From Candidatus Methanorudis spinitermitis (GTDB taxonomy: Archaea; Methanobacteriota; Methanobacteria; Methanobacteriales; Methanobacteriaceae), in contig JAITUQ010000048.1 in the NCBI GenBank assembly GCA_031286225.1, positions 1-64,000 on the forward strand: 64,000 nt of DNA, given 5' to 3'. The notes below the pieces were generated by a model. That model ran no database searches. It saw only the letters and a list, made by a program, of their open reading frames with translations, and was not told the DNA's origin. Of the stretch, positions 1-64,000 are shown in pieces. A program made the position numbers and the translations under genes. The first letter of the stretch is position 1; each line of letters starts with the position of its first letter.

Positions 1-73
1 TAAAGCTAAATTCAAAACAGATGAAGGATTACTAGAATATTTAGCACTTTTCATGACAAAACAACCAACTTAA
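1..73 (+). pseudogene. 3' end of an IS transposase (cut by window edge)
   Basis: The first 73 bases read in one frame to a TAA and give a transposase C-terminus ending LALFMTKQPT. It is nearly identical to the end of the decayed transposase at 42126-42446 on the other strand. The similarity continues past the stop to about position 108, including the AAAAACTCCACCAAAATTT block that forms one end of that element, and then stops. This is therefore one end of a second copy of the same insertion sequence; whether the copy is complete upstream cannot be seen. Confidence 0.75.
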
Positions 74-284
74 AGAAAAAAACCAAAAAACTCCACCAAA
101 ATTTACACCCTCAATAAAAAGATAGCTTTATATATTAATTATACAAAATTTATCTATAATTGTTTTTAAAACTGTAATACCTAATGTAGGAATATTATGT
201 TATTTTTGATAGTAAAATGTTCAAGTTCCGTAAAGTATTTAAGCTAATATTTACTAAAAGAAAGGTGTTGAGTGTAAAATGTCG

Positions 285-365
<81 letters not shown>

Positions 366-593
366 ATAATGTGATTTTGTTTTAAACTCAATTAAAAAAT
401 AAAATAAGATAAAATAAGTTTTACTTGATATTTAATAATATAAAATTAAAATCATGATAGTTCTGATTAGATAATTTTAACTAAGTTTATATATAACTAT
501 GATAAATATATTTTCATTATTTTATCTATCACTATTAAAACTATATAATTAATACTGTTAAAATTAGTATTATATATGATATTTAGTTCATAA

Positions 594-670
<77 letters not shown>

Positions 671-678
671 TAAATTTT

Positions 679-1030
<352 letters not shown>

Positions 1031-1044
1031 ATTTATATATATTT
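1031..1044 (+). promoter_or_regulatory. Probable TATA box of tRNA-Asp
   Basis: ATTTATATATATTT lies about 20 bp upstream of the first base of tRNA-Asp, the position expected for an archaeal TATA (box A) element of a tRNA gene with a very short leader. Assignment rests on sequence and position only. Confidence 0.4.
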
Positions 1045-1047
1045 TAT

Positions 1048-1124
<77 letters not shown>

Positions 1125-1281
1125 TTCAATCTATATTTAATTAGATTGATAATAATTTCCTATTTAAATACTCTAGGCTGACTTGTTAATAGTATACTAC
1201 TTAGCTAGTTTAAATTGATTCAATATATTTATTCATATAATGTTATTTAGACAATTTTTTAATTTATAATTTGTTTGTATT

Positions 1282-1366
<85 letters not shown>

Positions 1367-1395
1367 CATTTAATATTTTTAACTGGAGGAATTTT

Positions 1396-1629
1396 GTGAA
1401 AAAGGATATTTTGGAGCATGAGCTTGTTCCTATTCATGTTATTTTGTCCGAATCTGATAAAGAAAAAGTTTTTAAAGACTTAGATTTTGAACAAGGACAA
1501 CTCCCTAAAATCAAAAGTGATGATCCTGTTGTTAAAGCTATTGATGCTAAAAAAGGGGATGTTTTAGAGATTATTAGAAGGAGTCCAACTGCTGGTACTT
1601 TTGTTACTTATAGGTTGGTTGAAATCTGA
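1396..1629 (+). CDS. rpoH: DNA-directed RNA polymerase subunit H
   Basis: Small RNA polymerase subunit (77 aa), the archaeal counterpart of the C-terminal domain of eukaryotic Rpb5, which sits at the lower jaw near incoming DNA. The start is GTG at 1396, preceded by GGAGG at 1385-1389. The protein shows the family signature: HELVPIHVILSE near the N-terminus and a C-terminal GDVLEIIRRSPTAG-TYRLV block. Length and position at the head of the rpoB''-rpoB'-rpoA'-rpoA'' cluster are normal for a euryarchaeon. The identification is secure. Confidence 0.96.
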   Translation: MKKDILEHELVPIHVILSESDKEKVFKDLDFEQGQLPKIKSDDPVVKAIDAKKGDVLEIIRRSPTAGTFVTYRLVEI

Positions 1630-1990
1630 CTTTTTAGATTTTTTTCAATGATTATCGTGAGTTCAGTAAAAAAAATTTTAATTAATATTTTAATTATCTG
1701 GTGTGTTATGTTTTTTTTTATTTTATAAGTTTATGAGTTTTCACATAATAGTATTATTTAATATGGATCTTAAAAAATTTTTAATATAAATTTGTCAATA
1801 TTTATTTCTGTGCTTTGTTTGATGATTTTTATCATATATAATGTAAAATAAATATTTTTAATAAAATCGTTTCATCACTTTTATTCATTAATCACTATAA
1901 TCAACTTATTTAAAGCAATATTGGCATTTTTTAGATGTATTCATATTTATTTGTATTAGTGGTATTTTATGTTTATTCTGGAGGAAGTCC
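1630..1990. other. Intergenic region rpoH-rpoB''
   Basis: About 360 bp of AT-rich DNA with no gene. It is long for a gap inside a polymerase operon, so rpoB'' may have its own promoter here; several TATA-like runs occur (for example near 1837 and 1945), but none can be singled out. GGAGGA at 1980-1985 is the ribosome binding site for rpoB''. Confidence 0.5.
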
Positions 1991-3532
1991 ATGAAAAGTA
2001 ATACATGGGGATTGGTAGATGCATTTTTTGATAAGTATGAGTTGGTTGATCATCATATCAAATCATATAATGACTTTGTAAATAACCGTATACAAAACAT
2101 TATCGATATAACTGAACCAATTACATTAGAACAGGGAAAATATTCTCTTAAAACTGGCAAAGTAGAAATTCAAAAACCTTTCACAAAGGAAGCTGATGGT
2201 TCAAAAAGTTTAATTTATCCAACTGAAGCAAGGCTTAGAAACTTGACTTATTCTGCCCATATGTTTTTAGAAATGGCGTTAAATTATGAAGGGGAAGAAA
2301 ATGAATTGGAAAAAGTTTATATTGGTGAATTGCCTTTAATGCTCAAATCAGATATTTGTCATTTGAGTGGGCTCGATAAATATGAATTATCATCTAAAGG
2401 AGAAGATCCACAAGATCCAGGAGGATATTTCATTGTTAATGGTTCTGAAAGAGCAGTTGTGACAATGGAAGAAATAGCTCCTAACAAAATTATTCTGGAG
2501 CGTTTAGGTGATGTTCAAGACAGACGTGCTAAAGCTATTGTAACTTCTATTAAAAGTGGTTTTAGAGCAAGAATTTCTCTTGAATATAGGAAACCTCGTA
2601 AAAGTGGAGTATTTTTGAGAATATCTTTTCCTTATGTTCCAGGCGAGATTCCATTAGTTATTTTACTTAGAGCATTAGGTCTTTCTACTGATGAAGATAT
2701 CATAACCGCTATTTCCGATGATTTTAATTTTCAAATGGTAATTGCAGATGATATGCAAGTTTCAGAACAAGCACTAAAATTAGATTCTAAAGAAATGAAT
2801 GACTTGTCTAAAGAAGAAAGGAATGAATATTTGACTAATTCAGCTATTAAATATATTGGAAATCGTGTAGCAAAAGGTATGACTGAAGAATACCGTGTTA
2901 AACGTGCTGAAGATGTTATTGATAGATATTTGCTTCCCCATATGGGTATTGAATCTGATAAAAGAAAGAGTAAAGCAATTTATTTAGCTGAAATGTGTGA
3001 AATGCTTCTCCAAGTTATTTTTGAAATGAGAGAACCTCATGATAAAGATCATTACACCAATAAAAGACTTCGTGTTTCTGGAGATTTGATGGAAGATTTA
3101 TTCCGAGTTGCTTTTACAAGTTTAACAAGAGATATGAGCTATCAACTTGAAAGAAGTATTTCTCGTGGAAAAGAGCCTTCAATCAGACAAGCAGTCCGGT
3201 CAGATGTTTTAACAGAGAATATTAAACATGCTATAGCTACTGGTAATTGGGTTGGTGGGAGAGCTGGAGTAAGTCAATTACTGGATAGGACTAGTTATAT
3301 GGGAACACTTTCACATTTAAGACGTGTTGTCTCTCCATTAAGTAGAAGTCAACCTCATTTTGAAGCGAGAGATTTACACCCAACTCAATTTGGTAAAATA
3401 TGTCCTAATGAAACTCCAGAAGGACCCAATTGTGGATTGGTAAAGAATTTAGCTTTAATGTGTAAAATATCTGAGGGTTCAGATACAGAAGAGATTGAAA
3501 ATGTTATTAGAGACATGGGTATAATTGATTAA
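1991..3532 (+). CDS. rpoB2: DNA-directed RNA polymerase subunit B'' (N-terminal half of beta)
   Basis: 513-aa N-terminal half of the second-largest polymerase subunit, covering the protrusion and lobe domains. The start ATG at 1991 follows GGAGGAAGTCC. Recognisable blocks include YFIVNGSERAVV near residue 150, the SPLSRSQ region near 455 and NETPEGPNCGLVKNL near the end. The split from rpoB' is natural in methanogens and is not a frameshift: B'' ends at its usual point and B' starts with its own ribosome binding site 137 bp downstream. It assembles with B' in the polymerase core. Confidence 0.97.
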   Translation: MKSNTWGLVDAFFDKYELVDHHIKSYNDFVNNRIQNIIDITEPITLEQGKYSLKTGKVEIQKPFTKEADGSKSLIYPTEARLRNLTYSAHMFLEMALNYEGEENELEKVYIGELPLMLKSDICHLSGLDKYELSSKGEDPQDPGGYFIVNGSERAVVTMEEIAPNKIILERLGDVQDRRAKAIVTSIKSGFRARISLEYRKPRKSGVFLRISFPYVPGEIPLVILLRALGLSTDEDIITAISDDFNFQMVIADDMQVSEQALKLDSKEMNDLSKEERNEYLTNSAIKYIGNRVAKGMTEEYRVKRAEDVIDRYLLPHMGIESDKRKSKAIYLAEMCEMLLQVIFEMREPHDKDHYTNKRLRVSGDLMEDLFRVAFTSLTRDMSYQLERSISRGKEPSIRQAVRSDVLTENIKHAIATGNWVGGRAGVSQLLDRTSYMGTLSHLRRVVSPLSRSQPHFEARDLHPTQFGKICPNETPEGPNCGLVKNLALMCKISEGSDTEEIENVIRDMGIID

Positions 3533-3669
3533 TAATTAATAAGTTTAATTCATGATATTAAGGAAATATATAATATTTAATAAAAAATTATTTAAAATCA
3601 TATGTGATTTACTTATATTTTTATCATATTTATTATTTAATAATTATTGTTTTATTTGGAGGAGTTTTG

Positions 3670-5481
<1,812 letters not shown>

Positions 5482-5566
5482 ATTTGATGATATGGTTTTA
5501 ATTAAATTAAAACAATTTATTCTTATTTATTGATTATTAGGGACAAAAATGGAAGGAGCAAATAAT

Positions 5567-9358
<3,792 letters not shown>

Positions 9359-9359
<1 letters not shown>

Positions 9360-9655
9360 TGGACATAGATAGAGGTATTAGAGTAGCTGTTGACACAGGT
9401 GATGTCACTTTAGGCTCTGAAAAATCAATTCAATCTTTGAAATTAGGGAAAGGTCAACTTGTAATTGTTGCTGAGAATAGTCCTAAAAACATATTAGAAG
9501 ATGTAAAATATTATTGTAAACTTTCAGATATTCAATTTTTTATTTATAAAGGGACTAGTGTAGAATTAGGATCTGTTTGTGGTAAACCTTTTACTGTGGC
9601 TACTTTAGTGATAAATAATCCAGGAGATTCTACTATATTAGAAACAATGGGGTAG
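9359..9655 (+). CDS. rpl30e: Ribosomal protein L30e (eL30)
   Basis: About 98 aa, L7Ae/L30e RNA-binding fold. Two adjacent ATG codons (9356, 9359) are possible; the second is 6 nt from GGAGG (9348-9352) and is preferred. It overlaps the rpoA'' stop codon. The sequence shows the family features GxKSIQSLKLGKGQLVIVA and a GSVCGKPFTV block near the C-terminus. Its place between rpoA'' and nusA is the standard archaeal order. Confidence 0.93.
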
Positions 9656-9660
9656 ATTTT

Positions 9661-10092
9661 TTGTCTATTAAATTTAATGCTAATGAAATACGATACATAG
9701 CTCTTTTTGAGAGTATGACTGGGGCAATGGTTAAAGATTGCATAATAGATGAAGATAATGGTAAAATAACCTTTGTTGTTAAAAATGGAGACATGGGGTT
9801 AGCTATCGGTAAAAAAGGAACTACTGTGACTAAAGTTCAGAAAGCTGTTGATAAAGGTGTTGAAATTATTGAGCATTCTGAAGACATGACTGAGTTTGTA
9901 AAGAATGTTATGGCTCCAGCTAAAGTTAACAGTATTAAAATACTCCAGAAAGAAAATAAAGAAAAAGTAGCTACTGTAATGACGGATAATACAAATAAAA
10001 AAATAGCTATTGGTAAAAATGGTCATAATATTGAAAGGGCTAAATTGTTAGCTAAAAGACAGCATAATATAAGTAATATCATTTTAAAATGA
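9661..10092 (+). CDS. nusA: NusA-like transcription factor, two KH domains
   Basis: 143-aa archaeal NusA, consisting only of two KH RNA-binding domains. The start is TTG at 9661 with GGGGT 8 nt upstream. The KH signatures are GLAIGKKGTTV near residue 45 and IAIGKNGHNIE near residue 115. It lacks the N-terminal and S1 domains of bacterial NusA, as is normal in archaea. It ends the polymerase half of the cluster, just 5 nt after L30e. Confidence 0.94.
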   Translation: MSIKFNANEIRYIALFESMTGAMVKDCIIDEDNGKITFVVKNGDMGLAIGKKGTTVTKVQKAVDKGVEIIEHSEDMTEFVKNVMAPAKVNSIKILQKENKEKVATVMTDNTNKKIAIGKNGHNIERAKLLAKRQHNISNIILK

Positions 10093-10764
10093 TTTACTTT
10101 TAATTTTTATAATGCTTTATTTTCATTAGTTTTATTAATATTATTTTTAAAAACTATAATTTAGGTTTTGTTTTAAACGTAAAATTTATAAGTGTTACAG
10201 ATAATAAAACATTATAATAGGTATGGTCAATTATGATATAAGAATAATTTTTTAATTAGTTAATATTATTCATGCTTTTTGTGTGCAAATCTTGAAATTT
10301 TAGGTATGATAAATATTGACTATAATATTGTGTGCAATAGCTATTGCTTAATTCTAATTTATTTTATAGATCTACCTTTTAATAATACATCATTGACTTT
10401 ATTCATAAGGATATATAATTATTGAATTATTCTTATTTTCTTATTCAATGTAATAAATTTGTTGTTTGAAATTGTTTTATTTCTAATTCAACAATTATAA
10501 AGTTTAGATTACATGATTTGTACTATCTAAACCTATATATAAATGATATTTATGATTATCTGAATCAGATAAGTATAAATTATAGATTTTATTAATAATT
10601 ATCAAAAGATTGCTTAATATTTTTAGCTTCTAAAATTCATAGAAATTATGTATAAATTATAGCTATATGTGATTATTTGATAATTGTTGTAATTTTTATT
10701 TAACCATTTAATTAATGAAAATTTGCATAACTATTTACCTTTAAAAATATAGGAAGAGATTAAT
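10093..10764. other. Long intergenic region nusA-rpsL
   Basis: About 670 bp with no convincing gene. It contains one AATAGCTATT palindrome (10336-10345) and an inverted repeat GTTTAGAT/ATCTAAAC next to a TATA-like run (listed separately). The region probably carries the promoter of the rpsL-rpsG-fusA unit. Confidence 0.5.
10502..10545 (+). promoter_or_regulatory. Inverted repeat next to TATA-like sequence upstream of rpsL
   Basis: GTTTAGAT (10502-10509) and ATCTAAAC (10525-10532) are perfect 8-bp inverted arms with a 15-bp centre, directly followed by CTATATATAAATG (10533-10545). The arrangement resembles an operator against a TATA box, but it lies about 220 bp before rpsL and its role is only a guess. 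Confidence 0.25.
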
Positions 10765-11190
10765 ATGCCGGGACTTTTTGCTGCAAAAAAGCTTAAAAAG
10801 AATAGACAGAATTTTAAATGGAAGGATGTTGATTATAAAAGAAAAGCTTTACGTTTAGATGTAAAAGCTGATCCTCTTGAGGGTGCTCCCCAAGCAAGAG
10901 GGATTGTAATTGAAAAAGTTGGAATAGAAGCTAAACAACCTAATTCAGCAATACGAAAATGTGTTCGTGTTCAATTGATTAAAAATGGAAAACAATTAAC
11001 TGCTTTTGCTCCTGGAGATGGAGCTATTGGATTCATTGATGAGCATGATGAAGTTATGATTGAAGGAATTGGTGGACCTTCTGGAAGGTCTATGGGGGAT
11101 ATTCCTGGTGTCAGATGGAAAGTAAGTAAAGTTAACAATGTTTCTTTAGAACAAATGGTTATTGGTAAAATAGAGAAACCTGTAAGATAA
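10765..11190 (+). CDS. rpsL: Ribosomal protein S12 (uS12)
   Basis: 141-aa archaeal-type uS12, longer than the bacterial form at the N-terminus. The conserved decoding-centre blocks are present: [18 protein letters not shown] and the loop near residue 115 with [13 protein letters not shown]. The start ATG at 10765 follows GGAAGAG. It opens the S12-S7-EF2-EF1A string homologous to the bacterial str operon. Confidence 0.96.
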
Positions 11191-11265
11191 ATGATTATAT
11201 TATTATAAAGAATAATATTTCTAATATAAAAAAATTTCTTAATAAATATAAATTGGGGCAATTTA

Positions 11266-11826
11266 ATGAGTCAAATTTTTAATAAATGGGACCTAAAAGA
11301 TATTAAAGTCGAAGATTTAGGTTTAACTAATTATATATGCTTAGATGAGACTTTAGTTCCTCATACATTAGGTAGACATGTTAGAAGACAATTTGCGAAA
11401 TCTAAAATTTCTATTGTTGAAAGATTAATGAATAAAATCATGAGAACTGAAAGGAATTCTGGGAAAAAGAATAAAGCTTATAATACAGTTAAAGAGGCTT
11501 TTGAAGTAATTAATAAAAGAACAAAAGAAAATCCTATTCAAATTTTAGTTAAAGCTGTGGAAAACACATCTCCTCGTGAAGAAACCACTAGAATTAAATA
11601 TGGTGGTATTGGTTATCAAGTAGCTGTTGATATTGCACCACAAAGAAGAGTAGATTTGTCATTAGGATTCTTAACCAAAGGAACATTACAGTCAGCTTTT
11701 AAAAATAAAAGACCTGTAGCTGAATGTTTAGCTGATGAGATTATCCTTGCTTCTGAACATGATACAAGAAGCTTTGCAATTCAGAAAAAAGAAGAAAAAG
11801 AAAGAGTAGCTAGAGCTGCCCATTAA
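11266..11826 (+). CDS. rpsG: Ribosomal protein S7 (uS7)
   Basis: 186 aa, typical for archaeal uS7. Core motifs are present: HTLGRHVRRQFAKSK, ERLMNKIMR, GKKNKAYNTVKEAFEVI and the C-terminal KRPVAECLADEIILA. It nucleates assembly of the 30S head and contacts the E site. The start ATG 11266 is preceded by GGGGCAA. Order S12-S7-EF2 is conserved. Confidence 0.96.
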   Translation: MSQIFNKWDLKDIKVEDLGLTNYICLDETLVPHTLGRHVRRQFAKSKISIVERLMNKIMRTERNSGKKNKAYNTVKEAFEVINKRTKENPIQILVKAVENTSPREETTRIKYGGIGYQVAVDIAPQRRVDLSLGFLTKGTLQSAFKNKRPVAECLADEIILASEHDTRSFAIQKKEEKERVARAAH

Positions 11827-11933
11827 TTGAAACTTTAAAAAAATAAAAATTTACTTATTTATATTTTATTCAATTTTCATATTATAATATTTAATTTTAT
11901 ATTTAGTTTAATATTTAATTTTAGGTGATTGTT

Positions 11934-14132
11934 GTGAGTAGACGTACTAAAATGATTGAGAAGATAAAGGAATTAATGTATCAACCTAAGTTTATTAGAA
12001 ACATAGGAATTGTGGCTCACATTGACCATGGTAAAACTACCTTATCTGATAACCTACTTGCAGGCGCAGGAATGATTTCCGAAGAGTTAGCTGGTGATGC
12101 AAGAAGTCTCGATTTCGATGAACAGGAATCAGCCAGAGGTATAACTATTGATGCTGCAAGTGTTTCTATGGTTCATAAATTTGATGATAATGATTATTTA
12201 ATCAACTTAATTGATACTCCAGGACATGTTGATTTTGGTGGAGATGTTACACGTGCAATGAGAGCTGTAGATGGTGCAGTTGTTGTTGTTTGTGCTGTTG
12301 AAGGGATTATGCCTCAAACTGAAACTGTCTTTAGACAAGCTTTAAAAGAAAATGTTAGACCTGTTTTATTTATTAACAAAGTTGATAGATTAATTAATGA
12401 GTTAAAACTTGAACCCGAAGAGCTTCAAAATAGATTCCTTAAAATAATAGCTGAAGCAAATAAGCTTATTAAGGGAATGGCTCCAAAAGATAAGAAAGAT
12501 GAATGGAAAGTTGATGTTGCTGATGGTAGCGTTGCTTTTGGTTCTGCTTATCATAACTGGGCTATTAATATTCCTATTATGCAGAAATCTGGAATTAATT
12601 TTAAAGATATCATAGATTATTGTGATAATGAAAATCAGAAAGAGTTAGCACAAAAAGTACCAATTACTGAAGTTTTACTTGGTATGGTTATTAAGCATTT
12701 ACCAAGTCCTTTAGTTTCACAAGCATATAGGGTTCCAACCATTTGGGATGGAGATATTGAAACTGAAGAAGGTCAAGCAATGATTAAAACTGATTCTGAT
12801 GGTCCTTTAGCGGTTATGGTTACTAATGTTAGTATTGATAAGCATGCTGGTGAAATTGCAACTGGGAGAGTTTATGGTGGAACTATTGAAAAAGGTAATG
12901 AAATTTTTCTTGTAGGTTCTCATGGTAAAGCAAGGACTCAGCAAGTGGGAGTATTCTTTGGTGCAGAAAGAGTTAATACTGATAAGGTTCCTGCAGGTAA
13001 TATTGTTGCAATAACTGGTGCTAAAGGAGCTATTGCTGGTGAAACTCTTTGTGATATTGATAAAAAGATAAAAGAGTTTGAAGGTATAGAACATATATCT
13101 GAACCTGTTGTTACTGTAGCAGTTGAAGCTAAAAATACTAAAGACCTTCCTAAATTGATTGAAGCTTTAAGACAAGTTTCTAAAGAAGATCCTACTGTCC
13201 GTGTCGATATTAATGAGGAAACAGGCCAGCATCTAATTTCTGGAATGGGTGAACTTCACTTAGAAATTATCACTTACAGAATTCGTGAAGAAAAAGGTGT
13301 TGAAATAGAAACTTCTGAACCAATTGTTGTTTACAGAGAAACTGTCGCTGGAAAAATTGATAGTCCAGTTGAAGGTAAATCTCCTAATAAACATAACAGA
13401 TTCTATATTACTGTTGAACCATTAGACCAATCTGTATATGATGCAATTAGTGAAGGAACCATTAAAGAAGGTAGAGTTAAAGGAAAAGAAATGGCTACAA
13501 CATTTATTGATAATGGTTTAGAAAAAGAAGAAGCTCGTAGAGTTTGGGATGTTTACAATAAAACTGTACTCCTTAATATGACTCGTGGTATTCAATATTT
13601 AGATGAGGTTAGGGAACTTTTAATTGAAGGTTTTGAATCAGCTTTAGATGCAGGACCAATAGCTAATGAAATAGCTATGGGATTAAAGTTTAAACTTGTA
13701 GATGCTAAACTTCACGAAGATGCAATTCACAGAGGACCTGCTCAGGTTTTGCCTTCTATAAGAAAAGCAATTTTCGCTGCAATTATGATGTCTCAACCTA
13801 CATTACTTGAACCAATTCAAAAAGTATTTATTAATACTCCTCAAGACTACATGGGTAATGCTACTCGTGAAATCCAAAACAGAAGAGGTCAAATCATTGA
13901 TATGAAACAAGATGGTGATATGGTAGCAGTGGAATCTAAGGTTCCTGTTGCTGAAATGTTTGGTTTTGCAGGAGATATTAGGTCTGCTACTGAAGGGCGA
14001 TGTTTATGGTCTACTGAAAATGCAGGGTTTGAAAGATTACCAAATGAATTACAAAAACAAATTATAAGAGAAATAAGAGAAAGAAAAGGTTTATCTTCAG
14101 AACCTTATGGTCCTGATCATTATCTTGGTTAA
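11934..14132 (+). CDS. fusA: Translation elongation factor 2
   Basis: Ribosomal translocase EF-2. Although GTG 11925 is in frame, AGGTGAT at 11923-11929 is the ribosome binding site for GTG 11934, giving the usual MSRRTKMI start (732 aa). GTPase motifs are clear: AHIDHGKT (G1), RGITI (switch I), DTPGHVDF (G3) and NKVD (G4). The diphthamide loop [14 protein letters not shown] is intact, with the modified histidine at residue 599. This His is the diphtheria-toxin target in the family. No selenocysteine or unusual insertion is seen. Confidence 0.97.
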
Positions 14133-14502
14133 TTTTTATTTTTCCTTATTTTAATTTATAATATTCTCATGATGTTTATTATGATGTGCTTGTTGTAATT
14201 TATATAAATTTAAATAATATATTATTATAATTATAGTATTAAATAATAATAACCAAGAAAAAAATAAGTTTTAAAATAAAAATCATTATATATTTATATG
14301 GGTAAGTTCAAATTTATCTAAGTTATACGGTCAAGTTGTATTTAAAGTAAATAGAAATGTATTTAACATTTTTTATTATGTATTTTAATATTTAATTAAT
14401 AAAAATAATATTTAAAAAAATTATTTAATTAATAAAAAAATTATAAAAAATTGAAATCAATTTTGACTAATTTAATAATGATTTAAAAACAGAGGTTTTA
14501 TA
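14133..14502. other. Intergenic region fusA-tuf
   Basis: About 370 bp of very AT-rich DNA without a gene. A TATA-like stretch TATATATTTATATG (about 14287-14300) is the best promoter candidate for tuf. GAGGTTTTATA before 14503 is the ribosome binding site. Confidence 0.45.
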
Positions 14503-15744
14503 ATGGCAAAAACAAAAGAACATATAAATTTAGCGTTTATTGGACATGTTGACCATGGGAAATCCACACTTGTTGGACACCTTTTATTGCAAGCTGGTGC
14601 TATCGCTGAACAGCAATTAGATGAAGGTGAAAACAAATTTAGATTTGTCATGGATAAACTTGGAGAAGAAAGAGAAAGGGGAGTTACCATAGATTTAGCT
14701 CACCAAAAATTTGAAACATCTAAATATGAGTTTACCATCGTAGATTGTCCTGGACACAGAGATTTTGTTAAAAACATGATAACTGGTGCTTCCCAAGCAG
14801 ATGCTGCAGTTCTTGTAGTAGCTGCTGATGATGGTGTAATGCCACAAACTAAGGAGCATATATTTTTATCCAGAACTTTAGGTATTAACCAAATTGTAAT
14901 TGCAATTAATAAAATGGATTTAGTTGATTATTCTGAAGATAAATTCAATGAATTAAAAGAAGATGTGTCTAATCTTATTAAATCTGTTGGATACAATCCA
15001 GATGAAGTTCCTTTCATCCCAGTTTCAGCATTTGAAGGGGATAATATTAAAGAAATTAGTTCCAATACTTCTTGGTATAAAGGAAAAGCTTTAATACCTA
15101 TTTTAGAAGATTTTAAAGCTCCTGAAAAACCTACTAATTTACCTTTAAGAGTACCTATTCAAGATGTTTATTCAATTACAGGGGTTGGAACTGTGCCTGT
15201 GGGGAGAGTAGAAACTGGAGTAATGAAAAAAGGTGAAAATGTTATATTTGAACCTGCTGGGGCTTCTGGAGAGGTTAAATCTATTGAAATGCACCATGAA
15301 ATGTTTGATGAAGCTGAACCAGGAGATAATGTTGGATTCAATGTTAGAGGTGTAGGTAAAAACGATATCCGAAGAGGAGATGTTGCAGGACATGCTGATA
15401 ATGCTCCAACAGTAGCTAAAGAATTTGAAGCTCAAATTGTTGTTTTACAGCACCCTGGTGTAATAACTGTAGGATATACTCCTGTATTCCATTGTCACAC
15501 TTCTCAAGTTGCATGTACTTTCTTAGAATTAACTAAAAAGTTAAATCCAGCTACTGGTCAAGTTGAAGAAGAAAATCCTGATTTCCTTAAAACAGGCAAT
15601 GCAGCTATTGTAAAGGTTAAACCAACAAAACCAATGGTAATTGAAAACATTAAAGACATCCCACACATGGGAAGATTTGCTATTAGGGATATGGGTCAAA
15701 CTGTAGCTGCTGGAATGTGTATAGGTATTGATGCTGCTAAGTAG
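14503..15744 (+). CDS. tuf: Translation elongation factor 1-alpha
   Basis: 413-aa EF-1A, which delivers aminoacyl-tRNA to the ribosome. All GTPase motifs are present: GHVDHGKST (G1), ERGVTI (switch I), DCPGHRDF (G3), NKMD (G4) and VSAF (G5). Domain II begins near residue 210 and domain III near residue 305. The start ATG 14503 follows GAGG. Length is normal for Methanobacteriales. It is followed by rps10, the usual partner. Confidence 0.97.
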
Positions 15745-15866
15745 ATACTATAATGTAGCTATTTTATTATAATAATATTTAAATAGTATAAAATTAAATA
15801 GCTAATCTATCCTTATTTTATAAGTTCAAATAAACTTATATCTTTTTTATTTTTTGGAGGATGAAA

Positions 15867-16175
15867 ATGCATCAAGCAAGAATTAAACTTACAGGAACTG
15901 ACCCAGAAAAACTTAATTTTGTTTGTGATCAGCTTAAGAAAATTGCTGAGCGAACAGGTGTAGATCTTTCTGGTCCAATTCCATTACCAACTAAGAAATT
16001 AGTAGTTCCTACTAGAAAATCCCCTGATGGAGAAGGAAAATCTACTTGGGAAAAATGGGAACTTAGGATTCATAAAAGATTAGTTGGAATTGGAGCAGAT
16101 GAACGAGCAATGAGACAAGTTATGAAAGTTAATGTCCCAGATAATGTGAGTATTGAAATTGAACTTAAAAGCTAG
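15867..16175 (+). CDS. rpsJ: Ribosomal protein S10 (uS10)
   Basis: 102-aa uS10. ATG 15861 touches GGAGG (15856-15860) directly, while ATG 15867 is 6 nt away and gives the family N-terminus [12 protein letters not shown], so 15867 is preferred. The conserved [14 protein letters not shown] block forms the loop that inserts into the 30S head. It closes the translation block; no terminator is obvious. Confidence 0.95.
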
Positions 16176-16377
16176 TTATTTAATTCCCGAATCACAAGTA
16201 AAATTAGCTATTGAGTTATTATTGTTTGAATATTTTTGTGATTGTAGTATTAATAGCTATTAATCAATCTATTAAATAATCTATTAACATTCGTGTTAAT
16301 ATATTATTTAACTACTTTTTCATACTTTTAATTAACTATAAATAATATTTTTCTTTTTTAGAGGATATATGATCCTT

Positions 16378-16462
16378 GCCAGGATAGCCTAGCTAGGTAA
16401 GGCGCAGGACTTGAGATCCTGTGGAGATTTTCTCCGCCTGGGTTCAAATCCCAGTCCTGGCG
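16378..16462 (+). tRNA. tRNA-Ser (anticodon TGA)
   Basis: A class II tRNA with a long variable arm. Acceptor GCCAGGA/TCCTGGC, anticodon stem CAGGA/TCCTG around CTTGAGA with anticodon TGA (16412-16414), variable arm TGGAGATTTTCTCCG, T arm CTGGG-TTCAAAT-CCCAG, discriminator G16462. A T-run follows. A TATA-like CTATAAATA lies about 40 bp upstream. Confidence 0.95.
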
Positions 16463-17064
16463 TTTTTCATTATTTTTAAAGAGTTACTTTTCATTTTTTC
16501 ATATTGTGTTATCAATTTTATATCCTATTATTATTTATCTTATTAAGCATGGTTTATTTAGTAATTAAAATTACTTGATTTTTTTATTTATAATATTTTT
16601 ATTTAAATTAGTTTTTTTTAAGGTGTATAATTAAAAATTAACAGTTTTAAAAACAAATTCATTTTTTTTTAAAAAATATGAAATATTAAATAAATAAATT
16701 TTATTAAAAGATATTTTTTATAGCTTAAATATTCTTAATATCTTCAAATATTTTAAATTTCTTTTTATTTATTATAATAATTCAATTTGACTGTGTATTT
16801 AGTTTTTATAGGTGTTAATACTGAGATATATTATTTTTCACATTTAGTGTGTTGTTTAAAAACTTATTATTTCTTGTTATTTTCATTAAATAACTAGTTT
16901 TTCAATGGTTTTTAATAAAATAAGATAGAGATTAATAAGATCAAATTATAGCTATTTAAATTCTCAATCTTCTTCTTTTATTTTCTAAAACAAGTTCAAA
17001 ACAGGGGTTTTTTTCAAAATTAAATAGTAATATTTATATACTATGCTTGTTAATAAAAGAATTG
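16463..17064. other. Intergenic AT-rich region after tRNA-Ser
   Basis: No gene-like reading frame in any frame. The DNA is dominated by A/T runs. Part of the 916-bp gap that ends with a possible small RNA (17065-17215) and a 30-bp direct repeat (17258-17356). Confidence 0.5.
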
Positions 17065-17215
17065 AAGTGAATTATATAACTATAAAAATAAAAATTTATT
17101 CAAATTTTATTTTTGATTTTTTAATAGCTATGTAATCATTAAATAATAGATTGAGAGGCGGTTTCAATCAAACTAATTTAAAAGCAACATAGACTTTTAT
17201 GTTGCTTTTATTTTG
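17065..17215 (+). ncRNA. Possible small RNA ending in two stem-loops
   Basis: Two hairpins lie back to back in an otherwise featureless gap: GATTGA/TCAATC (17149-17154 and 17164-17169) with a purine-rich 9-nt loop GAGGCGGTT, then a perfect 12-bp stem AAAAGCAACATA/TATGTTGCTTTT (17180-17191 and 17198-17209). A TATA-like ATATTTATATACT lies at about 17030-17042. The guessed 5' end (17065) follows from that box only. It could equally be a stray terminator structure. Confidence 0.3.
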
Positions 17216-17257
17216 AAATATATTTTTAAATTTAAATCATTTTAATTTTTCATAATT

Positions 17258-17356
17258 CCAATTAGTTTTTTTATAATCATAAGCTAAATTTTTCATTGTT
17301 TTATTATTTTTAGGAATAATAGTATCAATTAGTTTTTTTTATAATCATAAGTTAAA
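17258..17356. repeat. 30-bp direct repeat, two copies
   Basis: CAATTAGTTTTTTTATAATCATAAG-type sequence occurs at 17258-17287 and again, with one extra T and one change, at 17326-17356. Both copies lie just beyond the end of the leftward cbiJ gene. Function unknown. Confidence 0.6.
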
Positions 17357-17378
17357 ATATTTAGTTTTATAATAAATG

Positions 17379-18188
17379 CTAATTTTGTCTTAATTTATTT
17401 TTTAGTTGATTCAAATTATTAACAACATTTTCATCTTTTAAAATAGCTATTTCAGGTCTATCAATTAAAATAACAATTATTCCAAGCTCATTGGCTGCAG
17501 ATAATTTTGTTAAAACACCACCAATCTCTCCACTTTCTTTGGTGATAATGATTTTTGTGTTTAATTCCCTCATCAATGATTTATTGAATTTTTTTGAAAA
17601 TATTCCTTGCATGGCTATTATATGTTCTCCATTTATCCCTAATTTCTTACATTTTTTAATGGATGATTCAATTGGAAGTACTCTAACATAAAAATGTTTT
17701 TTAGCTACTGATTTTAAAACATCTTCAATTGTATTAACACCTGCTAAATGTAGAACATTTTCATCTTTCCAATTATTAGCTATTAATTTTCCAGCATCTT
17801 CAAATGTTTTAGCATGATAAATATTTTTTCTATTGACTTCTTTTTCTTCTAATAAAGGTCTTTCAAAACGTATATAAGGAATATTAACTATTTCAGATGA
17901 TTTAATAGCGGATTTAGTGGCATTTACTGCAAATGGATGAGTGCTATCAATAAATACATCAATTTTTTTCTCTTTTAAAATGGTTATTATATCATCAATT
18001 GATAATGGTTCAGATATTATTTCATCAGAACCAGCACTTTTAGCTATTTGCCCTCCTTCTTCTGTTGTCGTTGTAGTTAAAATGTAGGGACTATCAAATT
18101 TCTCTTTTAGAAACTTAATAATATTGATAGAATCTTTAGTTCCTCCCATTAAAAAGATACTTAGTTCATTGTTTTTTATAGTGTTCAT
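17379..18188 (-). CDS. cbiJ: Cobalt-precorrin-6A reductase
   Basis: 269 aa, NADPH-dependent reductase of the CobK/CbiJ family acting in anaerobic corrin ring (cobamide) synthesis. Family motifs: MGGTKDS at the nucleotide-binding N-terminus, DSTHPFA near residue 85, RFERP near 110, AMQGIFSKKFN near 195 and TKESGEIGG near 217. ATG 18188 is preferred over the adjacent TTG 18191 because AGAGTGA lies 5 nt upstream. It stands alone, transcribed against the translation block. Methanogens need cobamides for methyl transfer. Confidence 0.88.
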   Translation of the reverse strand: MNTIKNNELSIFLMGGTKDSINIIKFLKEKFDSPYILTTTTTEEGGQIAKSAGSDEIISEPLSIDDIITILKEKKIDVFIDSTHPFAVNATKSAIKSSEIVNIPYIRFERPLLEEKEVNRKNIYHAKTFEDAGKLIANNWKDENVLHLAGVNTIEDVLKSVAKKHFYVRVLPIESSIKKCKKLGINGEHIIAMQGIFSKKFNKSLMRELNTKIIITKESGEIGGVLTKLSAANELGIIVILIDRPEIAILKDENVVNNLNQLKNKLRQN

Positions 18189-18191
18189 CAA

Positions 18192-18580
18192 TTCACTCTT
18201 TTAGTAATGTAATTATATTCTAAAGTGTTGGACTTATGTTTTTAATTTTTTACTTATATGTTTTTACCAAATATTTTTAACATAAAATTAAAATTTATAA
18301 TAATGATTTAATAAAAAAAATTTTTCAATTAAAATATTCTACTATTAATTATTTTAGAATTTTTATAATAAAATAAGAATTATTTTTTATTATTTTTATT
18401 TTATTATTAAACTTAATATTTATATCAAATCAGATTTTTATAAAAATTTTTAAAAACCTTTTATAGTAAATTCAAAATGATTTATTATATAATTATTAAA
18501 AAATATTTTTTTATAAATGTTTTTAAAAATTTAATAATAGACTATATTATAAAAAGAATGTAAATAATTATTAAGCATCT
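18192..18580. other. Intergenic region between cbiJ and the P-type ATPase gene
   Basis: About 390 bp, extremely AT-rich, no gene. Both neighbours point left, so this holds the ATPase 3' end and the cbiJ promoter. Confidence 0.5.
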
Positions 18581-21217
18581 TTAAGACATTACATTATTTA
18601 CAACTTTTTCAGATACTAAAATGGTTGCAGCTACCAAAACCAATAAAATCCAATCAAAAATATCAATAGCGGTTGTTCTAAATATCATTTGAAGATAAGG
18701 GAGATATATTACAAACAACTGTAATAAGAATGATGCAATGATTCCTATAAAGAAAAAATTATTCTTTTCATCTGATTTTGCTCTGCAATTAAATGCATTA
18801 AATATTTGAAACATTACAAAGGTGGTAAAAGCTACTGTCATAGCTTTTATTTTAATATCTTCTGGGGATAATCCTTTTGGAGCTCCTATAGTCAGTTCAT
18901 AGAAATAAATAGCTAATGTTCCAACTGCCATTACAATTCCTGCAATTACTATTCTACTTAGACTATTTTTATTTAATATGTTTCCTTTACCTGGGGTTCT
19001 ATTCATAATATTCTTTTCAGCTCCTTCAACACCAAGAGATTGTGCTGGAGGACCATCCATAATAATATTTATCCAAAGAATTTGGATGGGGTTAAATGGA
19101 ATTGGTAAACTAAGAACTGAAGCAGAAATTATTGTTAAAATCGCTCCTACATTGGTGGAAACTTGAAATTTAACAAATCGTTTAATATTATCAAAAATTT
19201 TTCTTCCTTCTCTAATAGCTTTTATTATTGTAGCAAAGTTATCATCTTGTATTATCATGTCTGCTGATTCTTTGGAAACATCAGTTCCACTACCCATAGC
19301 TACTCCAATGGAAGCTTTTTTAAGTGCAGGAGCATCGTTAACACCATCACCAGTCATTGAAACAACATTATCTTGATTTTGGAGAGCTTCAACTATTCTT
19401 ACTTTTTGCTCTGGGTAAACTCTTGCATATACTTGAACATCTTCCACCAAAGCTTTAAATTCATCATCATTTAGATTATCAAGTTCAGCTCCAGTTAAAA
19501 CTTTTCCAGTATTTAAAATCCCAATCTCTTTTCCAATAGCTGCTGCTGTATCTTGATGATCTCCAGTAATCATGACAACTTTTATTCCTGCTGCTTCGCA
19601 TGATTCAATAGCTTTTTTAGCTTCTTCTCTTGGAGGATCCATCATTCCTACTAATCCGGCAAATATTAAATCTTTTTCTAGTTTTTCAGGACTTTCAATT
19701 TGATCTTCACCATCTATTTTTTTATAAGCCAACCCTAAAACTCTAAGAGTGGAATTTGTCATTTCACCAATATTTTTAACAATTTTTTCTTTTATGTTAT
19801 TATTTATAATCTCAATATCACCACTATTGTCAATATATTTACATGAATCTAATATTATCTCAGGAGCCCCTTTGCTAAATGCATATATTTCTTTAGTTTT
19901 ACTATTTTCATTTTCAGTAATTTTGTGTTTATCTTTAGCTTTATTATCATTATCATTGTTGTTAGTTATTGCCTTATGAATAGTTGTCATTCTTTTTCTT
20001 GTACTATCTAAAGGAATTTCTTTTATTATTGGGTATTTTTTTTCCATATCTAACTTTTTGTAATTATTTTCCTCAGCATATTGCATTATAGCTCCATCAG
20101 TGGGATCACCAATTACTTTCCCATCCTTTATTGTGGAATTGTTACATAATGAACATATTTCTAAAGCTCGATCTTTTGAGTTTATTTTTGTGGCACGAAC
20201 TGTCATTTTATTTAAGGTTAAAGTACCTGTTTTATCAGTACATACAACAGTACATGAGCCTAATGTTTCAACGGCTAATAATTTCCTAACAACTGCATTA
20301 GTTTTAGCCATTTTTTGCATACCTAATGCTAACGTAAGTGTTAAAATAGCTGGAAGCCCTTCTGGAACTGCAGCTACTGCTAATGAAACAGCTATCATAA
20401 ATGTTTCAACTAATGGCGTTCCTTGGAAATATTGGAGGAGAAATACTCCAGTACAAATGATTACAGCTATTAATCCCAATGTTTTTCCTAAATTAACTAT
20501 TTTTTCTTGTAGTGGTGTTTTCACCTCCACTTCTTGAATCATTTTAGCTATTTTTCCAATTGAGGAATCCATTCCAATAGCTATTACAACACCTATACCT
20601 CGGCCTGAAATTACATTAGAATCCATATAAGCTATTTTTTCCCTTACTTTTTCATCATGCGAATCTTTGTTGAAACTTTCAAGATCATATTCTTCACTGA
20701 TTCCACAAGCTTTTGTAACTGGTTTCGATTCTCCTGTTAAGGATGATTCATCGATCCTTAGTTCTGAAGATTCTATAAGCATTAAATCAGCAGGAACTTT
20801 ATCTCCTTCTTCGATAATCACAATGTCTCCAAGGGTTAAATCAGTTCCCAGAATATTTTGTGCTTCTCTCTCTCTTTTAACAATAGCATTAGTTGAAACA
20901 AGACTTTTTAACTTTTCCATAGCTTTTCCTGCTCTATATTCTTGGATGAACCCTATTAAAGCATTTAATATAACTACAAAAAGAATTACCACGGCATCGA
21001 TAGTATCTCCTATAATATATGCGGCTACAGCTGCAAGTAGGAGCAAAATAATCAAAATTTCTACAAATTGCATTAAAAATAGCTTTATAGGATGATTTTT
21101 TTTTTCTTCTCTAAGTTCATTTTTCCCATATTTTTCTAATCTTTTATTAGCTTCATTTTGACTTAAGCCATTTAAACTTGTTTTATATTTTTCTAAAATC
21201 TTGTTTGTATTTGTCAT
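18581..21217 (-). CDS. P-type ATPase, calcium-transporting (PMCA-like) type
   Basis: 878-aa membrane pump of the P2 group. It has the cation ATPase N-terminal domain (residues 5-70), the TGES actuator motif near 165, the ion-site PEGLP in helix M4 near 290, the phosphorylation site DKTGTLT near 330, TGDGVNDAPALK near 600 and a C-terminal helix bundle. The M6 sequence NIIMDGP keeps the Asn/Asp pair with Met between, and M5 has TNVGA; this pattern is closer to plasma-membrane Ca pumps (one site) than SERCA. Near residues 412-440 the nucleotide domain carries an Asn/Lys-rich insertion. Substrate is inferred, not shown. Confidence 0.85.
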   Translation of the reverse strand: MTNTNKILEKYKTSLNGLSQNEANKRLEKYGKNELREEKKNHPIKLFLMQFVEILIILLLLAAVAAYIIGDTIDAVVILFVVILNALIGFIQEYRAGKAMEKLKSLVSTNAIVKREREAQNILGTDLTLGDIVIIEEGDKVPADLMLIESSELRIDESSLTGESKPVTKACGISEEYDLESFNKDSHDEKVREKIAYMDSNVISGRGIGVVIAIGMDSSIGKIAKMIQEVEVKTPLQEKIVNLGKTLGLIAVIICTGVFLLQYFQGTPLVETFMIAVSLAVAAVPEGLPAILTLTLALGMQKMAKTNAVVRKLLAVETLGSCTVVCTDKTGTLTLNKMTVRATKINSKDRALEICSLCNNSTIKDGKVIGDPTDGAIMQYAEENNYKKLDMEKKYPIIKEIPLDSTRKRMTTIHKAITNNNDNDNKAKDKHKITENENSKTKEIYAFSKGAPEIILDSCKYIDNSGDIEIINNNIKEKIVKNIGEMTNSTLRVLGLAYKKIDGEDQIESPEKLEKDLIFAGLVGMMDPPREEAKKAIESCEAAGIKVVMITGDHQDTAAAIGKEIGILNTGKVLTGAELDNLNDDEFKALVEDVQVYARVYPEQKVRIVEALQNQDNVVSMTGDGVNDAPALKKASIGVAMGSGTDVSKESADMIIQDDNFATIIKAIREGRKIFDNIKRFVKFQVSTNVGAILTIISASVLSLPIPFNPIQILWINIIMDGPPAQSLGVEGAEKNIMNRTPGKGNILNKNSLSRIVIAGIVMAVGTLAIYFYELTIGAPKGLSPEDIKIKAMTVAFTTFVMFQIFNAFNCRAKSDEKNNFFFIGIIASFLLQLFVIYLPYLQMIFRTTAIDIFDWILLVLVAATILVSEKVVNNVMS

Positions 21218-21683
21218 TTAATCCCTTCGATATTATAAATTAATTAAAAGTTGGGAATTGATTTTATAATTATTATATTATAATGGATGTTGTAATCGTT
21301 ATATTTAAATGGACTTTATAATCATATAATACAATAAATTATATATTAAACTATTTTGAACTTATTTATTATACTCAAATCTACTTATTAATTTTTGCAA
21401 TGATTAAAAATAATTTTTTAGTAAAAAAATGTGTATAAAAAGATTATAAAATTAAATTTTAAAAATTAAATTATAATAATATTTCAAAATAGAAAATATA
21501 TTAATTAAAATATAATTAATTTTTTTTAAATATAAAAAGAATGTTATAATATCAAATTATAGCTAATAGCTATTTACTATAACTTATTTTTTAACTTCTT
21601 TTTTTTAAATAATTAATTATTTTAGCAAAATTTTCAAGCTATTCAATTTATTTTTTATTATTTATACTATAATCATCTTTTTA
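21218..21683. other. Intergenic region with AATAGCTATT and the ancestral (empty) MITE site
   Basis: About 465 bp without genes. It holds an AATAGCTATT palindrome at 21565-21574 and, at 21575-21683, a sequence duplicated at 22850-23155. The 8-T run at 21599-21606 is the uninterrupted version of the site occupied by the small element at 22886-23068. Confidence 0.6.
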
Positions 21684-22583
21684 TTATTTACTCTGCATAT
21701 TAAGAGCTTTTAAAACATCTTCTTTTTTATATAAAAATAGGATAAATGCAAAAATTAGAAGAGTAGTGATTGTAAGAATATTGTCTATTATTGGATCAAT
21801 ATTAACACTCTGAATAATAGTGTTAAAATTACCTAAACTTCTTTCAGAGGATGAAATGATAAATGCAAAGAAACTGTTAGCTAAATGAGCACCAGTAGCT
21901 AATTCAATTCCATTATCAACTAAAGTGAATCCACAAAATATAATTCCAATTATAAAAGCTATGGATACATTTTGGATCATAAATATTATGCTGTCTCCAA
22001 TAAGTTGTCCAAGAGAAAAGATAAGTGAGCTGATTAAAATAATAGTTATTGGACTTTTAACTTTCAAACTAAGTCCTTGGAGGAGGTATCCTCTAAAAAA
22101 TAATTCTCCAAAAGTAACTTGAATAGGGATAACTATAATGAATAATAAAATCATCATAGCTATGTGGTATATGTTGAAATTAATAATAAATGAATTTGGA
22201 TTAAAAATATATGATATTATTGAGGTTATAGCTAGGAAGATAGACCATAATAAAGCTCCTTTTAAAAATTTGTTCCATCTGATTCTTTTAATCCAAGATA
22301 TTGATTTTCCTGCAATATCTTTTCCTTTTGAAACATTAACAAGTGACATAACATCTTTCTTATGGATTGTTTTTACACAGATATAGAAAACTATCATTGA
22401 AATTGACCATGATAAAAAGGTTAATAATTCAATACTTAACCCAAAAAATATAAAATAAAAAGCAAATGATAAAATCATGACTATTAAAACTCCCCAAGAT
22501 AAAAAAGTAGTGGTTAGATATCTCCACCAGCTATTTTTTCCTTTTTTTCCATTTTCTAAGAATTGGTTAGGCATGATTATCAC
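21684..22583 (-). CDS. CPBP-family membrane protein, copy 1, catalytic residues lost
   Basis: 299-aa polytopic membrane protein of the CPBP family (CAAX protease and bacteriocin-processing, Rce1-like). Several hydrophobic helices can be seen from residue 25 on. In the conserved core, the family motif EExxxR reads GELFFR (first Glu changed to Gly) and FxxxH reads FSLGQ (His changed to Gln); the third motif GAHLANSF is kept. From what is known of Rce1, these are catalytic positions, so this protein is probably not an active protease. It is a tandem duplicate of the broken gene at 23156-24151. Confidence 0.85.
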   Translation of the reverse strand: MIIMPNQFLENGKKGKNSWWRYLTTTFLSWGVLIVMILSFAFYFIFFGLSIELLTFLSWSISMIVFYICVKTIHKKDVMSLVNVSKGKDIAGKSISWIKRIRWNKFLKGALLWSIFLAITSIISYIFNPNSFIINFNIYHIAMMILLFIIVIPIQVTFGELFFRGYLLQGLSLKVKSPITIILISSLIFSLGQLIGDSIIFMIQNVSIAFIIGIIFCGFTLVDNGIELATGAHLANSFFAFIISSSERSLGNFNTIIQSVNIDPIIDNILTITTLLIFAFILFLYKKEDVLKALNMQSK

Positions 22584-22885
22584 TCCATTGTGTTTATACT
22601 TTGTATATGTATTATGTTTATATTATGTTTTTTGTTGTATAATTTGTATTGTATTTTTTAAGTTATTCCATGATTTAATGATTAATGGATATAATTATAA
22701 TATCCAAGTATATCTATTTACTCAATGCTGTAAATTAAGGGAGATCTATTTTGTTTTTTCGTGAATATTAAATTTCATTTAAATATAAATTAAAAAATTG
22801 ATTAAAATTATTCAAATTTTTAATAAAATTTTATTAAATTGGCAGCATTGGCTATTTACTATAACTTATTTTATAACTTTTTTTT

Positions 22886-23068
22886 GGACTGTCAAAAATC
22901 GGTCAGATATTTTAATTTTAAATTAAAAACTTCATGAAGTTAAATTTAAAATTTTGTATTTTTGACGGATTTGGAGTAAATAAACAGTTTTTAAATGTTT
23001 TTCAGATTATGGTAAATTTAAAGCTTCAAAGATACATTGAAAAACCTGATCGATTTTTGACAGTCTCC
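22886..23068. mobile_element. MITE-like element with terminal inverted repeats and 8-bp target duplication
   Basis: The 183-bp insertion begins GGACTGTCAAAAATCGGTC and ends with the inverted form of GGAGACTGTCAAAAATCGATC. It encodes nothing. The duplicated region behind CPBP copy 1 (21575-21683) has the same flanks without it: 8 T there, versus 8 T (22878-22885) plus element plus 9 T (23069-23077) here, which fits an 8-bp target duplication. Its ends resemble the right end of the decayed IS at 42093-43545, which also has an 8-bp flanking repeat, so that family may have moved it. Confidence 0.75.
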
Positions 23069-23155
23069 TTTTTTTTTAAATAATTAATTACTATCAATAA
23101 AATTTTCAAGTCATTCAATTTATTTTTTATTATTTATACTATAATCATCTTTTTA

Positions 23156-24151
23156 TTATTTACTCTGCATATTAAGAGCTTTTAAAACATCTTCTTTTTT
23201 GTATAAAAATAGTATAAAACTAAGAACTAGAAGAGAAATAATCATAAAAATAGTATCTAGCACTGGATCAATGTTGACAGTCTGAATAATGTTGTTAAAA
23301 TTACCTAAATTTCCTTTAGAAGATGTAATTACAAATGTAAAGAAATTATTAGCTAAATGAGCACCAGTAGCTAATTCAATTCCATTATCAACTAAAGTGA
23401 ATCCACAAAATATAATTCCAATTATAACTGTTATAGATACATTTTGAATCATAAATATTAAGTTGTCTCCACCATTAAATATATGTCCAAGAGAAAAAAT
23501 AATTGAGCTGATTAAAATAATTAATATTGGACTTTTAATTTTCAAGCTAAGCCCTTGAATGAGATATCCTCTAAAAAATAATTCTTCAAAAATAACTTGA
23601 ATAGGAATAGCTATAATAAATAATAAAATCATCATAAGTATGTGTTCAATATTAAAAGTAATAATAACAGAATCTGGATTAGAAGTATAATAAATGATTA
23701 TTATTATAATTAGAAAAATAGACTATAATATAACTCCTTTTAAAAATCTATCCCATTTAATTCTTTTGATCCATGATATTGGCTTTCATGCAATATCTTT
23801 TCCTTTTGAAACATTAACAAGTGACATTAAATCTTTCGCATGTATTAACTTTACACAGTCATAAAAAATTATCATGGAAAATGAAAATGATAAAAATGTT
23901 AATAAAAAGAAAAATGTTGGATATGATTCAGAATTAACTATGGGGTCTAAGATATCATTAATATCAAGGTTTCCAAAATAAAATACACTATAAATAACAG
24001 CTATAATAAAAATAAAAAAGATTGCAGCTATTATACTACCAAGTCCCCAAGACAAGAAAATAGTAAGTAGATATCTCCACCACTTATTTTTTCCTTTTTT
24101 TCCATTATCTAAAAATAGGCTCATGTTTTTTTCCTCATTATTTTGCTCCAT
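23156..24151 (-). pseudogene. CPBP-family membrane protein, copy 2, interrupted by two stop codons
   Basis: Tandem duplicate of the gene at 21684-22583, in one reading frame throughout. Two single-base nonsense changes interrupt it: TGA at 23786-23788 where copy 1 has GGA (Gly), and TAG at 23723-23725 where copy 1 has TGG (Trp). Unlike copy 1 it retains the active-site motifs EELFFR and FSLGH. The N-terminal piece (23786-24151) and C-terminal piece (23156-23635) are separately open. About 100 bp of sequence around and beyond the stop is nearly identical to copy 1, so the duplication is fairly recent. Confidence 0.85.
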
Positions 24152-24236
24152 ATATTTTATATTTAGTCTATTGTCTATTTATATAATTTACATTAATTTT
24201 GACAATGAGTTAATGGTGCAAATGTAGTAGAAACTA

Positions 24237-24320
24237 TTGACAATAGATTACATTGATGAATGGGGTTTAAAAGATATGGTTAAAAAATATGCCAGTAATT
24301 ATAAATATTTAATAACTTAA
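24237..24320 (+). pseudogene. Possible C-terminal gene fragment
   Basis: A short frame from TTG 24237 to TAA 24320 reads TIDYIDEWGLKDMVKKYASN and looks protein-like, but it has no upstream continuation (stops precede it) and no recognisable ribosome binding site. It may be the tail of a lost gene; the family is not recognised. Confidence 0.2.
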
Positions 24321-24338
24321 CAAATTAATAAATAGATA

Positions 24339-24737
24339 TTATGGAAGATATTGGTAAAAAGTAGCTTGTTTATAATTGATTAACTTCATTTTTTTGTTAA
24401 TATTTAAATCTTCATTAAATAAAGGTTTTATAATTAAAATAGCACCTGTTTTATCAGTTAAATTGCCTAAATAGGGTTGAAGTTCTGAAGGAGGACGTAT
24501 TGAATAAATAATCTGAGTATTTTCGTATAAATTTAAATTAGGATTAGTTATATCATCTTTTATAATTCTATCGTTTGCAGGAGAAATATCTGTCATTAAA
24601 AGGTCTATGTTTTCACACCTTTGTAAATAGCTTGAAACTATAAAAAATTTCCCAATAGCTATTTCAACAACCTTTGAAGGATTTTTTGATTTGTTATCAC
24701 ATAATCTATCTATGTATTCTCCTAAATCATTCCACAT
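24339..24737 (-). CDS. UPF0146 family protein
   Basis: 132-aa conserved archaeal protein of the UPF0146 family. It starts MWNDLGEYID after AAGGAGA, contains a VVEIAIGKFF block near residue 22 that resembles a reduced methyltransferase-type nucleotide-binding motif, MTDISPAN near 48 and a SIRPPSELQPYL segment near 80 (the SxRPPxEL pattern is the family hallmark). The fold is probably Rossmann-like and the function is unknown. Confidence 0.8.
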   Translation of the reverse strand: MWNDLGEYIDRLCDNKSKNPSKVVEIAIGKFFIVSSYLQRCENIDLLMTDISPANDRIIKDDITNPNLNLYENTQIIYSIRPPSELQPYLGNLTDKTGAILIIKPLFNEDLNINKKMKLINYKQATFYQYLP

Positions 24738-25089
24738 TTATCTTTCTCCTTTTGACGAAATGTTTATTATTAATTGTAAAATATTGTTGGTTGTTAATAA
24801 ATTTCAGTTCATAACTAGACTTAACAAATAGCTCAGTTTATTTAATTAAATATTATTATTCTTATAAAATTATATTGTTAATGTAGTTATAATGAAATAT
24901 TATTATTTTAATAAATCTATATTGTTAATATAATTATATAATAAAATAATATTATTATTTTTAATAAACATTGAATTAGTTAAATAGCTAATTGATGGTA
25001 TAAATTGTATTATCTCCAAAGCACTTCAAGTATTATATGATTATTATGAACTTTGTTATATCTCAAATACTCTTTATGTAGGTATTTAA
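24738..25089. other. Divergent promoter region UPF0146 / acetyltransferase
   Basis: About 350 bp between divergent genes. It contains three short imperfect repeats built on AATATTATTATT and TATATTGTTAATATA between about 24850 and 24965, and TAGCTAATT motifs. No gene is seen. Confidence 0.45.
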
Positions 25090-25533
25090 ATGATAATTCG
25101 AGAATTTCGTCCAAAAGATTTGAGAAGGGTTCATGAAATTGAAAAAATGTCTTTTTCTAATCCATATGAGATTGAAATGCTCAAACAACTTTTTGATATT
25201 GGAACTGGATTTTTAGTAGCTCATATAAATGATTATATTGTAGGATATATAATATTTTGGATAAAAAAGGAAGATCAAGGCCATATAATCTCATTAGCTG
25301 TTGATAATAATTATAAAAGACAAAATATTGGTTCAAAATTAATAATGACTGCGATTGACATTTTTAAAAATTTTGATATAAAAAGAATAAGCTTAGAAGT
25401 AAAAGCTCAAAATAAAGAAGCAGTTTATTTTTACAAATCAATAGGCTTTTTTTGTGATGAAAAAATTTTAAATTACTATGAAGAGGGGGTTAATGCTTTT
25501 AGAATGTCTTTTATTTGTGTTGATGAATTTTAA
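25090..25533 (+). CDS. rimI: GNAT acetyltransferase, RimI-like
   Basis: 147-aa single-domain GNAT enzyme resembling archaeal N-terminal protein acetyltransferases (RimI/Ard1 type). Acetyl-CoA binding motif A reads RQNIGSKLI near residue 77, preceded by SLAVDNNYK; motif B has VYFYKSIGF near 115. The start ATG 25090 has AGGTA upstream. The likely reaction is acetylation of protein alpha-amino groups, though the substrate cannot be read from sequence. Confidence 0.8.
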   Translation: MIIREFRPKDLRRVHEIEKMSFSNPYEIEMLKQLFDIGTGFLVAHINDYIVGYIIFWIKKEDQGHIISLAVDNNYKRQNIGSKLIMTAIDIFKNFDIKRISLEVKAQNKEAVYFYKSIGFFCDEKILNYYEEGVNAFRMSFICVDEF

Positions 25534-26108
25534 CTATGTAACTTTCATATAAATTTGAAATAGCTATTAAATGATTTATTTTGCTTTAAGTATTTTTAAA
25601 TTTTATTTTTATGATTATTAGTATAGTTAAATTTTTTATATTTTTAAGTTTTTTATTTTTATTCTTATTTTTTTACTATAACTTTTAAAATATCTATTAT
25701 TTTACATTAATTTCCACTATTTAATAGATAATTTTTTAATTGCTATGTTTTAATGAATAAATTATTGTTAGAATTTTAACATTTTTTAAAAGTATAAGTA
25801 TAAATTACATTAATAACAAAGTTGTTTAGTGATGAATTAATAACAATTAATTTATAAATAACCAACAATTTGTATTTATATTAACAACAATGTTGTTTTT
25901 GATGATTTAACAATGACTAATTTGTTAATAATCAATATTCTGTATTCTGACTCGATGTCACGGTTATAACTATATTTTGCTGTTAATTTAGATAATAATT
26001 ACATTTAACAATATAATAACAATAAATATTTAAGAAAAATTAATAAAAAATAAATTTAAACATTATTCGATCTATTTCAATAAACAACTTCGTGAATATG
26101 GTGATTTA
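25534..26108. other. Upstream region of carA
   Basis: 575 bp without a gene. It carries an AATAGCTATT palindrome (25559-25568) and a 70-bp imperfect tandem repeat (25811-25950). GGTGA at 26100-26104 is 4 nt before the carA ATG. Confidence 0.55.
25811..25950. repeat. Imperfect 70-bp tandem repeat with AACAA-TTGTT palindromes
   Basis: Two similar halves (25811-25880 and 25881-25950) each begin with a short palindromic core, AACAAAGTTGTTT and AACAACAATGTTGTTTT, followed by GATGA and a similar AT-rich tail with AATAAyCAA. The position 160-300 bp before carA, and the repeated dyads, suggest a regulator-binding region; no regulator is identified. Confidence 0.5.
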
Positions 26109-27191
26109 ATGGAAAAAAAAGCCAAATTAGCTTTAGAAGATGGAACTATACTGGAAGGAGAAGGTTTTGGGCATGAAACAACAGCTACAGGAGAAGTAAT
26201 TTTTTCCACAGGTATGACTGGATATGTTGAAGGTTTAACAGACCCTTCTTTTAAGGGTCAAATTTTGATGTCAACTTATCCTCTTCAAGGAAATTATGGA
26301 GTAGATGAAGATTGGTACCAATCTGGAAAAATTCAAGCTGAAGGATTTATTGTAAGAGAACTTTGTAAGAAACCTTCCATGTTTTCACCACAAAAAACCT
26401 TAGATAACTTCTTGAAAGAGTTCAAAATTCCAGGTATTAGTGGAATAGACACTAGAGATTTAACCATTAAGATACGAGAGAAAGGAGCTATGAAATGCGT
26501 AATAGCTACTGAAGAAATTGATGATCGTGAACTCATAGCTTTAGCTAAGAATCAACTAAGTATTGTAGATATGGATTTAGTTCCTCAAGTCTCGACTAAA
26601 GAAATCGTTACTTTTGGAGAAGATTTAGAGCTAAAAATAGCTATTGTGGATTGTGGGGTTAAAAAAAATATTATTAATAGTTTTTTAAAAAAGAATGTAG
26701 GGGTAGTTCTTTTTCCTTATAATTCTGATTATAAAACAATTCTTGATTATGATGTTGATGGAATGATGATTTCTTCTGGACCAGGAAACCCTACAAGAGT
26801 CACAGAAACTATTGAAACTGTTTGTAAAATTTCTAACAAACTTCCTATCTTTGGAATATGTATGGGTCAACAAATAATAGCTAAATCTTTCGGAGCAAAG
26901 ATTTATAAAATGAAATTTGGTCATAGAGGATCTAATCAACCAGTAAAGGATATTAATTCTGGAAAAGTATTTATTACCTCTCAAAATCATGGGTTTTGTA
27001 TTGACAAAAAATCTTTAAATGACTCTCAGTTACATTTAACTCAAATTAATCTCAATGATAATACTCCTGAAGGATTTTCACACGAAGAATTATCAGTGAC
27101 TTGTGTTCAATACCATCCTGAGGCAGGACCGGGTCCTAATGACACAGAATTTATATTTGATGAATTTAAACAGATGATGCTTAATTACTAA
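26109..27191 (+). CDS. carA: Carbamoyl phosphate synthase small subunit (glutaminase)
   Basis: 360 aa. It hydrolyses glutamine and passes ammonia to CarB for carbamoyl phosphate, the precursor of pyrimidines and arginine. The N-terminal CarA domain (1-150) includes [14 protein letters not shown]; the class I glutamine amidotransferase domain follows with the nucleophile Cys in FGICMGQQ near residue 255 and the His/Glu pair in [10 protein letters not shown] near 338. Start ATG 26109 follows GGTGA at the standard 4-nt spacing. It is followed by carB after 238 bp. Confidence 0.96.
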
Positions 27192-27429
27192 GAAATAAAA
27201 AAATTGATTAAAAGTTTTTATTATTAATATTTGGTATAATGGAATATTAAATTGATAATATATGTTATTAATATTTACTAATGGAATTTTTAAAAATAAA
27301 TGCAAGATATTATTAATATTTTGTAAAATAAAATTTTTTTTAAAAAAAATAAGATTTAGATTAATTAATAAGAATTATTTGAATGAAATATTGTTGTTGT
27401 TATTATTATGAAATTAATGAGGATTATTG

Positions 27430-30400
27430 ATGCCAATTGATAAGGATATTAAAAAAGTGCTTATAATAGGATCTGGTCCTATTCAAATAGGTCAAGCTGC
27501 TGAATTTGATTATTCTGGATCTCAAGCTTGTAAGTCTCTTAAAGAAGAGGGAATTGAAACTGTATTAATTAACAGTAATCCCGCTACAATACAAACAGAT
27601 ATGGATATGGCTGATAAAGTTTATGTTGAACCATTAACTCCTTCCATAGTAGCTAAAATTATTGAAAAAGAAGATATAGATGCAATTCTTCCTACAATGG
27701 GAGGACAAACGGGATTAAACATAGTCACTGGCCTTGAAGAAATAGGGGCTCTTGAAGGTGTTAAAGTAATAGGATCTTCAGTTCAAACAATTAAGGATGT
27801 TGAAGATAGGGATTTGTTTGGAAACTTTATGAATAGGTTAAATGAACCTATTCCAAAATGTAAGGCAGTTGAATCAATTGATGAAGCATTAGAAGCTGTT
27901 GAAAAAATTGGATATCCAGTAATTGTTCGCCCTGCTTTTACATTGGGAGGAACTGGAGGAGGAATAGCTGAAAATAAAGAAGAATTAATAGAAATAGCTT
28001 CTCATGGATTAGATATGAGTTTTATTAATCAAGTATTAATTGATGAATCTGTTCTTGGCTGGAAAGAGTTTGAATATGAGGTTATGAGAGATAAAAATGA
28101 TACTTGTATAATTGTTTGCAGTATAGAAAATATCGATCCAATGGGAATTCATACTGGTGAAAGTATTGTTGTAGCTCCTACACAAAACTTAAATGATATT
28201 GAAGCTCAAAAATTGAGAGATGCGTCTATTAAAATCATTAGAGCTCTTGGAATTGAAGGAGGATGCAATATACAATTTGCTGTTAATCCCGAAACAAATG
28301 AATATAAAGTCATTGAAGTGAATCCAAGAGTAAGTAGGAGTAGTGCTCTAGCATCAAAAGCTACAGGGTATCCAATAGCTAAAATATCCTCTAAAATAGC
28401 TATTGGAATGACCTTAGATGAGATTCAAAATGATATAACAAAAGAAACTCCTGCTTCATTTGAGCCAACTATTGATTATGTGGTAAGTAAAATTCCAAGA
28501 TGGCCATTTGATAAATTTAAAGGGATAAACCAGAAAATTGGAGTTCAAATGAAGTCAACTGGTGAAGTAATGTCTATTGGAAGAACAATAGAAGAGGCAT
28601 TACATAAAGCTATTCGTTCTTTAGATATTGGTCGAGATGGATTTGAAGAGGTTGATTTTAAGACAAATGATTTAATAAATCCAACTGATGAAAGACTATT
28701 CCAAATATATAATGCATTAAAAATGGGAATGCCTGTTAGTAAACTTCATAACCTTACAAAAATAGATACTTTCTTTTTAAATAAAATTAAAAACATAGTT
28801 GATTTTGAAGAAGAGATAATTGTTGGGATTTTAAAGGAAAATATTGTTGATTTGGAAGAAAAAATAGATACTGGATCTTTAAATGATAAAGAACAAGTTT
28901 TAAACTTACTTAAAAAAGCAAAAAATATGGGATTTTCTAATCAAACAATAGCTAAATTAACTGAACTAACTGAAAATGAAATTCAACAAATAATGAATGA
29001 AAATGATATTTCTCCTTCGTATAAAATGGTGGATACATGTGCAGCTGAGTTTGTTGCTAAAACACCCTATTATTATAGTAGCTATGATGAGGGTGATGAG
29101 CTTAAGGTTTCTAAAAATCGTAAAATTGTAATCTTAGGTGCAGGACCGATTAGAATTGGTCAAGGTATAGAATTTGATTATTGTTGTGTACATTCAAGCT
29201 TAGCTTTAAAAGATGAAGGAATTGAAACAATAGTTATTAATAATAATCCAGAAACAGTCAGTACCGATTATGATATTTCTGATAAACTATTTTTTGAACC
29301 TTTAACATTTGAAGATGTTATGGGTATAATTAATAGAGAAAAACCTGAAGGGGTTGTGGTTCAGTTTGGTGGGCAAACTTCTATAAACTTAGCTGTTCCT
29401 CTTGCTAATGCAGGAGTTAAAATCCTTGGAACTCCCTATGAAAGTATTGATAGAGTAGAAGATAGAAAACGTTTTACAGAAGTTCTTGAAAAATTGAACA
29501 TTCCTCAAGCTCCTTATGGATTAGCTATGTCTTTTAAAGATGCTAGAGATGCAGCTAAGAAAATTGGTTTTCCAGTATTAGTTAGACCATCTTATGTAAT
29601 TGGTGGGCGAGCTATGGAAATAGTCTATGACGATTATGAACTTAAGGAATATATGGAAGAAGCTGTAAAAGTTTCTCCAGAACATCCTATTTTAGTAGAC
29701 AAGTTTTTAGAAGGAGCAATAGAAGTCGACGTAGATATTTTATGTGATGGCGAAGATGTGTTTATTGGGGGAATAATGGAACATATTGAAGAAGCAGGAA
29801 TTCATTCAGGAGATTCTGCCTGTGTAATACCTCCTCAAACCATTTCTAATGAATTATTAGATGTTATTAGAGATTATTCTCATAAATTAGCTATTGAACT
29901 TGATGTTGTTGGTCTTATGAATATTCAATATGCTGTAAAATCAGATGAAGGAGAATCTGGAAAAGTTTATATTATTGAAGCTAATCCAAGAGCAAGTAGA
30001 ACAATACCATTTGTTAGTAAAGCTATTGGCGTACCACTAGCTAAAATAGCTTCTAAACTTATAATTGGAAAAAAACTAAAAGATTTTGGCTTAATTGAAG
30101 AGATAAAAATAAATCATGTAGCTGTAAAAGAATCTGTGTTTCCATTTTTAAAACTTCCTGAAGCTGATGCAGTTTTAGGTCCTGAAATGAAATCAACTGG
30201 AGAAAGTATGGGAATAGATGAAAATTTTGGTTTAGCATTTTATAAATCTCAACTATCTGCTAACATGGATTTGCCAAAAGAAGGGACTATTTTCATAAGT
30301 GTAAAAGAATCAGACCAATCTAAAATTCAAAACATAGCTGAAAAAGCTGATGAAATTGGTTTTAAATTAATAGCTACTCCAGGAACTGCAAAATCTATTA

Positions 30401-30681
30401 AGAATCTTGGTGTTAGAAAAGTTAGTAAAATTAGTCAAGACTCTCCAAATGTTAGTGATGCCATTTTGAATAAAGAAGTTAACATGATTATCAACACTCC
30501 TTCTGGAAAAGCATCAGCTGCTGATGGATATAAAATTAGACGTTTAGCTATTGAATTGGGTATTCCATATGTTACAACATTAGCTGGAGCGCGAGCTGCT
30601 TTAAATGCTATCGAAACTATTAAAAATAGTGAATTGAAAGTTAAATCTTTAAATGAGTATATTGATGAGATTAATCATTAA
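27430..30681 (+). CDS. carB: Carbamoyl phosphate synthase large subunit
   Basis: 1083 aa in one piece, unlike methanogens in which carB is split. Two homologous halves each hold a carbamate-type ATP-grasp domain (about 120-400 and 670-930), an oligomerisation segment lies near 400-550 and an MGS-like allosteric domain at the C-terminus (about 940-1075). Key blocks: [30 protein letters not shown] and, in the second half, [15 protein letters not shown] and [17 protein letters not shown] 27430 is preferred to the TTG just before it. No frameshift is seen. Confidence 0.96.
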
Positions 30682-31143
30682 TATTTTATATTAGTTTTAT
30701 ACAATTTTTTTATAAAAATGACTTATTAATGATTTAATATTTTTTTTAATTATCATTTTAAATTTTATAGTAATGGAGGTAACTTTTTAGGAAAATAATT
30801 TTCATTGTAATAACTATTTTTATTATATGACTTTGTTTGTTGATTATTTTTATATTAAATTAATAATTATCATCATTTTCAATATTAAAACATTTATAAT
30901 TTTTATTTTATAATTTCAATAATAGTAGTTATAGCAATTGAACTTTTTGAATTTATAAATTTTTAAAACATTATTATGGTATTTTAATAAATTAAATATT
31001 TTGAATAAATGATTCTATAATCCATTTTCCTAATTTCTTTCTTTTTCAAGAGTATATTTTAAATTTATTGGTTATAATGGTTATTTGATTATATTTTATA
31101 TTAATGATAGTTAAAAGTACGACTATTATGGGATTGAGCTTTA
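30682..31143. other. Intergenic region carB-amidohydrolase
   Basis: About 460 bp, AT-rich. A GGAGG-like site at 30775-30779 is not followed by any usable frame. Nothing else is recognised. Confidence 0.5.
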
Positions 31144-32385
31144 ATGATAACAATAATTAATGGAATAGTTTTAAGTGGAACTGAACTTGAACCTATTAAA
31201 GCAAACATATTAATTGATGATGGGAAAATATTAGAGATTTCTCAAGAAGTAGCTGAAGGTGAAATTATTGATGCTACAAACTGTATTGTTTGTCCTAGTT
31301 TTTTAAATGCCCATACTCATATTGGAGACTCAATCATTAAAGATGAAGGAGATGGGAAATCTATAGAAGAGATAGTTAAACCTCCTAATGGAATAAAACA
31401 TCTGGCTATTTCGAATTTTTCTGATGAAGATTTAATTCTAGCTATGGAAAATTCTATGTGGGAAATGCTTAAAACAGGAACTACTCATTTTATTGACTAT
31501 AGGGAAGGAGGAGTGAAAGGAGTAAAATTGCTTAAAAAAGCTTCTAAAAATATTCCTATTAGTCCAATCATTCTTGGAAGAGACAATATATTCTTTGATG
31601 AAGATCCTAATTTATCTAAAGTAAAAATAGCTATTCGAAAGCTGTTAAAAAATTGTGATGGAATAGCTCCAAGTGGTTTTGGAGAGATAACTGATGAGGT
31701 AGCTATTTTAATAGCTGAAAAGTGTGAAAAACAAGGAAAATTCTCTTCTATTCATGCAGGAGAGTATGAGAAACTTCAACAGGATTCTATTTTCGAATTT
31801 GGAAAAACTGAAGTTGAAAGAGCTATTGAATGCGGGTTTGATCAGTTAATTCATGTAACTGCTCCAATTAAAGAGGATTTAGATCTAATAGCTAAAAATA
31901 ATAAAAATTTGGTTATTTGTCCTGGTTCTAATGCTATGTTTTCAAATGGATTTCCTCCTTTTTTAAATATTTTAGAGAGAAAAATAAATCCATTGATTGG
32001 AACTGATAATATAATGATAAATTCTCCTAATATTTTTAGAGAATTAGAATATACTCTTAAAAGTATGAGAGCACTTTATAAAAATTTTATAGACCCTCAA
32101 GAACTTATTAAAATGCCAACTTCCAACCCACTGTTATTCAATTATTTTTATAAAAATCAAATAGATAAAAATGGAGATATAGATGATGATTTTAATAGCT
32201 TGATTAAAAATAATTTAAACATTAATAAATCTATCATTGAAGAAAATAGCTATTGTGAATTAATGATAGTTAAAAAAATCTCAAAAAACCCATATCTTAG
32301 TTTAATAAATAGAACTGAGAAAAATGATATATTTGTCATCATAAATAAAGATAAGGTATGTAATTTTAATAAGATTAAAAATTAA
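31144..32385 (+). CDS. Amidohydrolase-superfamily metal-dependent hydrolase
   Basis: 413 aa of the TRZ/ATZ-cytosine deaminase branch. Metal-binding residues are in place: HTH in LNAHTHIGD near residue 59, His in SSIHAGEY near 205, His in LIHVTAP near 235 and Asp in LIGTDNIM near 285. The flanking small beta-sandwich is formed by N- and C-terminal segments. Such enzymes deaminate purine, pyrimidine or related ring substrates; proximity to carAB hints at nucleotide metabolism but does not prove it. Start ATG 31144 has a weak GAG site. Confidence 0.8.
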   Translation: MITIINGIVLSGTELEPIKANILIDDGKILEISQEVAEGEIIDATNCIVCPSFLNAHTHIGDSIIKDEGDGKSIEEIVKPPNGIKHLAISNFSDEDLILAMENSMWEMLKTGTTHFIDYREGGVKGVKLLKKASKNIPISPIILGRDNIFFDEDPNLSKVKIAIRKLLKNCDGIAPSGFGEITDEVAILIAEKCEKQGKFSSIHAGEYEKLQQDSIFEFGKTEVERAIECGFDQLIHVTAPIKEDLDLIAKNNKNLVICPGSNAMFSNGFPPFLNILERKINPLIGTDNIMINSPNIFRELEYTLKSMRALYKNFIDPQELIKMPTSNPLLFNYFYKNQIDKNGDIDDDFNSLIKNNLNINKSIIEENSYCELMIVKKISKNPYLSLINRTEKNDIFVIINKDKVCNFNKIKN

Positions 32386-32640
32386 CTGTTTTTAAGAAAT
32401 TATGTTTTTTTAATAAAATTAATAAGTTTTTGATTTTAGGATTATATTATAATTATTAAGGTTTACTACTTTTCTAATTTTATAAATGATTAAGATTATA
32501 AAAATAATAAAAGAAAGTTTAAAGTTTAAAATTTAACAAAGTTATTAAAAGAAAAATTTATATGAATATGAATTAATATATGAATAAAGAAATTTAAAGC
32601 ATTGATTATATTATAATAATAACTAGTAAAGAGGATTGAA

Positions 32641-33072
32641 ATGTACAAAAAAATATTATCCCCTACTGATGGATCAAAATTCGCAGAAAAAGCAGAAAAA
32701 CACGCATTATTTCTTGCAGAAGCTAGTGGCGCTGAAATAATTGCTTTAAGTGTCATCGAAACAAATTTTTCAATTGGACTTCCTGCAGACGATGTTATAT
32801 TTCGTATAAATCAAATGCTTAAGAAAGAAACTGAGAGGAATCTTGAAAAAGTTGAAAAATTAAAAAAAGAAGCAAATAGTGATGTAAAAATCACATTAAA
32901 GGTAGCTGAAGGTTCTCCTGCAGATATTATTTTAGAAACAATAGAAAATGAAAATATCGATCTTGTTGTAATGGGAAGTTCTGGAAAAAGTGGATTTGAT
33001 AGATTTATAATGGGAAGTGTAGCTGAAAAAGTTGTTAGAGCTGCAGAATGTTCTGTTCTTGTTGTTTATTAA
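32641..33072 (+). CDS. Universal stress protein (UspA family)
   Basis: 143 aa, single Usp domain. It begins [11 protein letters not shown], and the ATP-binding signature G-x2-G-x9-G-S is present as [18 protein letters not shown] near residue 115. That places it in the ATP-binding subgroup. ATG 32641 follows GAGGA. The next gene encodes CBS domains, another adenylate-binding module, so both may sense energy state. Confidence 0.9.
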
Positions 33073-33191
33073 AAATAATATCTATATTTTATTCTATTTA
33101 TTAATATTATAGTCTTTATTATTACTTTTATAAAAATAATTATTATACAAATTAACTTTTTTAATTTATCCTATAATTAAATGGTGTTTAC

Positions 33192-34028
33192 ATGTTAGTA
33201 AGAGATATTGTACCTGACGATGTTATCAATGTTACTGTTCCTGGAAACCGTGAAAAAGCATTAGAATTAATGAGAGAAAAAAATGTTTCAGGAGTTTCTG
33301 TTGTAAAAGAAGGAACAAATAAATTAGTTGGCATATTAACTCGTTCAGATTTAATTGAAAATCCTGATGAAGAACAGATAGCTCTTATAATGTCAAGAAA
33401 CATAATTACTACTACATTAGATGAAAATGTTAAAGAAGTAGCTTCTAAAATGCTGGAAAATAATATTAGAAGAGTACCTGTTGTTGATGATGGTGATTTA
33501 ATAGGAATCTTAACTTCTTTTGATTTAGTGGTTTTAGCTATTTCTGAAATGAATATTGAAGATCCTGTAGAAGAATATATGATTAAAAATGTTCCAACTA
33601 CATGGGAGCAAACTCCCTTAAATGTAGCATTTGAGATAATGAGGTTTTTCAATTCAAAATCAATCATATCATTAAATAATGAAGGAAAAATGAGTGGAAT
33701 TCTCACTGAAACTGATTTTATTAATGAAAGTGAAGTTGTTTCTGAAACAAGTGTTCATAATTCTTCTGTTGGAACAGAAGGGGATAAATGGTCTTGGGAT
33801 AGTACAACAGTTCTTTATGTTGAGAAAAATCATCTTAAATTTTCTAATAAAGTAGTTAAAGATGCTTCAACTAGTAATGTGTCAACTGCAAACACAAAAA
33901 CAAAAGTATCGGACTGTGCAAATAGAATGAGGCTAGCTAATATTGAACAAATTCCAGTAATAAATGTTGAAGGGGAACTTGTTGGCTTAGTAAGGGCTAA
34001 TGATTTGATTAAAGCCCTTATAAAATGA
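33192..34028 (+). CDS. Protein with four CBS domains
   Basis: 278 aa made almost entirely of four CBS motifs (roughly residues 5-60, 70-125, 130-185 and 220-275), i.e. two Bateman modules. The repeated pattern [34 protein letters not shown], and [20 protein letters not shown] is visible. CBS pairs bind AMP, ATP or SAM. No catalytic or DNA-binding domain is attached. It starts 119 bp after the universal stress protein gene. Confidence 0.88.
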
Positions 34029-34716
34029 TTTCATCTATTTTTTATTAGTTTAACTATCTTTTTATTTTTAATTAATTATATCTGTTTTTAATTTTTTATT
34101 AGCTAGTTTTACTTTTTTTATTTTTTTCAAATTTGTATTCCTTTTTTATTTAATTAAAAAAATGTCTTTTCATATTATTATTTTATTAAAGAAATATTTT
34201 TCTTAAATTTATTTACAATGAGAACGATGTTAAAATGAACAACTAGCCTCTTTAATACCTTTAATTTCAAATAGTTTAATGATATTTAAACATTTTTTAT
34301 TTTTACACACATTTTCTTAATATTGTTATAAATTCTATTAATTATAATATAAAAAATATATAAACAAGACTATAACGATAATTATAATAGTGAGTCCCAC
34401 CCAAAAAATTATATCAAGTGAAAAAATACTATTTTTACTTTTTTTCATCCCTTTAAATATGGTATGAATTTGCTCTTTTATTGTTATGTTTGGGACTCAC
34501 TACATCTAATCTTAAAAAACATAATTTTTTTAAAACTTAAGTAATACTTTTTAGCTAATTAGTATTCTATAAATGATTATAATCATTTTTATATAGTTTT
34601 ATGTTCAATTATGAATATAATGATGGTTACTATTTTTTGATTGTTTTGTATATAAATTTTTAATCTGAAACAATGTTACTTTTAATCAAAAATTTATCAA
34701 ATATAGAGGTTAAGTA
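34029..34716. other. Long intergenic region with a 115-bp inverted-repeat element
   Basis: 688 bp with no gene. It is AT-rich apart from the inverted repeat at 34388-34502. GAGG before 34717 serves the next gene. Confidence 0.5.
34388..34502. repeat. 115-bp element bounded by 12-bp inverted repeats
   Basis: TAGTGAGTCCCA (34388-34399) recurs exactly inverted at 34491-34502. The GC-containing ends stand out in a very AT-rich gap. The interior has no coding capacity. No clear target-site duplication flanks it. It may be a MITE of a different family from the one at 22886, or a structured RNA/terminator. Confidence 0.5.
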
Positions 34717-35166
34717 ATGGAAAAAAACCCAACTTTGATTATCAAAGCCAGCGAAGCTACAATAATTGTAATGGCTAAGTACATGGGCGAGTTTGTAGAA
34801 CATGAAATTCAGCTACGTTTAGTCTTAGGATATTATTGGAATAAAGATGTTCCAGTTATTGAAAAACTCATTGAGCTTTTTGAAACTGTAATAAAAAGAG
34901 CAGTAAGTCAGGTATTTCCACATGAAAAATTATCTTTAAAATATCATTTGACTTCTAATGATACTTTAGAAGATTCATCAAAATTATTTATAACTTTTCT
35001 TGAAGTTAAAGCCGATGGTACAGAATTAAAGATAGAGGGAAATGAAATTATGCTTGAAGGAATTGATTTTAGAAGTACATTTTCTAAAGTATCTGGGTTT
35101 CGTAGAAAAGTTGATGAAAAAATTAAAAAAGAGATTATTAGTTCCAAGGAAAAAAGAGATTATTAG
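34717..35166 (+). CDS. Conserved-looking hypothetical protein
   Basis: 149 aa, family not recognised. Codon use and a GAGG ribosome binding site (GAGGTTAAGTA before ATG 34717) support a real gene. No signal peptide or membrane segment. The C-terminus is strongly basic (KVDEKIKKEIISSKEKRD), and the middle is a mixed alpha/beta sequence. It stands alone between two long intergenic regions. Confidence 0.6.
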   Translation: MEKNPTLIIKASEATIIVMAKYMGEFVEHEIQLRLVLGYYWNKDVPVIEKLIELFETVIKRAVSQVFPHEKLSLKYHLTSNDTLEDSSKLFITFLEVKADGTELKIEGNEIMLEGIDFRSTFSKVSGFRRKVDEKIKKEIISSKEKRDY

Positions 35167-35874
35167 TCTTAAATATTCTTTTTAGCTATCAGTTTTTATT
35201 AATAATATTCTCATTGGGTGTAATATTTTTTTTTAAATCTAGAAATTTTTTATTTTCCATTATTTTATTTTTTTTTATTCTTTTAAGGCTTAAAAATTTT
35301 TTATTTAACAACCTAATTGAAAAATAGTTCTTGAGCTTATTTTATTGAATTTTTTTATCTTTATTCATTTTTTTATAATAATTTTCACAATGTAATTTAT
35401 TCAATGATTGTTATTTTTATGTATTTGTATTTCATTAGCATGAAAAATAGTATATATTATTTATTAATATGTCTAAAAATATGAATGGTAAATGTTATAT
35501 ATGGAATATATTAATATAATTTATAGTATGCATTTAGATATTCTAATAAATGAATATTCATATTTAAGATATTATACTATGATTCATTGTTTCACAATAA
35601 CTTTTTATCATGATAAAAAAGTAGATATGATTTTTTAGATTAAAAGATAAGATGGTTATAAATTTATTTTTTAATTGTGGTTTGTGAGACTGATAAATAT
35701 GAAAAAAACTTTTTATAGCTTTATTTAATCTTTTAAAAAAGACTTTTTTCATCATTATTAATCTTTTAAAAAGTTGGGGATGAATTTTTTATCAGCAATT
35801 ACTTGTTTTAATTCTGGTATTAATATGAGATTTCTAATGATTTTTTATAGAATATAATTTGGAGGAGAGAAAAA
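35167..35874. other. Long intergenic region upstream of the adhesin-like gene
   Basis: About 700 bp of AT-rich DNA with no credible gene. A 16-bp sequence TTAATCTTTTAAAAA occurs twice near 35725-35775. GGAGGAG at 35861-35867 is the strong ribosome binding site for the next gene. Long leaders are common for surface-protein genes. Confidence 0.5.
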
Positions 35875-37371
35875 TTGAAAAAAAATAGACAAAAATTAAG
35901 AAAAAGTGGGAAAATAGCTTTGTTATTTATAACATTAGCTATATTTATCTTAAGTATTTCTGCAGTTTCTGCTGCGGAAGTAACTGTAAATTCAGTAAGT
36001 GGCGATAAAATTTCTGGTGGACTATCTTCAGCATTACCTGGTCAAACTATAGAATTAATAGGAACTTTCACAGGAGTAAATAATGTTAATATCTCTATAA
36101 ATAAAAATATTACATTTACTTCCAATCCAAGTAATCGTGCAATTATTGATGGAGGAGGTACTGACTTTTTATTTTCTAATATTAATGGTTTTAATGTTAG
36201 GTTTGAAAACATCATATTTCAAAATGCTTTCAATACTGCAAGTGGTGGTGTAATCTTCTCTAATGGCGGAACATTAACTTTCATTAACTGCACATTTAAG
36301 AATAATGAAGCATATTTAGGAGGAGCTATTTTCACTAATTCAAATTGTGATATTTTTATTGATAATTGTACTTTTGACTCCAATAAAGCAACTAATGATA
36401 CTATAGGTCATGGTGGAGCTATTTGTCAGGCAAATGGTTCATTAATTATCAAAGATACTTCTTTCACAAATAATCTAGCAAATAGCTCTGGAGGAGCTAT
36501 TTTCACTTTTACAGGTGGTGATGTTTTTATTGATGGTTGTACTTTTGATTCCAACAACGCAGCTGATAATGGAGGAGCTATTGTTCAAAATGGTGGTTCA
36601 TTAACTATTTCTGATTCTATTTTCACTTATAATGTAGCAGGACGGTTTGGAGGAGCTATTGCTACTGTTGAGAGTGATACTAAAATAAAATATTCTCTTT
36701 TTTACTCAAATCAAGCAAGTACTGATGCTAATGCTATCAACCAAGATTATACTATAATTAGCCCATTAACTTATAATCAAAATCTTTTAACAAAAAAACC
36801 CCTTGATAATCCAGATTTACCATGTATTATTACTGGATCAGGTGTTAATGGTGCTAAAGAAGTTGTTCTTACTACTAATCTTCCAAAAGGTACTTATTGG
36901 GTTGTAATTAAGGATGATTCTACTATTGTGTTTAGTGATTTTGTTACATTTGTTAGTGGTAAAGGAGCAGCTAGTCTGACTTCTAATTTTGATAGCAGTA
37001 AAATTTACAATGTTTCTGCGTATAAAAATAGTTTATTACTTGATTTATATGCTACTGGTTTAATTCTTAACACTACCTCAAAAAATGATTCTAATGTTCC
37101 TACTAACCCTACAAATAATACTCTTATTCACCCTAAACAAATTAATGATAGCAATAATAATACTGCATCTAATGTAAATGATACAAATTTTAATCCAAAA
37201 GTTTTGAGTGGAAATGGTACAGATACAGGTGATAATTTAGGTAATGATACTGGTAACGATAAGAATAGTACTAATGTTGTTATGTTAAAAACTGGCAATC
37301 CTCTTGTCATGGTATTATTATGCTTATTAAACATGCTTTTCCTTGGATTCATACCTAGAAAGAAAAATTAA
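35875..37371 (+). CDS. Adhesin-like surface protein with beta-helix repeats
   Basis: 498 aa, start TTG 35875 after GGAGGAG. A signal peptide is clear: basic start, hydrophobic core LLFITLAIFILSI and cleavage near AVSAAEV (about residue 37). Residues 40-290 form a right-handed beta-helix with repeats of the type GGAIFT-N-DIFIDNCTFDSN. A beta-sandwich-like domain follows (about 305-390), then a Thr/Asn/Asp-rich linker and a C-terminal membrane anchor (MVLLCLLNMLFLGF) ending RKKN. It is probably exported and held at the cell surface; adhesion is inferred from the family. Confidence 0.88.
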   Translation: MKKNRQKLRKSGKIALLFITLAIFILSISAVSAAEVTVNSVSGDKISGGLSSALPGQTIELIGTFTGVNNVNISINKNITFTSNPSNRAIIDGGGTDFLFSNINGFNVRFENIIFQNAFNTASGGVIFSNGGTLTFINCTFKNNEAYLGGAIFTNSNCDIFIDNCTFDSNKATNDTIGHGGAICQANGSLIIKDTSFTNNLANSSGGAIFTFTGGDVFIDGCTFDSNNAADNGGAIVQNGGSLTISDSIFTYNVAGRFGGAIATVESDTKIKYSLFYSNQASTDANAINQDYTIISPLTYNQNLLTKKPLDNPDLPCIITGSGVNGAKEVVLTTNLPKGTYWVVIKDDSTIVFSDFVTFVSGKGAASLTSNFDSSKIYNVSAYKNSLLLDLYATGLILNTTSKNDSNVPTNPTNNTLIHPKQINDSNNNTASNVNDTNFNPKVLSGNGTDTGDNLGNDTGNDKNSTNVVMLKTGNPLVMVLLCLLNMLFLGFIPRKKN

Positions 37372-37611
37372 TTTTTTAATAGTATTAGATTGATTTAAAA
37401 TCGTAAAAATTAAAAGATTCGAAAAACATTTCTTTGAAAAAAGATTTAATCATAGAAGAAATGAGATTGTAGCTTATTTCTTCAGCTATAGGAATAGCTG
37501 AAAATTGTGTTGGATAAAGTTAGATTGTATGCTTTATCCCTGTTAATCAAAGATATTCTTTGAATGAGTAATATGAAAATATATAAATTAATTAAAATTA
37601 TCCTTTAAACT

Positions 37612-37683
37612 TTGTAAAGTTTTAACTTTACAAGGTTAAAAAGTCTTTGACTTTTTAAACTTTCTAAAATCTATGATTTTAGA
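37612..37683. terminator. Three consecutive perfect stem-loops between convergent genes
   Basis: Back-to-back hairpins: TTGTAAAG/CTTTACAA (37612-37619, 37626-37633), a 10-bp stem TTAAAAAGTC/GACTTTTTAA (37636-37645, 37649-37658) and TCTAAAATC/GATTTTAGA (37663-37671, 37675-37683). They fill the space before the larE-like stop codon and could terminate transcription from both sides. Archaea do not usually need hairpins for termination, so another role is possible. Confidence 0.45.
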
Positions 37684-37684
37684 A

Positions 37685-38737
37685 TTATAATGTTCTGCGA
37701 ATTAATGGTAAAACTTCAATCAAGATAGTTTGAGCATCTTCTTTATTCTGGACTTTACGAGCTACTATTTTTCCATTTTTAAAAAGTGTAACATTCTTAC
37801 CAGCAATATCGACCATACCTACTCCCATTTCCTCAGAACATTTGACTTTTCCTAAATTTTCAAGCTCAGAACAAGTTTTCTTAATATCTATTTCATAAGG
37901 GAGTTCATTTTCAAACATGATTTTATTAGCTTCATCTTTACAAGGTTTGTAAATAACAATGTCTTTTTTTGTTTTAGCTAATGTGTCAATAGTTAATGTA
38001 GTTTTTTCAAAATTAACAGCTTTAAATTCGCTTTCTATTAATTGGAGGATGTTTTTATTTAACAAAAGATTAATATCTTCAATTTCAATTTGCGCAGTAT
38101 TTGAAATGTCTCTAACTCGGACAATCTCACTTTTTGTAAGATTTTTCAGTAAATCTTCGGCATAATTTATTCTATTAATTTTTTTAGGAGTTATTTTTGT
38201 TCCAGTTTTAATTCTTGTAGCTAAACATGTTGTTCCAGTAGAGTAATTAATATTGTTTTTTGTTAAATAGTCTAATACTTCTTCTTTTTCAATTCCTGCT
38301 TTAGTTAATGGACTTAAAATCTTGTTTTTATAATTTGCCATTATTCCTGGTCTATCTTCTAATAAATCACTTATATTTGTCCCATCAACTATTGTTTTAA
38401 ACCCATGTTCAGTAGCTAGTTCTTTAATTTTTGAATACATTATATTTTTACAGATAAAACATCTTTTTGAATCATTTTTAATGAATTTTTCATTTTTTAA
38501 AAAGTCATTAGTTATAATTTCATATTTAATTTCAATGGGGGTTATTACTTTTTGGGTATCATTTAAAAACTTTGAAGGCATCAAACCATTATCGAAAATT
38601 ATGGCTAAAGCATTATTTGCTACTTTTTTTGCCATATAAGCTATTAATGTACTATCTGCTCCCCCTGAAAAAGCAATAGCTACATCTTTTCCTTCCATAA
38701 TTTTTTTTGCTTTTTCAATCTTTTGGGATAATTCCAT
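37685..38737 (-). CDS. LarE-like ATP-dependent sulfur transferase (PP-loop)
   Basis: 350 aa from ATG 38737, chosen because GGTGA lies exactly 4 nt upstream; the frame is open to 38794. The N-terminal PP-loop SGGADS (residues 24-29) binds ATP. RCFICK gives Cys93 and Cys96, and TTCLATRI gives Cys171 at the position of the sacrificial Cys of LarE; this three-Cys pattern resembles LarE proteins that carry an Fe-S cluster. An extra C-terminal part (about 270-350) has three further cysteines. It is the last gene of a ycaO-tfuA-larE-like string, suggesting sulfur donation to that system. Confidence 0.8.
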   Translation of the reverse strand: MELSQKIEKAKKIMEGKDVAIAFSGGADSTLIAYMAKKVANNALAIIFDNGLMPSKFLNDTQKVITPIEIKYEIITNDFLKNEKFIKNDSKRCFICKNIMYSKIKELATEHGFKTIVDGTNISDLLEDRPGIMANYKNKILSPLTKAGIEKEEVLDYLTKNNINYSTGTTCLATRIKTGTKITPKKINRINYAEDLLKNLTKSEIVRVRDISNTAQIEIEDINLLLNKNILQLIESEFKAVNFEKTTLTIDTLAKTKKDIVIYKPCKDEANKIMFENELPYEIDIKKTCSELENLGKVKCSEEMGVGMVDIAGKNVTLFKNGKIVARKVQNKEDAQTILIEVLPLIRRTL

Positions 38738-38761
38738 TATTTCACCATTAAATTTCAGGTG

Positions 38762-38845
38762 TTTTTTTTTATAGTTGATTGTTATATGATGCATTTTTTT
38801 AAGACTTATGCGGTGGAGGTGGTTTTTTATAGTTGATTATATTAC
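38762..38845. repeat. Short direct repeat between tfuA and the larE-like gene
   Basis: TTTTTTATAGTTGATT occurs twice (about 38764-38780 and 38824-38839); read on the minus strand it is AATCAACTATAAAAAA, which contains a TATA-like CTATAAAAA. The second gene may therefore have its own promoter(s). Confidence 0.4.
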
Positions 38846-39480
38846 TGTTCCATATTTTTGATGTATTCAAGGACAGCTATTGCATCTTGTTTTTTAATGT
38901 CTATAATCTTAGATGTAAATTCAATCAATTTTTCTTTTTTTTTATCAGAAATCTTGGATTCAGTAAATATTTTAGAATAAGTCCTTTTAGGATAGTAAAT
39001 AGACTTTGCAACTTTTAATATTTCATTTTTTTCAGAATTATTTATTATTCTTTTTTCAGTAGCTAATGATAATTTATACTCAATATTGACTAAAGCTTCT
39101 GATAACGGTTCATAAGTTTCTGGATCAAAAACAACAGCTACATCATCATCTGATTCTATTTTTCCATTTGCATAAGCATTATAAACATACCCTATACCTA
39201 TCATTCCTAAACTATCTAACTCTGAAGCTCTAAGAGCTCCCATACTGCCTCCACCAACAACAGTTATTCCCTTATCAATAGCTTCAATGATTTCTTTATG
39301 TCCTACTGCAGGAGATTGATGAAAAACTCCATCAATTATTCCTATAATTTTTGGAAAATCTTTAATAGCTTTTATAATGTCTCCTCTTTTAACAGGAGCC
39401 CTATATTCAACATTTAATATATTCATGGCTTCTTCATGGGAAATAGATAGTCCTGTAAACACTATTGTTTTTTTTGACAT
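38842..39480 (-). CDS. tfuA: TfuA-like protein
   Basis: 212 aa with the TfuA core. It starts KTIVFTGLSISHEEA, followed by AIKDFPKIIGIIDGVFHQSPAVGHKEI near residue 40 and GGGSMGALRASELDS near 75, the most conserved TfuA blocks. TfuA works with YcaO proteins in thioamide formation. In methanogens the ycaO-tfuA pair is needed for the thioglycine of methyl-coenzyme M reductase alpha subunit (shown in Methanosarcina). Here ycaO is the next gene upstream, 252 bp away, same strand. Confidence 0.9.
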   Translation of the reverse strand: MSKKTIVFTGLSISHEEAMNILNVEYRAPVKRGDIIKAIKDFPKIIGIIDGVFHQSPAVGHKEIIEAIDKGITVVGGGSMGALRASELDSLGMIGIGYVYNAYANGKIESDDDVAVVFDPETYEPLSEALVNIEYKLSLATEKRIINNSEKNEILKVAKSIYYPKRTYSKIFTESKISDKKKEKLIEFTSKIIDIKKQDAIAVLEYIKNMEQ

Positions 39481-39732
39481 TTTATCAATAAATTATGAAA
39501 TATTAATTATTAAAATAAGGATTATACATATTTTAATAATAAAAATGATGATAATTATTAATTTAATATAAAAAATAATAAATATAATAAAATTATATAT
39601 GAAAATAATAATTATAATCAAAATTATTATTTTAAAAAGCTTTGCTAATTAATATATTATTTAGATATTTAAATTATCAATTATGATTGTTTATTTATTA
39701 TTTAGCTATTAACAATAATAGTAAATAGCTAC

Positions 39733-40965
39733 TTAACTTTTTGATTTATTATCGAATTCAATCCAACGATTTCCGATTCTATCTGGATCAACTGAATATG
39801 TTTCAGTTCCTGGAATAATTACTCTAACAACATTTACCCCAAGTTCTTCTCGTGTTAAGTCTGTAAAAAGAATTTTATTTAATGAAAAATTTTTTAATTC
39901 TGAGACAGCTATTTCAATATCCTTTTTTAGAGAATCAGTAGCTTTATTTTCAATATCCTCAATTTTCACCTGCTCTTTTTCTTCACTAAAATAATGATTA
40001 TTTATTCGTTTCATCCGTTTGTAACCTGCTTTCCTCATAAAATCTGCTCTAACAGTATCTTCACGAGCTCCATGAATTTGTGTAGCTCTACTTTGAGCTA
40101 CTTCAGTTAAAGCACGCATAATAGCTATTTCAGGATTTAAATGAGTTCCAACTCCAAATGTTAAAAGAGCAGGATCTTTCAATATTGTATCATCTGCAGT
40201 AGCTGCAATTGTTGGAATATTTACATCTGCTGTTAAATCCATTAATTTAATGTCAATAGCTTCTTTTTTAAACTTATTTAATAAGTCATTGATAAGTGGA
40301 TTTTTAATTGATTTAGTGTCTATTTGTTTTTTATTTTTTTTTGTTAATTCAAAAATGCTCCATGCATCTCTTTCAATTACTTCAAGTATTCCATGAAGTA
40401 CAGCTTCTTCTAAAACATTCCCTGAAGCTAACCCATTGGTGTTTCCTTTAAAAAGTGGAGTTGAATTTTTTGGAATATATGGATGAAATATTGCATTAGA
40501 AGGAACATAATATTCTTTTTCTGTAGCTATGTCTGTTGCTAATGTCCATTCAATTTCAACAGTATCAAAGTCTAAATTTTTAGTTTCATTTGGTAAAGTT
40601 AAATCTTTAGGATTAATTATTGAAGAATTTTTAAGGTTGTTAAAAGTAGTTATAATTGATTTTTCATTGTCAATGTCCTGTTTTTCAGCAGAATACCTTT
40701 CAAATCCTTCCATCATAGCTGAAGCCTTTGCTTGTTCTTTTTTAACTCCTTTTCCAGCATAGATACTTACTCCACCATCTTGTGCAGTAGGACGAATAGC
40801 TGAATAAACTGGAATTCCTACTCTGTCTAAATGAGTTATTTCTGTTATTCTGGTTATTCCAACTATTTTTAACTTATTTTCATAATTAGCTATTGTTTTT
40901 GAAGGTTCAATCGCCCTATGGGTGCCAGAAAAGTAATGAATTGGAATATCAGAAAACATATTCAT
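39733..40965 (-). CDS. ycaO: YcaO-domain protein, probable McrA thioamidation enzyme
   Basis: 410 aa, full YcaO domain. ATP/Mg-binding motifs: SAMMEGFERYSAE near residue 88 and EEAVLHGILEVIERDAW near 195, plus ATPGTETYS-like VIIPGTETYSVDP near 390. It lacks the proline-rich tail of azoline-forming cyclodehydratases, in line with the TfuA-type thioamidating group. The predicted reaction is ATP-dependent backbone phosphorylation and sulfur insertion into a glycine peptide bond of McrA. Start ATG 40965 has no strong ribosome binding site; M3 (40959) is an alternative. Confidence 0.9.
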   Translation of the reverse strand: MNMFSDIPIHYFSGTHRAIEPSKTIANYENKLKIVGITRITEITHLDRVGIPVYSAIRPTAQDGGVSIYAGKGVKKEQAKASAMMEGFERYSAEKQDIDNEKSIITTFNNLKNSSIINPKDLTLPNETKNLDFDTVEIEWTLATDIATEKEYYVPSNAIFHPYIPKNSTPLFKGNTNGLASGNVLEEAVLHGILEVIERDAWSIFELTKKNKKQIDTKSIKNPLINDLLNKFKKEAIDIKLMDLTADVNIPTIAATADDTILKDPALLTFGVGTHLNPEIAIMRALTEVAQSRATQIHGAREDTVRADFMRKAGYKRMKRINNHYFSEEKEQVKIEDIENKATDSLKKDIEIAVSELKNFSLNKILFTDLTREELGVNVVRVIIPGTETYSVDPDRIGNRWIEFDNKSKS

Positions 40966-41034
40966 CGTTATTTTTTTAATTTATTTATTAATTATTAGTT
41001 TGTTCCTAGCTATTTTCTACTATTCTTGATTTAA

Positions 41035-41676
41035 TCAATTAAAGAAAAATCCTGTAAATGAAATGAAAACTAAAATTCCAGCAAATCCTGCTATTACTAA
41101 CCAAATTAAAGGATTCCATCTAAATATTTTAGCCCCATCTAAAATACTAAATGGTATTAAATTAAAGAGTGCTAAAAATGCATTAATTCTAAAACCAAGA
41201 ACACATGTTATAAATAATATATATGCCCATTCTGGTGCGGCTATTATTGAGGTAGTTAATAATGGGAATGTTGATAATATCCAAATAGCTACAGCTAAAA
41301 ATATCAATGATAGCAATATGTTAGTTAAAGGTCCAGCTATGGATATTATTCCATTTTCTCTATCAGACATATATTGGCCATAAATATGAACAGCTCCTGG
41401 AGCTGCAAATATAAATCCAAAGAATGAACTAATTAAAGCGATAAATAATCCAGGGGTCCATGTTTTATATTCTGCCCAATACCCATATCTCATAGCTGTT
41501 ATTTTATGAGCTACTTCGTGGAATATAAAACCTAATCCAACACCTACCATAACCATAGGTAATGTCTCTGCCAATTTGCTAAAGTCTGCCCGTGAAAAAA
41601 GCAATGAAAAAGCTAATGATATTACAAGGAATGATATGAATAAGTCTCTTATTTCATTAGAACTAAATTTAAACAT
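41035..41676 (-). CDS. Site-2-protease-type membrane metalloprotease (M50)
   Basis: 213 aa from ATG 41676 (GGAG 8 nt upstream); the frame continues to 41709. It has several membrane helices with the zinc motif HEVAHK in an early helix near residue 55 and the second conserved motif NLIPFSILDGAK near 180, whose Asp completes the zinc site. It is of the short archaeal S2P type without a PDZ domain. It would cleave membrane-embedded segments; the substrate is unknown. It lies next to ycaO on the same strand, with 69 bp between. Confidence 0.85.
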   Translation of the reverse strand: MFKFSSNEIRDLFISFLVISLAFSLLFSRADFSKLAETLPMVMVGVGLGFIFHEVAHKITAMRYGYWAEYKTWTPGLFIALISSFFGFIFAAPGAVHIYGQYMSDRENGIISIAGPLTNILLSLIFLAVAIWILSTFPLLTTSIIAAPEWAYILFITCVLGFRINAFLALFNLIPFSILDGAKIFRWNPLIWLVIAGFAGILVFISFTGFFFN

Positions 41677-41709
41677 ATAATAAACTCCATTTTGGAAAAA
41701 AACTTTCAA

Positions 41710-42084
41710 TGGCTTTTAAGGTAAAATAAATATTAATTTAAAGAATTTCAAATTATAAAATAATTAATGATAACTACTTTCTATTAATAAAAGTTGAACA
41801 TGAAAATATATAAATATAGCTATCAGAAATGATATCCCTAGTTAATTTTTCTGTTTTATATATAAACAACTGAATGACAAATAAAACATATCTAAATATC
41901 TTTGATAAATATAATATTTTTAATATTTATGATGTTCTTAATAAATATATTATTGAAAAATAAATATAATCTTGAAAATATCTTGTTAATAAATTCTTGG
42001 AGATAAATGAAAATAAAAACTTTGATTTAAAAATTTGAAATTAAATTTTATTTTTTATTACTTCTTATAGATATAATACTTTTT
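41710..42084. other. Intergenic region left of the decayed IS
   Basis: About 375 bp of AT-rich DNA without a gene. It contains TAGCTATC near 41817. Its right border CCATTGAT (42085-42092) is repeated on the far side of the IS. Confidence 0.5.
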
Positions 42085-42092
42085 CCATTGAT

Positions 42093-43545
42093 GTAAATTT
42101 TGGTGGAGTTTTTTAGTTTTTCTTCTTAGGTTGGTTGTTTTGTCATGAAAAGTGCTAAGTATTCTAGTAATCCTTTGTCTGTTTTGAATTTAGCTTTGGT
42201 TTCTGATTTTTGGGTTTTACTGTAGTGTTGTTCTGCTTGGTTTGATGTTCGTAGTATGAAATTGTCTTTAGTAAATTGTGTGAGACTTTCAATATTGGGA
42301 ATTATTTTATCTACTAAGATTTTTATTATAATTCTTGGTAATTTATCTGATTTGTCTAATATTGCTTCATATCGGTTGAAACACTCATTTTCATCGAAAG
42401 TTCTAAATATATTATTTATTTCCGTCAAATATCTTAAAACAGCCATTTTAGTAACTAAACTATCCTTAGTTTTTTTTCAAATGCCTTTTTATTTCATTTC
42501 TACAGTCTTTCATCATGTGAAACACGCATCTTTGATGTATTATGCCTAAATCTTCGGATACTAAACTATATTGTTTCAATCCATCGCTAGTTAAACTTAT
42601 AACAGAATGTTCAGCAGTAACTTCTTCTATTAAAGCTTTTATTTTTTTCTTTTGTGGGAGATTTCATTATATTCTTCAGCTATAGGGCCTTTTATAAATC
42701 TATCATGTAATGATACTCTATATTTCCTTTTTCCATCGATATATATGCTCTTCATCAATAGTTAAATATCCAGATAATTGGTTAAATTTGCGAACTATTC
42801 TACTTCCTTCTTTTTTTACCTGATTTTCATCAATTTTAAGGAAATTTTTTATAGACTGGTGAGATACACTGATATCTAAGAAATTCTTAACATTTTTAGC
42901 TATTTTTCTAAGCGAACCACCTCTATTCCACTTAGATTTCCTAACTTTATTTACAATTGATTCAAAAAAGCTATTATTCTCTTTTTTCAGGTTTGCTAGT
43001 TTAGTAGAGTATTTTTTATTACAAGATTTACATTTATATCTTTGTAAAGCTATTTTGATCTTTTCACCATCGTCTACTTTGGGTCTTATTTCTCTAAATC
43101 CTTGTTTTGTATATTCCAAGCTTCCACAACGAGAACAAAAAGGTTTTATCATTTCATAATGCCCTTTATCAAGAATTTGTATATTTCTGTTAATATTTTT
43201 CCTTTTAGATTGAGGAATAGCATATTTCTCAACTTTGCTTTCAAAATCAATTTCTTTATCATCACAATCGAAAAGTTTAAGTTGGATAGAACCAATATTA
43301 CTAATCAGGGCAGATTTACTTATCGTACTCATGATTAAGTATCTACCCTTATTAATATTTAAATTTAACTATTTAATTTTAATTAAATTTAACATAATGA
43401 CCATTTCAAGTGTATCAAGTGTAATGAACTTATACAAATTCTAATTAAGTCAAATAAACTTCCATAATACTCCATTCAATTCTTGGAAAAAAATTCAAAA
43501 AACTCCACACTTTTTCGAAAAAACACCCCATTTTTTGACAGACTC
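42093..43545 (-). mobile_element. Decayed insertion sequence with 8-bp flanking repeat
   Basis: Flanked by CCATTGAT at 42085-42092 and 43546-43553, a likely target duplication. The left end GTAAATTTTGGTGGAGTTTT and the inverted right end GTCAAAAAATGGGGTGTTTT can be aligned as imperfect terminal repeats; inner blocks GTGGAGTTTTTT occur at both ends (42103-42114 and 43497-43508 inverted). The left end matches the element tail at 1-108. One leftward transposase pseudogene fills the interior. The family is not assigned; the N-terminal zinc finger and 8-bp duplication would suit an ISL3-like element. Confidence 0.65.
42126..43332 (-). pseudogene. Frameshifted DDE-type transposase
   Basis: The N-terminal piece (42718-43332) has a zinc finger (CSRCG and CKSCNKKY near residues 80 and 118) and a helix-turn-helix region (GGSLRKIAKNVKNFL). 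The reading then shifts near 42735, where an IDGKRKYRVSLHD segment continues in another frame, again near 42655, and again near 42470 before the C-terminal piece (42126-42446). Fragments TSDGLKQYS and HQRCVFHMMK show a DDE catalytic core. At least three breaks make it non-functional. Confidence 0.85.
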
Positions 43546-43580
43546 CCATTGATTATAACTAACTAAATTTAAGTGTTTAA

Positions 43581-44042
43581 ATGAAAAGAACATGTGAGTA
43601 TTCTGTAGATAGTAGCTATGGGGATTTAATCATTGAGACCAAGTATTGGGAAATCTTTTTAGCACCTAGCCAGAGATATTTAGGAACATGTGTTGTAAGT
43701 TTAAAAAGAGATTGTGGTGATTTAAAAGACCTTAATGTTGAGGAATGGGTTGATTTTGGAAAAATAGTTAAATATATGGAAATAGCTATTAAAAAACTAT
43801 TTGCCCCAGATTTGGTCAATTGGAGCTGTTTAAAAAATTCAGTTTTTAGAAAAGATAATCCAAAACCTCATATTCATTGGCAATTTATTCCAAGATATAA
43901 GGATACTACAGATTTTGAAGGTCTGAAATTTGAAGACTCTGATTTTGGATATCTTGCTAAACCAATAGATAGAAATATTTCAAATGATGTTCGAAATAAT
44001 TTAATTAAAGCTATAAAAAATAGTTTAAATAATGTTTTTTAA
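43581..44042 (+). CDS. HIT-like family protein
   Basis: 153 aa. The C-terminal part holds PHIHWQFIPRY (near residue 108), a histidine-triad type active-site strand in which the third His is replaced by Gln, as in GalT-type members that transfer or hydrolyse nucleotide phosphates. The N-terminal half has SQRYLGTCVVSLKR, similar to the HIT strand pair. It begins 28 bp after the IS duplication. Start ATG 43581 has a weak site (TAAGTGTTTAA). Confidence 0.7.
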   Translation: MKRTCEYSVDSSYGDLIIETKYWEIFLAPSQRYLGTCVVSLKRDCGDLKDLNVEEWVDFGKIVKYMEIAIKKLFAPDLVNWSCLKNSVFRKDNPKPHIHWQFIPRYKDTTDFEGLKFEDSDFGYLAKPIDRNISNDVRNNLIKAIKNSLNNVF

Positions 44043-44056
44043 TAGGATATTAATGA

Positions 44057-44137
44057 GTTTTTAGGTCATATTATACAAAATAAAAATTGATATTTTTGTA
44101 TTGAATTGTTTTTAGGTGATATTATACAAAATAAAAA
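44057..44137. repeat. 30-bp direct repeat covering the start region of the M24 peptidase gene
   Basis: GTTTTTAGGT(C/G)ATATTATACAAAATA occurs at 44057-44086 and 44108-44137 with one mismatch (period 51). The second copy has the intact ribosome binding site AGGTGAT; the first has AGGTCAT. The start region has thus been duplicated, and only one copy keeps the translation signal. Confidence 0.7.
44114..44126 (+). promoter_or_regulatory. Ribosome binding site in front of a probable ATA start
   Basis: AGGTGAT (44114-44120) is followed by ATT ATA. GGTGA-N4-ATA has the same spacing as GGTGA-N4-ATG in carA, serA, the larE-like and PRC-barrel genes, pointing to ATA 44124 as the start. Confidence 0.45.
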
Positions 44138-45149
44138 AATTAATAATATTTTGCAAAAAATGAACAATGAAGATTTTGATGGAATGATTTTAACCCAGAT
44201 TAATAATATTAAATATCTTTCTAACTATTCTCCAACAAGTTTTGCAATTTGTATTATAAAAGAAGATCCAGTTATATTAACTTCTCAAATGGATAAAGAA
44301 TTAGCTAATAAAACATCTTCCCTAAAAGTAGAAGAATTTAAATCTTTTTCAGATATTGTAAAACTTCTCAAAAAAGAAAAATTTAAAAAAATAGCTATTG
44401 AATCTTCTTTACCTGTTAATATTTATAAAAAAATTGAAGGAAAATGGGATTTAGAAATTAAAGATTTTTTAGAAACTGAACGTATGATTAAATCTTCTGA
44501 TGAAATAGATAAAATTAATAAAGCAGTAGCTATTTCTCATAAATCATTTAAGGAGTTGAATATTCTTGAAAAACGAGAAAAGGGAACTAATGAATGGGAA
44601 GTAGCTTATGAACTTGGATACTTAATGAGAAAAAATGGAGCTCAAGAAGAATCATTTGAAACTATAGTAGCTACTGGTTCAAATTCAAGTTTACCTCATG
44701 CTAGATGTGAAAATAAAAAGCTTGAAACTCCAATTTTGATGGATTGGGGTTGTAAATTTGATGGATATTGTTCTGACACAAGCAGAACAATTGTTTACAG
44801 TGAAAAGCAAGAAAAAATTTTTAATATTGTTCTTGAAGCTCATGATAAGGCTATTGATTATATAAAACCTGGAATTAAAGTTTGCGAAGTTGATGAAATA
44901 GCTAGATCCATAATAGCTGAATATGGATATGTTGACAATTTTATTCATTCAACTGGCCATAGCTTAGGATTAGATGTTCATGAAAAGCCAACAATTTCTA
45001 AAAAAGATGAAACTATTTTAGAAAAGAACATGATTATTACAATAGAACCTGGAATATATTTAGAAGGTGAATTTGGTGTTAGAATTGAAGATATGGTGAA
45101 AGTAGCTAATAAAGGCGAGATAATGGGAAATCTCCCATATAAAATTTGA
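44124..45149 (+). CDS. M24 family metallopeptidase (Xaa-Pro dipeptidase-like)
   Basis: 341 aa if started at ATA 44124; an in-frame TTG at 44106 lies before the ribosome binding site and is the only nearby standard start. N-terminal creatinase-like domain (1-125), then pita-bread catalytic domain with metal ligands Asp in MDWGCKFDGYCSDTSR (near residues 212 and 223), His in HSTGHSLGLDVHE (near 288), Glu in TIEPGIYLEGE (near 315) and Glu in GVRIEDMV (near 327). It cleaves Xaa-Pro dipeptides or N-terminal residues. Lone gene. Confidence 0.82.
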   Translation: MQNKKINNILQKMNNEDFDGMILTQINNIKYLSNYSPTSFAICIIKEDPVILTSQMDKELANKTSSLKVEEFKSFSDIVKLLKKEKFKKIAIESSLPVNIYKKIEGKWDLEIKDFLETERMIKSSDEIDKINKAVAISHKSFKELNILEKREKGTNEWEVAYELGYLMRKNGAQEESFETIVATGSNSSLPHARCENKKLETPILMDWGCKFDGYCSDTSRTIVYSEKQEKIFNIVLEAHDKAIDYIKPGIKVCEVDEIARSIIAEYGYVDNFIHSTGHSLGLDVHEKPTISKKDETILEKNMIITIEPGIYLEGEFGVRIEDMVKVANKGEIMGNLPYKI

Positions 45150-45540
45150 TTTCTAATATATAAAATTAGCTGGTTATTGGAATTGTATCTATATTTTTGA
45201 AAAATTCTTTATAAAATTATTTTCTTTAATTTAAATTATAATTTTAAAATATAAATTAAAATAATACTTATATAAAAAAAATAATGAAATTATTATAAAT
45301 TAAATATTAAATTAAATAAAGTTTCATAGTACAATATTTAAGAAAATAAGTTTTGTACTTATAATAAAATATTTTTTTAGATTTTCAAGCAATTTACAAT
45401 TATTTCTGTTTTTTAGTCATATCCTTTCTATTTTTTCATTGGATGTCAAGATTGATTCTTAAAAAAAGTAATATTTATTAACTAACTCGTTAATACTATT
45501 CTCACTTGATTTACAAATTAAAGATATTGAAAAAGATGGT
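45150..45540. other. Intergenic region M24 peptidase-tadC
   Basis: About 390 bp, AT-rich, no gene, no clear repeat. A promoter for the TadC-like gene is expected here. Confidence 0.5.
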
Positions 45541-46470
45541 ATGATTTTTAACAAAATAGTTAATTCACTAGCTAAACTAATTGAAGATAACATTTCTGAA
45601 AATTTTTTAATAAAAATTCAAGAGATTTTATTAGAAAGTGGAATATTTACATTAGCTTCCCAGCTTGTAGCTATTATATTATTGATAATTTTTATTTTAC
45701 TTATATTATTCTCACTTCTATCAATTGTATTAAATTTTGATTTATTTTTAGCTATTGTTTTTGCAATATCTATTCCTCCAGGAGTTTTAGTAGGACATGT
45801 GACCTTTCGAATTGAAAAAAGAAGAGAAAACATTGAAAAAGCTGCACCTGATTTTTTAAGGCAACTAGCATCAATGCTTCGTGTTGGTCTTAGTTTTGAA
45901 AATTCAATGGATGATTTATCTAGATATGGTTCAGGACCACTTTATGATGAAGTGCGGAGAGCTGTAATTGAAATAAGAATGGGAAGAGATTTTGATGAAG
46001 CCATATTATCTTTGAGTAGTCGTCTTAATTCAGCCAATTTAGATAAAACATTTAAAATTATATTAGAAGGGAGAAAAAGTGGAGGGGGATTAGCTGATAT
46101 TATTGATAATGTAGCTGAAGATTTGAGAGTAATATTATCTTTAAAGCGTGAACGAAAATCTAGTGTGATGATGGCAATACTTTTTTTAGCTATTTCGGCA
46201 GCTATTGCAGCTCCTTTTGCTCTTGGCATGATTGGAATATATTCATCATTCATGATATCTTTAGGAAAAGGAAGTGAACTGATTGAAACAGCAATAATAG
46301 CTGCAGGATCATATATAATTATTCATTCAGTTTTAGCAGGATTAATAATTGGACTTATAATGTATGGTGATTTTAAAAAAGGAATTAAATTTTCAATTCC
46401 CTTAACAATAGTAGCTTACTCGGTCTTTTATATAATAAGCAATTTTGGATCTGGATTTTTGAATTTTTAG
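45541..46470 (+). CDS. Type II/IV secretion F-domain membrane protein (TadC/FlaJ-like)
   Basis: 309 aa. Two hydrophobic helices lie near residues 40-90 (LIIFILLILFSLLSIVLNF and the following IVFAISIPPG), a cytoplasmic T2SSF domain with LRQLASMLRVGLSFENSM near 105 and GGGLADIIDNVAEDLR near 185, then helices at about 215-310. This is the platform protein of archaeal type IV pilus-like systems. A class III-signal pilin gene follows, but no ATPase gene is within the window near it. The ATG start overlaps a GATGGT site. Confidence 0.8.
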   Translation: MIFNKIVNSLAKLIEDNISENFLIKIQEILLESGIFTLASQLVAIILLIIFILLILFSLLSIVLNFDLFLAIVFAISIPPGVLVGHVTFRIEKRRENIEKAAPDFLRQLASMLRVGLSFENSMDDLSRYGSGPLYDEVRRAVIEIRMGRDFDEAILSLSSRLNSANLDKTFKIILEGRKSGGGLADIIDNVAEDLRVILSLKRERKSSVMMAILFLAISAAIAAPFALGMIGIYSSFMISLGKGSELIETAIIAAGSYIIIHSVLAGLIIGLIMYGDFKKGIKFSIPLTIVAYSVFYIISNFGSGFLNF

Positions 46471-46480
46471 CTACTTTAGG

Positions 46481-46591
46481 GAGAATTTATAGAAGTTATA
46501 ACTAATTTTTAGCTATTACTTGTGAGAATTTATAAAAGTTATAAATAGTTTTTAGATTTAGCTATTGGTGAGAATGTGTATAAAAAGTATA
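46481..46591 (+). repeat. Three tandem degenerate copies of the pilin start region
   Basis: GAGAATTTATAGAAGTTATA (46481-46500), GAGAATTTATAAAAGTTATA (46524-46543) and GAGAATGTGTATAAAAAGTATA (46570-46591), spaced 43-46 bp, each separated by a TTTTTAGCTATT-like stretch. The third copy contains the GTG start of the pilin gene. Confidence 0.55.
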
Positions 46592-46785
46592 AACAATTTA
46601 TAAATGATGATACTGGTCAAGCAGGAGCTGAAATGTTACTTTTAATAGGGGGTATGATGATAATTGTTTTAATAGCTATTTATTTTTATAATGACTATTT
46701 ATCAGGAATTGGGGATGAAATAAACTCAACAGAACTTAATATATTAAATGATTCCATTAAAAATCTTTCTTTAAAGTTTAGCTAA
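46576..46785 (+). CDS. Small pilin-like protein with class III signal peptide
   Basis: 69 aa, GTG start at 46576. A basic/polar leader ends in DDTGQAGAEM, followed by the hydrophobic stretch LLLIGGMMIIVLIAIYFY. The QxxxE pattern at the start of the hydrophobic region is the class III signal recognised by the archaeal prepilin peptidase EppA. The mature pilin would be only about 50 aa. It follows the TadC-like gene by 105 bp, supporting a shared pilus-like system. Confidence 0.75.
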   Translation: MYKKYKQFINDDTGQAGAEMLLLIGGMMIIVLIAIYFYNDYLSGIGDEINSTELNILNDSIKNLSLKFS

Positions 46786-46809
46786 GATTTTATTCATGCA
46801 AATAATAGT

Positions 46810-47760
46810 ATGCATTATGTTACTCGTATGGGAGATGATATGAAAAACAACCTACGAAAAATATTCGTTGATTCATACAATCAAAAGCTAACTTCATCTG
46901 AAATAGCTAAAAAATTACAAAATGAAGTACAAGGTTTGAGTAAGACTCGTGCTATGGCTATTGCTCGTACTGAAACTATGCGTGCTAGTAATCTTAGTGA
47001 TTATGTTAATGCTAAGTTGAATATGGGTGCAAAAAGTTATCATGTGTTAGGTGATCCTAATTGTTGTGATAAATGTAGTAAAATTTATAAAAATGGTGAT
47101 CAGTGGTTTGATATTGAGGATATTGGGTATTTCCCTCCTAATCTGCATCCTAATTGTCGGTGTACTGGTGCTTACAGTACAAAAACAGCAGCCGAAAAAG
47201 TAGGAGAATATAATGCAAGGGTAGGTAAATCAGAATATATTAATAGTTTAAATGAAAATGAGATAAAAAAATATGATAATACATTATTTACTAAAATCCC
47301 AGAAGAATCACAAATTGCACATAGAAAATATAGTCATGATAGTGATATCTTTAATAATTATTATAGACTTTCAGAAAAAGAATTTAAAAAATTTTTAAAA
47401 TTAGAAAATTTAAATATTAAAGAAGTTGAAAAAAATATAGCTAATCTAAAAAAAGGTAGTATTGTTTTAAAAGAAGACCTTGTTGTTTATAGAGGATTTG
47501 ATATAAAAAATATTGATCCTATTAAATTAAAAACAACTGAAGGATTCATATCTACAAGTTTAGATGAAGCAATATCTATTGGATATACAAGAGGTACTGG
47601 TAGAGCAATAAAAATTACTATTCCTAAAGGAACTCGAGTGATGTATGTTAAAGATTATTCTATCTATCCTAATCATTTGGAAGTGGTTATTCCTCCCGAA
47701 TATTGTACAGTTGAATATAAAGTTAGTAATCAATTACTTTATAAGATTGTTAAAAGATAA
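46810..47760 (+). CDS. Prophage minor head protein fused to ADP-ribosyltransferase domain
   Basis: 316 aa. Residues 1-125 match the C-terminal part of phage head morphogenesis proteins (Mu gpF / SPP1 gp7 type): ARTETMRASN, DPNCCDKCSKIY and PNLHPNCRCTG. Residues about 150-316 form an ADP-ribosyltransferase fold of the R-S-E class: Arg228 in VVYRGF, Ser-Thr-Ser 248-250 in GFISTSLDE and Glu291 in NHLEVVIPP (residue 289 is His where Gln or Glu is usual). The head part is shorter than normal, so the N-terminus may be lost. The gene starts 24 nt after the pilin stop; ATG 46840 has a better ribosome binding site. Confidence 0.8.
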   Translation: MHYVTRMGDDMKNNLRKIFVDSYNQKLTSSEIAKKLQNEVQGLSKTRAMAIARTETMRASNLSDYVNAKLNMGAKSYHVLGDPNCCDKCSKIYKNGDQWFDIEDIGYFPPNLHPNCRCTGAYSTKTAAEKVGEYNARVGKSEYINSLNENEIKKYDNTLFTKIPEESQIAHRKYSHDSDIFNNYYRLSEKEFKKFLKLENLNIKEVEKNIANLKKGSIVLKEDLVVYRGFDIKNIDPIKLKTTEGFISTSLDEAISIGYTRGTGRAIKITIPKGTRVMYVKDYSIYPNHLEVVIPPEYCTVEYKVSNQLLYKIVKR

Positions 47761-47814
47761 AATTTATATATTATGTAGAGATATAAATAAAATGAAATAT
47801 GTGAGGTGTTAAAT

Positions 47815-48006
47815 ATGCATGTAGCTGATATGAGTGAAGAAGAAAAACAATACCACGGAATAACTGGAAAACTCATGAAAGCAAAAACATGGGATGAAGT
47901 TAAAATAGTTGAAGAAGAATTAAGCAAATTTGAGAAAAAACACCCTGATATTGTTGATGAGATTCGTAGTCGTCGTTGGATTAATTATGGTGATGGCTCC
48001 GAGTAA
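47815..48006 (+). CDS. Small hypothetical protein, probably phage-derived
   Basis: 63 aa, rich in charged residues (EEEKQYHGI, EELSKFEKKHPDIVDEIRSR), with no membrane segment. ATG 47815 lies 6 nt after GAGGTG, better than the in-frame GTG 47806. It follows the head protein-ADP-ribosyltransferase gene closely and is followed by a hairpin with a T-run, so it is probably part of the same remnant. Function not recognised. Confidence 0.55.
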   Translation: MHVADMSEEEKQYHGITGKLMKAKTWDEVKIVEEELSKFEKKHPDIVDEIRSRRWINYGDGSE

Positions 48007-48041
48007 ATTACTTTTTTATTTAATTTAATTGATTATTTTTT

Positions 48042-48075
48042 AGCCAATGAAACTAATGTTTTGTTGGCTTTTTTA
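48042..48075 (+). terminator. Hairpin with T-run after the small prophage gene
   Basis: AGCCAA (48042-48047) pairs with TTGGCT (48064-48069), 16-nt loop, followed directly by a run of T. A plausible terminator brought with the phage segment. Confidence 0.5.
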
Positions 48076-48244
48076 ATAAAACTCTATTTTTTTACATATT
48101 ACTTATTTACATTATAATATTTTTTATAAAATTATTATTTTCATATTAGCTATAGTTATATTTTGTTTTATATCATTTTAGTTTGCCTTATGATGGGCTA
48201 GCTATAGCTAACAACGAAAGAAAGAACTGTGGTGATTATGTATT

Positions 48245-48529
48245 ATGAAAGGAAGTAAAATATGGGGTGTTGGAAAACACCACCTCTACATTAATGGAGA
48301 GCCCAGATGGGTCTATGTCTCACAGGAGGCACTCAAGAAAGATTATGCTATTTTGAAAGCTAAACTGCCTATACCCATAGGCATAGACCATCTCAAACCA
48401 GAAATAATCCCACAAAACAAGATAATACAAAAAATGAACTTCTTGAACATTGGAATTATCGAAGATCTTAAACTAAAAAATAATGGGATTCATATATTAA
48501 AAGCAAAAATAAGGAATTTACTACTTTAA
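48245..48529 (+). pseudogene. Truncated phage protein, possibly prohead protease-like
   Basis: 94 aa after GGTGAT (7 nt upstream). The N-terminal half has noticeably higher GC than its surroundings (e.g. GAGCCCAGATGGGTCTATG). The layout PIPIGIDHL, then NFLNIGIIEDLKLKNNGIH and KAKIRN, resembles the start of tailed-phage prohead proteases/scaffolds (Mu gpI-like), but the frame ends abruptly at LLL, far short of a full protein. I regard it as a truncated relic; the assignment is tentative. Confidence 0.45.
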
Positions 48530-48742
48530 ACAGGAATAGAAAACTCAACTTGGAGAGTAAATGAGAGAATAAAATTTTTAAGAAAATAATGCTAAAAGAT
48601 AATCCAAATTATGAAATATTGAGTTTATCATCATTTATTATAAAGTAAAAATATATAAAAATATATTAATTTATTTAAAATTTTAAATAGTTATTAAATA
48701 TTAATATTTTAGATTATAACTTTAAATATTGAGGTTTTTCAA

Positions 48743-50155
48743 ATGAAGATGTTAATAAATGGAAAATTTGAAGAAAAAAAAGAAATTTTCAATGTTGTAA
48801 ATCCATATAATCAAAAAACTGTTGATAATGTTCCTATAGGTGATAGAGGGGATGTGAAAAAAGCTGTTGATTTAGCATATCACGCTAAAAAATCACTACA
48901 AGAAATGTCTGCTCGAAAAATTTCTGAAAGTTTGTACAACTCATATGAAGATTTAAAAAAAGAGGAAAAATCATTAGCTAAATTGATTACACAAGAAACT
49001 GGAAAACCGATTAAAGACTCATTAGGGGAAATGGCAAGATCTGTTGAAACATTAAAATTTGCCGCTGAAGAAGCAAAAAGAATTTATGGAGAAACAGTTC
49101 CTTTAGATGCAGGATTAGGTGGAAAAGGATTTTTAGCATTTACTCAAAAGATTCCTTTAGGAGTGGTTGCAGCTATTACTCCTTTTAACTACCCTGTTAA
49201 TTTAGCTATTCATAAAATTGCACCAGCTATAGCTGCAAAAAATACTGTTATTTTAAAACCTTCTCTTCAAGCACCATTAGCTGCTTTAAGATTAGCTGAA
49301 ATTATTAATGAAGAATTCCCAGAAGGAGTAATAAATACTGTTACAGGCTATGGTGGGGAAATTGGTGATGAACTAGTTGTTAATGAGGATATTGATAAAG
49401 TTTCTTTTACAGGTAGTGTAGCTACTGGACTATTTATTTCTACGAGAGCAGGAATGAAAAAAATCACTTTAGAACTTGGAGGCAATGATCCTTTACTTGT
49501 TTTAAAGGATGCAGACATTGAAAAAGCTGTTGATGCTGCAGTATTAGGTTCATATCTTTATTCTGGCCAAGTCTGTATGGCTGTTAAAAGGATTATTTTA
49601 GATAATTCAATAGCTAATGATTTTATTGACTTATTTATTGAAAAATCTGAAAAGTTAAATATGGGGGATCCAATGGATCCTAAAACAGATATTGGTCCTT
49701 TAATTGATGAAAATGCAGCTAAGAATGTGGAACAATCTGTTACTTTATCTTTTAAAGAAGGAGCTACACTTTTATCTGGTGGAAATAGAGATGGAAACTT
49801 TTTTGAGCCAACTATATTAGATAATGTAGGAGAAAACATGCCTATTGTTAAAAATGAAACATTTGGTCCAGTTTCTCCAATCATTCGTGTTAATGGAGTT
49901 AAAGAAGCTATTTCAGTAGCTAACAATTCTGATTTTGGTCTTCAAGCTGGAGTCTTTACAGAAAATATCCTGGATGCACTAAAATGTGTAAATGAGATAG
50001 AAGCAGGATCAGTTTTTATAAACAAACAATCTACTTTCAGAACAGATAACATGCCTTTTGGAGGGTTCAAATTAAGTGGTATTGGAAAAGAAGGAGTAAA
50101 ATATGCAGTAGAAGATATGACAAGAACAAAATTAATCGGAATGAATTTACGATGA
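48743..50155 (+). CDS. NAD(P)-dependent aldehyde dehydrogenase, CofA-like
   Basis: 470 aa ALDH. Cofactor-binding GSVATG near 222, general base Glu in LELGGNDP near 243, catalytic Cys278 in [10 protein letters not shown] and the C-terminal [11 protein letters not shown] block are all present. Among methanogen ALDHs it resembles lactaldehyde dehydrogenase CofA, which makes lactate for coenzyme F420; a non-phosphorylating glyceraldehyde-3-phosphate dehydrogenase role is an alternative. Start ATG 48743 (or ATG 48749) follows GAGG. Single-gene unit with a repeat-rich 3' region. Confidence 0.82.
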
Positions 50156-50288
50156 TTTTTAATTAATCATCATTAATAAACATTCAAATGGAACATGAAT
50201 ATTTATTTTTGAATAATTATTATTTACTATTAATATTCAAAGTATTATTTTTATTAATCTAAATTTTATTTAAAAATGTACATTTTTT

Positions 50289-50388
50289 ATTTTTTATTAA
50301 ATTTTATTTTAATATTTTTAAGATTTGTTTTATTTTTTATTAAATTTTATTTTAATGTTTTTAAGATTTGTTTTATTTTTTATTAATT
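50289..50388. repeat. 42-bp tandem repeat, just over two copies
   Basis: The unit TATTTTTTATTAAATTTTATT...AAGATTTGTTT is repeated with a 42-bp period and one mismatch (AATATTT/AATGTTT), then starts a third time. It lies between the convergent ends of the CofA-like gene and the tRNA-binding protein gene. Confidence 0.6.
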
Positions 50389-50437
50389 TAATTTTTAAAA
50401 CTTCTTTATTAATAAAAAATACATTATATTGAATTCA

Positions 50438-51166
50438 TTATCCCTTAATTAAAAAATTTTCAATTAAATTCCTACTTTCATTCAATGCTTCTAAAGGGAT
50501 GCCTTTTGGCAAAGATCCTAATTCTCCATCAACATCTTTTAAAATTCCTTCTCCAAACCCTAAAAACATTCCTTCACTAGTTATTCCTCTAAATGTTTCA
50601 GGAGGAAGCATAGAAATAGCTACTTTATTCCCATCTTTCACTGTCAAATCATTGGTAACAACTTTAATAGCTCTTTTTCCAAGGTTGACATTACATATCA
50701 TCAAAGTATCAGATTGGGGGTGTTTGGTAACACTCATTATTTCTCCTACATATATATCAATAGCTACAATGGGATCAACTATTGGTCCAAATAGTATTCT
50801 TCTTTTAAGTCCAAGGATAGTATCAATGAAAAATCTAGCCTTAGCTATTGATTCTTCAACTTTTTCTTTTTCTTCTTTTGGTGTTTGATTAATGAATTGA
50901 TGAGCCCAATCATCACCTCCTAAATATTCAATGACTAAATTTGCTTTTTTTTCTAAATTAACTATTTCTTGACTATTAGCTAAGTTTTCAGAATCTAAAT
51001 AAGAGTAAGTTAGGCTGTGAAAATCAGAATTCATAGAATCTGCGCTTTCTATAGCCATTTTTTTATTCCAACGCCCTTTGAAACTTCCTCCTCCAACTGT
51101 TTTAATAAATAAATCAATGGATTTTTCAGCAATTAAAAGTCGGTAATCTTTTGTCGTATCCCACAT
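50438..51166 (-). CDS. Protein with tRNA-binding (Trbp111/EMAP-II-like) domain
   Basis: 242 aa. Residues 135-240 form an OB-fold tRNA-binding domain: AIDIYVGEIMSVTKHPQSDTLMICNVNLG, VVTNDLTVKDG and the GITSEGMFLGF signature that contacts the tRNA elbow. Residues 1-125 are an archaeal-specific helical part with an SFKGRWNKK segment. Such proteins assist aminoacyl-tRNA synthetases. It is not part of a MetRS gene here. The start ATG 51166 follows GAGAGATA. Confidence 0.85.
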   Translation of the reverse strand: MWDTTKDYRLLIAEKSIDLFIKTVGGGSFKGRWNKKMAIESADSMNSDFHSLTYSYLDSENLANSQEIVNLEKKANLVIEYLGGDDWAHQFINQTPKEEKEKVEESIAKARFFIDTILGLKRRILFGPIVDPIVAIDIYVGEIMSVTKHPQSDTLMICNVNLGKRAIKVVTNDLTVKDGNKVAISMLPPETFRGITSEGMFLGFGEGILKDVDGELGSLPKGIPLEALNESRNLIENFLIKG

Positions 51167-51442
51167 ATTATCTCTCTTGTATTTATTACTCTCTAAATTT
51201 CACTTCTTTCTAATCAACATATGTGATTATATTTTCCATTATTTTAATAATTTCTTATTTTTTAAATTTTAATAGTTGGTGATGTTTATCTATTTTTCAT
51301 TACAAACTATAACTTTATATTGAACAAATGGTATAAATACACTTGTTAGAAAGTAATAATTGAATCAACTACAAATAGTATATCACTTTTGCTTTCAAGA
51401 TTGTAAGATTTTATATTATTATAAGATGATAAGGGTGAAAAA

Positions 51443-51760
51443 ATGGTAGAAATTTCTTACCTTCATGATTTAGATATCTATACTATGGCAGGAAAGTACC
51501 AAGGGAGAATTGTAGATGTGGTTCTTAATATGAGATTAGGAACAATTTCTAAAATTCAAGTAAAAGCTTTAAACCATGAAACAAAAGAAAATGAAGATTT
51601 TAATATTGCAAAAGTTATTAAAAAAGGTCTTTGGATAGAATCTGAAGAAGATGAAGTTGATAATGGAAATGTAGATTTATTCAATGTTGATTTTGATAAA
51701 GTTAAGGCTATTGGGGATATTATGTTAATTGATCCTCATGATCTTGAAGAACAGAACTAA
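51443..51760 (+). CDS. PRC-barrel domain protein, copy 1
   Basis: 105 aa, one PRC-barrel. It begins LHDLDIYTMAGKYQGRIVDVVLN, the beta-barrel start, and ends VKAIGDIMLIDPHD. GGTGA is 4 nt before ATG 51443. Its neighbour at 51783 is a clear tandem paralogue with near-identical ends. PRC-barrels occur in RNA-processing and cell-division proteins (CdpB-type in archaea); the role here is open. Confidence 0.85.
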   Translation: MVEISYLHDLDIYTMAGKYQGRIVDVVLNMRLGTISKIQVKALNHETKENEDFNIAKVIKKGLWIESEEDEVDNGNVDLFNVDFDKVKAIGDIMLIDPHDLEEQN

Positions 51761-51782
51761 TAATAGGGCAATGGTGAAAAAA

Positions 51783-52118
51783 ATGGTAGAAATTTCCAAT
51801 CTTTACGGCTTAAATATTTATACTATTGCTGGAGAATATGTTGGGAGAGTTTCCGATGTTGTTCTTAATATGAAATTGGGAACAGTCTCTAAATTTCAAC
51901 TAAAGGCTTTAGAACCAGGAAAAAAAGATGTTAGCTTTAAAGAAGTTTTTAAAAATAGTTTTAAGATAGTTCCTGATGATGATGAATTAAGACCTTTACA
52001 AGAAGGATTATTAAATGTTGACTTTGATAAAGTTAAGGCTATTGGGGATATTATGTTAATTGATCCTCAAGATTTTAGAAAAGAAGAACCTAAAATAGAG
52101 GAACGTGATGTAGTTTAA
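51783..52118 (+). CDS. PRC-barrel domain protein, copy 2
   Basis: 111 aa from ATG 51783, placed by GGTGA 4 nt upstream; the frame is open back to 51729 inside copy 1. It shares MVEIS-LYGLNIYTIAGEYVGRVSDVVLN and the C-terminal LLNVDFDKVKAIGDIMLIDP with copy 1; the middle differs and the tail is more acidic (EERDVV). It starts 22 bp after copy 1 ends, so the two are co-transcribed and may form a heterodimer. Confidence 0.85.
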   Translation: MVEISNLYGLNIYTIAGEYVGRVSDVVLNMKLGTVSKFQLKALEPGKKDVSFKEVFKNSFKIVPDDDELRPLQEGLLNVDFDKVKAIGDIMLIDPQDFRKEEPKIEERDVV

Positions 52119-52187
52119 TGGAGTATATACAGTAACTGTATAAAATAATATTTCTTTTTTGCATTTCAAGGAATTTCACCTAATATT

Positions 52188-52278
52188 TATATTAATTCTT
52201 AAATTTTTTTCTGATTTTAATATAACTTTATTTTTAATAATTATATTAATTCTTAAATTTTTTTCTGATTTAATATAA
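52188..52278. repeat. Direct repeat upstream of nadX (period 54)
   Basis: TATATTAATTCTTAAATTTTTTTCTGATTT occurs at 52188-52225 and again at 52242-52278, one T shorter. The palindromic tail TTTAATATAA is shared. It lies about 80 bp before nadX; it may be promoter duplication. Confidence 0.6.
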
Positions 52279-52355
52279 TTTATTTCTAATTTATTCATTA
52301 ATAAGTTCCATCAAAAAATTTTTCATTTTAAAATTCAAAATAAATAAGTGATTTA

Positions 52356-53120
52356 ATGATATTAGGCATCTTAGGCTGTGGGGCAATAGCTAATTTCATA
52401 GTAAACAATATTTCATCGGAAGATAATGGAATTATTGCTAAATATTTTTATGATCGTGATTTTGAACAATCAAAAAAATTAGCTACATTAGCTAAAGGAA
52501 TAGCTGTTTTTAATATTGATGAAATGATAGCTAATGTTGATTTAGTTTTGGAAACTGCTTCTCCATCTTCTGTTGAGGGTCATGGTTTGAAAATATTAGA
52601 AAATGGAAAAAATATAATAATAATGAGTATAGGGGCTTTAATGGATGAAAAATTGAGAAAACAAATGCAAAAGGTAGCTAATGATAATAATTCTAAAATA
52701 TTTATTCCGTCAGGAGCTATTGTGGGATTGGATGGAATCAAAGCAGCATCTGAGGGAAAAATAGATAAAGTTACTTTAACCACTAGGAAACCTCCTATAT
52801 CACTTGGAAAAAAGGTTTATAGAGAAAAAATTCTTTTTGAAGGAAAAGCCTCAGAAGCTGTTAAAAAGTTTCCTGTAAATATTAATGTTGCAGCTACTTT
52901 AAGTTTAGCTTGCAATAAAGATATAAATGTTAAAATCATTGTCGATCCAAAAGTTGATAAAAATATTCATGAAGTACTAATTAAAGGGGATTTTGGCGAA
53001 TTTAAAACAAGAACAGAGAACTTACCTTGTGAAGTCAATCCAAAAACTAGTCTTTTAGCTGCTTACTCAGCTATAAAACTTTTAAAAAGTCTAAATGAAA
53101 ACTTTATAATGGGTACATAG
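52356..53120 (+). CDS. nadX: L-aspartate dehydrogenase
   Basis: 254 aa. It oxidises aspartate to iminoaspartate, the first step of NAD synthesis in organisms without aspartate oxidase. Rossmann motif GILGCGAIANF at the N-terminus, ETASPSSV near 68, PSGAIVGLDGIKAA near 127 and TTRKPP near 147 are family markers, and NINVAATLSLA near 180 marks the catalytic domain. A nadA/nadC neighbour is not in the window. GTGATTTA precedes ATG 52356. Confidence 0.92.
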   Translation: MILGILGCGAIANFIVNNISSEDNGIIAKYFYDRDFEQSKKLATLAKGIAVFNIDEMIANVDLVLETASPSSVEGHGLKILENGKNIIIMSIGALMDEKLRKQMQKVANDNNSKIFIPSGAIVGLDGIKAASEGKIDKVTLTTRKPPISLGKKVYREKILFEGKASEAVKKFPVNINVAATLSLACNKDINVKIIVDPKVDKNIHEVLIKGDFGEFKTRTENLPCEVNPKTSLLAAYSAIKLLKSLNENFIMGT

Positions 53121-53269
53121 AATAAGTTTAAGATTAAATCCAATGGGGAATTAAGTTACAACAAAAATAAATGGATACATAAAATTATTTAAAGATTAAA
53201 TCAACTTATAATCTGTGAATTTAATGAAATATTTGAAATATATTCTAATTTTTAAAGTGGAAGGATTTA

Positions 53270-54055
53270 ATGAAAGATTATGAAACATATTCTAACCTTA
53301 AAGTTCCAAAAAGTTCAAAAATAATCTTGAGGTTAGATGGTCGTAGATTTCATAATTTATCTAAGAAATTAAATTTAAAAAAACCTTATGATATCCATTT
53401 TTCTAAATCAATGGTTGAAGTAGCTACAGATATCTTTAAAGAGTTTTCTCCATTACTTATTTATACTTTTTCAGATGAAATTAATGTTTTATTGTCTGAA
53501 ATTCCTTTTTCTGCTAGGATAGAGAAATTGAACTCTGTTTTTCCAAGTTTGGCCTCGAGTTCATTAACTTTACATTTACAAAAAAACTTCATAATAAAAA
53601 ATCAAACTTTAAGTGACTTGGAAATTAAGCTTTTAAATAAGGATATTAATTTAGATTTTCTAGTATCTTTTGATTCTCGGATTATACCAGTAGCTATTGA
53701 AGATGTTTTTACTTATTTTAAATGGCGACAGGATGAAGCTTGGAGAAATTATGTCAATAGCTATGGATACTGGGCTTTGAGAGAAGACTTATCTAAAAAA
53801 GAAGCTACTGAGAAAATGAGAACTTTAAAATCATCAGATATTCATCAGTTTTTATTTTCTAAAAAAGGAATTAATTTAAGTAAAAAACCTAACTGGGAAA
53901 AAAGAGGAATAGCAATTTATAAAAAGAAAAAATTTATAAAAGGTATTAATCCAATAACAAAAAAAGAAGAATCTTCTATTAGGAATATTTTATTTGTGGA
54001 TGAAGAATTATCTATCTTTGATGAAAGTTTTTTTAAAGATATAGGTATAATCTAA
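53270..54055 (+). CDS. thg1: tRNA-His guanylyltransferase family protein (Thg1)
   Basis: 261 aa. Thg1 adds G-1 to tRNA-His or repairs tRNA 5' ends, using a palm domain like DNA polymerases but working 3' to 5'. Metal ligands are in IILRLDGRRFHNL (Asp near residue 23) and YTFSDEINVL (Asp near 67). KWRQDEAWRN near 152 is the other family block. Archaeal versions (Thg1-like proteins) add only templated nucleotides. Start ATG 53270 follows GGAAGGA. Confidence 0.9.
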   Translation: MKDYETYSNLKVPKSSKIILRLDGRRFHNLSKKLNLKKPYDIHFSKSMVEVATDIFKEFSPLLIYTFSDEINVLLSEIPFSARIEKLNSVFPSLASSSLTLHLQKNFIIKNQTLSDLEIKLLNKDINLDFLVSFDSRIIPVAIEDVFTYFKWRQDEAWRNYVNSYGYWALREDLSKKEATEKMRTLKSSDIHQFLFSKKGINLSKKPNWEKRGIAIYKKKKFIKGINPITKKEESSIRNILFVDEELSIFDESFFKDIGII

Positions 54056-54204
54056 CATATAGCTATAATAAGTGAAATAATTCATTGTTTATTATGTTGA
54101 ATCTTTATTTAAAAAAATATTATTATAACATTAATTAAAAATATTATTAATAATTTTTTATTTTAATATTATTAAGTACTTTAAAAATAAAAAGGAGAAT
54201 TGTT

Positions 54205-54633
54205 TTGGATTTTGGTAAACTATTTTCAAAAATTTTCGGTATTAGTAAATATCATTTTGAGGAAGTCCATATAGATCAAGAAGTAATAGACTCTATTATT
54301 TATTATGCTAAAAATGCGGATCCTTTTGAATTTTTTGCTCTTTTTGATGCTTCTATCAAGAATAAAATTCTCCATATTGATAACTTGTTTTTTTTGCCTG
54401 GTGAAACTTCTGAAGAAGGAGCTATTATAAAAACTGGAATGCTTCCAGTAATGACAAGTAATTGGGGATCAGTTCATAGTCATCCTGGACCAACTGCACT
54501 CCCATCTGGAACAGATTTAGCTACTTTTGCAAAAACAGGATTATTTCATATGATAATTTGTAGACCCTATGATGAGAATTGTATTTTAACATATAATCGT
54601 TATGGGGAGTTTGCAAAATATAAAATTGTTTAA
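54205..54633 (+). CDS. JAMM/MPN-type (Mov34) metalloprotease-like protein
   Basis: 142 aa. The zinc motif HxHx10D is complete: His91, His93 and Asp104 in SVHSHPGPTALPSGTD. An upstream Glu (near 41, FEFFALF) may complete the site. Such archaeal proteins cleave ubiquitin-like SAMP tags or related isopeptide bonds. TTG 54205 is the likely start, with AAAGGAGAA 7 nt upstream. Single gene, followed by a convergent serA. Confidence 0.8.
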   Translation: MDFGKLFSKIFGISKYHFEEVHIDQEVIDSIIYYAKNADPFEFFALFDASIKNKILHIDNLFFLPGETSEEGAIIKTGMLPVMTSNWGSVHSHPGPTALPSGTDLATFAKTGLFHMIICRPYDENCILTYNRYGEFAKYKIV

Positions 54634-54811
54634 AAATATTTAAATTAAAAATATTTGATAGATAATTTAAAGCAAAATAAATCTTAATACTATAAAGAAA
54701 TAATGTAAGAATGTTATTAGGATAAAATTTAATCAATATATTAATAAAAAAAGGTAAAAATTTTATTAGGATAAAATTTACCATTAAACTATAAATAATA
54801 TGTATTTGTTA

Positions 54812-56383
54812 TTAGAGTTTTAATCCAACAGCATCAAAAACATTGTCTAAGTTTTTCACTTCTTCTAAAACATCATCAGGTACTTTTTGATCTACTGTAA
54901 GAATCATTATAGCTTTTCCACCAGCTGTATCTCTTCCAACTTGCATTATACCTATATTAATATTTCGTTCACCTAATTTTGTTCCAATAGCTCCTATAGC
55001 TCCTGGAACGTCATGATATTTAGCTATAAACATATGTCCTTCTGGTTTAACATCAACCCAATAATCATTGATTTTTATTATTGTAGGTTCATGTAAATCT
55101 GTTCCTTCAATAGAAAATTCATCATTTTCACTAATTCCTCTGACTTTAATTAATGAATCATAACCTTTAGCATCAGATGTTTTACCTTCAGTTATATTTA
55201 TTCCCCTCTCTTTAGCTATTGTTGGAGCATTAATCATATTAATTGGATCATTTAAAACAGGATTAAGAACTCCTTGAAGAATTGTTCTAGTTAAAATGTC
55301 CTGATTTGGAGTTTTTCCAAGTTCACCACAATATACAATTTCTAATTCTTTTATCTGACTAGCTATTGACTGAGCAATAAAACTTCCTAACTTTTTACAT
55401 AAGTCTAAATAAGGTTTAATCTTTGCATATGTTTTAGGGTCTACTACTGGCATATTTAAAACATTTCTAGGAGTTCCTCCTTTTAATACTTTGATTACTT
55501 CATTAGCTACAATAATGGCTGCATCTCTTTGAGCTTCTTTTGTTGAAGCTGCAATATGAGAGGTACAGACAATATTATCTAATTCCAATAACTTACTATT
55601 TGCAGGAGGTTCTTTTTCATAAACATCAAGAGCTGCTCCACCAATATCATTATTAACTAAACCATCATAAAGTGCATCTTCATCAATTATACCTCCTCTT
55701 GCACAATTGATTATAAAAGCACTATTTTTCATCATTTCTATCTCTTTTGTTGAAATTAAATGTTTTGTCTCATCAGTTAAAGGAACATGTATTGTTATAA
55801 AATCAGCATTCTTCAATACTGTCTCAAGATCAGTTAATTGAACTCCCATTTGTTTAGCTAGATTCTTATGTAAATAAGGATCATAAACTATTGTATCCAT
55901 TTCAAAAGCTTTGCATCGACTTACTACTTGAGAACCAATTCTTCCCATTCCTACAACACCAAGGGTCTTGTTCCTTAGCTCAACGCCCATGAATCTACTT
56001 TTTTCCCATTTATTTTCCTTAACAGATTTATCAGCAATAGCTATTTTTCTTGCTACAGATAGCATAAGACCTAAAGTATGTTCTGCAACGGTTATTGAGG
56101 TAGATTCGGGAGCATTCACTACCATTATTCCTTTTTCAGTAGCTGCTTCTACATCTACATTATCTACTCCAACACCAGCTCTAGCTATGATTTTAAGATT
56201 TTTACCCTTTTCAATAACTTCTCTTGTGACTTTTGTCCTGCTTCTTACAATTATTCCATCATAGTCTCCTATTGTATTAAGCAATTCTTCAGGGCTTATG
56301 CTAGTATCAACTACAACTTCTGATACTTCTTTTAAATTATCAATACCTTGTTCATTTATTGTATCTGCAACAATTACTTTCAT
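54812..56383 (-). CDS. serA: D-3-phosphoglycerate dehydrogenase
   Basis: 523 aa from ATG 56383 (GGTGA exactly 4 nt upstream; the frame is open to 56407). First step of serine synthesis. NAD-binding GMGRIGSQV near 148, catalytic Arg in [13 protein letters not shown] near 235, Glu near 264 in DVYEKEPP, and His in SHIAAST near 287. The long form with an intervening ASB-like domain (about 320-445) and a C-terminal ACT domain (about 450-523, [14 protein letters not shown]) suggests serine feedback control. Confidence 0.94.
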
Positions 56384-56700
56384 TTCTTCACCCATAAGAC
56401 TTTTCACATGGTTAATAGCTAAGTTCGAGAATAAAATTATTTTTTTATTAGATTATTAGAAAATAGCTAATTATAATCATATAAATTTTAATCTTAGAAA
56501 AAATTAATATAATAATAGTTAAATAATATCAAAACTTAAAAATATTTAATTAACTTGATTAATTAATATTTAATTATAGTTTTATTTAATAACTTTTTAA
56601 TTTATATAATTTTAGATAATTTAGGTTATTTTTATAAAATTATCTATTAAAACATAGCTTAATAAAATTATTTAGAATATTAATTTATATTTTTATTCAG
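56384..56700. other. Divergent upstream region serA / UPF0145
   Basis: About 320 bp, very AT-rich, no gene. With 56701-56880 it forms a 510-bp divergent control region. Confidence 0.5.
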
Positions 56701-56880
56701 TTGATTCAATAGGGATATATTAATTATTCATTGATTAAGTAGTATGTTTTAATCGGGTTTAATTGGTTAAATAGATTTTAATCATATTTATTGATTAAAT
56801 ATATATTGTTATCCTGTTTAATTGATAAGTACTGTGTTTAATCATGTTTTGATTAAGTAATATGTTATTATGTTTAAGTG
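56701..56880. repeat. Six degenerate ~30-bp tandem repeats
   Basis: Units begin at 56701, 56731, 56762, 56791, 56821 and 56849 (lengths 30, 31, 29, 30, 28, about 30). The shared core is TTGATTAAGTA-x5-TGTTTTAATC-x3-GTTTA; adjacent units are 50-80% alike by eye. They end about 15 bp before the start codon of the UPF0145 gene. The period is close to three DNA turns, so proteins bound to each unit would face the same side. Confidence 0.6.
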
Positions 56881-56894
56881 TTTAAGGTGATAAT

Positions 56895-57233
56895 ATGGTT
56901 GCAATAGAAGAATTTGTTATTTCAAGTGCAAATAATGTCCCAGGTTATAAAATAATTGAAACTAAAGGTTTTGCTTATGGATTAACTGTTAGAAGCAGAG
57001 GTGTTGGTGGGCAAATTGGAGCAGGAATAAGATCTGTTTTTGGTGGTGAAATCAAAGAATATGTATCAATGATGGAAGACTCAAGAGATGAAGCCCTTAA
57101 TAGATTAATAGAGCATGCGAAAAAAATGGGTGCAAATGCATTAATAGCTGTCAGATATGATTCAGATGCAATATCTGACATTATGCAAGAAGTTCTGGCA
57201 TATGGTACAGCTGTTGTTGTTGAAAAAGAGTAA
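56895..57233 (+). CDS. UPF0145 / YbjQ family protein
   Basis: 112 aa. Family blocks: VPGYKIIETKGFAYG near 16, GVGGQIGAGIRSVFGGEI near 36 and AKKMGANALIAVRYDSDAI near 78, with a C-terminal YGTAVVVE strand. YbjQ-like proteins form ring-shaped pentamers; their job is unknown, sometimes annotated as heavy-metal binding. It follows the six-unit repeat region directly. Confidence 0.9.
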   Translation: MVAIEEFVISSANNVPGYKIIETKGFAYGLTVRSRGVGGQIGAGIRSVFGGEIKEYVSMMEDSRDEALNRLIEHAKKMGANALIAVRYDSDAISDIMQEVLAYGTAVVVEKE

Positions 57234-57249
57234 ATAATAGTTTTTTAGT

Positions 57250-57261
57250 AGGGATAATATT
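57250..57261 (+). promoter_or_regulatory. Candidate ribosome binding site before a possible ATT start
   Basis: AGGGA (57250-57254), then 4 nt, then ATT (57259), in frame with the coding sequence that follows. The spacing equals that of GGTGA-N4-ATG genes in this window. No ATG, GTG or TTG exists in frame before 57502. Confidence 0.35.
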
Positions 57262-58047
57262 TTCAATGAAAATTTAGTCTTTAAAAATATAGAAATTCCA
57301 AGGATTATATTAGGTTCGGCTCCTTTAACAGGAGAAAGCTATTTTGGACATAGGTCCAGATTATATCAATTAGATTTATCTAAAAATCCAGAAAACATAG
57401 CTAAAATTATAAAAAAAGCAAATACTATAGGAATAAATACTATTAATTTAGTAAACAATAGCTATTTAATTGAAGGATTAGAGAAAGCCCAAGTAAAAAA
57501 CATGAAAATCATAGCTACAATTGGAAAAACTAATGTTGATTATGTTTTCCCTGATTTTGAAAAAGCCAAAAAAGCTAATTGGAAAGAAGATATCAGACTA
57601 TTTGCTAATTTGAATAGTTTAATCATACTTATTGATGAGTTTATAACTGACAGCCATGATTTTAAGTTATTGGAAGAAATTTTAATTGAAATTAAAAAAC
57701 AAAAAATATTTTCAGGTCTAATAACATCTTTTCCATTTAAAACAACAAAAAAATTAATTGATTCTCCGATTTTAGACCTTTTTGATTTTTATATGATTCC
57801 AATTAATAAATTAGGATATATGATGGATTCAGAATCTTTTATGGACGGTGAGCGGGAAGAATTAGCTGTTCTTTTAAAAAAACTTGATAAAAAAATAATT
57901 GCCAGTAAGATATTAGCTTGTGGAATCCAAGAACCAAAAGAAGCATTTAACTTTTTAAAGACATTGGATTATGTTGATATGGTAGCTATTGGAGTAGCAA
58001 GTGAAGAAGAAGTTGAGATGGATTTTGAATTACTGAATAATCTTTAA
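57259..58047 (+). CDS. Conserved archaeal TIM-barrel-like protein, non-standard start
   Basis: About 262 aa from ATT 57259. The first standard start (ATG 57502) would remove about 80 residues that are clearly coding: the frame is open from the TAG at 57238 and reads IPRIILGSAPLTGESYFGHR and onward without interruption. Later segments such as ILDLFDFYMIPINKLGYMMD and LDYVDMVAIGVASEEE look like barrel strands and loops. Either the gene starts at ATT, or its start codon has been lost and it is a pseudogene. The family has no function I can name. Confidence 0.6.
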   Translation: MFNENLVFKNIEIPRIILGSAPLTGESYFGHRSRLYQLDLSKNPENIAKIIKKANTIGINTINLVNNSYLIEGLEKAQVKNMKIIATIGKTNVDYVFPDFEKAKKANWKEDIRLFANLNSLIILIDEFITDSHDFKLLEEILIEIKKQKIFSGLITSFPFKTTKKLIDSPILDLFDFYMIPINKLGYMMDSESFMDGEREELAVLLKKLDKKIIASKILACGIQEPKEAFNFLKTLDYVDMVAIGVASEEEVEMDFELLNNL

Positions 58048-58119
58048 AATGCTCAAACATTTGATTTATATTATTTAGATTTATAAATTAATATGTAAAA
58101 GTAAAAAAGCTAATATCGA

Positions 58120-59106
58120 CTAGCTTTTTCGCTCTTTAATAATTTTTAAAAATTCTGCGGAATCCTCAGTTTCTTTCAGTTCCCAGGATTTAATAACTGG
58201 AATTCCATCTAAAGAATGTTTAATTTTTTCATTATTTATTATAAAAAAAGGATCAGATTCTGTTATTAATGAAAGATCTTTTAAGCTAATAGCTATATTT
58301 TGAAGAGTTTTAGATGTTCTATTTTTTTCTAAGCTAGCTATTAAAGGAGATTCATCGTAAGATTTTACTCTAGAAATCTTTTCATTATTTGGTGTTGATT
58401 TATTATCTAGTTTAGCTAATGCATCAAAAGGAGTTTTTTTAGTTTCAATAACACCAAAACCTAAATTAACTAGGTCTTTTGTTTTATCATCATTAGTAAT
58501 CTGTTCAGATTCATCTAAATCTTTTGGAACTTCAAATAAATCAATATCTATTGTTATTTTCATGTTTAAAATATCTTCTAACAGCATAGCTGTTTCAGAA
58601 TTAGCTCTTACAATTCCATTTTCATATTTATATATTGTCTCACGTGAAACATGAGCTAAATCAGCTAAATCCTTTAAAGAGAGAGAATATTCTTCACGAT
58701 ATTCTTTTAAAATATTTCCATCTATATTAATATAATATCCTCCTCTATCAGCTAGAATCTCAGGGAATTCATCATATAAAACCATGTTTTTTAAAGTTTC
58801 AATACCAATAGCTGGAAGACCATGCCTTTCATATACAACATCTTCTTCAAGTTTTGTTGTTTTAGATTTAACTCCTACAATAATAGGGGATGCTAAAAAA
58901 GTATTAGCTACCTTTCTTATTTCTTGAACATGAGATTCATTAATACTATCAATATTTACTAATACTTTTAATAAAATTAAAAGCAATTTTTTCCGTGCAA
59001 CCATATCAAAACAGCTTTGATAGTAAACTTGAGAAGTTTTAAATCCTCCATTAAGCAATAATTGATTTATTTCATCAATGACTTGATTTCTGTTTTTTGC
59101 CTCCAT
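58120..59106 (-). CDS. HTH-type transcriptional regulator (archaeal family)
   Basis: 328 aa from ATG 59106 (GAGGT 8 nt upstream). Residues 1-120 form an archaeal-specific domain with CFDMVARKKLLLILLKVL and VVYERHGLPAIGIETL, which resembles a nuclease/restriction-like sensor fold. An XRE-type helix-turn-helix follows (about 133-160: LKDLADLAHVSRETIYKYENG). The C-terminal third is variable and ends with a conserved-looking strand pair. Widely kept in methanogens as a putative regulator; its target is unknown. It is divergent from tiaS. Confidence 0.8.
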   Translation of the reverse strand: MEAKNRNQVIDEINQLLLNGGFKTSQVYYQSCFDMVARKKLLLILLKVLVNIDSINESHVQEIRKVANTFLASPIIVGVKSKTTKLEEDVVYERHGLPAIGIETLKNMVLYDEFPEILADRGGYYINIDGNILKEYREEYSLSLKDLADLAHVSRETIYKYENGIVRANSETAMLLEDILNMKITIDIDLFEVPKDLDESEQITNDDKTKDLVNLGFGVIETKKTPFDALAKLDNKSTPNNEKISRVKSYDESPLIASLEKNRTSKTLQNIAISLKDLSLITESDPFFIINNEKIKHSLDGIPVIKSWELKETEDSAEFLKIIKERKS

Positions 59107-59477
59107 AGGAAAACCTCTAAATCTCAATTTAAGAAATATGATTATTTAATATATATTTGATAACTTTCAATATAAATATTAGCTATAATAATTAACATTT
59201 ATTAAAAAAATTTTACAATTATAATATTATCATCTATTAAAAATATTTATAAAAAATTTATTAAAAAAATTGTATAATCATATTATAAATATCAAAATAG
59301 CAGGATTATAAATATCAAAATAATAAGGATTGTCTAAAAGGTTATATTAATTAATTTTCTTTTTTAAATAAAGATTAAATTAATTGTTTTTATTATTAAG
59401 GATTAAAATTAAGATTATATAATTAACTTTTTCAATATTGTTTTAATTAAATTATAATATGTTAAATTCTAATTTAA
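59107..59477. other. Divergent promoter region regulator / tiaS, with an 18-bp direct repeat
   Basis: 370 bp without a gene. ATTATAAATATCAAAATA occurs exactly at 59282-59299 and 59305-59322. The repeat lies midway between the two divergent starts and could be a binding site for the neighbouring HTH protein. Confidence 0.45.
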
Positions 59478-59490
59478 GGGTGATTATATA
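59478..59490 (+). promoter_or_regulatory. Ribosome binding site and ATA start of tiaS
   Basis: GGGTGA (59478-59483) is followed after 4 nt by ATA (59488-59490), the first codon of a reading that gives the conserved TiaS N-terminus. The in-frame stop TAA at 59470-59472 leaves no room for a standard start upstream. Confidence 0.7.
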
Positions 59491-60804
59491 AGAGTATTAC
59501 ATGTTGGTATTGATGATACTGACTCTCCAGATGGAATGTGCACAACATACTTAGCTTGCCATACCATTAACCAATTAAAAGAAAATAACATAAGAATTTC
59601 AGGGTATCCTCGTCTTATTCGGTTAAATCCATTTGCAAAATTTAAAACTCGTGGAAATGGAGGAATTTCATTTAAAATAGCTATTGATGAGGAAAGTGAG
59701 GAAAATTCCAATGGGGTTTTTCATGAAAACTCTGAAGAAAAAATGACAAAAATTCAATTAGCTAAAAAAATCATTCTTAAAAATATCGAAGATCTTTCTC
59801 AAATGAGTCATGAAAATACAAATCCTGGTGTTGTTTTTTATGAAGGTGAAATAACAGAAGCAATGAAAAATTATGCAATGAAGGCAATTTATTCAATAAT
59901 TTCAATAAAGGAAGCAGAAAAAATTGTAAATAAAATTGGAGCTGAAGTTCATAAATTTAAAAAAGGAAGAGGAATTATTGGTTCTCTTGCAGCAATAGCT
60001 TGTCCACTTGAAGATTATACTTATGAACTTCTTACTTATAGAATGAAAGAAAACTATGGTAAGAAACGGAATATTGATAAATTATCTGTTATTGAAATGG
60101 ATAGGAAAACATTTCCTGAAACATTTGAGAATATTGATTACAATAATGAATACATAGCTATTGAACCAAAAACACCATGCCCTATTCTTTTTGGAATAAG
60201 AGGAGAATCTCCAGATATTCTAAAAACAGCTAAAAATATTATAAAAGCCAATGAAACTATTCAAACGTCATGTATTTTCAAGACAAATCAACATACTGAT
60301 ATGCACCTTCAAAAAATAGCTAATATAAACGATATGGAGGAGTATGGGTCTTACATAGTAAGTGGAACCATAATTAAAGAACCCCATATAATTGAAGGAG
60401 GACATGTTTTTTTCTCCTTAAAAGATGAATCTGGAGAAATCGAAGCTGCAGCTTATGAACCAACTAAAAACTTTAGGAAAGTAATTAAAAAGCTTCTAAT
60501 TAGTGATCAAGTTCAGTTATTTGGAGGAATTGGCTGTGGTGGAACATTTAACATAGAAAAAATTAAAATTCTTTCTTTAGCTAAAAAACAAGAATTTAAA
60601 AATCCTATGTGTCAGTGTGGAAAAAGAATGACATCAGCAGGACTAAATAAAGGTTTTAAATGTAGGAAATGTGGACATAAACTTCCAAATGGAAAAAAAA
60701 TAGCTATTGAAGAGAAAAGAGATTTGATTGAAAACAAATTTTATGAAACTCCTGTTTCAGCTAGACGACACTTATCTAAACCAATTTCTAGGATGAATAA
60801 ATAA
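59488..60804 (+). CDS. tiaS: tRNA(Ile2) 2-agmatinylcytidine synthetase
   Basis: 438 aa from ATA 59488. TiaS attaches agmatine to C34 of tRNA-Ile(CAU), so that it reads AUA instead of AUG. The N-terminal catalytic region contains HVGIDDTDSPDGM, which would be lost if translation began at ATG 59536, the first standard start. Then come the FKTRGNGGIS block near 55, HKFKKGRGIIGSLAAIA near 155, an OB-fold (about 285-360, YIVSGTIIKEPHIIEGGH) and a C-terminal zinc ribbon (CQCGKR and CRKCGH near 375 and 393). Gene content is complete; only the start codon is unusual. Confidence 0.9.
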   Translation: MRVLHVGIDDTDSPDGMCTTYLACHTINQLKENNIRISGYPRLIRLNPFAKFKTRGNGGISFKIAIDEESEENSNGVFHENSEEKMTKIQLAKKIILKNIEDLSQMSHENTNPGVVFYEGEITEAMKNYAMKAIYSIISIKEAEKIVNKIGAEVHKFKKGRGIIGSLAAIACPLEDYTYELLTYRMKENYGKKRNIDKLSVIEMDRKTFPETFENIDYNNEYIAIEPKTPCPILFGIRGESPDILKTAKNIIKANETIQTSCIFKTNQHTDMHLQKIANINDMEEYGSYIVSGTIIKEPHIIEGGHVFFSLKDESGEIEAAAYEPTKNFRKVIKKLLISDQVQLFGGIGCGGTFNIEKIKILSLAKKQEFKNPMCQCGKRMTSAGLNKGFKCRKCGHKLPNGKKIAIEEKRDLIENKFYETPVSARRHLSKPISRMNK

Positions 60805-61254
60805 TTTTTCATATACTTTAATAAATTTTGCTTCGTAAGTTTAATTTTAATAATTTAATTATTTTATTAAATATTTTAAACTTTTAAATCATTTTTTTAA
60901 TAAAAATAGTTATAATAAAATCTATCTTATTATAGTACATTACTGAAAAATTGCAACAAATGATAATTTTCATGATTTTTTAAAAACTTCTAAAAATCCT
61001 TTAATCTAAGTTTAAAAAATATTTATAAATATTAAATATTTTCAAAATTAAATCATCTGTAGCAAACTTTTGGTAATAGACTATAATAAAAATATTTAAT
61101 AATAAAATTTATTTAATAAAATTAATAACTTTAAAATAATTATCTTTAAAAACAATTGAAATTAATAATCATTAATTATTATAAATCTAATTCAATAGCT
61201 ATTATTAATTTTATGACTTAGTTCATCTAAAAACATATTTAATGAGATTGTATA
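60805..61254. other. Intergenic region tiaS-MmgE/PrpD gene
   Basis: 450 bp of AT-rich sequence without a gene. An AATAGCTATT palindrome lies at 61194-61203, 51 bp before the next start. Confidence 0.5.
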
Positions 61255-62703
61255 ATGATTGCAGAAAAACTTTCTGAATTTGCTATAAATTTAAAATATG
61301 AAAATATTCCTAAAATAGCTATTGAAAAAGCTAAATTATGTTTTATAGACTTTTTAGGAGTAACTAATAGAGGATTTCATGAAGAAAGTTCTAAAATAGC
61401 TATTAAAGCATTGGATCAATTGAAATTTTTTTCAGATAGGGATAATCAAATGTGTTCTATTATTGGAGGTACTTATTCTAATGTATTAGGAGCTGGTTTT
61501 ATAAATGGAATTTCTGCTCATGGGATTGAATTGGATGATGGTCATAGATTTGCTCAATTACACCCTGGTTCTATTGTTTTTTCTTCTGCATTAGCTATTT
61601 GCGAAGCAGAAAATTTAAAAGGTCAGGAATTTTTTGAAGCCATTATTTGTGGATATGAAATAGCCATTATTCTTGGAAAATTAGCTAATCCATATCATAG
61701 AAATCAGGGATTTCACAGTACTGGAACAATAACCACATTTGCATCTGGAATTACAGTAGCTAAGCTTTTAAAGCTAGATTTAGATCAGACAATAGCTGCA
61801 ATTGGATTATGTGGAACTCAATCTTCTGGTCTTTTGGAATCAGATCATAAAGGAACTATGGGAAAACAATTACATGCTGGAAAAGCTGTTTTCAATGGAA
61901 TTTTATCTGCATATTTAGCAAAAAATGGATTTACTGGAGTAAAATCTATTATTGAAGGACATGAAGGGTTTTTAAAAGCTATGGCTACAGTATCATTTGA
62001 TGAAATATTTAATAGACTAATAAATGATGAAAATTATTTAAAAGACTTTTTAGATAATGAAGTTGGAAAATATCATATAAATGATGTTTATTTTAAAATG
62101 TATCCCTTTTGTAGACATTTACATTCATCAATTGATTCTACACTATCTGCAAAAAGAAAAATGATTAATGATATCAACAATAATAATCCTAATAATAGTA
62201 ATAATAGTAATAGTAATAATAATTTCTATGATTTTGAAGAAGAAAATATTGAAAAAATCATCATAGAAACTTATAAAATAGCTTCAAAACATAATAATTT
62301 TCATCCTAAAAATAAAGAAGATTTAAAACAAAGTTTACCTTATGCAATAGCTATAGCTACTCTTCATGATGATGCCACTCTGAAAATCATAGAAAATATT
62401 GATTTTAATAGCTATGAATTTAAAAATATTTTAAATAAAATTGTTATTAAAGAAAATAATAAATTTAATGATTTAACTCCAAATTATCGCCCTTCAAAGA
62501 CAATAATTAAAACTACTAAGGGAACTTTCAAAGATTTTATTAAGCTTCCTAAAGGAGAAGTAGAGAATCCTTTTAAAAGAGAAGATATTTTGAAAAAATT
62601 TGGATCTCTTAATCCTAATTTTGATTTAAACAAACTAAAACTTATTAATAATCTTGAATCTTCAAATATCAGAGATTTCATGAAAATATTCAATTATCAA
62701 TAA
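61255..62703 (+). CDS. MmgE/PrpD family protein
   Basis: 482 aa, family of 2-methylcitrate dehydratase and cis-aconitate decarboxylase. Typical blocks: NGISAHGIELDDGHRFAQLHPGS near 85-107 (active-site Asp/His region), GYEIAIILGKL near 137, NQGFHSTGTITTFAS near 152 and GLLESDHKGTMGKQLHAGKA near 203. The substrate in methanogens is unknown. Residues 308-323 are a run of Asn with Ser and Pro, coded by an (AAT)n microsatellite (62176-62223) inserted in a surface segment. Start ATG 61255 has GAG upstream. Confidence 0.88.
   Translation: MIAEKLSEFAINLKYENIPKIAIEKAKLCFIDFLGVTNRGFHEESSKIAIKALDQLKFFSDRDNQMCSIIGGTYSNVLGAGFINGISAHGIELDDGHRFAQLHPGSIVFSSALAICEAENLKGQEFFEAIICGYEIAIILGKLANPYHRNQGFHSTGTITTFASGITVAKLLKLDLDQTIAAIGLCGTQSSGLLESDHKGTMGKQLHAGKAVFNGILSAYLAKNGFTGVKSIIEGHEGFLKAMATVSFDEIFNRLINDENYLKDFLDNEVGKYHINDVYFKMYPFCRHLHSSIDSTLSAKRKMINDINNNNPNNSNNSNSNNNFYDFEEENIEKIIIETYKIASKHNNFHPKNKEDLKQSLPYAIAIATLHDDATLKIIENIDFNSYEFKNILNKIVIKENNKFNDLTPNYRPSKTIIKTTKGTFKDFIKLPKGEVENPFKREDILKKFGSLNPNFDLNKLKLINNLESSNIRDFMKIFNYQ
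62176..62223 (+). repeat. (AAT/AGT)n microsatellite inside the PrpD-like gene
   Basis: 48 bp of AAT triplets with a few AGT and one CCT, in frame, coding Asn308-Asn323. Such runs are prone to replication slippage; changes by whole triplets would keep the frame. Confidence 0.85.
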
Positions 62704-62988
62704 ATTATAATAGTATTGTTCTAGAAGATTTAGCTTTTAAAGTTAAAAAATCTATATTTTCTTCATTTAAAATTTAAATAGTTTTAAGAAGATAAATATC
62801 TTTTTAAAAGTTTATTTGAAAAAATTTTTATTTTTTCAAGTTTAGAAGGTTCGAGGACTTTCTAACATTGTAAAATTGAAGATTTTAGAAAACTTAGTAA
62901 ATCTTGATTTTATTTATTTAAAATTTTATTTATAAAAATAAATTTATAATTCACTATATTTGAATATTTTATATATGAGGATATAATA
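62704..62988. other. Upstream region of the cell-wall enzyme gene
   Basis: 285 bp, AT-rich. It contains loose inverted repeats built on TTTTAGAA and AAAGTCC-like segments near 62845-62895. GAGGATATA precedes the start at 62989. Confidence 0.4.
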
Positions 62989-64000
62989 ATGAATAAAAAA
63001 AGGAATTTATTTTCGATTTGTTTATTAGCTTCTATAATTATTTTAAGTAGCTTATTTTTAACTAATATTAGCTATGCGGCTGATTTTAATGATTCAACTA
63101 CATTATCTCAAAATGATATAATTAAATCTTCTAAATCTCTTTATAGCTATATCTACAAAAATGAAAAATTACCAGAGACTATTAAAATTTTAAACAAGAA
63201 CTATTCAACTGAACAATTCCTATATTTAATGTCAAAAACTGTGATTAATAAAAAAGAAAATTTAAAAAATAATATAACTATTAAATATAATATTAAAGAA
63301 GCAAAAACACCATCTGGGTCAAATATTAAAGGTAATATTTATTTTAAAGAGATGTATATTTATTCTAAGTCTATTATTGGATTTATTGATAAGAATAATA
63401 GGGTTCCTAACTATGTCAAAACTAATTTAGGAAATATGCAATATGAAACAGTGATATTTACTTTTTCTCAATTTTTAAGTAAAACTGATAGTAATGGTAA
63501 ATTAACTAATAAAATTACCATATCTATGTCTAAAAAAAGTCCTATTAATAACAATGGTTACACAATAGAGTTGTTTAGTAAATATAAAAAAGAAGATTCA
63601 CTTAATAAATATTTAGTTTCAACAAAAAATGCTCCAAGTAATGGAATATATATAAAAGAATTAGCTAATCAAATAACCAAAAATCATAATACGACACTAT
63701 CCAAAGCTGAAGCTATTTTTGATTGGGTAAAAAATAATATTAAATACTCTAGATATAGTAATACAAAATATGGTGGTGAAAATACCATAAAAAATCGCAG
63801 GGGAAATTGTGTTGATACTTCCCATGCGTTGGTTTCATTACTTAGAGCAAGTAATATACCAGTAAGATATGTAAATGGAAGATGTGATTTTACTAAAGGG
63901 GATTTAGCTAAGGTTACTGTTGCTCATGTCTGGATACAAGTCCTTATTGATGATCAATGGATGGTGGCAGATGGGATTTATAAAGGAAATCGATTAGGTT
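62989..64000 (+). CDS. Transglutaminase-like pseudomurein peptidase-type protein (3' end outside window)
   Basis: At least 337 aa, open to the window edge. Signal peptide at 1-25 (hydrophobic core ICLLASIIILSSLFL, cleavage near SYAAD). Two segments look like pseudomurein-binding repeats: about 40-80 (LYSYIYKNEKLPETIKI, EQFLYLMSKTV) and about 133-165 (RVPNYVKTNLGNMQYETVIF). The transglutaminase core has Cys274 in RGNCVDTSHAL, His313 in VAHVWIQV and Asp328 in VADGI, the Cys-His-Asp triad of the endoisopeptidases PeiW/PeiP that cut pseudomurein. It probably acts in wall remodelling; a phage origin cannot be excluded. Confidence 0.8.
   Translation, partial: MNKKRNLFSICLLASIIILSSLFLTNISYAADFNDSTTLSQNDIIKSSKSLYSYIYKNEKLPETIKILNKNYSTEQFLYLMSKTVINKKENLKNNITIKYNIKEAKTPSGSNIKGNIYFKEMYIYSKSIIGFIDKNNRVPNYVKTNLGNMQYETVIFTFSQFLSKTDSNGKLTNKITISMSKKSPINNNGYTIELFSKYKKEDSLNKYLVSTKNAPSNGIYIKELANQITKNHNTTLSKAEAIFDWVKNNIKYSRYSNTKYGGENTIKNRRGNCVDTSHALVSLLRASNIPVRYVNGRCDFTKGDLAKVTVAHVWIQVLIDDQWMVADGIYKGNRLG

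Follow-up and report, generated by a model that had tools for sequence, protein, structure and literature searches.

To our knowledge, very few genes, most of them from bacteria, use a near-cognate start codon. The infC gene of E. coli, which encodes IF3, is a gene of the translation apparatus with an AUU start, and in this it resembles the AUU-type tiaS genes described here; infC, however, is autoregulated by its own product, whereas TiaS is no initiation factor, and archaeal initiation differs. The sigR gene of Streptomyces starts with GTC and is repressed by IF3 (PMC5472188). Both sigR and tiaS have a rare start after a strong Shine-Dalgarno (SD) sequence and an apparent canonical GTG within that SD, but the start of sigR was proven by mutation and Edman sequencing, that of tiaS is deduced from comparative sequence only, and the two differ in codon and in domain of life. 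On two points tiaS matches the near-cognate class, namely a start other than ATG, GTG or TTG, as judged by comparison across the family and the outgroups, and a strong SD at normal spacing. A search of the open-access literature brought up no paper that describes such starts in Methanobrevibacter. In a large group of methanogenic archaea of the gut, one gene, tiaS, appears to retain AUA or AUU over about ten genera, and the gene of a general transcription factor, tfb, retains ACG.

The window, by which we mean the whole stretch of 64,000 nucleotides of Candidatus Methanorudis spinitermitis DNA that was analysed, contains a gene that the first-pass annotation had named tiaS, and this identity is borne out. 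The protein scores above the Pfam cut-offs for PF22641, PF08489 and PF23783, which correspond, in this order, to the TCKD and FLD domains and the C-terminal zinc ribbon, and the OB domain (PF01336) lies slightly under its cut-off (25.9 bits against 27). The NCBI equivalog model NF040849 matches 434 residues with an E value of 1.3e-136 and 455.6 bits, against a curated cut-off of 600. The solved structure of Archaeoglobus fulgidus TiaS (PDB 4rvz, 3amt) is a full-length homologue that has the N-terminal GIDDTDS motif in common with the window protein (4rvz: E 2.8e-105, residues 5-437). The gene is therefore tiaS, a predicted tRNA(Ile2) 2-agmatinylcytidine synthetase gene, whose product enables the cell to read the codon AUA, and tiaS is present in 78 of the 78 better family genomes searched. 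Met1 of the A. fulgidus protein aligns one residue after the ATA discussed below, so the window protein is one residue longer upstream.

The tiaS frame of the window opens after an in-frame TAA and then reads TTT AAG GGT GAT TAT ATA AGA GTA TTA CAT GTT GGT ATT GAT GAT. The core GGTGA (59479-59483) is separated by a TTAT spacer from the ATA, from which the translation is IRVLHVGIDD. The first in-frame ATG, GTG or TTG is ATG 59536, inside DSPDGM and downstream of the codons for the conserved HVGIDDTDSPDG motif. A re-reading of the frame found these positions, and the absence of any canonical start between TAA 59470 and Met 59536, to be exactly as first annotated. The window holds seven copies of the pattern GGTGA-N4-ATG where 0.88 would be expected, and none of 100 shuffles reaches seven; this bears out the claim that GGTGA-N4 is a normal spacing for the genome. 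The calculated SD pairing energy is -8.8 kcal/mol before ATA 59488 and -0.7 kcal/mol before ATG 59536. Met 59536 was rejected as the start because the protein would lose HVGIDDTDSPDG and this ATG has no SD.

Features of the tiaS start region in the window and of other genes with apparent near-cognate starts
Feature	Location	Strand	Basis or remark
In-frame TAA, upstream limit for the tiaS start	59470..59472	+	sequence
Shine-Dalgarno GGTGATT (relatives: AGGTGATT)	59479..59485	+	complementary to archaeal 16S 3' end AUCACCUCCU (anti-SD consensus: PMC7531240)
ATA, proposed tiaS start codon	59488..59490	+	ATA or ATT here in 85 related genomes
A at +4, near-invariant behind ATA/ATT	59491..59491	+	possible pair with U33 of the initiator tRNA
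tiaS CDS, 438 codons and stop, tRNA(Ile2) 2-agmatinylcytidine synthetase	59488..60804	+	domain and structure matches
DUF3100 gene	L242:420-1290	-	apparent ATT behind SD
DUF3100 gene	L251:2970-3824	+	apparent ATT behind SD
DUF3100 gene	L247:3300-4150	+	apparent ATT behind SD
tfb	L179:16270-17262; L211-L240	- (L179)	ACG behind strong purine-rich SD
M24 Xaa-Pro-type peptidase gene	44124-45149	+	apparent start AGGTGATATT-ATA at 44124, AGGTGA-N4
Long stop-to-stop frame	57241-58044	+	first ATG at 57502

We collected tiaS from the family and the order and read the sixth codon upstream of the G in GIDDTDS; the genome sample holds one genome per species, many of them draft. Within the Methanobacteriaceae, this codon is ATA in 17 genomes from seven genera (one of them, G004, counted by hand reading) and ATT in 68 genomes from three genera, giving 85 near-cognate genomes in about ten genera, 68 of which have AUU. 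The ATA genomes include both members of the window's own genus that have the locus, M. filiformis, M. curvatus and all five genomes read from the genus of Candidatus Methanovirga. ATT is found at all 63 loci (62 genomes) of a large M. smithii-like genus and in a further six genomes outside this genus; in G014 and G015, which are among these six, it comes one codon later. In the alignment, the near-cognate codon falls where ATG-type relatives have their ATG, and an almost invariant AGGTGAT nearly always stands upstream of it. In 18 genomes of eight genera the frame contains not one ATG, GTG or TTG from its upstream stop to the GIDDTDS motif. ATG occupies the position in one nested genus (17 genomes), in several putatively Methanobacterium-like genera, in 13 of 13 outgroup genomes and at the single Methanolobus locus sampled outside the phylum; the genus taken for Methanosphaera has mostly TTG, further upstream. 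The first-pass annotation had held that ATG in related strains would speak against the ATA, and this objection holds for the one nested genus, where the SD is also weaker, and for the outgroups, and nowhere else. A base error, which it had also considered, is excluded by the ATA of a second genome of the same genus (G002) and by the ATA or ATT of 85 genomes from independent assemblies.

Within the M. smithii-like genus, where the species are related and the counts thus not independent, ATTA is invariant at 63 of 63 loci, while the Ile codon of GIDD is ATT in 32, ATA in 27 and replaced by Val in four. The leaders of these genes consist of a near-invariant AGGTGATT, three bases that drift, and then the invariant ATTA. 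The GTG within AGGTGATT would be the likely pick of an automatic gene caller, and it lies in frame at codon -9 in most of the genus (63 of 63 loci by one count), so that the true start might be this GTG and the ATT an internal Ile codon. We consider this very unlikely. A TAA separates GTG and ATT in six genomes of the genus, and in those six the GTG cannot be the start; codon -7 varies freely (16 kinds), whereas the ATT is never ATA or ATC; several other genera have this GTG in a different frame; and the GTG sits within the SD with no SD of its own, as did the GTG that had been annotated in error as the start of Streptomyces sigR. In sigR, the annotated GTG fell inside the SD and stops placed between it and the true GTC were harmless (PMC5472188); the six M. 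smithii-like species carry a natural stop like those engineered there. The GTG was rejected on these grounds. Elsewhere, G009 and G010, of one genus, have an in-frame TTG upstream and G004 has an in-frame ATG at -10, so tiaS of these three genomes, like that of most M. smithii-like species, could begin at an upstream TTG, ATG or GTG.

Given the conserved codon, the invariant ATTA as against the variable Ile codon of GIDD, and the TAA after the GTG, the ATA or ATT is very probably the real start of tiaS, and ATA 59488, as first proposed, is very probably that of the window gene. What the comparison documents, at the level of sequence, is the position of this start, its age and the nucleotide-level selection that keeps it. 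Gene calling with ATG, GTG and TTG alone would misplace such starts, and TiaS of some species would lose part of its N-terminal motif. The natural comparisons that the family provides (ATA, ATT and ATG, and a stop between GTG and ATT) can serve the question of how the archaeal ribosome chooses a start.

In a tree of TiaS, the Methanobrevibacter-like genera form one clade (support 98/96). ATA lies on both deep branches of this clade, ATT appears in about three separate places, and ATG appears once, beside an ATA genus, although this sister placement is weak (89/43). We infer that ATA is the ancestral state of the clade; the most parsimonious history would be one change from ATG to ATA, about three from ATA to ATT, and one from ATA to ATG accompanied by a weakening of the SD. 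In other prokaryotes, start codons shift towards AUG, and a survey of 61,358 ancestral AUG starts recorded one change to AUU (PMC5622118). The long absence of AUG from tiaS though it is one transition away, set against this general drift, suggests that selection acts against AUG in this gene.

The SD energies, which come from one duplex routine with a fixed window and are to be read as relative values only, range from -8.2 to -9.5 kcal/mol at every ATT locus and have a median of -8.8 at ATA loci, against a median of -5.5 for the ATG genes of one M. smithii-like genome. In the nested ATG genus the tiaS value is -4.5. A trade-off between SD and start codon would be based on this one reversal; the SD of that genus is unexceptional there, since 30-34% of its ATG genes are equally weak, and the outgroups combine ATG with a strong SD. 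An A at +4 follows the start in 66 of 67 ATT-type and 14 of 16 ATA-type tiaS genes (80 of 83 at codon -6), as compared with seven of 32 ATG-type tiaS genes and 41-46% of ATG genes in general, and its pairing with U33 of the initiator tRNA may aid the tiaS start. A riboswitch or leader hairpin was rejected, as the tiaS leader has no Rfam match and no conserved fold, and no stretch upstream of the SD block shows strong conservation. Three leaders folded against shuffles gave z values of +1.2, +0.4 and -0.2. The leader of one M. smithii-like genome (L242:2705-2825, minus strand) does fold better than its shuffles (z -2.7), which that of the window does not, and conservation of this fold was not seen. 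Coupling to an upstream short ORF, in which GTG-ATT-TTA-TAA overlaps ATAA in some ATA genera, was rejected because the arrangement is not conserved: the GTG of the M. smithii-like genus shares the reading frame of tiaS.

Other near-cognate starts were sought in 217 gene pairs from 400 kb of each of two M. smithii-like species, and 400 kb of each of three genomes were covered in all; the comparison picks up clear cases only, and many of its weak matches are noise. Most pairs are canonical in both species, and tiaS and tfb (ACG in both, SD -12) were the two judged clearly near-cognate. The apparent ACG start of tfb is present in most Methanobacteriaceae genera read and is replaced by ATT in one species (G041). 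A gene for a DUF3100 membrane protein adjoins the 3' side of tiaS in many species, though not in the window; this gene, too, appears to start with ATT behind an SD, and its frame was confirmed for three species from two genera. Most of some twenty additional loci, among them those of the genus with an ATG tiaS, show a like arrangement, and at least one (G065) has ATA. A hydrogenase-protease-like gene has ATT in one species. The M24 peptidase gene of the window has an apparent ATA start, likewise in G002, and an ordinary ATG, GTG or TTG stands near this place in most of the other genera read.

With regard to decoding, the genome has three tRNAs with a CAU anticodon, one of which we assign to Ile2 (L292), and its other tRNA-Ile is GAT only. 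No tRNA-Ile UAU was seen among the 31 tRNAs of this 94% complete genome, and the one reader of AUA to be found among them is tRNA-Ile2 CAU. The initiator tRNA is normal (A1:U72, three G:C pairs, CAU, U33), and the same 31 tRNAs include no second or variant initiator. The reading we favour, and think likely, is that the ordinary initiator tRNA-Met (CAU) starts tiaS at AUA or AUU with a third-base mismatch. The strong SD and the A at +4, with its possible fourth pair to U33, would keep the mismatched codon in place in the P site and compensate in part, and inefficient initiation would leave a low, steady supply of TiaS. A low dose should suffice for a tRNA-modifying enzyme, and surplus TiaS might also act on the two remaining CAU tRNAs. 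That this low dose is the point of the near-cognate start is somewhat less secure but still rather probable, and the early suggestion that a rare start could keep TiaS low is supported. "Any weak start" does not account for the strict ATT, without ATA, of one genus.

Two other explanations would make the start a regulatory device. According to the earlier reading, an AUA start senses the decoding of AUA and ties the level of TiaS to the modification or charging of tRNA-Ile2. The tiaS of the window does have an ATA start, which is also the state we infer for the ancestor of the clade, and tRNA-Ile2 CAU is the sole AUA reader found, but 68 of the 85 near-cognate genomes have AUU, which tRNA-Ile2 does not read and which arose from AUA about three times, and tfb (ACG) and the peptidase gene (ATA) are of like design without a tie to AUA reading. 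The predominance of AUU contradicts the link; we rejected AUA-specific regulation and regard a sensor of this kind as extremely improbable. Alternatively, the output of tiaS might track initiation stringency (aIF1 or the supply of initiator tRNA) within a small regulon that includes tfb and others. The shared layout of tiaS and tfb, the destabilisation of non-AUG complexes by archaeal aIF1 (PMC6237735), and infC and sigR as bacterial precedents (PMC5472188) speak for this, but the aIF1 gene has an ordinary ATG in the 18 genomes read, by which autoregulation of aIF1 through a weak start of its own was rejected, and there is neither a conserved leader structure nor an Rfam match. We judge stringency control of tiaS to be unlikely. 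A broader proposal would be that a small and ancient set of genes in Methanobrevibacter-like archaea (AUA or AUU in tiaS, ACG in tfb, AUU in the DUF3100 gene; in total perhaps a few per cent of all genes) depends for its level of translation on the stringency of initiation at a near-cognate start. Such a set would be an archaeal counterpart of infC- and sigR-like control that escapes automatic annotation; the proposal is a tentative one that we also consider doubtful.

The long stop-to-stop frame at the end of the table gives no match in Pfam and lacks a canonical start over its first 80 codons; its start may lie further on or be near-cognate, or the gene may be broken. Genome G128 (C2, C42, C58) has two tiaS copies that lack residues 1-34, and an N-terminal piece on its own, which reflects either an assembly fault or a duplication.
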